NCBI GenBank assembly: GCA_900318665.1
Contig: ONLQ01000021.1
Coordinates: 1 to 34,396, forward strand
Length of the DNA: 34,396 nucleotides
Direction of reading: 5' to 3'
From: an uncultured Bacteroidales bacterium
GTDB lineage: Bacteria > Bacteroidota > Bacteroidia > Bacteroidales > P3
Position 1 is the stretch's first letter. Each line of letters opens with the position of its first letter. The notes under the pieces were generated by a model. That model made no database searches and was not told the DNA's origin. It saw only the letters and a program-made list of their open reading frames with translations. Below are positions 1 through 34,396 of this stretch, piece after piece. The position numbers and the translations under genes are program-made.

Positions 1-1
1 C

Positions 2-826
2 TTCGGTGATGCTGGTGTTGCTCTGTGGCACAACTATCTTGTTGCTAACAACAATGGTGACCGCCATCGTCTGAACTTCACCATGGACGCTGGTCTTGGT
101 TACAGCTACAAGGTCTGCAAGCACTCCACTCTCTTCATCGAGGGCGAACTTATCGATGTTGCTCACATCCCCAACATTTTCAAAAACAACCACAATGGTC
201 TTGACGCTCTTGTGTCCCTCGGCTACGCTTACAACTTCGGTTTCACCGCTGCCGACGAGGAACTCAACGCTCAGCACGCTCTCCTGACCCAGGAGAACTT
301 CGACGCTCTTAACGACCAAATCGCCAACCTCGAAAAGGAAGTTGCTAATGGCAAACAGAACGAGAAGAAACTTGAGAACCGCATCAGCGACCTCGAGAAC
401 CAACTCGCCGACGCCAAAGTCAACGGTGGCAATGGCCAGGCTGCTAAAGAACTCCAGGCCAAAATCGACCAGATAAAGGCTGACCAGCTCACTTTCTACG
501 CTCTGCCTTTCTCCATCCAGTATGCTGTTGACCAGTACAAAGTCACTGACAACGAGCAGCAGAAACTCAAAGCCATCGCTCGCGTGATGAAAGACAACCC
601 CAACACCAACTACATGATTTACGGTTTCGCCGACTACACTGGAAGCGACGAGTACAACATGAAACTTTCCGAGAAACGTGCTAAAGAGGTAAAACGTCTC
701 CTCGTTGAGAAATACGGTATCGACGAAAACCGTCTTGATGCTCAGTGGAAAGGTAAGACCATGGCCTTTGGCGACGTGAAATACAGCGTCAACCGCCGCG
801 TCTCCATCTACCGCGTGATTGAATAA
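2..826 (+). CDS. OmpA family outer membrane protein, 5'-truncated by the window edge
   Basis: The frame is open from base 2, before the first in-frame ATG (83), so the gene starts upstream of the window. The visible part begins with the end of an outer-membrane beta-barrel (alternating residues such as RLNFTMDAGLGYSYK). A periplasmic coiled coil follows (roughly ENFDALNDQIANLEKEV to KIDQIKADQ). A C-terminal OmpA-like peptidoglycan-binding domain closes the protein, with GFADYTGSDEYNMKLSEKRA and the closing NRRVSIYRV motif. Family knowledge: such proteins anchor the outer membrane to peptidoglycan. Codon use is strongly biased (GCT, AAC, CTC/CTT, GGT), unlike the neighbours, which suggests a highly expressed major porin-like protein. 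A strong terminator lies 26 bases downstream. The function is well supported; the exact OmpA subfamily is not. Confidence 0.93.
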   Translation, partial: FGDAGVALWHNYLVANNNGDRHRLNFTMDAGLGYSYKVCKHSTLFIEGELIDVAHIPNIFKNNHNGLDALVSLGYAYNFGFTAADEELNAQHALLTQENFDALNDQIANLEKEVANGKQNEKKLENRISDLENQLADAKVNGGNGQAAKELQAKIDQIKADQLTFYALPFSIQYAVDQYKVTDNEQQKLKAIARVMKDNPNTNYMIYGFADYTGSDEYNMKLSEKRAKEVKRLLVEKYGIDENRLDAQWKGKTMAFGDVKYSVNRRVSIYRVIE

Positions 827-851
827 GTCTAACGACTATCACAAATAAAAA

Positions 852-882
852 AGAGCCTCACTTAATGTGAGGCTCTTTTTTT
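852..882 (+). terminator. Rho-independent terminator of the OmpA gene
   Basis: A perfect 10-bp stem (AGAGCCTCAC / GTGAGGCTCT) closes a 5-base loop and is followed directly by a T-run. It sits 26 bases after the OmpA stop codon. An A-run on the other side of the stem could make it work on the minus strand as well, although the convergent gene ends 250 bases away. Confidence 0.93.
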
Positions 883-943
883 GCATTAGCCAACCATAAT
901 TACCATTATCCCAAAAACTAATTAGCCATAATGGACTGGACTC

Positions 944-1050
944 ATTAGTCCCATATGTCCTAATAACCCATTAGGACTATTAGACCTACAAAAGCTATTA
1001 GACCTATTAGACACATTAATCCTATTAGCCTAATTAAGACCCATTGACCT
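944..1050. repeat. Degenerate 9-bp tandem repeat (ATTAGACCT-like) in the convergent intergenic region
   Basis: ATTAG or ATTAA cores start at 970, 979, 997, 1006, 1015, 1024 and 1033, exactly 9 bases apart except for one decayed unit at 988. Looser copies lie upstream at 885, 921 and 944. The consensus unit is ATTAGACCT. The block lies between the ends of two convergent genes and shows no convincing coding potential. No function is evident. Confidence 0.75.
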
Positions 1051-1125
1051 TACTCCAAAATACCCCAAATCATAAAAGAAGCAACGTCCTTTTTTTCCAG
1101 ACTACTTACTATAGAAACGTTTTGT

Positions 1126-3147
1126 TTAGAAGTTCCAGCGCAGTTGTAGTTTCCATTGCTGGCGGTGGTCGCCTTCTATTTGCTCGTAACCTGAGCCAAT
1201 GTTTTCCTCGCCTGGATAAATTGTTACGGCATATTTGGCCGAAATAGTTAATGCTGGCAACGGCGAATAGCGTGCTACAAGATAATAACGCATCCCTCTG
1301 CCCGAAAAAGACGGCGATGATAATTGGTAGGCCACGTCTTGTTCGGCGGCATAAAGGCGGGCGTCGTAATTGTCAGCATCAAAAAGCAATATTCGCATAG
1401 CAAATACCAATGGCATACTCTCAAACGTATATTGCACATCTTGATGCAATAGAAAGCCTTGACTAAAACCTTTCGCTTCTGAGTTATGCCAGCACTGTGC
1501 CGCACGAGTGCGAAGATGAAGATTGCCTATATCACACGTCATATCGGCTGTCAGATAACGTCGCGTCGTTGATTCAACCACATATTCTGCTGAATCATCT
1601 ATAGAGCCATTCCGCTCTGCACCACGATGGCTATATGTCAATGTTAGGAGTATCTGCCGACTCATCTGCCTATTTAACGAGAGTCTATAGCGCATACCAG
1701 TCGAAGGGGCGTAAATGCCATAACGCATCGCAGGAAGCCTATAACCATCTACCTCGGCAACAGCCTTGATTCCAAACGGCAACGTCGTTCGATAGTTCAA
1801 CCTCAGTCCCTGCTCGTTATTTGGACCAGACGTGATAGACAACGGCGCACTATACAGATTGTGATAATTGACGGCATAGTGACGCGCCGAAAGACCGATG
1901 CTTTGATTCATCGGCAGAGAAAGCCTTACTCCGGAAATGGCAGCACATCCACCCGATGGCGAAAACGAAGCCTCGCCATAGACAAGCATATTTCTATGCC
2001 GATAGCGAAAATCCACACCGCCATTTATATTCTCACGGCCAGCAAAAGCATATTCGTTGTAAACGTATGGACGTGGCACCAGCGAGTCGGAAAGCAGAGT
2101 ATGATAGAGCGTCGCGCCCACCTCAAAATTGTCCGCCACGTATTGCAAATGCACACCATAGTTCTGCTCACGCAAGGCATCTTTATGTCCTATTTCCGTG
2201 GCGGTGCGATGATAGCCACTGTTCGAGATACTACGTAATAGTCCATTTTCAATAGTTGCATCGCGTGCCGAATTAGAGTAGAATGCCGAGAAGTTCATTT
2301 TTAGTGGCAACTTAATGGTTGCTGCCGCACCTTGCATATAACCCTGCTCGGCAAATGCCGATGCTGGACATATCCCCCTTGCATTGCGACTATCATCGCC
2401 TATTGCCGCTCCGTATGGCGCAAAACCGCTCCACAGAGTCAGTCCTTGACCGAATTGCACATTATAATGTCCCACTATTGCACGGCTGACAACGCCTATA
2501 TCGTTCACCATCAAGAACCCGCTATAAAAATCAAACCCTTGCCGCTGACTCCCGCTGAAAAATGCCTCGCCAGCATCCTTATCTGCCGAAAGCGAGAAGT
2601 GCACCCTGTCACGATAGCGGTACTGATAGCGCATATAAAGCCTATACGGGTCGCCCTCATACTTTCCCTCTCGGTAGCCTCGCGCAGGTTCAATATTGCC
2701 CCCAGCACCCGTCAGCAGATTGCTGTGTCCGTGCCGCATTATAGTCCGAAGATTCAATGTATCGGGTGGTGCAACAGGTTGCACCACGACTATGTCGCGG
2801 AGCATATCCACCGTTTGGCGGTCAAAACCATTCACCACATACAACTCGTCAACCGACATCAACTGCCCGCTTTGCTCTATGTACGCCTTCAGCAGCCTAC
2901 AGCGCTCTGGTCCCATAAAAGGCAATTCCGACAGGCGGTCGTTGGCCGTATCGTTCAGATTTATAGGCCATTCCCGCAGGCTCTCGTACAGTTCTGCCCA
3001 TTCCTCCATTGATGCAGTTCCATCGTCTTCCTGTGCTTCCTGCCATTGCTCAATATATGCAGTCCACGAGGTCGGAATATTCTGCGCCATTGCCGAAGAA
3101 AAGGCAATGAACGTCAGCAGAATAATATGTCTCACCGCACCATGCAT
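1126..3147 (-). CDS. Helix-hairpin-helix protein with predicted outer-membrane beta-barrel
   Basis: This 673-residue protein has a signal peptide (about residues 1-22, cleaved near AMAQ). A helix-hairpin-helix segment follows at about 62-120 (LNDTANDRLSELPFMGPERCRLLKAYIEQ, then a second copy around LYVVNGFDRQTVDMLRD), resembling ComEA-type DNA-binding HHH modules. The remaining ~540 residues are rich in alternating aromatic and polar strands and end in Phe (LRWNF), as expected for an outer-membrane barrel. The start at 3147 lies 3 bases after the stop of the PorV-like gene, so the two are probably co-transcribed with the phosphomutase. HHH plus barrel proteins recur in Bacteroidota, but I know of no assigned role. 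DNA binding or uptake is possible by domain logic only. Confidence 0.8.
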   Translation of the reverse strand: MHGAVRHIILLTFIAFSSAMAQNIPTSWTAYIEQWQEAQEDDGTASMEEWAELYESLREWPINLNDTANDRLSELPFMGPERCRLLKAYIEQSGQLMSVDELYVVNGFDRQTVDMLRDIVVVQPVAPPDTLNLRTIMRHGHSNLLTGAGGNIEPARGYREGKYEGDPYRLYMRYQYRYRDRVHFSLSADKDAGEAFFSGSQRQGFDFYSGFLMVNDIGVVSRAIVGHYNVQFGQGLTLWSGFAPYGAAIGDDSRNARGICPASAFAEQGYMQGAAATIKLPLKMNFSAFYSNSARDATIENGLLRSISNSGYHRTATEIGHKDALREQNYGVHLQYVADNFEVGATLYHTLLSDSLVPRPYVYNEYAFAGRENINGGVDFRYRHRNMLVYGEASFSPSGGCAAISGVRLSLPMNQSIGLSARHYAVNYHNLYSAPLSITSGPNNEQGLRLNYRTTLPFGIKAVAEVDGYRLPAMRYGIYAPSTGMRYRLSLNRQMSRQILLTLTYSHRGAERNGSIDDSAEYVVESTTRRYLTADMTCDIGNLHLRTRAAQCWHNSEAKGFSQGFLLHQDVQYTFESMPLVFAMRILLFDADNYDARLYAAEQDVAYQLSSPSFSGRGMRYYLVARYSPLPALTISAKYAVTIYPGEENIGSGYEQIEGDHRQQWKLQLRWNF

Positions 3148-3150
3148 AAA

Positions 3151-4008
3151 TTAGAACGTCGCCGATAGTCCTATCTGCGATGTGATGCCCAACAACTGAT
3201 GGACCGCTACCGACATATCAATCCCATATCTGCCATAGGTAGCCCCCACGCCAAAACAGTATTCCACAGGGTGGGTAACGATTCCGACCCTTGCGGCAAA
3301 ATGGTTCAGAAAACAATACTCGGCTCCGGCACGCAATGTGGCAGGACTATATATCGTTTTCTCTATCTCAATGGTCGTCAAGAAGTCGGTGGTTGTCTGC
3401 CACGCCGTACCAATATTCAACACCACGGGCAGTCTGTTGCTACCAGCCTTTACGGCAGCGGGGTTAGACACCCTTGCGCCCATAGTCCACGACCTGCCCA
3501 GCGAGAACTGCATACTCGCCGTGAATGTCAGCGCACGGACGGCGTCATAATATCCATCCGACACACCAGAATACAGATAGTCCATCGTGGCGCCGATACT
3601 TATATTGTTGCCAACGGCTTGCGCATAGCCTGCCGACAGCCGCTGCTCATTGTATGTTTTCCCACCATAGTGGTGATAAGTCGCAATAACAGTACCCGTC
3701 GGCGTCAGCGAGCCGTAGGCCGCCACCCATTTGTGCGACGTAGCGGCCATCATAAAGTCGTTACGATACGAAAGTGCTGCGCCATAGCCAGAACGACGTG
3801 CCAATGCTGCGATATTGCAGAGCGACGAGGCTGCATCGTCCAATGCCACCGATGTGCCGCCCATTGCCGCGCCGCGCACACTCATCACGGGCAGTTCAAA
3901 CTGCGCCACACTCGCTACACTCACACCTATAAACAGCACAAAAACAAGTCTCGCCAGAACAACACTCGTTGTCCTGGCGAAACCCATGTAGTTATCGGCC
4001 CGTAGCAT
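3151..4008 (-). CDS. PorV/PorQ-like outer membrane protein
   Basis: A 285-residue protein with an N-terminal signal peptide (MGFARTTSVVLARLVFVLFIGVSVASVAQ) and a Gly- and aromatic-rich beta-strand pattern, ending in Phe (IGLSATF). The early motif RGAAMGGTSVALDDAASSLCNIAALA resembles the conserved N-terminus of FadL/PorV/PorQ-type barrels, which help type IX secretion in Bacteroidota; that functional link is not shown here. ATG at 4008 touches the stop of the upstream mutase gene. A second ATG at 3987 gives a shorter, more typical signal peptide and is an equally good start. It sits between the mutase and the HHH-barrel gene with no spacing, suggesting one operon. Alternative: another small barrel family. 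Confidence 0.72.
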   Translation of the reverse strand: MLRADNYMGFARTTSVVLARLVFVLFIGVSVASVAQFELPVMSVRGAAMGGTSVALDDAASSLCNIAALARRSGYGAALSYRNDFMMAATSHKWVAAYGSLTPTGTVIATYHHYGGKTYNEQRLSAGYAQAVGNNISIGATMDYLYSGVSDGYYDAVRALTFTASMQFSLGRSWTMGARVSNPAAVKAGSNRLPVVLNIGTAWQTTTDFLTTIEIEKTIYSPATLRAGAEYCFLNHFAARVGIVTHPVEYCFGVGATYGRYGIDMSVAVHQLLGITSQIGLSATF

Positions 4009-5757
4009 TTAGGCCAGGTTCATAGACTTCTTGATACTTTCAATCTTGGCATCGAGTGCGCGGTTGGCGGCATCGAAATCGGCCTTGTCCTTCAACTCGC
4101 CTTTCACACCAAAATAGAACTTAATCTTGGGCTCGGTGCCAGAGGGACGCACCGTTACCTTGTTGCCGTCGGCGGTGAAAAACTGCAAGACGTTGCTCGT
4201 AGGCAGGTCGAGGTGTTCCTTCTTGCCTGTGCGCATATCGGTGCTTTCGTGCAGTTGGTAGTCCTTGATGCACACCACCTCCGAGCCGTCTATGCTCTTG
4301 GGCGGATTGCTGCGATAGTCGCGCATCATCTGCTGTATTTCCTCGGCACCGCTCTTGCCTTTGCGCACCACGCTCAGGAGGCCTTCCTTGTAGAATCCGA
4401 ACTCGCGATAGAGGTCCACCAGCACGTCGAAGAAGGTCTTGCCCTGGTCGGCAGCCCATGCGGCAATCTCGGCAATCATCGAGCATGCCGACACAGCGTC
4501 CTTGTCGCGCACAAAGTCGCCAATCATATAGCCGTAACTCTCCTCGCCGCCACCAATATAGATGCCTTTGCCCTCCATCTCGCGGATTTTGGAACCTATC
4601 CATTTGAAGCCCGTCAGTGTGTCGAAACACTGCACACCGGCCTTCTTGGCTATGTCGGCAGGCAGTTCGCTCGTTACGATTGTCTTGATGACATACTCGT
4701 TGCCGTTCAGCATACCCTTTTCCTTCCATTGCTTCACGAGGTAGTAGAGTATCACCGAGAGGGTCTGGTTGCCGTTCAGCAGCATCCATTCGCCATCGGG
4801 ACGCTTCACCGCCACGCCTACGCGGTCGGCATCGGGGTCGCTGGCAAAGACAATGTCGGCATCAATCTTCTTGGCCAGATTGACAGCCATCTCCATGGCG
4901 GCATGCTCTTCGGGATTGGGCGACGGAGTGGTGGGGAAATTGCCGTCGGGAACGGCCTGCTCCTCTACCACGTTGACATTGGTAAAGCCCAGTTTTTTCA
5001 GCATACGGGGAATGAGTGTGATGCCCGTGCCATGCAGCGGGGTATAGACAATCTTGACATCGTGGTGGCGCTTTATGACATCAGGATTCAGCGAGTTCTT
5101 CTCCACGCGGTTCAGATAGACGCTGTCCACGTTCTCGCCTATAATCTCAATCTCCTCGTCGTGGCCGCTCATCTTCACGTCTTTCACATCCTTTATTTTC
5201 AGCACCTCGTCAATCACGTTCACATCGTGCGGCGGCACCAGTTGGCAGCCATCGTCCCAATAGGCCTTGTAGCCGTTATACTCCTTGGGGTTGTGCGATG
5301 CCGTGAGCATCACGCCCGTCTGGCAGCCCAGATGACGCACCGCAAACGAGAGTTCCGGCGTGGGGCGCATACCGTCAAACAGATAGACATGAAAACCGTT
5401 GGCAGCAAGCACATGCGCCGTGATTTCGGCAAACTCGCGACTGTGGTTGCGGCTGTCGTGCGAAATAGCCGCCTTGGGCTTGGCAATGCCAGCAAAGCAC
5501 TTCTTCACATAGTTTGCCAATCCTTGCGTAGCCATCGCCACGGTGTATTTATTCATACGGTTAGTGCCAACGCCCATAATGCCGCGCAGACCGCCAGTGC
5601 CGAACTCCAGATTCTTGTAGAAACTCTCGTTCAGTTCGTTAGGGTTCGACATCATGTCGCGTATAGCCTGCTTCGTGGCCTCGTCATAGCCACCCTCCAG
5701 CCAAGCCTGAGCATTAGCCTTGGCCGAAGCATCAATATTCAATTCATTCAGATTCAT
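4009..5757 (-). CDS. Phospho-sugar mutase (phosphoglucomutase/phosphomannomutase, alpha-D-phosphohexomutase superfamily)
   Basis: The 582-residue cytoplasmic enzyme carries all four superfamily motifs. These are the phosphoserine loop TASHNP (152-157, Ser154), the metal-binding loop DPDADR (307-312), the sugar-binding loop GGEESYG (403-409) and the phosphate-binding loop RPSGTEPK (537-544). The family interconverts hexose 1- and 6-phosphates through a bisphosphate intermediate, feeding nucleotide-sugar and glycogen pathways. Length and motif spacing match the ~580-residue PGM2-like type, so glucose-1-phosphate or pentose-1-phosphate are the likeliest substrates; the sequence alone does not decide. 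A -7 element lies upstream at 5822-5829. The two downstream outer-membrane genes abut it. Confidence 0.92.
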   Translation of the reverse strand: MNLNELNIDASAKANAQAWLEGGYDEATKQAIRDMMSNPNELNESFYKNLEFGTGGLRGIMGVGTNRMNKYTVAMATQGLANYVKKCFAGIAKPKAAISHDSRNHSREFAEITAHVLAANGFHVYLFDGMRPTPELSFAVRHLGCQTGVMLTASHNPKEYNGYKAYWDDGCQLVPPHDVNVIDEVLKIKDVKDVKMSGHDEEIEIIGENVDSVYLNRVEKNSLNPDVIKRHHDVKIVYTPLHGTGITLIPRMLKKLGFTNVNVVEEQAVPDGNFPTTPSPNPEEHAAMEMAVNLAKKIDADIVFASDPDADRVGVAVKRPDGEWMLLNGNQTLSVILYYLVKQWKEKGMLNGNEYVIKTIVTSELPADIAKKAGVQCFDTLTGFKWIGSKIREMEGKGIYIGGGEESYGYMIGDFVRDKDAVSACSMIAEIAAWAADQGKTFFDVLVDLYREFGFYKEGLLSVVRKGKSGAEEIQQMMRDYRSNPPKSIDGSEVVCIKDYQLHESTDMRTGKKEHLDLPTSNVLQFFTADGNKVTVRPSGTEPKIKFYFGVKGELKDKADFDAANRALDAKIESIKKSMNLA

Positions 5758-5821
5758 AATAGAAAAGATTTTCAGATTGACAGATTTTCAAGACTTTCTA
5801 AATAGAAAGTTTTTCAAACTG

Positions 5822-5829
5822 CAAAGTTA
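5822..5829 (-). promoter_or_regulatory. Bacteroidota -7 promoter element for the phosphomutase operon
   Basis: On the minus strand the sequence reads TAACTTTG, a perfect match to TAnnTTTG. No good TTTG -33 box is seen at 19-21 bases. The implied 5' leader is about 60 bases and contains a 7-bp hairpin (5793-5799 / 5804-5810). Confidence 0.6.
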
Positions 5830-6109
5830 GCATTTATTTTCGTTATTTCCTAATCTGCCACAATCCATACCCATCAAAACTAATAAAGCACTTATTAATA
5901 ACTTCATTAGTAAGTCCTATATTACGTCACCCCTACAACCGACCTTTTGCATACTAAAATAAACTCCGACCAATTTGCAAACCAATCCCGAAGAAAACCC
6001 GAACAAAACCACCTCATAAAAAAGGTCATCTCCAAACCCCAAAAACGACCTTTTGAAAAAAAAAGGTTTGACTATCCCAAAAAAGAAAAAATGTAATCAA
6101 AAAATATCG
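5830..6109. other. AT-rich intergenic region with an inverted repeat
   Basis: No open frame of note was found. AAAAGGTC (6020-6027) and GACCTTTT (6047-6054) form an 8-bp inverted repeat. A further copy of CGACCTTTTG occurs near 5940. It lies between divergent transcription units and could be an operator or a weak hairpin; nothing decides between them. Confidence 0.35.
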
Positions 6110-6117
6110 TATATTTG
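6110..6117 (+). promoter_or_regulatory. -7 promoter element upstream of structured RNA-1
   Basis: TATATTTG matches TAnnTTTG perfectly and is followed by GC, as often seen in this phylum. It points toward RNA-1 and the secreted-protein gene at 6469. The -33 box is poor. Transcription would begin near 6123. Confidence 0.6.
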
Positions 6118-6180
6118 CAAGCGATTTTAACTGAATATTAACGAAAATAATTGCCAATGAAGCATAGCGCATAGTTTATT

Positions 6181-6383
6181 ATGCACATCATAGAATAGAA
6201 AAAAGCGAAGTAGCTTATCTGGTGCTTTTGGAACTTCGACAACTCTAAAAACCCTTCCAGACCGAGCGACAACGTTCTCGCGTTAAGCGTGGACTTGTAC
6301 GTTGTAATTGGAAGGATTAGGTAGTCGAAGACCTCAAAAGCACCGATGAAGACTTAAAAGTTCCACGCTCTTTTTATGTGCAT
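6181..6383 (+). ncRNA. Structured RNA-1: long interrupted rod, homologous to RNA-2 at 27545-27725
   Basis: Nested stems can be read directly: 6181-6188/6376-6383 (8 bp), 6200-6207/6366-6374 (one bulge), 6221-6230/6335-6344 (10 bp), 6234-6240/6324-6330 (7 bp), 6253-6259/6309-6315 (7 bp) and 6269-6274/6300-6305 (6 bp), with an apical hairpin. A large internal bubble (about 6208-6220 and 6345-6365) separates the closing stems from the main rod, as in 6S RNA. The strand is set by the -7 element at 6110 and a T-run at 6371-6375. The apical sequence AGCGTGGACT (6286-6295), the preceding ACAACG and the 3' CCACGCT are shared with RNA-2. The homologous core is about 6199-6375; the outermost 8-bp stem is specific to this copy. 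Identity as 6S or another Bacteroidales RNA is inference. Confidence 0.65.
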
Positions 6384-6394
6384 TTCTCAACCCT

Positions 6395-6447
6395 CCATCG
6401 GAACTACAAACAAAATCAATTTCAAATAAAAACCGACATGCCGATGG
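6395..6447 (+). promoter_or_regulatory. Leader hairpin between RNA-1 and the secreted-protein gene
   Basis: CCATCGG (6395-6401) pairs perfectly with CCGATGG (6441-6447), ending 21 bases before the ATG at 6469. The same CATCGG can instead pair with CCGATG at 6343-6348 on the 3' side of RNA-1, so two mutually exclusive folds are possible. A regulatory role is inference. Confidence 0.4.
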
Positions 6448-6468
6448 TATATAATAGGCAAAACTAAA

Positions 6469-6891
6469 ATGAAAAAGATTGCACTAATCGTCTTTTTATC
6501 ATTTATAACTGTTTGTGGAATGACCTATGCAAACAATGATTCAAAAAGCAACAAGAATTATAACATAACATTTTCTGATAAAAACGCTTCAGCACCATCC
6601 GCAAGAATTGACAACTTATACTACGACTTAGATAAAGGAACTATAAAGGTCACTGTTGTAATAGATGATGCCGTGCCAGGAAAACATTATAAAGTAAAAG
6701 TCACTCCGAAGAGTCAAGTTAAGGGGACTGTTGTTGAGGGTTCTTTATACTTAGATATATGGGTGGATAACGATAAATATGCAAGATCAACAAAAGGTGA
6801 AGTCGTTTTTCATTGCTATTCTGGTGATGCCAGCAACGCTCCATATTGTAGGGCGTATGATTTCGATGCTACAATTGTGAAAATATTGTGA
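6469..6891 (+). CDS. Small secreted protein, unrecognised family
   Basis: This 140-residue protein starts with a clear signal peptide (MKKIALIVFLSFITVCGMTYA). The mature part is a short, mostly beta-type domain (KGTIKVTVVIDDAVPGKHYKVKVTP, then VVEGSLYLDIWVDNDKYARSTKGEVVFHCY). It has two Cys near the C-terminus (CYSGDASNAPYC) that could form a disulfide in the periplasm. No lipobox or membrane anchor is seen after the signal. Codon use is strikingly A/T-rich compared with the flanking genes, hinting at horizontal acquisition. It lies 86 bases after structured RNA-1 on the same strand and has no other obvious promoter. I do not recognise the family. Confidence 0.75.
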   Translation: MKKIALIVFLSFITVCGMTYANNDSKSNKNYNITFSDKNASAPSARIDNLYYDLDKGTIKVTVVIDDAVPGKHYKVKVTPKSQVKGTVVEGSLYLDIWVDNDKYARSTKGEVVFHCYSGDASNAPYCRAYDFDATIVKIL

Positions 6892-7042
6892 GAATAGAAT
6901 ATTTTAGACGTTTATTGTTATTGAAATACCCTCAAAGGTTTTTATTTAACTTTCAAGGGGATATCTCTCACTTTAGCCGTTTTATAATAGTTCACAAAAT
7001 TATACACTATGCTTACTGATTTGACAACAGCGGTGTAACATT
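6892..7042. other. Intergenic region with no gene seen
   Basis: An AT-rich stretch after the secreted-protein gene. No open frame, RNA or repeat can be supported here apart from the hairpin that follows. Confidence 0.4.
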
Positions 7043-7077
7043 AATCGAGCGTGGTTGTAAAATAACCACGCTCGATT
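7043..7077. terminator. Perfect 14-bp hairpin between convergent genes
   Basis: AATCGAGCGTGGTT (7043-7056) pairs with AACCACGCTCGATT (7064-7077) around a 7-base loop. It lies between the end of the secreted-protein gene and the end of comM, so it may terminate both. The flanking T-runs are weak (TTTCAATTTT on the plus side), so a repeat-type palindrome is the alternative. Confidence 0.6.
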
Positions 7078-7128
7078 TCAATTTTGAAGAACCCTTATTA
7101 TGAAAAAAGGAACTCCAACCTATTCCAC

Positions 7129-8667
7129 TTATCTCCCCCACGAGTCGCGGTCTAAACTTCTGTAGGTTATTGCTTCGCTTAGGTGCTCTACTGTTATGTT
7201 GGGCGAGGCGGCGAGGTCGGCAATGGTGCGCGCCACTTTCAGTATGCGGTCGTAGGCGCGGGCCGAGAGGCCGAGTTTGTCCATTGCCACTTTCATGCGA
7301 TCCTGACACTCTGCGTCAAGCACGCAGTGCTCGCGAAATAGGCGGCTGTTCATCTGCGCGTTGCAGTGTATTCCGGCGTGCCCACGGAAACGTTCCTCCT
7401 GTATCTTACGGGCAGCAATGACGCGCTCGCGGATAACAGCACTGCTCTCGCCAGGCTTCATTTCCGAGAGTTTCTTGAACGGCACGGGCGTAACCTCAAT
7501 ATGAAGGTCAATACGGTCCATCAATGGGCCGCTGACCTTGTTCATATATTTCAATACTGCTCCTGGCGCGCAGGTGCACTCGATGGTGGGATGGTTGTAA
7601 TAGCCGCAGGGGCAGGGATTCATGGCTGCCACAAGCATGAAAGCGGCAGGATATTCTACCGACATCTTGGCGCGCGAGATGGTTACACGGCGTTCCTCCA
7701 TAGGTTGCCGCAACACCTCAAGCACCTGACGTCGGAACTCTGGCAACTCATCAAGAAAGAGCACTCCATTATGGGCCAAACTTATTTCGCCGGGTTGCGG
7801 ATTGGCTCCGCCACCCACGAGGGCCACGTCGCTCACGGTGTGGTGTGGGGCTCGGAAAGGGCGCACGGCAATGAGTGAGTCCTCCTTGCGCATCTTGCCT
7901 GCCACACTGTGTATCTGTGTGGTTTCGAGCGACTCCTCGAGACTCAGCGGCGGCAGTATAGACGGCAGACGCTTGGCCAGCATACTCTTGCCAGCACCCG
8001 GAGGACCTATGAGTATGACGTTATGGCCTCCGGCAGCAGCAATCTCCATGGCACGCTTCACCTCTTCCTGCCCTTTCACGTCGGCAAAGTCAAACTCATA
8101 CTGATTCAGATGGTTGGCAAACTCGGCACGCGTATCGACAATGGTCTGCTGCAGGTCGCCCTCGCCGTTTAGGAAATCGACAACCTCCTTGATATTGCTG
8201 GCGCCATAGACCTCGAGATTATTGACAATGGCGGCTTCGCGAGCGTTGTCGGCAGGCAGAATAAGACCCTTGTAGTGCTTGCGGCGAGCCTCTATGGCTA
8301 TGGGCAGCGCACCTTTGATGGGGCGCAGGCTGCCGTCGAGCGAGAGTTCGCCCATGATGACGTATTTGTCGAGGTCGTCGGCACGCATCTGCCCCGAAGC
8401 GCCAAGTATGCCTATGGCTATGGCAAGGTCGTAGGCGGCGCCCTCTTTCCTCACGTCGGCGGGAGCGAGATTGACAACAATACGCTTGCCGGGGATATGA
8501 AATCCGTGTTGCGCCACAGCGGTGGCAATGCGCTGCTGGCTCTCTTTCACAGCGTTGTCGGGCAGTCCTACCATGGTGAAATTGACGCCGGGGTCAACGC
8601 TCACCTCCACAGTTATCATCATGGCATTGACGCCAAATATAGCGCTGCCAAAAGTCTTGACCAACAT
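7129..8667 (-). CDS. comM: YifB/ComM family Mg-chelatase-like AAA+ ATPase
   Basis: The 512-residue protein has the ComM architecture. The N-terminal ~180 residues form an S5/Lon-protease-like fold (MLVKTFGSAIFGVNAMMITVEVSVDPG). An AAA+ core follows with Walker A GPPGAGKS (221-228) and Walker B VLFLDELPEF (302-311). A C-x-C...C-x-C cluster (Cys352, 354, 364, 366) and a C-terminal Mg-chelatase-like lid complete it. Family knowledge: ComM is a hexameric helicase that promotes branch migration during natural transformation in Gram-negative bacteria. In Bacteroidota it is widespread and its role is less clear. It follows the ABC exporter gene after a 124-base gap with no convincing promoter, so it may be the last gene of the long minus-strand run. 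Confidence 0.92.
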   Translation of the reverse strand: MLVKTFGSAIFGVNAMMITVEVSVDPGVNFTMVGLPDNAVKESQQRIATAVAQHGFHIPGKRIVVNLAPADVRKEGAAYDLAIAIGILGASGQMRADDLDKYVIMGELSLDGSLRPIKGALPIAIEARRKHYKGLILPADNAREAAIVNNLEVYGASNIKEVVDFLNGEGDLQQTIVDTRAEFANHLNQYEFDFADVKGQEEVKRAMEIAAAGGHNVILIGPPGAGKSMLAKRLPSILPPLSLEESLETTQIHSVAGKMRKEDSLIAVRPFRAPHHTVSDVALVGGGANPQPGEISLAHNGVLFLDELPEFRRQVLEVLRQPMEERRVTISRAKMSVEYPAAFMLVAAMNPCPCGYYNHPTIECTCAPGAVLKYMNKVSGPLMDRIDLHIEVTPVPFKKLSEMKPGESSAVIRERVIAARKIQEERFRGHAGIHCNAQMNSRLFREHCVLDAECQDRMKVAMDKLGLSARAYDRILKVARTIADLAASPNITVEHLSEAITYRSLDRDSWGR

Positions 8668-8791
8668 ATTTTTAGTTTTTATGCAAAATCCTATTATGTT
8701 CTGACATAAATTACCAAGAAACTAAATACTAATGCTTTCCGAATAATTTATGCATAAAGAAAATGTCCATCAATTTGGAACACTTATAGCG

Positions 8792-10609
<1,818 letters not shown>

Positions 10610-11956
10610 TTACACCAATTTATAGCCAACGTAGTTGTGCGGCGTGATGCGCTTGATGCGTTCTTTCACCTCGGCGGCGACGTCGAGACCCTCCACAAAA
10701 TCGGCAATGGTCTGGGCGGTAACCTTGCTGTTGGTGCGCGTCAGGGCTTTCAGTGCCTCGTAGGGGTTGGGGAAGCCCACGCTACGCAGTATGGTCTGTA
10801 TAGCCTCAGCCACCACGGCCCAGTTGTTCTCAAGGTCGTCGTAGAGAGCCTGCTCGTTGAGCAGCAGTTTGCCCATACCCTTTTCGAGCGAGGCCAACGA
10901 GATGATGGTGTGTGCGATAGGCACGCCGATGTTGCGGCTCACGGTGGAATCGGTCAAGTCGCGCTGCATACGCGAGATGGGCAGTTTGTGGCTCAGATGC
11001 TCAAAAATGGCATTGGCAAGACCGAGATTGCCCTCGGCATTCTCAAAGTCTATGGGGTTCACCTTGTGGGGCATGGCAGAACTGCCAACCTCGCCAGCCT
11101 TGATTTTCTGCTTGAAATAGTTCATCGAGATATAGGTCCAGATGTCGCGGCAAAGGTCGATGAGGATGACATTGATACGCTTGCAGGCATCAAAATAGGC
11201 GGCCATATTGTCGTAGTTCTCAATCTGCGTGGTGTATTGCAGACGCTCCAGCCCGAGATGATTGGCCACAAAGTCGTTGCCGAAGGTGCGCCAATCAACA
11301 TCGGGATAAGCCACGAGGTGGGCGTTCATATTGCCTGTGGCGCCACCGAACTTGGCCGAGAAAGGTATCTGCTTGAGCATCTCTATCTGACGGCGCAGAC
11401 GATAGGCAAAGACCTCAAACTCTTTGCCCAGCGTGGTGGGCGAAGCGGGCTGGCCGTGGGTGTGGGCCAGCATGGGAATGTCCTTCCACTCCTGTGCACG
11501 CTCCTCTACCAAGGCCAAAATCTTCTCGTAGTAAGGCAGCAGCACCTGCTCGTGGCACTCCTTCATAGAGAGCGGCACCGAGGTGTTGTTGATGTCCTGC
11601 GAGGTGAGTCCGAAATGGATAAACTCCTTGTAGGGCGTCAGACCCATGGTATCGAAATGGCGTTTCAGAAAATACTCCACGGCCTTCACGTCGTGGTTGG
11701 TGGTTTTCTCTATCTCCTTTATTTCCTCGGCATCCTTGTCGGTGAAATTGCGATAGATGTCGCGCAGACGCTCCTGAAGCGCGCTGTCTTTCATCTCCGA
11801 CGAGAAGCCCAGTTGCTGCGAGAGGGCAATGAAATATTCTATCTCCACGCGCACGCGATAGCGAATGAGCGCGCCTTCCGAGAAATAAGCGGCCAGGCTG
11901 TCAACCTTGCCACGATAGCGCCCGTCGATGGGCGAGATTGCATTGAGTGTATTCAT
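10610..11956 (-). CDS. purB: Adenylosuccinate lyase
   Basis: The 448-residue enzyme matches the E. coli PurB type in length and motifs. The N-terminus reads NAISPIDGRY. The fumarase/aspartase superfamily signature SSAMPHKVNPIDFENAEGN starts at residue 292, and the catalytic region has HTHGQPASPTT (His165/His167). It catalyses two steps: SAICAR to AICAR in purine synthesis, and adenylosuccinate to AMP. Its start overlaps the stop of the PHP phosphatase by 4 bases (ATGA type), and its stop abuts the ABC transporter start, so it sits inside an operon. No missing motif was seen. Confidence 0.95.
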   Translation of the reverse strand: MNTLNAISPIDGRYRGKVDSLAAYFSEGALIRYRVRVEIEYFIALSQQLGFSSEMKDSALQERLRDIYRNFTDKDAEEIKEIEKTTNHDVKAVEYFLKRHFDTMGLTPYKEFIHFGLTSQDINNTSVPLSMKECHEQVLLPYYEKILALVEERAQEWKDIPMLAHTHGQPASPTTLGKEFEVFAYRLRRQIEMLKQIPFSAKFGGATGNMNAHLVAYPDVDWRTFGNDFVANHLGLERLQYTTQIENYDNMAAYFDACKRINVILIDLCRDIWTYISMNYFKQKIKAGEVGSSAMPHKVNPIDFENAEGNLGLANAIFEHLSHKLPISRMQRDLTDSTVSRNIGVPIAHTIISLASLEKGMGKLLLNEQALYDDLENNWAVVAEAIQTILRSVGFPNPYEALKALTRTNSKVTAQTIADFVEGLDVAAEVKERIKRITPHNYVGYKLV

Positions 11957-12717
11957 AATCTATGATGTGTTTTTTCTACAAGTTCTCTATTCATAAATTC
12001 ATATTTTTCCAGCACCTTGCGAACAGTGCGGCTATGGGTGGCCTCGGCAAGCCCGCGCGCATAGGTGGTGTTGTGCATATCGGTGCCCAGCAGTTCGACC
12101 CATCCGCGCTCTATCATTTTCAGAGCGCGCTTTTGTGGCTCACCGCCATAGAAACCGCTCAACGACAGAATGTTGCACTGGAATATGACCCCCTGGTCTT
12201 TCAGTTTCTCGAATTTCGACGAGTCAACGTCGAGATACAGGTATCGCTCCGGATGCGCCAAAATGACCTGCTGGTCGTTCATCTGTATGTCGTAGATTAC
12301 CTTCTCGAACCCCATACGGTGGTGGTGCATCGAGATTTCGAGCAGCAGATAGTTGTCCACGCCAATCTTCAAGAAACGAGGATTGACCAGCCTGTCCTGA
12401 AAGCCATCGTCAATGCGGTATTCGCCACCAATGCCCTGCAACTCCATCTCCACGCCACTGTCGGCGAGATATTGTTTCAGTTCACCATAGCGGCGCACAA
12501 TGTCGTCCTCGTCGTTGTTGTAGCGCGGAAAGTTGAAATGCGGGGTGACAAACATCTTGCGAAAACCCGCCTCCCACATCGTGCCAATACATTCGGCACT
12601 CATTTCGAGGCTTTCGGAACCATCGTCAACGCCCGGCACCATGTGGTTGTGCATATCGACGCCCAATACCTCAAATATCGGCTCTATCTTGTTTTTTCGT
12701 TTCAGAAAGTCAAACAT
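11953..12717 (-). CDS. CpsB/YwqE-type PHP-family tyrosine-protein phosphatase
   Basis: A PHP-domain protein of 254 residues from this start. The metal-binding motif DMHNHMVPGVDDGS lies near residue 22, and further ligands are in TPHFNFPRY, LEISMHHHRMGFE, LAHPERY and LGTDMHN. Family knowledge: these manganese-dependent phosphatases remove phosphate from the tyrosine kinases that control capsule and exopolysaccharide chain length. I chose the ATG at 12717 (MFDFLKRKNK) because the longer start at 12741 would overlap the end of murA by 8 bases; the longer form is possible. No capsule genes are visible nearby. The stop overlaps purB by 4 bases. Confidence 0.88.
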   Translation of the reverse strand: MFDFLKRKNKIEPIFEVLGVDMHNHMVPGVDDGSESLEMSAECIGTMWEAGFRKMFVTPHFNFPRYNNDEDDIVRRYGELKQYLADSGVEMELQGIGGEYRIDDGFQDRLVNPRFLKIGVDNYLLLEISMHHHRMGFEKVIYDIQMNDQQVILAHPERYLYLDVDSSKFEKLKDQGVIFQCNILSLSGFYGGEPQKRALKMIERGWVELLGTDMHNTTYARGLAEATHSRTVRKVLEKYEFMNRELVEKTHHRL

Positions 12718-12733
12718 AAAATAGCGTGTCTTG

Positions 12734-14095
12734 TCAATCAATTCTTACTATACTCGCTCCCAAGAGGCGCAGACGCTCGTAGATGTGCTGATAGCCACGG
12801 TCTATCTGCTCTATGTTGTCTATGCGGCTTTTGCCCTCGGCGCTCAAGGCCGCTATCAGCAGCGACACACCGGCGCGAATGTCGGGCGACACCATGTTGA
12901 GGCCCCTCAGCCTGTGCTGGCGGTCCAGACCTATGACCGTGGCGCGATGCGGGTCGCACAAGATTATCTGCGCGCCCATGTCAATCAGTTTATCGACAAA
13001 GAACAGGCGGCTCTCAAACATCTTCTGATGTATCAGCACGCTGCCCTTGGCCTGGGTGGCCACCACAAGCGCAATGCTTATGAGGTCGGGCGTGAAGCCG
13101 GGCCACGGCGCGTCGGAGATGTTCATTATCGAGCCGTCCATGAAACGCTCTATCTCGTAGTGCTCCTGCGACGGCACATAGAGGTCGTCGCCTTTCTGCC
13201 ACACCTCTACGCCCAGCCTGCGGAACACCTGCGGTATCAGGCCCAGATGCTCTACATGGGCGTTCTTTATCACTATGTCGCCTTGCGTCATGGCCGCCAT
13301 GCCTATAAAACTGCCTATCTCAATCATGTCGGGCAGCAGGCGGTGGGTGCAGCCGTGGAGTTCTTTCACGCCCTTGATGGTCAGCATGTTCGAGCCCACG
13401 CCCGAAATCTTAGCACCCATAGCGTTCAGCATTTTGCACAACTGATAGACGTATGGCTCGCAGGCGGCATTCATGATGGTGGTAGTGCCTTCGGCCAGCA
13501 CGGCAGCCATAACGATATTGGCAGTACCCGTGACGCTGGCCTCGTCAAGCAGCATATAGCAGCCCTTCAGCCGTTTGGCACTTATCTCGTAGCCATCGAG
13601 CCTCACCGACCCCACGGTCTTGCGGTTGTAGCGCTTGTATTCTACCTTGGCACCCAGTTTCTCCATGCCGATGAAATGGGTGTCGAGACGACGGCGGCCT
13701 ATCTTGTCGCCACCCGGCTGGGGTATCAGCACGCGCCCAAAACGCGAAAGCAGCGGCCCCACAAGCAGTATGCTGCCACGCAACTCCGTGGCCTGGGTGG
13801 CAAATTCTGCCGTCTCTATCTTGCCTATGTCTATATTGTTGGTCCTGAACTCGAAAGTGCGGCTCCACGGGTCGAGGGGTGGCACCGAAGGTTTCACCTT
13901 GCGCACACTAACGCCCAGCAGCATCAGCAGGTCGATGAGTTTGTTCACATCGCGTATGTCGGGCACATTCTCTATCACCACCTTGTCATTAGTCAGCAGC
14001 ACGGCGCACAGCACCTGCAGAGCCTCATTCTTGGCCCCCTGCGGCACTATCTCGCCCTTCAGCGGATGTCCGCCCACTATTTCAAAAGATGCCAT
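12734..14095 (-). CDS. murA: UDP-N-acetylglucosamine 1-carboxyvinyltransferase with Asp in place of the catalytic Cys
   Basis: The 453-residue enzyme is MurA, which transfers enolpyruvate from PEP to UDP-GlcNAc in the first committed step of peptidoglycan synthesis. The N-terminal FEIVGGHPLKGEIVPQGAKNEAL includes the conserved Lys22 and Asn23. The active-site loop reads PGGDKIGRRRLDTHFIGMEKLGA, so Asp130 replaces the Cys of the usual GGC(T/A)IG motif (codon GAC on the minus strand, 13706-13708). Family knowledge: Cys-to-Asp MurA enzymes stay active but resist fosfomycin, as in mycobacteria and Chlamydia. It lies between DUF4290 and the PHP phosphatase. The length is slightly above the usual ~420-435. 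Confidence 0.95.
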   Translation of the reverse strand: MASFEIVGGHPLKGEIVPQGAKNEALQVLCAVLLTNDKVVIENVPDIRDVNKLIDLLMLLGVSVRKVKPSVPPLDPWSRTFEFRTNNIDIGKIETAEFATQATELRGSILLVGPLLSRFGRVLIPQPGGDKIGRRRLDTHFIGMEKLGAKVEYKRYNRKTVGSVRLDGYEISAKRLKGCYMLLDEASVTGTANIVMAAVLAEGTTTIMNAACEPYVYQLCKMLNAMGAKISGVGSNMLTIKGVKELHGCTHRLLPDMIEIGSFIGMAAMTQGDIVIKNAHVEHLGLIPQVFRRLGVEVWQKGDDLYVPSQEHYEIERFMDGSIMNISDAPWPGFTPDLISIALVVATQAKGSVLIHQKMFESRLFFVDKLIDMGAQIILCDPHRATVIGLDRQHRLRGLNMVSPDIRAGVSLLIAALSAEGKSRIDNIEQIDRGYQHIYERLRLLGASIVRID

Positions 14096-14144
14096 AAAGT
14101 TGTTTTTACTTTGTGTGTATTGTCAATCCCATCAAAACCATCAA

Positions 14145-14753
14145 TCAGTTTTTCTTCTTCTTTTTCTTGTTCTTGCGGCGGTCGGTAACATCGTCGGGCT
14201 GCACGCCACTGTCGGCAGGCAGCACTATCTCCGTGCCGGCGGCAATATGTATCTTGCCACCGCTCACGCGCTCCATCTGGTCTATGATTACATCGTCGTC
14301 CACCGAGTCGCGGTTCCACGCCAGATAGTTGCGCTTCAGCGCCTCGGCCAGTTGCGCCTCCAGCACCGTGCGCTCCTCGCCCTCGGCCATACCGCTCACC
14401 TTCTCTATCATGCGTTCCAAGATGCGACCATAGTGACGATAGCGTATGTCGCCATCGCTGTAATCCAACTTCTTGGGCGAAAACCGCAGCGACGGGTCGT
14501 GGCTCACCTCAAAGGGAGTGTCCACGTCAAGTTCGCCGCCAGCAAGCACCATCAGATGGTCCCACAGGCGACGCCGATAGTCGACATGGTCGCGCACATG
14601 AGGATTTACCTGTGCCATAACGTTCACTATGGCCTCTGCAACCTGCGTCCTACGTCCACGGTCCTCTATGCCTTTGGCGTACTGCACAAGTTTGTACACA
14701 TTACGCCCATAGTCCATAATCTCTATTTTCTCTCGTTTCGTATTGTATTCCAT
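14145..14753 (-). CDS. DUF4290 domain-containing protein
   Basis: A 202-residue predicted cytoplasmic protein with the DUF4290 N-terminus (MEYNTKREKIEIMDYGRNVYKLVQYAKGIEDRGRRTQVAEAIV) followed by VNPHVRDHVDYRRRLWDHLMVL. The first ~170 residues look alpha-helical. The end is a low-complexity Lys tail (KNKKKKKKN). I recall DUF4290 next to murA in other Bacteroidota, and the order here agrees: its stop lies 49 bases before the murA start. The function is unknown; a role in envelope synthesis is suggested only by this linkage. Confidence 0.85.
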   Translation of the reverse strand: MEYNTKREKIEIMDYGRNVYKLVQYAKGIEDRGRRTQVAEAIVNVMAQVNPHVRDHVDYRRRLWDHLMVLAGGELDVDTPFEVSHDPSLRFSPKKLDYSDGDIRYRHYGRILERMIEKVSGMAEGEERTVLEAQLAEALKRNYLAWNRDSVDDDVIIDQMERVSGGKIHIAAGTEIVLPADSGVQPDDVTDRRKNKKKKKKN

Positions 14754-14782
14754 GCGTATGATAGTTTTCTTTTTCGGACATC

Positions 14783-15463
14783 CTAATCTCCAAGCAGTCT
14801 GAACTGCGAATGTCCAAACATCCGGTATTCCGAAAGACCACCCCAGCCCATCATGCCATAGTCATAGCAGTAGAGCGGCAACGGCATATTCTCACTACGG
14901 ATATATTCCATGTAAAGCGACAGATAGTTGTCCTTGCCAAAGCGGTATTGCATTGCCGCCGAGGCTCCTACGGCATATCCGTCACGCCCGTCGGCAAGCC
15001 ACGGACTCATATTGCCCTGCATCATAAACACCGAGGCGGCAACCGTCAGACGCTCGTTAACCCTCACAATGCCGTCAAAGTGCATATAGTTCATCGACCT
15101 CTGGCGCCGCGGCGCGAAACTCCTGTCGAGGCCACGCAGATGCACGTCGCCATAGGAAAAACCTTTGGAATGGCCGAAGCCTCCGCTCAGCACCACACGG
15201 TCGGACAACTTATAAGACAACTCCGGATTAAGAAACGTGTAGCCCAGCGTGCTGCCCCAGCCGCTAAACACCCCAGTGCCCAAAGAGACACTGCCGTGCA
15301 GCCTGTCGGCAACGGATTCTCCCTCACGCGCCATCCTGCTGCTGTCCGACACATCGGCGGCCTGGTCGGCGTCAAAATAGACGCGGCGCAACTCCTGTCC
15401 CCTCGCCGTGAGAGCGACAAAGACAATGAAAGCAACAACAATAAAGATGCCCTTTTTCAACAA
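14783..15463 (-). CDS. Secreted, probable outer-membrane protein of unknown function
   Basis: A 226-residue protein with a signal peptide (MLKKGIFIVVAFIVFVALTARGQ). The mature part alternates beta-strand-like segments and Gly/aromatic turns (SVSLGTGVFSGWGSTLGYTFLNPELSYKLSDRVVLSGGFGHSKGF), suggesting a small barrel or surface beta-protein. It does not end in the classical terminal Phe (FRLLGD), so barrel insertion is uncertain. It is the first gene of the long murA-purB run, 29 bases before DUF4290, and has a good promoter at 15510-15541. I do not recognise a named family. Confidence 0.75.
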   Translation of the reverse strand: MLKKGIFIVVAFIVFVALTARGQELRRVYFDADQAADVSDSSRMAREGESVADRLHGSVSLGTGVFSGWGSTLGYTFLNPELSYKLSDRVVLSGGFGHSKGFSYGDVHLRGLDRSFAPRRQRSMNYMHFDGIVRVNERLTVAASVFMMQGNMSPWLADGRDGYAVGASAAMQYRFGKDNYLSLYMEYIRSENMPLPLYCYDYGMMGWGGLSEYRMFGHSQFRLLGD

Positions 15464-15509
15464 GCCTTTTTATTTTTAATGGGTCAATACTCTTATTTCT
15501 TAAAAGTTA

Positions 15510-15541
15510 CAAAAGTACAAATTTTCCACCTACCCACCAAA
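15510..15541 (-). promoter_or_regulatory. Promoter of the 15463-to-8792 operon
   Basis: On the minus strand TTTG (15538-15541) is followed after 20 bases by TACTTTTG (15510-15517), fitting the Bacteroidota consensus TTTG-N19-21-TAnnTTTG. It lies about 45 bases upstream of the first ATG and probably drives the genes from the secreted protein through the ABC exporter. Confidence 0.72.
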
Positions 15542-15604
15542 TTAAAGATTTTCCGCCTGCCACATAACAGAAAACACACCACCTTGTCACATTGTAAATA
15601 TATG

Positions 15605-15642
15605 ACCTAAAAACAATTAAAACATATTTAGGCTGGAGCCTA
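15605..15642 (-). terminator. Weak terminator overlapping the pseudouridine synthase stop codon
   Basis: On the minus strand TAGGC (starting at the stop codon) and GCCTA form a 5-bp stem with loop TCCA, followed by T-rich sequence (ATGTTTTAATTGTTTTT). The stem is short, so support is modest. Confidence 0.35.
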
Positions 15643-16509
15643 TATTTCCATCAAGCGGTTGAAACTTGGCGGGATAGGCGTTTCGAAGCGCAGCACCTTG
15701 CACGTTATGGGATGGCGGAAATGCAGGCGCATGGCGTGGAGGGCCAATCGATTGATTGGCGAGATGTCGTCTTTGTAGCCATACATCGGGTCGTGGACCA
15801 CGGGATGCTTCATTTCGCGCAGGTGTACGCGTATCTGGTTGCGGCGGCCTGTGTCAAGGTGCAGTTCAAGCAATGAGTAGCGGCGTGAACGGCGCAGCAC
15901 CTTGTAGTGTGTTATGGCTTCTTTGCCACCGTTGTCGAAGGGCGACGACAACACACAATACTGTCCATCGGTAAGCCACGAGCGTATAGTGCCGCTATCC
16001 TGCTCCACATTGCCCCACGCTACGGCCACGTAGGCACGCTCGGTAACGATACCCTTCCAGTCGGCCTCGAATGCCTGCGACACTTGTTTCGATTTAGACA
16101 CTACCATCAGTCCGCTGGTGTCGCGGTCCAAGCGATGCACAATATGCGCATGACAAGTCTGATGGGTGTAGGATAGGTATTGGTTCAGTATAGTGATAAC
16201 TGTCTGGTCGTTAGGCTTCTTACTATAAGAAAGAAGGCCCGTGTGCTTGTTCACGACTATGAGGTGCTGGTCTTCAAATATTATGTCGAGGCCCTGCGGC
16301 ACAAAACGCTCACGAAAGCCTTTGCGTTGCAGGCTTACCACCATGCCAGGCTGCAACGGATAGTTGAACTGCGACACTTTTTTGTCATCAACATAGACCT
16401 CGTTGGCTAACATCTCTTTTATGCGTGTGCGGCTCGCATCGGGCATCTTTGACACCAAAAAATCCATCAACGAAGCGCACTCCCCTACCCTATATTCTGT
16501 CTTTTTCAT
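15640..16509 (-). CDS. RluA-family 23S/tRNA pseudouridine synthase
   Basis: The 289-residue protein has an N-terminal S4-like RNA-binding domain (SRTRIKEMLANEVYVDDKKV, about 26-60). A catalytic domain follows with the family motif HRLDRDTSG (125-133, catalytic Asp128). It isomerises specific uridines in structured RNA. Which RNA and position (RluA, RluC or RluD type) cannot be told from the sequence. It is the last gene of the nadA cluster, 69 bases downstream of the editing protein, and the gap holds the parS palindrome. Confidence 0.92.
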   Translation of the reverse strand: MKKTEYRVGECASLMDFLVSKMPDASRTRIKEMLANEVYVDDKKVSQFNYPLQPGMVVSLQRKGFRERFVPQGLDIIFEDQHLIVVNKHTGLLSYSKKPNDQTVITILNQYLSYTHQTCHAHIVHRLDRDTSGLMVVSKSKQVSQAFEADWKGIVTERAYVAVAWGNVEQDSGTIRSWLTDGQYCVLSSPFDNGGKEAITHYKVLRRSRRYSLLELHLDTGRRNQIRVHLREMKHPVVHDPMYGYKDDISPINRLALHAMRLHFRHPITCKVLRFETPIPPSFNRLMEI

Positions 16510-16531
16510 TTTTTAGGTTTTCAACAAATAA

Positions 16532-16547
16532 TGTTTCACGTGAAACA
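16532..16547. promoter_or_regulatory. parS centromere site (ParB/Spo0J binding palindrome)
   Basis: TGTTTCACGTGAAACA is a perfect 16-bp palindrome identical to the classical parS consensus of Bacillus subtilis, which is conserved across phyla. The palindrome extends to 20 bp (16530-16549). It is intergenic, between the pseudouridine synthase and the editing protein. ParB loads here to organise and segregate the replication-origin region. No parA or parB gene is in the window. Confidence 0.88.
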
Positions 16548-16578
16548 TTTATTTTTAGACGATTTTAACCGTTTCACG

Positions 16579-17115
16579 TCAGTTATTAACAGCCTCGGCC
16601 GGACCGTCATCGTATATTTTCAAAATCTCGTATTCGTTGCCCGTATTCTTTATGAATTTCATCATGTCGGCATTGGAAATTACCAACGAGGCACGATTGT
16701 CGTTGGGATGAAAGGCCACCTTTTCTGCATCAAGCAAATTTTCGTCAACAAACAATGTAACATCTTGATTTACATCGTTAACCAAGGTAAACAACGACAC
16801 TGAGCCTGGTTTCACACCCAAGTATTTCATCATTCTCTCGGGCGACGCAAATGACAATTTGCCCTGATGCAACTGCTTCTCAATGGCATGAATGTCCATC
16901 TGCGAGGTTGATTTCATAATAACCAGATAATGGCGGTTGCCCTTATGGTTACGAAAAAACAAGTTTTTGCACAACGTTGTTCCCTCGCCACGATAAAACT
17001 GTGCGGCAATCTCTATGGTCGGAGCCTCGGGATGCTCATAATAGTCAAACTCAATGCCCAACTCTTTGAGCCGCTCATAAACCTGCGGTTGACCTATCAT
17101 ATCTTTCAAGTCCAT
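16579..17115 (-). CDS. YbaK/ProX-type aminoacyl-tRNA editing (deacylase) domain protein
   Basis: A 178-residue free-standing editing domain. The N-terminus KELGIEFDYYEHPEAPTIEIAAQFYRGEGTTLCKNLFFRNHKGNRHYLVIM matches the YbaK/PrdX fold, with the conserved Lys in CKNLFFRN. PGSVSLFTLVNDVNQDVTLFVDENLL and the closing HPNDNRASLVIS motif support the PrdX (ProX) branch. Family knowledge: such proteins hydrolyse mischarged tRNA, typically Ala-tRNA(Pro) or Cys-tRNA(Pro), in the cytoplasm. Substrate choice is inference. The start is 3 bases after the nadA stop, so the two are co-transcribed. Confidence 0.9.
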   Translation of the reverse strand: MDLKDMIGQPQVYERLKELGIEFDYYEHPEAPTIEIAAQFYRGEGTTLCKNLFFRNHKGNRHYLVIMKSTSQMDIHAIEKQLHQGKLSFASPERMMKYLGVKPGSVSLFTLVNDVNQDVTLFVDENLLDAEKVAFHPNDNRASLVISNADMMKFIKNTGNEYEILKIYDDGPAEAVNN

Positions 17116-17118
17116 ATA

Positions 17119-18078
17119 CTACTTAATAATACCCAACTGCTTCGACATTTCGAGCATACGGACTATAGGTTTCTTGGCGGCCTCTATCAATGCCTTATCC
17201 ATAACTATTTCGGGACTCTCGTCGCGCAGACAGGCATAAAGTTTTTCAAGCGTGTTGAGTTTCATGTGATGACACTCGGCACACGAGCAGCACTCTACCC
17301 CACCCTCTTGGTTTTCCACTGTGATGAACTCACGCTCTGGAAACTGCTTTTTCATCTCGTAGAGGATGCCGCCTTCGGTGGCAACGATAAACTGTTTTTT
17401 TTCCGATTTGGCAATATATGTGAGCATGGCCTTGGTGGAACCCACAAAGTCGGCAACATGGAGCAGCGCGCTGTTACATTCTGGGTGGGCTATGACCGAG
17501 GCCTTGGGATAGCGCAGTTTCAACTTCAAGATGCTCTCAGCCTGCATGGCATCGTGTACCGTGCAGACTCCGTTCCACAGCAGCATATTACGTCCAGTGA
17601 CGCTGTTGATATATCCGCCAAGGTTCTTGTCGGGGGCAAATATAATCTTCTGGTCCGCAGGCAACGAGCGCACAATCTTTTCTGCATTGCCCGACGTGCA
17701 GATAATGTCGGACAGGGCCTTTATCTCCGCAGTACAGTTGATATAGGATATTACGATATGGTCGGGATACTGCGCCTTGAAAGCAGCGAAATCCGAGGCC
17801 GCGCACGACTCAGCCAACGAGCAACTGGCCGCCATGTCGGGCAGCAAGACTTTGCGCGTAGGGTTGAGGATTTTGGCCGTCTCCGCCATGAAATGGACAC
17901 CGCAGAAAACGATGATGTCGGCCTCGCTACGCTGCGCCTCTTGAGCCAAGGCAAGGCTGTCGCCAATATAGTCCGATAGTTCCTGTATTTCGTCGCGCTG
18001 GTAGTAGTGCCCCAGTATCACAGCGTTCTTTTCTTTCTTCAAACGAATAATCTCGCTCTTTAACTGCTCGTTATTCAT
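17119..18078 (-). CDS. nadA: Quinolinate synthase
   Basis: The 319-residue enzyme condenses iminoaspartate with dihydroxyacetone phosphate to quinolinate in NAD synthesis, using a [4Fe-4S] cluster. The N-terminal ILGHYYQRDEIQELSDYIGDSL is typical. The three cluster cysteines are visible as Cys115 in YINCTAEIKALSD, Cys201 in HPECNSALL and Cys269 in CCSCAECHHMKLN. Extra cysteines flank the last one (263, 264, 266). nadB and nadC are not in the window. A -7 element lies at 18116-18123. It heads a three-gene minus-strand unit. Confidence 0.95.
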   Translation of the reverse strand: MNNEQLKSEIIRLKKEKNAVILGHYYQRDEIQELSDYIGDSLALAQEAQRSEADIIVFCGVHFMAETAKILNPTRKVLLPDMAASCSLAESCAASDFAAFKAQYPDHIVISYINCTAEIKALSDIICTSGNAEKIVRSLPADQKIIFAPDKNLGGYINSVTGRNMLLWNGVCTVHDAMQAESILKLKLRYPKASVIAHPECNSALLHVADFVGSTKAMLTYIAKSEKKQFIVATEGGILYEMKKQFPEREFITVENQEGGVECCSCAECHHMKLNTLEKLYACLRDESPEIVMDKALIEAAKKPIVRMLEMSKQLGIIK

Positions 18079-18115
18079 AGAGTTAGGTATTTGTTACAAC
18101 AAAAAATAATAAAAG

Positions 18116-18123
18116 CAAAAGTA
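18116..18123 (-). promoter_or_regulatory. -7 promoter element of nadA
   Basis: The minus strand reads TACTTTTG, a perfect TAnnTTTG, about 38 bases upstream of the nadA ATG. A TTTG lies 22 bases further upstream (18146-18149), slightly beyond ideal spacing. Confidence 0.62.
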
Positions 18124-18149
18124 ATCATTTATAACCGTTATAACACAAA

Positions 18150-18715
18150 AATATATATGCCTACAATCTAACCAGAAAAGAAAGGAAAACCGCTATATGT
18201 AAATATAATCAAAAGTTATCTTTTATTTTACGGAAGTTCCGCTGCCTATTTTTTTTAGTGATATGATGTCATTCTCAATTATTAGCAAAAATCATGTATC
18301 TTTGTACTCGATAATTTGATTAAATGGAATATTTTTAATGTTTGAAATACGAAACATCTTTCCCACTCATAGGTAGAACCGTTTTATATCATCATTATTT
18401 ATATTCTTTTTTATTTTTTTTTTCTCTTGGTTGTTAGTTTTGGTTATAACTCTGTAACTTGCTTTTAATCAATACTTATTGTGTTTATTTGTATGGTTTG
18501 TAAGGGTAGAATAACTTGTGAAAAATGATGGTTTATTAACAATGGGCATATTCGAATTTTTATTCCACATTCAATCAACATAGATATTATGTGCTTATGA
18601 ACACGGGTATGTTTATTTGTCGTAATATGCTTTATTATAGAAATGTAGTGGGTGTTGTTGATAAAAAAGGCAATCTGTTAATTCCTTAAGAAATGAGTGT
18701 TTTAGGCAAAAAGCG
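18150..18715. other. Long AT-rich intergenic region between nadA and rpiB
   Basis: About 570 bases with no supported gene. It contains a perfect plus-strand -7 element, TATCTTTG at 18297-18304, roughly 450 bases before rpiB with no clear -33 box. Only a 12-codon frame (ATG at 18338) follows it. No convincing long hairpin was seen. It may hold an untranslated leader, a small RNA or a decayed gene. Confidence 0.35.
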
Positions 18716-18723
18716 TAATTTTG
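18716..18723 (+). promoter_or_regulatory. -7 promoter element of rpiB-deoC
   Basis: TAATTTTG fits TAnnTTTG and lies 31 bases before the rpiB ATG, giving a 5' leader of about 25 bases. The -33 region is not a good match. Confidence 0.6.
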
Positions 18724-18754
18724 CAGTCTGTTTTATTTTTTAACAATCGTAAAA

Positions 18755-19195
18755 ATGAAAGAAATTATTCCTATAGCGTGCGACCATGCGGGATATGAAC
18801 TAAAACTCGCTGTTATAAAGCATCTGCAAGAACTCGGTTTCGACGTTAAAGACTACGGTACCAACAGTGCCGATAGTTGCGACTACCCTGACTATGCTCA
18901 TCAGGTCGGCAGAGTTATTAATAATGGTACCTATAAACGCGGCATCGTGATATGCGGTAGCGGTAACGGTGTGCAGATGACCGTAAACAAATATCCTAAT
19001 GTGCGCTGCGCCCTCTGCTGGACTCCTGAAATTGCTCATCTTGGCAGGCAGCATAACGATTGCAATATAATATCTCTTCCTGCCCGCTTTATCAGTGAGG
19101 AGTTGGCATTGCAGATTGTTGACGAGTATCTTAACACTGCCTTTGAGGGTGGACGCCATCAGCGCAGGGTTGAGAAGATAAACAAGTTGATTTAA
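18755..19195 (+). CDS. rpiB: Ribose-5-phosphate isomerase B
   Basis: The 146-residue protein matches RpiB: IACDHAGYELK at the N-terminus, the catalytic Cys67 in VICGSGNGVQM, the substrate-binding NKYPNVRCALCWT, and HNDCNIISLPAR. It interconverts ribose 5-phosphate and ribulose 5-phosphate in the non-oxidative pentose phosphate pathway. deoC follows after 5 bases, so the pair links deoxyribose and ribose phosphate metabolism in one message. The common RpiB motif GTGIG appears here as GSGNG, a variation seen in the wider RpiB/LacAB family. Confidence 0.93.
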   Translation: MKEIIPIACDHAGYELKLAVIKHLQELGFDVKDYGTNSADSCDYPDYAHQVGRVINNGTYKRGIVICGSGNGVQMTVNKYPNVRCALCWTPEIAHLGRQHNDCNIISLPARFISEELALQIVDEYLNTAFEGGRHQRRVEKINKLI

Positions 19196-19200
19196 TAGAT

Positions 19201-19962
19201 ATGACTGACAACGATTTGTTGAAGGTAGTATTCTCGTGTATCGACAATACTACGCTTGAGGGATGTGACACAAGGCAGAAGATTGAGCAGTTATGCAACG
19301 ATAGTCGCTCGCTGTGCGATCCTTCGCGTGGCATAGGCACTGTTGCTTCGGTGTGCGTCTATCCCGTTTTTGTACGCCAGGCCAAGAGTCTGCTTGCTGA
19401 CAGCGGTATAAAGGTGGCTTGCGTGGCTGGTGCTTTTCCGGCTGGGCAGTCTCCAATAGAGGTCAAGTTGGCAGAAGTGCGATATGCTGTTGACGAAGGT
19501 GCCGATGAGGTTGATATGGTGATTTCGCGCGGTGCGTTGATAGAGGGGAAAGAGCAGCAGGTGTATGACGAGATTGCTGCCATTCGTGAGGCTACGCAGG
19601 GCAGAACGCTTAAAGTGATATTAGAAATTGGCGAGTTGCCAACAAGCGAACTTATAATGAAGGCGTCGCAGATTGCCATAAAGGCTGGTGCCGACTTCAT
19701 AAAGACTTCGACGGGCAAGATAAAAGTGGGTGCAACGCCAGAGGCAGCATCTATAATGCTCTCTGCCATAGAGCAGAACTATAAGGAAACAGGCCGTATG
19801 GTGGGATTGAAAATAGCCGGAGGCGTTTCTACACCAGAGCAGGCACTTGATTATGCAAAAATGGCATATAGTTTGTTTGGTGACCATTATTTTAACAATC
19901 AGTATTTTAGAATAGGTGCAAGTCGTCTTGTGAGTAGTTTGTATTCATTTTTAACATTTTAA
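19201..19962 (+). CDS. deoC: Deoxyribose-phosphate aldolase
   Basis: The 253-residue protein is a class I DeoC aldolase. GIGTVASVCVYPVFV and DEVDMVIS (102-109) form the barrel strands. Lys168 in KTSTGK is the Schiff-base lysine, and LKIAGGVST carries the second catalytic lysine. It splits 2-deoxyribose 5-phosphate into glyceraldehyde 3-phosphate and acetaldehyde in deoxynucleoside salvage. It is co-transcribed with rpiB. No clear terminator follows; only T-rich sequence is seen. Confidence 0.93.
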   Translation: MTDNDLLKVVFSCIDNTTLEGCDTRQKIEQLCNDSRSLCDPSRGIGTVASVCVYPVFVRQAKSLLADSGIKVACVAGAFPAGQSPIEVKLAEVRYAVDEGADEVDMVISRGALIEGKEQQVYDEIAAIREATQGRTLKVILEIGELPTSELIMKASQIAIKAGADFIKTSTGKIKVGATPEAASIMLSAIEQNYKETGRMVGLKIAGGVSTPEQALDYAKMAYSLFGDHYFNNQYFRIGASRLVSSLYSFLTF

Positions 19963-20048
19963 TTTTACGAATTTTCTGCTTTTTTTGTTATTTTGCTTTT
20001 TTTAAGAAATAAGTTAAATAACTTAAAATAGAGTTAAATTATTTGTCA

Positions 20049-21233
20049 ATGAAACCGTTACAGAAGAAACTGGCTCGCTACACGGCCCCTCAGGAAGCCA
20101 AGGCAAAAGGTATCTATCCCTATTTCACTCCCATTTCGTCGGAGCAGAACACCGAGGTGTTTGTGAAAGACAGGAAGGTACTTATGTTTGGCTCTAATTC
20201 CTATCTGGGACTCACCAACCATCCGAAAATCAAAGAGGCTGCCAAAGCCGCTATCGACAAGTATGGTACGGGTTGCGCGGGTTCGCCATTCCTCAACGGC
20301 ACTCTTGACATTCATATCCAACTGCAAGACGAACTGGCCGAGTTTCTCGGTAAGGACGGGGTGATGCTCTTTTCGGCAGGTTTCTTGGCTAATGCAGGCG
20401 TTATTCCTTGCATCACAGGTCGCAACGATTATGTAATCTACGACGAGCGCGACCACGCCTCCATTATGGACGGCAAGCAGATGACCTTTGCAAAGACTAT
20501 CAAATATAAGCACCGCAATCTTGAAGACCTTGAACGAGTACTTAACAATTGCCCCATAGAGGCTGCTAAACTTGTTGTTACTGACGGTGTTTTCTCTATG
20601 GAAGGTGATGTGGCTCAGGTTGATAAACTCGTTGAGATATGCAACAAATATGATGCTACGCTGATGGTTGACGAGGCCCATGGTCTGGGTGTTTTCGGTC
20701 GCGAAGGCCGTGGCACATGCGACCATTTCAACCAGTTACCAAATGTCGATTTGGTGATGGGTACTTTCTCTAAGTCGCTTGCATCAGTGGGTGGCTTCAT
20801 CGCTGCCGACAAGGATACTATTAACTGGATGAAACACAATGTGCGCCCCTACATTTTCACTGCTTCCATCACTCCTGCTTCAACTGCTTCGGTGCTTGCT
20901 GCCTTGCATATCATGCGCACCGAGCCCGAGCGCAATGCCAAATTGTGGGAAAACACACATTATGCTCTGAAATCGTTCCGTGACCTTGGTTTCGAGATTG
21001 GCAATACGGAAACGCCTATCATTCCGCTCTTTATTCGCGACAACGATAAGACCTTCATGCTGACACACATGCTCTTTGAGGAGGGTGTGTTTGTAACGCC
21101 GGTTATTGCTCCCGCTGTTCCGTCAGAGGACACCCTTATTCGTGTAGCCCTCATGGCAACCCACACCCATCAGCAGATAGACTACGCAGTAGAGAAAATC
21201 CACAAGTGCGTCAAGCAGTTGGGTATTCTTTAG
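20049..21233 (+). CDS. spt: Serine palmitoyltransferase (PLP-dependent alpha-oxoamine synthase)
   Basis: A 394-residue alpha-oxoamine synthase. It shows GSNSYLGL, the cofactor-stacking His135 in DERDHASIMDG, DEAHGLGVFG (208-217) and the PLP lysine Lys242 in GTFSKSLASVGG. The sequence closely follows what I recall of Bacteroides Spt (KVLMFGSN, GCAGS.FLNGTLD.HIQL, YIF.AS.TPA). That favours serine palmitoyltransferase, the first step of sphingolipid synthesis, over glycine C-acetyltransferase, which belongs to the same family. The ATG at 20049 is preferred over the TTG two codons upstream. No threonine dehydrogenase lies nearby, which also argues against Kbl. Confidence 0.85.
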   Translation: MKPLQKKLARYTAPQEAKAKGIYPYFTPISSEQNTEVFVKDRKVLMFGSNSYLGLTNHPKIKEAAKAAIDKYGTGCAGSPFLNGTLDIHIQLQDELAEFLGKDGVMLFSAGFLANAGVIPCITGRNDYVIYDERDHASIMDGKQMTFAKTIKYKHRNLEDLERVLNNCPIEAAKLVVTDGVFSMEGDVAQVDKLVEICNKYDATLMVDEAHGLGVFGREGRGTCDHFNQLPNVDLVMGTFSKSLASVGGFIAADKDTINWMKHNVRPYIFTASITPASTASVLAALHIMRTEPERNAKLWENTHYALKSFRDLGFEIGNTETPIIPLFIRDNDKTFMLTHMLFEEGVFVTPVIAPAVPSEDTLIRVALMATHTHQQIDYAVEKIHKCVKQLGIL

Positions 21234-21271
21234 GCAGTACAGGTATTGTCTAACCATTAATAATCAAAGAT

Positions 21272-22393
21272 ATGAGCAACGTCGTTATCAAAGAGGTGCA
21301 GGGTCGTAGTGCTCTGCGTAAGTTTATTGCTTTCCCTAACAAGTTGTTCAAGGATGTGCCATCCTATATTCCTCCATTGAATAGCGACGAGGTTAAATTG
21401 CTGACGCCGAAAAATCCTTCGTGGGAACATTGCAGTTGTGCGCTGTTCTTGGCCTATCGTGGCGAGGAGATAGTGGGTCGTGTGGCGGCAATCATCAACC
21501 ATACTGTCAACGAGCATTGGAACAAGAAGGCTGTGCGATTCGGCTGGTGCGATTTCATCGAGGACTATGCTGTTTTCGAGGCGTTGATAAACCGTGTGGC
21601 GGAATATGGCAGAGAGCATGGCATGGAAGAGATAGAAGGACCTTTCGGTTTCACCGATATGGACAAGGAATGTTGGGTTACCGACAATTTCGATGCCCGT
21701 CAGAATCTCTCAACGCTCTATAATCCCGAATACTATGTGCGTTTTGTGGAGCGTATGGGCATGGAGGTGAAATGCCGTTGGCAGCAGTATAAGATTCCTG
21801 CCAATCAGCCTGTGCCGGACAAGGTGGCGCGTATCAACGAGATTGTGAAGCAGAAATACGGTGTGCGTGTGCTGCATTTCAAGAAGCGCAGCGAAATATA
21901 TCCATACGCGCGCAAGTTCTTCCTCACGCTTAACGACACTTTCAAAGACCTCTACGATTTTGTGCCGCTTACCGATAAGGAAATCGATGTCTATATCAAG
22001 GAATATTTCCCGTTCATCAACCTTGATTATGCTAATTTCGTGGTTGATAAGGACGACAACCTTGTGGCTTTCGGTCTTTCTATTCCCGACCTCAGCGAGG
22101 CCTATAAGAAGGCCAATGGCAAACTCTTCCCCTTTGGCTGGTATTATATTTTGAAGGCCTTAAAGCGTTTCGACACCATCGACTTGTTGCTCAATGGTGT
22201 GCATCCCGATTGGCAGCGTCGTGGCGTTCACAGTCTCTACTATGCCGAGATGAACCGCAACGCTATCCGCGACGGCGTTACGACTTCGTACAGCAATCCT
22301 CAAATCATTGGCAACGAGGCCGTAAAGATTTGGGAGACCCAGTTCCAAGCCGAACCGCTGATGCAGCGCGCAGTTTGGGGCAAGAAGATTTGA
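21272..22393 (+). CDS. GNAT-like N-acyltransferase, candidate (dihydro)ceramide synthase
   Basis: A 373-residue protein with two GNAT-like halves. The first includes CALFLAYRGEEIVGRVAAIINHTVNEHW and EGPFGFTDMDKECWVTDNF. The second includes ANFVVDKDDNLVAFGLSIPDLSEAYKKANGKLFPFGWYYILK and GVHPDWQRRGVHSLYYAEMNRNA, the acyl-CoA-binding Q/RxxG/A-type turn. It starts 38 bases after spt with no promoter or terminator between, so it is almost certainly co-transcribed. Family knowledge: bacterial ceramide synthases described in Caulobacter are GNAT-type enzymes next to spt. N-acylation of sphinganine is therefore a reasonable inference, not a demonstrated function. Confidence 0.78.
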   Translation: MSNVVIKEVQGRSALRKFIAFPNKLFKDVPSYIPPLNSDEVKLLTPKNPSWEHCSCALFLAYRGEEIVGRVAAIINHTVNEHWNKKAVRFGWCDFIEDYAVFEALINRVAEYGREHGMEEIEGPFGFTDMDKECWVTDNFDARQNLSTLYNPEYYVRFVERMGMEVKCRWQQYKIPANQPVPDKVARINEIVKQKYGVRVLHFKKRSEIYPYARKFFLTLNDTFKDLYDFVPLTDKEIDVYIKEYFPFINLDYANFVVDKDDNLVAFGLSIPDLSEAYKKANGKLFPFGWYYILKALKRFDTIDLLLNGVHPDWQRRGVHSLYYAEMNRNAIRDGVTTSYSNPQIIGNEAVKIWETQFQAEPLMQRAVWGKKI

Positions 22394-22404
22394 TTTAAAA
22401 GAAA

Positions 22405-22434
22405 GGTCGTCATTTGTGGCGACCATTTCCATTT
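22405..22434 (+). terminator. Terminator-like hairpin after the GNAT gene
   Basis: GGTCGTCA (22405-22412) pairs with TGGCGACC (22417-22424), 8 bp with one G-T pair, around a TTTG loop. It is followed by ATTTCCATTTT. The T-run is interrupted, so partial read-through into the next gene is likely. Confidence 0.55.
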
Positions 22435-22441
22435 TAATACT

Positions 22442-22795
22442 ATGACGAAACGGATTTTATGCGGTTTGACGTTGCTGCTCTTAATGATAGGGTGGCAGAC
22501 ATCGGCTGTTGCAGTTGAAAATTTGTATCGTCAAGTTACCGATGGCATTATTGATTGTACTGACGACCGCCCGCAATGGCAAGACGTTGGAATGTGCGAT
22601 TTGCTGGCTATCGGAGGCAATAGTACGCTGACGTCACCGACTACGGTAAGGGTGGTACAAAACAGTGCATCAAGCGGTACCGCCACGGCTCATGCTGTTG
22701 TGGCACGACATTACCGCGTGAATAGGCTGTTGGTTCACTGCCATCGTCACACGGTCAGTGGCTATATTTATTTAATACGCTGTCTCAGACTCTGA
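22442..22795 (+). CDS. Small secreted protein of unknown function
   Basis: This 117-residue frame begins with a signal peptide (MTKRILCGLTLLLLMIGWQTSAVA). It continues with a Cys-containing region (DGIIDCTDDRPQWQDVGMCDLLAIGG) and ends in a basic, aromatic tail (HYRVNRLLVHCHRHTVSGYIYLIRCLRL). It lies 48 bases after the GNAT gene and before two small membrane proteins. I do not recognise the family. The unusual His/Arg/Cys-rich tail could mean the frame is conserved only in part or slightly decayed, but the signal peptide and position support a real gene. Confidence 0.55.
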   Translation: MTKRILCGLTLLLLMIGWQTSAVAVENLYRQVTDGIIDCTDDRPQWQDVGMCDLLAIGGNSTLTSPTTVRVVQNSASSGTATAHAVVARHYRVNRLLVHCHRHTVSGYIYLIRCLRL

Positions 22796-22820
22796 TTCCA
22801 CGGGTATAATTGACTCTTGC

Positions 22821-22840
22821 GGGCGTGGGTTGCCACGCCC
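22821..22840. repeat. 8-bp perfect palindromic hairpin
   Basis: GGGCGTGG (22821-22828) pairs with CCACGCCC (22833-22840) around a GTTG loop, between two small genes. No T-run follows, so a terminator is unlikely. It resembles short GC-rich extragenic palindromes. Confidence 0.5.
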
Positions 22841-22876
22841 TGTTGTCATATATTATAAACTCTTACGTGGAAATCA

Positions 22877-23362
22877 ATGGAATATATTCAAAAATCAATT
22901 TATTCACGGCCAGAAATACGCTGTGTGCTGATGCCGTTATGGCCAGCGTGGGCGCTTGCGGCTGTCGGTGCAGTGTGTGCTGTGGTATTCTTCTTTGGAG
23001 AGATATCCGAAGGAGGAGCATGGTTAGCGCTTGGTGGAATGTTTGTGGGTGGTGTAGCACTGCTCACGGTTCTATGCTATTGGCTGTTCGGTGACTCACG
23101 TCGTCCATACCATCGTACACTGCACGTTGTACTCGAACCTACCTACGCATTTTATGCTGCATCTGCGGAGAAGCAGATTGTGGCCGCATTGGAGGCTGGC
23201 GATGAGTGTGCGTTGGATTCCGTAAAACGTCAGACTAAAACTGAATTATTGTTGATTCGCTACAGCGATAAGGTTAGTCGTATCTGTTATTCGCAACTGA
23301 TGCGCATTGAGGAGGAACACTACATTCCACTCACAAATATAATAATAAATGAAAAAAAATAA
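22877..23362 (+). CDS. Two-helix inner-membrane protein, unknown function (first of a tandem pair)
   Basis: A 161-residue protein with a short cytoplasmic-looking N-terminus and two hydrophobic segments (ALAAVGAVCAVVFFFG and LALGGMFVGGVALLTVLCYWLF). A soluble C-terminal domain follows (RTLHVVLEPTYAFYAASAEKQIVAALEAGDECALDSVKRQ to RYSDKVSRICYSQLMRIEEEHYIPLT). The next gene has the same layout and looks like a diverged paralogue. It is 5 bases upstream of that gene. No known family was recognised. Its place downstream of spt suggests, without proof, an envelope role. Confidence 0.72.
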   Translation: MEYIQKSIYSRPEIRCVLMPLWPAWALAAVGAVCAVVFFFGEISEGGAWLALGGMFVGGVALLTVLCYWLFGDSRRPYHRTLHVVLEPTYAFYAASAEKQIVAALEAGDECALDSVKRQTKTELLLIRYSDKVSRICYSQLMRIEEEHYIPLTNIIINEKK

Positions 23363-23367
23363 AGACA

Positions 23368-23898
23368 ATGGAACATTACCCAACTATAGATGAATATGTT
23401 GCCATGCAGATGGGCGACAAGATTACTATTAAAGCCAACTCTCTTCTGCCTAGTTTAATGGTTTTTGCCGTAGGTATAGGTTCGCTTATTTTGATTCGCA
23501 CAGAAGGGTTGCCAGACGTCCTGATGGCTACGTTACTCACAGTCGGTCTTATTGGCACGGCTGTGGGCATGATATTGACCGCTATGTGTCTCACTAAGGC
23601 GTTGTACCACTATGTCTATCAGCCCACAGATTGTCGTATGCGGCGGTGCAAATGTTACCTTAGCAACGATGACTACCGTCGTTGTGTTGAGGCATTTGGT
23701 GTAGGCGACACGAATTTCTTAACAACGTTACAGTTTGTGGCTAGCTCTAACAACGTTCTGGACATTCTCTATAGCCGTGATCAGACCATAGCATTGTTGC
23801 AAGTTGGTCGTTACGACTACGGTCCTTTTAGGCCAGAAACGCCTGTTATTCTCCTTACGGGCAAAGAGGTTTCGATGCTGCATACACTTTGCAAATGA
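23368..23898 (+). CDS. Two-helix inner-membrane protein, unknown function (second of a tandem pair)
   Basis: A 176-residue protein with two transmembrane segments (LLPSLMVFAVGIGSLILI and VLMATLLTVGLIGTAVGMILTAMCL). A soluble domain follows (YHYVYQPTDCRMRRCKCYLSNDDYRRCVEAFGVGD to SRDQTIALLQVGRYDYGPFRPETPVILLTG). The order and spacing of helices, a YH..V..PT-like motif and an S(R/-)D..-Q-R-Y..P pattern near the end mirror the preceding gene. This suggests an old duplication. A strong terminator follows, closing the spt-containing unit. The function is unknown. Confidence 0.75.
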   Translation: MEHYPTIDEYVAMQMGDKITIKANSLLPSLMVFAVGIGSLILIRTEGLPDVLMATLLTVGLIGTAVGMILTAMCLTKALYHYVYQPTDCRMRRCKCYLSNDDYRRCVEAFGVGDTNFLTTLQFVASSNNVLDILYSRDQTIALLQVGRYDYGPFRPETPVILLTGKEVSMLHTLCK

Positions 23899-23927
23899 AA
23901 TACACCTGCTGACTGTAATTATGTCTT

Positions 23928-23966
23928 AGCCGTTCCGTATGTTCAGATGCGGGGCGGCTGTTTTTT
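23928..23966 (+). terminator. Rho-independent terminator closing the spt region
   Basis: A 13-bp stem (23928-23940 / 23947-23959, with three G-T pairs) closes a GTTCAG loop and is followed by GTTTTTT. It is 30 bases after the last plus-strand gene and 28 bases before the end of the convergent SDR gene. Confidence 0.9.
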
Positions 23967-23993
23967 CGCTTGGGTTTGATTTGTTCGTTTTTT

Positions 23994-24794
23994 TTAACTT
24001 TTGTAGTAGTCGCGGAGGATGTTTACGAAGCAGTTGCCTGAGACTATGCGTTTTAGTGCTACTGAGGCCCACTGCTCAAGGTTGGCTACTACGTAGCGGA
24101 ATCGTGGGTGACGGCATTCGGCAATCTTTACTAGGCGCTGGGCCATTTTTTCGGGTCGTAGGCCGCCGTTCTCCTCTTTCTCGATAAGTTGCAGGCTGTG
24201 GGTGAAAACAGGGCCGTAATCGGCGTCTTTCAGCGTTGTGTCGCTGTTGCGACGCGAGGCGGTGAACCCTGTGGCAAAGTCGCCTGGCTCGACAAGGCTG
24301 ACGTCGATGCCGAAGCGCTTGACCTCGGCACTCAGTGCCTCGGAAAAGCCTTCGATGGCGAATTTGGAAGCGGAATAGAAACCTTGATAGGGCAAACCCA
24401 TAACGCCACCTATTGAACTGATATTGATTATTCTACCGCTGCGCTGCTTACGCATGTGGGGCAGCACTGCCTGGCACATGTTGACGCAGCCCATGAAGTT
24501 GGTGCCCATCTGCAGGTCTATCTCTTCGGGTGTGGCGAGTTCGAGGGCGCCGCCGATGCCCATGCCGGCGTTATTTATTAGTACATCTATTTTGCCTTCT
24601 CGGGCTATAATGTCTGCTATTGCTTTGCTGATGGCGTCGCGGTCGCGCACGTCGAGGGCTACGTTCTCTGCATTATTGATGGCGGTGCCACGGCGGCTGA
24701 TGCCGTAAACCTTATGGCCTCGGCTTGCCAACTGTTCGGCGGCCTCTTTGCCAAAGCCCGAGGAGGTGCCAGTGATGATAATGACTTTTTGCAT
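23994..24794 (-). CDS. Short-chain dehydrogenase/reductase, classical SDR
   Basis: A 266-residue classical SDR. It shows the cofactor loop TGTSSGFG (8-15), NNAG (74-77), the catalytic Ser near 127 (INISSIGG) and Tyr140-x3-Lys144 (YSASK). Arg34-Arg35 (SRRG) after the second strand favours NADPH. The ATG at 24794 gives a normal SDR N-terminus; an in-frame ATG at 24845 would add 17 atypical residues, partly beyond the end of the upstream gene. The substrate is unknown. Because 3-ketosphinganine reductases are SDRs and spt is 3 kb away, that role deserves a test, but it is on the opposite strand and may be unrelated. Confidence 0.88.
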   Translation of the reverse strand: MQKVIIITGTSSGFGKEAAEQLASRGHKVYGISRRGTAINNAENVALDVRDRDAISKAIADIIAREGKIDVLINNAGMGIGGALELATPEEIDLQMGTNFMGCVNMCQAVLPHMRKQRSGRIINISSIGGVMGLPYQGFYSASKFAIEGFSEALSAEVKRFGIDVSLVEPGDFATGFTASRRNSDTTLKDADYGPVFTHSLQLIEKEENGGLRPEKMAQRLVKIAECRHPRFRYVVANLEQWASVALKRIVSGNCFVNILRDYYKS

Positions 24795-24846
24795 AGGATG
24801 TGTTTTTTCGAAAAAAAATATAATTTTTGGTTGAGGCAGTAACATC

Positions 24847-25986
24847 TTATAGAATATTCCCGTTCCATAGGTCTGACAGGAATTCCATAACAGGAATTAT
24901 TTCTACTCCGTTCATTCGTCGGCGATAAGTGTCGAGCGAAACGACGATTAGACGGCTATTGGGGAAGTCTTCGGCAAATGCTTTTAACCCATGCAGATGT
25001 CGTGATTTTATCTCCTCGCATGATTTCACTTCAATTGCCACTCGTCCCTCGCCGATAATGGCATCGACTTCATATCCTGATGTGGTGTGCCAATAGGTTA
25101 GTTTTTCGTCGGATTGGTGGTATCCGAGCCATGCTATCAGTTCTTGTATAATGAAGTGTTCAAAGGAGTGCCCGAACAACTCACTGCCAGGTTCCATGTT
25201 GCGTCGTCCAAGTAGGAAGTTGGTGATGCCTACATCGTAGTAATAGAATTTGGGCGAAAGCAGTGCAGTTCGTTTCTTGCTTAATGTAAAGCCGGGTATA
25301 AGGTAGCCCACAAGGGTGTCTTGAAGTATTTCGAAATAGGATTTAACGGTGCGATAGTCAATGCCGCAATCTTGTGCTACATTTTTATATACCAGCATTT
25401 CTCCGTCGCTTTGTGCCGCCACCTCAAGGAATCGCGAAAAGGACTGCAGGTTGCGGGATATGGCTTCTTCGCGTATTTCTTCATTCAGGTAAACATTGAT
25501 GTATGCTCTAAAACGTTCCCAGGGTTTGTCCACTAAATAGTGGCGCGGAATCATACCGTTGTTAACGGCTTTGACGATATTGAAGTCTGGTATCTCAGCA
25601 CTTACAAGTGGATATAGCACTTTTCGTATTGCCCTACCCCCTAGCAGGTTTGCGCCGTATCGTTTCAGTTTTCGTGGACTTGAACCACTAAGAATGAAAC
25701 GAATACCTCGGCGCTGGATCAGTGAATGTACCTCGTCGAGGAGTTGTGGAATTTTTTGTACTTCATCAATAACTACGGTGTCGTTTGGACCTAACGAGTC
25801 AAGCTCCTCGCCCAACAATTCCGGACGACGAAGCAGTCTGTTGTAGTCTTTGGCACGCAGTAGGTCATAGCGATGGCTATTAGGAAACAATTCGTCTAGC
25901 AAGGTGGTTTTACCGACTTGGCGAGCACCCCATAAAAAAATGCTATCATTGTAGTCGGTCTCAAGACTTAATATTCTATTCAGCAT
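24847..25986 (-). CDS. AAA-type ATPase with DUF4143 and PD-(D/E)xK-like C-terminus
   Basis: A 379-residue protein of the AAA_14/DUF4143 class. It has Walker A GARQVGKTT (20-28), Walker B VVIDEVQKIP (71-80) and an arginine-rich sensor segment (LSGSSPRKLKRYGANLLGGRA). A winged-helix-like middle (NVAQDCGIDYRTVKSYFEIL) follows. The DUF4143 tail shows a nuclease-like pattern, with Glu306, Asp308 and Glu319-x-Lys321 in GYEVDAIIGEGRVAIEVKS. Such proteins are common in Bacteroidota and archaea; some are linked to mobile DNA or toxin-like functions, but the biological role is generally unknown. It precedes the SDR gene by 52 bases. Confidence 0.88.
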   Translation of the reverse strand: MLNRILSLETDYNDSIFLWGARQVGKTTLLDELFPNSHRYDLLRAKDYNRLLRRPELLGEELDSLGPNDTVVIDEVQKIPQLLDEVHSLIQRRGIRFILSGSSPRKLKRYGANLLGGRAIRKVLYPLVSAEIPDFNIVKAVNNGMIPRHYLVDKPWERFRAYINVYLNEEIREEAISRNLQSFSRFLEVAAQSDGEMLVYKNVAQDCGIDYRTVKSYFEILQDTLVGYLIPGFTLSKKRTALLSPKFYYYDVGITNFLLGRRNMEPGSELFGHSFEHFIIQELIAWLGYHQSDEKLTYWHTTSGYEVDAIIGEGRVAIEVKSCEEIKSRHLHGLKAFAEDFPNSRLIVVSLDTYRRRMNGVEIIPVMEFLSDLWNGNIL

Positions 25987-26457
25987 AATGTATTTATTTT
26001 ATGAAATAACTACATATATATGTTGTTTTTTCATAATCATTCTACATTAGAAACGTTGGTGATTGCTGAATATTGTGTAAGATGACGTTTTTAATATTGT
26101 TGTAATAAAATTGGTTTGGATGAAGAATTTTCAAGTATTTAATATTGTTTGGTCAATTTTTAGGGTTGTTAAAATGTTGTTTTAGTTGGTGGAATAGGTG
26201 GGATTTTGTGTCGGTTCACAAGGTTGTGGACCACAAGGTTGTGAACTTTGGGTGGCGCGGTGTTTTTTGCTTCTTATAGAAAGCAAAAATATGATAAAAA
26301 TGCTTTTTGCAGAAAGCAGATGATGTTTTGAAAAATGAATTTTTGTTTGAAAGACAGGATGTTAGGTTCTTGCCTGCTTGTTGATGGCATGGAGATGCCT
26401 CGAGGTAACAAACTGCCGCTGTGGTTGTTGGGGGGATTTATTAGTTTATACAAATAG
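25987..26457. other. AT-rich intergenic region with palindromic repeats
   Basis: No gene is supported. The tandem palindrome at 26214-26246 and the hairpin at 26458-26484 are listed separately. A run near 26266-26320 alternates TTTTTGC and GAAAGCAAAAA, giving several short A/T-rich hairpins. An 82-codon minus-strand frame here has no signal peptide, start context or recognisable domain and was not annotated. Confidence 0.4.
26214..26246. repeat. Tandem palindrome: two copies of CACAAGGTTGTG, 15 bp apart
   Basis: CACAAGGTTGTG occurs at 26217-26228 and 26232-26243. Each copy is itself an inverted repeat. The whole block is bounded by GTTC and GAAC, forming a 33-bp nested palindrome. The spacing of 15 bp is unlike most helical-phase operators (10-11 or 21). 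It may bind a regulator or form a cruciform. Confidence 0.6.
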
Positions 26458-26484
26458 CAGCGGCGGATGTCAAATCCGCCGCTG
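26458..26484. repeat. 11-bp perfect GC-rich hairpin downstream of the 26553 gene
   Basis: CAGCGGCGGAT (26458-26468) pairs with ATCCGCCGCTG (26474-26484) around a 5-base loop, about 70 bases after the stop of the minus-strand four-helix gene. It may end the cassette transcript, but no U-run follows directly on the minus strand. It resembles the GC-rich palindromes at 7043 and 22821. Confidence 0.6.
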
Positions 26485-26552
26485 TATAATTTAAAATAGT
26501 ATGTTTGTATAGATATATTCAATATAATGAATAGGGGCTCAATTATTATAAT

Positions 26553-26966
26553 TTATTTTCTTGATAATACTCGGTTTTGAATAAAATGAATAAGTATAAT
26601 TGCTGGAAATATAATACAATAAATTACAATATTTATAACTTCATAAGAAGTGTGGAAAACATCTGCTAATGTATAGAGCATTCCCATACAAGCTACAAAT
26701 TGTAATTGTATAGAATACGCTAAAAATTCTTTAAATACAACAAATGTAAATATTAAATATAAAACTAGTAATATACTATTTATTGTAAAATATTTCCAAC
26801 TTCTCTTAACGAGAGATTTGCATAAAGTATATAAAGCACATAAAATACAAATTATAGGTAATAAATAGATGCAGATTAAAACACTACTCGTATAATAATC
26901 TAATCCAAATATCTTACCTATAATAAATAGACCTCCACAACATAAAGCAAAGATAAAGTGTATCAT
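26553..26966 (-). CDS. Four-helix integral membrane protein, unknown function
   Basis: A 137-residue, very hydrophobic protein with about four transmembrane helices (FIFALCCGGLFIIGKIFG, SSVLICIYLLPIICILCALYTL, FTINSILLVLYLIFTFVVF, VINIVIYCIIFPAIILIHFI). Few charged residues are seen and no family was recognised. It follows the secreted Asn-rich protein after 37 bases on the same strand, so the two are probably co-transcribed. Codon use is extremely A/T-rich compared with the flanking housekeeping genes, consistent with acquired DNA. Confidence 0.65.
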   Translation of the reverse strand: MIHFIFALCCGGLFIIGKIFGLDYYTSSVLICIYLLPIICILCALYTLCKSLVKRSWKYFTINSILLVLYLIFTFVVFKEFLAYSIQLQFVACMGMLYTLADVFHTSYEVINIVIYCIIFPAIILIHFIQNRVLSRK

Positions 26967-27003
26967 ATTATACTAAATTTATTTATAATGCTGCAAAACA
27001 TTA

Positions 27004-27477
27004 TCACATATTGAAATAAACATATGTTCCGCCTATTGAAACTTTATATCTATAATTTCTAGCAGCCATTCCATCTTGTGTGGAATTTGTTGGATGTGGA
27101 TTGTCCGGATACATGGATTGCCAGTTCTGTTGTCCTAATTGGTTTTGTGAAGTACTATAATTCCAAATCTGACCATTATGGTATCTCAGGTTTACTAGAG
27201 ATGTTCTTCCGTCATTTGAGAAATATACGCCTTGAATGATTCTATCTGAATTATTGCCATAGTTGTTATTATAACCGTTGTTTTGGTAACTTGTTGTTGA
27301 ATTATTGTTATTTCCTTGAAGAAGTGCTTTTCTTACAGCTTGTTCTCCATATTGTTGAATGGCTTCTGCTATTTGACGGTTTAATGCTGGGTCAGATGTC
27401 ATTAGGTCACGTGGAACATACTGAGCGTAGGCAATCGCACTGATGCAAAAGAGCATAATTAACATTAGTTTTTTCAT
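27004..27477 (-). CDS. Secreted Asn-rich protein, unknown function
   Basis: A 157-residue protein with a signal peptide (MKKLMLIMLFCISAIAYAQ). A short helical part (DPALNRQIAEAIQQYGEQAVRKALLQG) is followed by an Asn/Tyr/Gly-rich linker (NNNNSTTSYQNNGYNNNYGNNSD). A C-terminal beta-type domain follows (IIQGVYFSNDGRTSLVNLRYHNGQIWNYSTSQN to NYRYKVSIGGTYVYFNM). I do not recognise the family. The start lies 68 bases downstream of structured RNA-2 on the same strand. This copies the arrangement at 6181-6891, although the two proteins share no visible sequence similarity beyond the signal peptide. Confidence 0.72.
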   Translation of the reverse strand: MKKLMLIMLFCISAIAYAQYVPRDLMTSDPALNRQIAEAIQQYGEQAVRKALLQGNNNNSTTSYQNNGYNNNYGNNSDRIIQGVYFSNDGRTSLVNLRYHNGQIWNYSTSQNQLGQQNWQSMYPDNPHPTNSTQDGMAARNYRYKVSIGGTYVYFNM

Positions 27478-27544
27478 TGTCTAATCCCTAATTTTGTGTC
27501 GGGCGCAACTTTTATTCTTGCGGTGCCTACAAGTTGGAAAAATG

Positions 27545-27725
27545 AAAAAAACAAAGCGTGGCACTGTATGTCTCGCATTGTACTTGATGGTCGTCGGAAT
27601 AACCAGTATCACTAATGGAAAAACAGTCCACGCTATCTGCGTGGAACCGTTGTGCAGCCTTGTGATACTTTGAAAATTTCCGACGTTTTCAAGTACAAGG
27701 AAGCATAACGCTTCAATTAATTTTA
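27545..27725 (-). ncRNA. Structured RNA-2: long interrupted rod, homologous to RNA-1 at 6181-6383
   Basis: Read on the minus strand, the nested stems in plus coordinates are 27554-27559/27708-27713 (6 bp), 27578-27586/27690-27698 (9 bp), 27592-27599/27678-27685 (8 bp), 27605-27612/27662-27669 (8 bp) and the apical 27627-27633/27639-27645 (7 bp); all are perfect. A -7 element sits just upstream and the 3' end runs into TTTGTTTTTTC, so both ends are defined. The apical AGCGTGGACT, the preceding ACAACG, the 5' AAGCG and the 3' CCACGCT plus T-run match RNA-1 in the same order. At about 180 bases this is 6S-like in size and shape. Identity remains unproven. Confidence 0.7.
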
Positions 27726-27731
27726 TGATTG

Positions 27732-27739
27732 CAAATGTA
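27732..27739 (-). promoter_or_regulatory. -7 promoter element of structured RNA-2
   Basis: The minus strand reads TACATTTG, a perfect TAnnTTTG, placing the start near 27725, twelve bases before the first stem of RNA-2. No TTTG -33 box is apparent. Confidence 0.66.
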
Positions 27740-27832
27740 CTAAATTTTTGGATTTTGGTGGAATTGTTTTTGTGGGGTGGTTGGTTTTTGTGGTGGTGGA
27801 AGATTGGTTGGAGGGGGTTGGAGAATTTTGTG

Positions 27833-27840
27833 TATTTTTG
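27833..27840 (+). promoter_or_regulatory. -7 promoter element of the DUF4175 gene
   Basis: TATTTTTG matches TAnnTTTG, 18 bases before the ATG at 27859. A GTTG at 27807-27810 is a weak -33 candidate at 22 bases. It is divergent from the RNA-2 promoter, with the two -7 elements about 93 bases apart. Confidence 0.6.
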
Positions 27841-27858
27841 TAATTTTAATTTTGTTGC

Positions 27859-30800
27859 ATGGAAGAACGGAATCTGATTATTGAACAACTGGATGGGTTT
27901 ATCCGCAAGTATTACAAGAACAGGGTGATACGGGGCTCGTTGTGGGCTGCTGCTGTGCTGCTGGGGCTGTTTATCGTGCTGCTGGCGGCTGAGGGGCTGG
28001 GCTGGTTTTCGCCTGTGGTGAGGGGGCTGTTGTTTTGGGGTTTTGTGTTGGTGGCTGTGGGACTGACGGCTTGGCTGGTGGTGTTGCCGCTGATGAAGAT
28101 GTACCGTCTGGGCAGTCGTATCAGTTATGAGCAGGCGGCGGTGATAATTGGAGAGCATTTTCCCGAGGTCAAGGACAAACTATTGAACCTCTTGCAGTTG
28201 CAACAGATGGGGCAGGAGGCAGACAACGATTTGCTGCGTGCTGGCATTGAGCAGAAGACGGCACAACTCTCCCCTATCCCGTTCAAGAATGCTATCAATC
28301 TGAAAGCCAACAAGAAATATGTGAAATATGCCGCTGTACCGCTGGGATTGATTGTGCTGGCGCTGATAGTGGCGCCGCGGTTGGTTACGGAGCCGTCGAA
28401 GCGTATTGCCAACTATAATACCACTTATGAGCGTCCTGCGCCGTTCCGCTTTGTGGTGGAGAACGAGCGTTTGGAGGTGGCGCAGCAGGAGGATTTCTTG
28501 TTGCGTGTTGCTGTGGAGGGCGAGGCTCTGCCTGCGGAAGCATACGTGTTGATGGATGGGCGTCGCTATAAGATGCAGCAACAGGACAGGAGTCATTTCT
28601 CCTATCTTTTTAAGCAGCAGGGACGTAGTGTGGATTTCCAACTGACGGCTGCCGGAGTAACGTCGGGTGAGTATGCGTTGCAGGTGTTTCCGAAGCCTGC
28701 GGTGGTGGATTTCCAGGTGTCGCTGAACTATCCTGCCTATACCCATCAGGCTGCCACGACGCTGTCGAACCAGGGTGATATGAGTGTTTCACAAGGAACA
28801 TCGGTCAAGTGGTTGTTTTTGACCAAGGATGTCGATACGCTGCGTTTTGCCATAGACGGCCGCACGACGGCATATATTCCCGACCGTAACGGACGTGTGG
28901 CGGTGCAGGTGCGTGCCATGGAGTCGTTTGGATATAGTTTTTATGTGGCCAACAAGCGTGCTCGCAACAGCGACACGCTGCGCTATGCGGTGTCGGTGGT
29001 GCCTGATGTGGCTCCGATGATAGCCGTGGTGGAGACGGCAGACTCTTCCCTACCCGACCGCCGTTTCTTTCATGGAAGGATAAAGGACGACTATGGTTTT
29101 TCGCGGCTGGAAATGGTTGTGATAAAGAGTAATGCGACGGACACAACTGTGCATGAACGAATGAGTTATCCTGTGGCATTGACCAAGGAGGTGTCGCAGG
29201 AGTTTCTGTATGCTTTCAATATGGCGGAGATTAGTCTGTCGCCTGGCGATAGGCTGCAATACTATTTCGAGGTGTGGGACAATGATGCGATACACGGGCC
29301 TAAATCGGCCACTTCGCAGCAGTTCCTGATGGAGGTGCCGACGGAGCGTGAATTGTCGCAAATATTGGATAAAAATAGTGCTGAGGCGGTGGAGAGTGCC
29401 GAGCGCTCGATGAGCGAATTGAAGAAACTGCAAGAGGAGATAAACGAACTGATGCGCCGTCTGGTGGATAAGAAAGAACTGGGCTGGCAGGAAAAGAAGC
29501 AGTTGCAGGAATTGGCGGAGCGGCAGAAAGAGGTGCGTGAGGAGTTGCAGAAGATGCAGCAGCAACTGCAGGAGAACAACCAATTGGAAGAAAAATACCG
29601 TGAGCAGAACGACCAAATACGTGAGAAACAAGAGGAATTGGACCGTCTGATGAACGAGGTGATGAACGACGAGATGAAGGAAATGATGGAGCAGATAGAC
29701 AAACTGTTGCAGGAGATGGATAAGAACAAGGTGCAGGAGCAACTTGATAATCTGAAGTTGGACAATGAGCAGTTGGAGAAGCAGATAGACCAAAACATTG
29801 AGTTGATGAAGCGGTTGGAGATGGAGAAGAAGGTGGACAATGCTGTGCGTCAGATGGACGAATTGGCTAAGAAACAAGAGGAATTGGCTAAGGAGACGGA
29901 GGCTTTGGACAAGGCGAAACTGTCGAAAGAGGAGGCTGCCAAGAAACAGGAGGAACTGCAGAAGAGACAGGAGCAGTTGTCGCAGGAATTTCAGGAGCAG
30001 AAAAAGGAGATAGAACAGATACAGAAGGACTACAAGGAGATAGATAAGAATCTGGATTTCAAGGTGGATAAGGAGTTGGAGAAGAAGATAGAGCAGAACC
30101 AGCAGGAGGCGCAGCAGCAGATGGAGAAAAAGAAGAACAAGCAGGCATCGAAGAAGCAGCAGGAGGCCGCCGAAGAGATGCAGCAGATGTCGGAGCAACT
30201 GGCTGCCGAGCAGATGCGTATGGAACAGGAGGACCTGGCTGAGGATAGCGACATGATACGTAGGCTGCTGAAGAGTCTCGTGCAGTTGTCGAAAGACCAG
30301 GAAAGCCTTATAGACCAAGCGAATAAGACCTATATACAAGATCCGCGCTATCAGGAGATTATAGCGTCGCAGAATAAGATAAAAGATGATTTCCGCAATG
30401 TGGAAGACTCGCTTTCGGCCATTGCCAAACGTCAGGTTAGTGTGGCGTCGGCCATAACGCGCGAGGTGGGCAATGTGAACAGCAATGTGCAGCGGTCGCT
30501 CTCTTCCCTACTCCGTTTTAACCAGTCGTTTTATGGCAATGCCCACAATACGGGAGCGGCACAGCCCATGCAGTACGGTATGACGGCTTTGAACAATCTG
30601 TCACTGTTACTGGCTGAAAGTCTTGACGATATGCAGAATCAGATGCGTCAGAACGCGATGCAGCAGAAGTCGGGCAACTGTAAGCGGAATTGCAAACAGC
30701 AGCAGCCGGGCAACAGCAAGAACTCCAACAGCAAGAAGCCTTCGGCCAAGAGTATGAAGCAGATGCAGGAGGAATTGAACAAGCAGTTGGAGGCGCTGAA

Positions 30801-31302
30801 AAAGCAACTGGACCAGCAGGGCAAGAACCAGCAGCAGGGTAGCGGCCGCCACAAGATAGGACAGCAGGGACAGATGAGCGAGGAGTTTTCGAAGATGGCT
30901 GCACAGCAGGAGATGATACGCCGCATGATGCAGCAATATGGGCAGGAAATGAAGCAGAACGCTGCTGGCAACGCACAGATGGCCAAAGAGATAGACGAAA
31001 TGATGCGTCAGATGGAGCAGACGGAGACAGACCTTGTGAACAAGACCATCACGCAGCAGACTATCAAGCGTCAGCAGCAGATAATGACCCGATTGCTGGA
31101 GCATGAAAAGGCCGAAATGCAGCGCGAAAAAGAGGAGCGTAGGCAGAGTCGTGAGGCATCGGAACAGTACCAGCCAAGCCCTGCGGATATTGAGAAATAT
31201 GAGCAACTGAAACGCTCAAATCAGGAACTCTTCCGCACCACTCCCCCATCGCTGACGCCTTACTACAAGAAGAAGGTTTCGGAGTATTTCTATGGGCTGT
31301 AG
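27859..31302 (+). CDS. DUF4175 family large membrane protein with long coiled coil
   Basis: A 1147-residue protein. The N-terminus has two close transmembrane helices (about 22-46 and 52-75) and a third near 154-176 (YVKYAAVPLGLIVLALIVAP). A periplasmic-looking beta-rich region follows (about 180-500; FRFVVENERLEVAQQEDFLLRVAVEGE, YYFEVWDNDAIHGPKSATSQQF). About 500 residues of Glu/Gln/Lys/Met-rich coiled coil come next, and a conserved end (ELFRTTPPSLTPYYKKKVSEYFYGL). The layout fits the DUF4175 family of Bacteroidota, whose function is unknown to me. A filament-like or scaffold role is only inference from the coiled coil. The minus strand shows a spurious Leu-rich frame caused by the composition. 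Confidence 0.85.
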   Translation: MEERNLIIEQLDGFIRKYYKNRVIRGSLWAAAVLLGLFIVLLAAEGLGWFSPVVRGLLFWGFVLVAVGLTAWLVVLPLMKMYRLGSRISYEQAAVIIGEHFPEVKDKLLNLLQLQQMGQEADNDLLRAGIEQKTAQLSPIPFKNAINLKANKKYVKYAAVPLGLIVLALIVAPRLVTEPSKRIANYNTTYERPAPFRFVVENERLEVAQQEDFLLRVAVEGEALPAEAYVLMDGRRYKMQQQDRSHFSYLFKQQGRSVDFQLTAAGVTSGEYALQVFPKPAVVDFQVSLNYPAYTHQAATTLSNQGDMSVSQGTSVKWLFLTKDVDTLRFAIDGRTTAYIPDRNGRVAVQVRAMESFGYSFYVANKRARNSDTLRYAVSVVPDVAPMIAVVETADSSLPDRRFFHGRIKDDYGFSRLEMVVIKSNATDTTVHERMSYPVALTKEVSQEFLYAFNMAEISLSPGDRLQYYFEVWDNDAIHGPKSATSQQFLMEVPTERELSQILDKNSAEAVESAERSMSELKKLQEEINELMRRLVDKKELGWQEKKQLQELAERQKEVREELQKMQQQLQENNQLEEKYREQNDQIREKQEELDRLMNEVMNDEMKEMMEQIDKLLQEMDKNKVQEQLDNLKLDNEQLEKQIDQNIELMKRLEMEKKVDNAVRQMDELAKKQEELAKETEALDKAKLSKEEAAKKQEELQKRQEQLSQEFQEQKKEIEQIQKDYKEIDKNLDFKVDKELEKKIEQNQQEAQQQMEKKKNKQASKKQQEAAEEMQQMSEQLAAEQMRMEQEDLAEDSDMIRRLLKSLVQLSKDQESLIDQANKTYIQDPRYQEIIASQNKIKDDFRNVEDSLSAIAKRQVSVASAITREVGNVNSNVQRSLSSLLRFNQSFYGNAHNTGAAQPMQYGMTALNNLSLLLAESLDDMQNQMRQNAMQQKSGNCKRNCKQQQPGNSKNSNSKKPSAKSMKQMQEELNKQLEALKKQLDQQGKNQQQGSGRHKIGQQGQMSEEFSKMAAQQEMIRRMMQQYGQEMKQNAAGNAQMAKEIDEMMRQMEQTETDLVNKTITQQTIKRQQQIMTRLLEHEKAEMQREKEERRQSREASEQYQPSPADIEKYEQLKRSNQELFRTTPPSLTPYYKKKVSEYFYGL

Positions 31303-31403
31303 AACCTATGAATCAAGCAAAAAGTTATTCTTGGTAATGATACCGAGTAGTTGTGGATAATGACTACAATTATAGGTGTAATATTAAGTAAATCAGTAAG
31401 ATT

Positions 31404-32198
31404 ATGAATGAGGTTTTTAATAAGGAGGATTCTAAACCTGGCGTCATAGATAAGATATTATCTATTGTGGGTATATGCTGGCGAGTTTTGCTTACTGTGT
31501 TTTTTGTTGCCAGTTTGCCTGATGTTGGCGTAGCCATATTTATCGCTGTACTATTTGTTGTCTCGCTGTTGATAAAGCGTTGGCGTAGAAATGGTTGGAA
31601 GAATAGTTCGGCAAACAAGGAGAAATCGAACGAGCAGATAAAAGAGATGATAGAATTGACTGATGAAATCTTGTTTTTCAGCAATAAAATAGAAAATGAT
31701 GAGGGTTTGCAGCAAGCGTTAGAGAGACATTCGATTAAAATCAATGACGTTGACGGTCGTCCATTGTGTGGCGAGGGTCGGGAGATACGCGGTGCTGTTT
31801 TCGTTGATGTTGCGCACTGCTATGGTGCACTGGTAAATGGTTTTCGTTTTGGTGTTCCAGCTGAGAATGCGGTGGCTATTCTGTTGTTGAAACTGCTTGA
31901 CAGACAGGATGCTATCATTCCGTTGCGAAATGGCTTGGTTTTTATTAATAAGAATACGAGAGAGATGCTACAATTGTATGTCTCACAGGTCAGTACTCAT
32001 AATTATGGCTCGGTAGGCGATTATGGTTTCATAGTTGCTTCGGTGCTTGCTGACTATAACCGTGACCTTGCTTCATCGTATCTTGATTTGTTGTATCGTT
32101 TGTCGGAAATGGTGGCTAAATCGACCAATGCGGTCAGCGAACGCCAGCAAGCATTTCTGAATAAGATAAAAAGGATGCAAGATAAAGTAAATCAGTAA
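31404..32198 (+). CDS. Membrane-anchored protein with a possible TerB-like C-terminus
   Basis: A 264-residue protein. It has a hydrophobic hairpin near the N-terminus (IVGICWRVLLTVFFVASL and VGVAIFIAVLFVVSLLI), a charged linker (KRWRRNGWKNSSANKEKSNEQ) and a mostly helical soluble domain. The end (YLDLLYRLSEMVAKSTNAVSERQQAFLNKIKRM) resembles the helical repeat of TerB-like domains, which typically read ...KADGxVSxxExxFL. That assignment is weak because the acidic metal-binding residues are missing here. It lies 101 bases after the DUF4175 gene with no clear promoter, and converges with yraN. Confidence 0.68.
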   Translation: MNEVFNKEDSKPGVIDKILSIVGICWRVLLTVFFVASLPDVGVAIFIAVLFVVSLLIKRWRRNGWKNSSANKEKSNEQIKEMIELTDEILFFSNKIENDEGLQQALERHSIKINDVDGRPLCGEGREIRGAVFVDVAHCYGALVNGFRFGVPAENAVAILLLKLLDRQDAIIPLRNGLVFINKNTREMLQLYVSQVSTHNYGSVGDYGFIVASVLADYNRDLASSYLDLLYRLSEMVAKSTNAVSERQQAFLNKIKRMQDKVNQ

Positions 32199-32226
32199 TA
32201 TCGGCGATGCCTTTTAGTCGTATGCC

Positions 32227-32619
32227 TTATACGTTAATGTGGGTTGTTTTGCTGAGGGCGTCGATGACTGTGAAGGCGTTTGGGAAATGATTAAGCGTTG
32301 TCGTTGTGCCGTCGGTGGTGATGGCGATGATGTCAAAGCGGGCTTCTTCAGTTCGTTTTTTTTCAGTGATATAGTGGTTTGCCAGACGCACATAGGCACG
32401 CTGTTTTGCCTTGTCGACAAAGGTCTCTGGCTCGCCGAAAGTGTTGTTGCTGCGAGTTTTTACCTCGACAAACACAATGATGTCGTCGGTGTAGGCAATG
32501 ATGTCGGCCTCTAATTTGCCATAGCGCCAGTTGGTCTCTAATATGGCGTATCCTTTCTCGCGGAGGTAGTCGCAAGCCATCGATTCCCCTACCCTACCTT
32601 TTTCGTTGTGTGTTGCCAT
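32227..32619 (-). CDS. YraN family (UPF0102) predicted endonuclease-fold protein
   Basis: A 130-residue protein with the UPF0102 pattern. It shows GRVGESMACDYLREKGYAILETNWRYGKLEADIIAYTDDIIVFVEVKTRS, in which Asp39, Glu52 and Lys54 form the PD-(D/E)xK-like site related to archaeal Holliday-junction resolvases. The function is not established for most members. The start at 32619 is preferred over the in-frame ATG at 32709 because a perfect -7 element (32671-32678) lies between them and would start transcription downstream of the longer start. The extra 30 residues of the long form also show no family similarity. Confidence 0.9.
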   Translation of the reverse strand: MATHNEKGRVGESMACDYLREKGYAILETNWRYGKLEADIIAYTDDIIVFVEVKTRSNNTFGEPETFVDKAKQRAYVRLANHYITEKKRTEEARFDIIAITTDGTTTTLNHFPNAFTVIDALSKTTHINV

Positions 32620-32670
32620 GTGGCTGTATGTTTGATTGTTAAGCCTATTGTTTTCCCGTGTTAATATTGA

Positions 32671-32678
32671 CAAAGTTA
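32671..32678 (-). promoter_or_regulatory. -7 promoter element of yraN, which fixes its start
   Basis: The minus strand reads TAACTTTG, a perfect TAnnTTTG, 51 bases upstream of the ATG at 32619. Transcription would start near 32664, inside any longer reading frame. Confidence 0.65.
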
Positions 32679-32834
32679 CGCTTTTCTGCCTAAATCGGCG
32701 TTTAGACACCGTTGAAATTCTTTAGATAAATTAGGTTGGTTTGCATAATGTTTCATTTTTTGACTTTTATTTTTTTAACAACTTATTGTATATAAGTTTC
32801 GGACGCTGATTTTATTGGCAATTACAAAAAATAG

Positions 32835-32842
32835 TATCTTTG
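32835..32842 (+). promoter_or_regulatory. -7 promoter element of the GHKL-like gene
   Basis: TATCTTTG followed by CA matches TAnnTTTG and lies 25 bases before the ATG at 32868. A TTGG 17 bases upstream is a possible but close -33 box. Confidence 0.66.
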
Positions 32843-32867
32843 CATAGTTATTTATGTTTAACGTGGT

Positions 32868-33317
32868 ATGATTGAAAGAGTTGTAATACAAACCAATAGT
32901 TCAGGATTTGCCGATACCGAGGCATTTGTTGAGCATGTATGCGACCATTTCGGTATCACTTTTGAGTTTGGTATCGTTTCGTCATCTGTTTTATCGGCAG
33001 TTGCCGCCATCAGTCATATGCAAGACGATGCGCAGTTGGCTATAGAGATGGGGGAGTGTGAAGGAGGCGTCTATTGTAAGATTTCTTCCGAGAGCCCTAT
33101 TCCGGCCGACCTTTTGTCATCGGAGTTGCCCGACGAGCCAGACATGATAAAGGATAATGCTTTCACTATTCATTGTCTTGCCGATTTGGTTACTGTTAGC
33201 GATGACAACAAAACGTTGCGCATGGATTTTATCCTGCAGGGTGTGGCATCGCCGTATGCTTGCCAGCGTCAGCAGACCTTGAAAAAATATTTTGCTTCAC
33301 GTGTTGTCGAGGCATAA
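32868..33317 (+). CDS. Small cytoplasmic protein, possible degenerate GHKL/anti-sigma-regulator fold
   Basis: A 149-residue protein without signal peptide or membrane segment. The order of segments resembles a histidine-kinase-like ATPase of the anti-sigma (RsbW) type. A first helix reads TEAFVEHVCDHFGI, a second LSAVAAISHM stands where EAVTNAIxH is expected, then VYCKISSESPIP in place of the DxGxG strand, and AFTIHCLADLVTVSDDNKTLRMDFIL as the closing helix and strand. The ATP-contacting Asn and Gly residues are missing, so it may not bind ATP. I recall small ATP-binding proteins beside ybeY in related genomes. Confidence in the fold is low; the gene itself is well supported by its promoter and terminator. 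Confidence 0.65.
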   Translation: MIERVVIQTNSSGFADTEAFVEHVCDHFGITFEFGIVSSSVLSAVAAISHMQDDAQLAIEMGECEGGVYCKISSESPIPADLLSSELPDEPDMIKDNAFTIHCLADLVTVSDDNKTLRMDFILQGVASPYACQRQQTLKKYFASRVVEA

Positions 33318-33340
33318 CATCTTAAACCCAAATAAAGCCC

Positions 33341-33379
33341 AGGCGAGCAACCCTACCGTTGGTCGCCTTTTATTTTTTT
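33341..33379 (+). terminator. Rho-independent terminator after the GHKL-like gene
   Basis: AGGCGAGCAAC pairs with GTTGGTCGCCT (one mismatch) around a CCTACC loop and is followed by a long T-rich tail (TTATTTTTTTG). It lies 24 bases after the stop codon. Confidence 0.9.
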
Positions 33380-33665
33380 GTTTCTAAACGACACTTTTTT
33401 TTATTGTCCCGTTTGTCCTATGCCTTTCTGTCAAAACCTCTTTCATAAGTCATTTTGTCTGCCTTGGGGTAGTATGGTTGGCGGTTGGAATGAAAATAGC
33501 GTAGCCAGAATAAGGAATAGTTGGTTGATTGTTTGTCTATCAAATTGATGTATAATTGATTATGTTGGTTTGATGGCAAACAGGATTTTTGTTCAGAAAA
33601 ATTAAAATAAGCCATTCTCGTTATTTTTTAACCTATCGGGGCATTGTAATACTAACAAAAACATT
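33380..33665. other. Intergenic region before ybeY with no gene seen
   Basis: About 285 bases between the terminator and ybeY. A 65-codon minus-strand frame here has no recognisable start context or domain and was not annotated. No perfect TAnnTTTG element was seen close to ybeY, so its promoter is unassigned. Confidence 0.4.
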
Positions 33666-34088
33666 ATGGCAATAACTTTTGCATATCAAAAAGAGGATTT
33701 CGAACTGAATGAGGTCTCAAAGATTAGAAAGTGGATTACCTCGGTTGTCCAGAAACAGGGCTGCCGTGTTGGAAGCATAGGCTATCTTTTTTGTAGTGAC
33801 GATTACCTCTTGGAGGCAAATATAAAATATCTGAACCACGATACGCTGACGGACATTATTACTTTCGACTATGTGGAGGGTGGTGTTGTGTCGGGCGACA
33901 TAATGATAAGCGTGGATAGGGTAGGGGAGAACGCCTCCATCTTCGGAGTGCCATTTGAGCAGGAGTTGCACCGTGTCATCATTCATGGCATACTGCACTT
34001 GCTGGGGCAGGGCGATAAGTCGGACGAAGAGGCCGTGCAGATGAGGAGTAAGGAAGAGGCTGCCTTACAACTTTGGCAGACAATGTAA
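33666..34088 (+). CDS. ybeY: YbeY endoribonuclease, third zinc ligand His replaced by Asp
   Basis: A 140-residue protein of the YbeY (UPF0054) metalloenzyme family, which acts in 16S rRNA 3'-end maturation and ribosome quality control. Typical parts are the [33 protein letters not shown] core and SGDIMIS. The zinc motif here is [11 protein letters not shown] (107-117). It keeps His107 and His111 but has Asp117 where E. coli has the third His of HGxLHLxGYDH. It is followed after 56 bases by mnmG, so the two are probably co-transcribed. Confidence 0.92.
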
Positions 34089-34144
34089 TAGGCTGTTTGT
34101 TCCTTGTGAAACAAACAAGATTATACGACGAAAAACAGAATACT

Positions 34145-34396
34145 ATGAAATGGGAGAGTTATGATGTTGTTGTAGTAGGTGGCGGACACGCTGGTGCGGA
34201 AGCCGCTGCCGCTGCTGCTCATCTGGGTTGTAGTACGCTGCTTGTGACGCAGAACATTGAGACCATCTGCCAGATGTCGTGCAATCCGGCTATGGGCGGA
34301 GTTGCCAAAGGGCAGATAGTTCGTGAGGTTGATGCCCTCGGCGGATTGTCGGGCATTGTGACAGACCACGCCATGATACAGTTCCGTATGCTCAAT
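34145..34396 (+). CDS. mnmG: MnmG (GidA) tRNA uridine 5-carboxymethylaminomethyl modification enzyme, 3'-truncated
   Basis: The first 84 codons of the gene; the window ends inside it. The N-terminus [24 protein letters not shown] is the FAD-binding GGGHAG fold (12-17). [35 protein letters not shown] is a hallmark of MnmG. With MnmE it modifies the wobble uridine of several tRNAs. The ATG at 34145 gives the standard short N-terminus. mnmG is often found near the replication origin in bacteria. Confidence 0.95.

Follow-up and report, generated by a model that had tools for sequence, protein, structure and literature searches.

Of the described RNAs, 6S RNA, riboswitches and attenuators, kissing antisense RNAs and the small RNAs of Bacteroides come closest to the elements analysed here. 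6S RNA is a housekeeping RNA encoded by a free-standing gene and present in one or two copies per genome. Like 6S RNA, our elements can be folded as a rod, about 180 nt long and containing internal bubbles, but they have no match to the Rfam 6S family, occur in many copies, lie before genes and possess a predicted second, exclusive fold. Riboswitches and attenuators resemble them as 5' gene leaders with two exclusive folds and a terminator-like hairpin before a T-run; here, however, there is no known ligand, the many copies precede unrelated genes, and the half-hairpins could pair with one another. This last feature recalls the CopA-CopT type, in which complementary hairpins kiss by their loops and then pass to an extended duplex, except that both halves would lie in one RNA, in cis. 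Bacteroides harbours a multicopy sRNA family, FopS, with 14 members (PMC11697453). The FopS and GibS RNAs of Bacteroides thetaiotaomicron share with our elements the multicopy nature and sigma-ABfr-type promoters but, as the same article describes them, measure about 65-70 nt, act in trans and carry a common seed, whereas the present family has about 180 nt, lies before genes and has copy-specific helices (PMC11697453).

The stretch of DNA analysed (the window, 34,396 nt) is contig C71 of an uncultured Bacteroidales genome of 2.30 Mb in 73 contigs. A sequence-only reading had proposed that it carries two homologous structured RNAs on opposite strands, here RNA-1 (6181..6383, plus strand, from ATGCACAT to its complement ATGTGCAT) and RNA-2 (27545..27725, minus strand). 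The motifs that it named are present at these sites and in the same order: AAGCG from 6203, ACAACG, AGCGTGGACT from 6286, CCACGCT and a T-run to 6375 in RNA-1, and GAAGCG from 27714, ACAACG, AGCGTGGACT from 27634, CCACGCT and a T-run to 27545 in RNA-2. Outside these motifs a plain alignment of the two is poor, and homology was therefore tested with a covariance model. Model R1 (length 167) was built from 23 of 32 prepared sequences of type B, the subtype of RNA-2, nine having been omitted for a shorter input. RNA-1 is absent from the 23, and in a search of the window the model matched it at E 4.2e-8 and 38.5 bits (6201-6371), which bears out the proposed homology; RNA-2, being one of the 23, scored E 6e-27 (27553-27715). 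Compared with 200 dinucleotide shuffles, RNA-1 (z -5.8) and RNA-2 (z -5.1) each folded more stably than all of them. The 10-base motif AGCGTGGACT on its own is weak evidence, with nine sites in the genome versus two for the reversed control. It was discarded as a family finder, since of the eight sites inspected (all but that on C72) three are family members and five lie elsewhere.

The genome of the window carries at least 12 copies, ten found by R1 and two of type A by BLAST (C66:2416 and C32:47911), so the window pair, taken by the sequence-only reading for something unusual, is not special. These copies are of visibly different subtypes, A (RNA-1), B (RNA-2), C, D and E; the names are ours, and B2, F and G designate copies from other families, genera or orders. 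With up to six candidates scored per genome, BLAST matched at least 69 of the 119 genomes of the genus with RNA-1 and at least 105 with a type B copy. Model R1 extended the distribution to at least 149 of 190 genomes and 11 of 12 genera of the taxonomic family (E<=1e-3), to at least 114 of 393 genomes and 69 of 206 genera of the order (E<=1e-4), and to at least 5 of 198 genomes of a phylum sample, namely the genome of the window and four of the same class and a different order; between 7 and 15 candidates were scored per genome in these searches, and the counts are therefore lower bounds. Named carriers of the type B pattern are uncultured Bacteroidales, mostly from the ruminant gut (41 stretches). 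A type F query of a plasmid collection returned seven records, their hosts including Parabacteroides distasonis, Bacteroides finegoldii, B. uniformis, Phocaeicola massiliensis and a Prevotella, and two unannotated contigs of a phage collection were matched as well. On a Parabacteroides plasmid (L190:4001-4142), one copy is truncated at its 5' end, and the nearest listed same-strand gene starts about 380 nt further on. In three genomes (G138, G205 and G362), several copies are located no more than a few hundred bases from the end of a contig, which is what near-identical repeats that break assembly would produce.

In scans of the window and of sets of 20 and 14 loci, every Rfam family stayed below its cut-off on the element. 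The two candidates named at the outset were not recovered: 6S RNA is absent from the permissive matches (E up to 5 for the window and up to 1 for each RNA alone), as is Bacteroidales-1 from those of the window, each RNA alone and further loci. Two matches to microRNA families of plants or animals, one of MIR8007 to RNA-1 (E 0.067, 21.5 bits against a cut-off of 195) and one of MIR1514 to the 3' end of RNA-2 (E 0.72, far under its cut-off), are attributed to chance similarity with a long hairpin. Copy number also spoke against 6S RNA, with at least 12 copies in the genome of the window and 5 to 42 matches per genome among 20 genomes picked for many or clustered matches. The family was not found in the open-access literature searched, supplements aside, including PMC5704250, PMC11697453, PMC8040213 and PMC7366714; among these articles, PMC8040213 deals with thousands of candidates and might hold the family unnamed. 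We are thus apparently dealing with an undescribed large family of leader RNAs, present in Bacteroidales of the gut and rumen and in a few further Bacteroidia.

With regard to genomic setting, an ORF of at least 100 aa starts on the same strand within 200 nt of the core end in 84 of 100 copies. An opposite-strand start under the same limits was seen in five, all among the 84 and never alone, while 16 copies have no such ORF on either strand. This position 5' of a same-strand gene (84 versus 5 of 100) is that of an attenuator, and speaks against a housekeeping RNA like 6S; the family is a multicopy leader of unrelated accessory genes. The downstream proteins were compiled from 99 same-strand ORFs, from which ten were removed (L020, L051, L053 and L156 as duplicates or near-duplicates, and L019, L028, L033, L170, L183 and L184 as doubtful) and to which that of RNA-2 was added, giving 90. 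By a simple rule, the N-terminus looks like a signal or membrane segment in 61 of them, and in 71 once an inner Met is accepted, versus 14 of 92 of the largest upstream ORFs (17 with an inner Met). Pfam revealed no common function, the 90 proteins being spread over 45 families with the commonest in five, and hence no shared pathway of the kind expected of genes under a riboswitch. PADLOC assigned seven families, one protein each, and likewise no shared function. Among the examples are small lipoproteins; one genome contributes a family of repeat proteins, and a second genome another family that is surface-like. Most copies thus appear to lie directly before one accessory gene, often one predicted to encode a surface or secreted protein.

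Individual loci illustrate this arrangement. L045 is a tandem of RNA, gene, RNA and gene. On plasmid pBUN1 of B. uniformis (L187), a copy lies between mobV, coding for a MobV relaxase, and the gene of the class A beta-lactamase MUN-1, directly before the latter, and in P. distasonis a copy is found 5' of a DUF4433 gene and 3' of toprim and hypothetical genes. Two loci from different taxonomic families (L010 and L281) carry after the RNA short lipoproteins that are similar by eye (YTYAKGKQ and YEYARGKQ), a likeness that suggests an old link between RNA and gene. The cis-regulatory candidate DUF805b RNA (RF02914) adjoins one type E copy, lying between it and its gene (L123:1386-1421, minus strand; 36.1 bits, cut-off 35.6); it differs from the present family as a separate 35-nt motif outside the family core, and is absent at both window copies.

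TAnnTTTG is the Bacteroidota promoter consensus. A loose promoter pattern was present upstream of 25 of 31 type A loci (the match at L015 looks like chance) versus 4% of random nearby windows, and of 30 of 31 type B loci versus 7%. Where type A copies lack the pattern, as at L038 and L040, they lie close behind the upstream gene. The promoter-like boxes of the window copies are TATATTTGCA upstream of RNA-1 (6110..6119, plus strand), a -7 box, and TACATTTGCA upstream of RNA-2 (27730..27739, minus strand). At the other end of the element, at least five T occur within the nine bases after the 3' arm in 95 of 100 copies, versus 12% of background windows.

Two alternative structures are predicted for the RNA. 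In the first, state R, the 5' half would pair with the 3' half through helices P1, P2 and P3 to form a rod, hairpin P4 would hold the 5' arm of the terminator, and the 5' end would pair with the 3' arm. In the second, state K, each half would form its own long hairpin; that of the 3' half, AGCGUGG...CCACGCU topped by the inner stem GGY/RCC, would stand before the T-run like an intrinsic terminator, and the hairpin loops would still be able to pair through P2.

In RNA-1 (plus strand), RNAalifold places the 5' strand of P1 at 6221..6230 (partner 6335-6344), that of P2, CTTCGAC, at 6234..6240 (partner 6324-6330) and that of P3 at 6252..6259 (partner about 6309-6315), P1 and P3 being those of the permutation tests below. 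The apical hairpin P4 (6264..6305) overlaps the terminator-like 5' arm AGCGTGGACTTGT (6286..6298), whose 3' arm (6352..6369) ends in CCACGCT and runs into the T-run (6370..6375); neither arm has covariation support within type A. A downstream segment, CGGAACTAC (6399..6407), could pair with GTTCC of the 3' arm, and the gene that follows (6469..6891) would encode a 140-aa protein with a signal-like N-terminal segment and no Pfam match. Between the two, a pre-start motif, ACCGACATGCCGATGGTATATAA (6432-6454), is present after many type A copies. Upstream, a tiny frame, ATG AAG CAT AGC GCA TAG (6157-6174), is largely conserved in type A leaders and could represent a leader peptide or merely hairpin sequence. 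Further on, between the gene of RNA-1 and a ComM-like gene, lies a terminator-like hairpin (7043-7080) with arms that are likewise AGCGTGG and CCACGCT.

In RNA-2 (minus strand), the 5' strand GAAGCGTTATGCTT (27701..27714) has as its partner in the type B alignment either the 3' end, as in the rod, or the segment before P4. The outer stem of the 5'-half hairpin, CCTTGT (27695..27700) with ACAAGG (27658-27663), is supported by covariation, and column counts support the 5' strand of P2, CGTCGGAA (27678..27685, partner 27592-27599), and the terminator-like arms AGCGTGGACTGT (27623..27634) and ACAGTGCCACGCT (27555..27567). Hairpin P4 (27625..27648), indicated by folding and column counts, would sequester the terminator-like 5' arm. 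After the T-run TTTGTTTTTTT (27545..27555), a downstream segment, AGGCACCGC (27520..27528), could pair with the 3' arm, and the predicted gene (27004..27477) codes for 157 aa with a signal-like N-terminal segment and no Pfam match. Directly before its start codon lies the motif GTTGCGCCCGACAC (27496-27509), often then followed by AGGGATT. The same motif occurs after several other type B copies of this genome (on C43, C66 and others), with six sites in the genome at up to one mismatch versus none for the control.

Covariation was analysed in a set drawn from 100 loci, in which 121 matches were found; 101 full sense copies were kept and 20 reverse-strand or partial matches dropped. RNAalifold of 31 type A and 31 type B sequences gave a rod with many compensatory pairs. 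Folded alone, the 3' half formed a long hairpin before the T-run in 16 of 16 copies examined, covering all eight subtype labels; in types C and G its arms comprise some 19 to 26 pairs. Permutation tests were run within groups A (30 copies), B, F and a mixed group of C, D, E and G (11 copies together), counting identical segment pairs once and leaving relatedness among sequences in place; L171, with a misassigned P2, was excluded, and the second copy of L045 retained though its P2 looked misassigned. For P1 and P3, which join the two halves, each of the four groups showed own pairings far stabler than permuted ones (p=0.0005, the test floor). The 5'-half hairpin gave p=0.0005 in B, 0.0015 in F, 0.0005 in C/D/E/G and 0.08 in A, and the 3'-half hairpin 0.0005 in C/D/E/G, 0.016 in F, 0.031 in B and 0.9955 in A. 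Two of eight control tests also fell below 0.05 (0.0085 in A and 0.029 in F), and the 3'-half values in B and F are therefore only suggestive by themselves. The GGY/RCC inner stem of the 3' hairpin consists of 90 U-A and 9 C-G pairs, with no mispairing among the 99 copies scored (one of 100 was not scorable). In type A, the terminator arms pair no better with their own partner (-18.3 kcal/mol) than with mismatched ones (-18.5 and -19.2 kcal/mol). For this subtype, that of RNA-1, covariation supports the rod and not the K hairpins.

The alignment of 23 type B sequences allowed both states to be followed by column. A blind helix scan placed at the top P3, the outer stem of the 5' half, P1 and the inner 5' stem. 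The state K columns are paired in 93.0% of cells, with 16 pairs changed on both sides, and those of state R in 96.7%, with 18 such pairs. Pairing, double changes and covariation scores were reached by none of 500 shuffles for either state, while the number of further pair types was no higher than in shuffles (reached by 146 of 500 for K and by 124 of 500 for R). When the helix partners were slid, pairing fell to 34-52%. The two sets use common columns (9-14, 31-33, 93-102, 116, 140, 157-158 and 172-175 of the A2 alignment), and those pairs therefore cannot form together. Mutually exclusive conserved helices are thus found in B by columns, and in B, F and C/D/E/G by permutation; type A has the rod only. 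An additional helix, between the 3' arm and the segment before the start codon, covaries in A, B/B2 and F (p=0.0003 each). Folded separately, the two halves together fall short of the stability of the full fold by 10 to 21 kcal/mol (group means), a deficit that, by our estimate, the loop-loop helix P2, mostly of 7-9 pairs, could partly repay. In Watson-Crick columns, G-U exceeds A-C by 150 to 27 in type B and by 77 to 55 in type A, which points to folding of the gene-sense strand, clearly in B and weakly in A.

The sequence-only reading had supposed that the stems are preserved through compensatory change, and would have given up the RNA had such changes been absent in other genomes; the covariation confirms the former, and the comparison with other genomes came out in favour of an RNA. 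Its rod shape has to be qualified: the rod helices are well supported, and a simple rod is not, since most subtypes also fold each half into a hairpin that excludes it.

Taking the RNA, the same-strand gene after it, the T-run and the covariation of two exclusive structures as what the sequences themselves offer, we propose, with a probability of roughly two in three, that this multicopy leader of Bacteroidia is a cis-acting, bistable, riboswitch-like transcription attenuator of accessory genes. State K would halt transcription ahead of the gene and state R would permit read-through, the balance between them being set by some signal, protein or transcription speed, and the helix joining the 3' arm to the pre-start segment would lock the RNA in its read-through form. 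Since the downstream genes are unrelated, we expect the input to be some general condition or factor, and not the metabolite of a pathway. Counting against an attenuator are the lack of a common pathway downstream, the 16 of 100 copies without a near ORF, the lack of 3'-half stem covariation in type A, and the type A copies that have no promoter pattern.

Three other explanations were weighed. The promoter-like box of most type A and B copies, the strong T-run and the rod shape would also suit a separate, terminated transcript of about 180 nt acting in trans, whether 6S-like or base-pairing, the gene being an occasional read-through product, and multicopy sRNA families are known in Bacteroides (FopS). 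We consider this unlikely: a same-strand gene follows 84 of 100 copies, gene and RNA share homology blocks in different places, the helices formed with the stretch ahead of the start codon show covariation, and 6S RNA was matched neither in the window nor by each RNA alone. Helix sequences differ between copies within one genome, and therefore no common seed is seen; a FopS-type RNA was set aside for this reason and for the model length of 167. The structures might instead belong to one knotted fold. Processive antitermination can be brought about by RNAs without a protein, as in HK022 put and EAR, and a static fold, with hairpins docked via P2 plus P1 and P3, could bind RNA polymerase or a protein, for instance as such an antiterminator, and not act as a switch. 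Covariation of both helix sets and the compatibility of P2 with both states would agree with it; the columns common to the two sets, whose pairs exclude each other, make it improbable.

A quite different explanation places the function in the DNA, as a folded single-strand recombination site (attC-like) or an insertion element that brings accessory genes, the RNA structure being incidental. It draws on signs that the element moves with its gene. Among 12 listed locus pairs, of which the twelfth is a single locus in two genomes and two repeat one comparison (the near-identical L020 and L021), homology of element and gene starts between -104 and +23 of the element start in 11, and the upstream flanks differ. 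In a flank survey in which a few loci were cut by contig ends and R1 was weak for type A, the element was present at the phosphoglucomutase flank in 1 of 29 relatives (L204) and at the DUF4175 gene flank in none of 29, so that matching flanks lacked it in 28 of 29 and 29 of 29. For the window copies no clean empty site was found, as flanks differ and L201, L203, L219 and L247 end early. On Bacteroides elements, moreover, copies stand between mobilization- or replication-type genes and cargo. Homology that starts near the element and rare flank occupancy therefore make element and gene look like a unit with fast turnover of place. As for a role of the DNA itself, we regard it as very improbable, given that in type B the gene-sense strand shows far more G-U than A-C, that the promoter-like box, the T-run and the start-codon-region helix fit an RNA, and that by eye no integron-type core site is conserved across subtypes.

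The attenuator reading can be carried a step further, albeit tentatively and at less than even odds. The RNA may be a portable switch that travels with accessory genes across the class Bacteroidia and gives horizontally acquired genes on/off control independent of the gene itself, each copy being self-specific through its own loop-loop helix; these genes would code for surface proteins, joined by defence-like and resistance cargo on the mobile elements of Bacteroides.

If the proposal is true, one undescribed RNA family, with up to 42 matches in a single genome among the 20 picked, would control numerous accessory genes in bacteria that dominate the gut and rumen, the cargo of mobile elements included. 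It would give studies of RNA folding a large natural collection of strongly covarying candidates for bistable RNAs, and would offer a testable answer to how Bacteroidota keep the surface, defence and resistance genes that they acquire silent or inducible.
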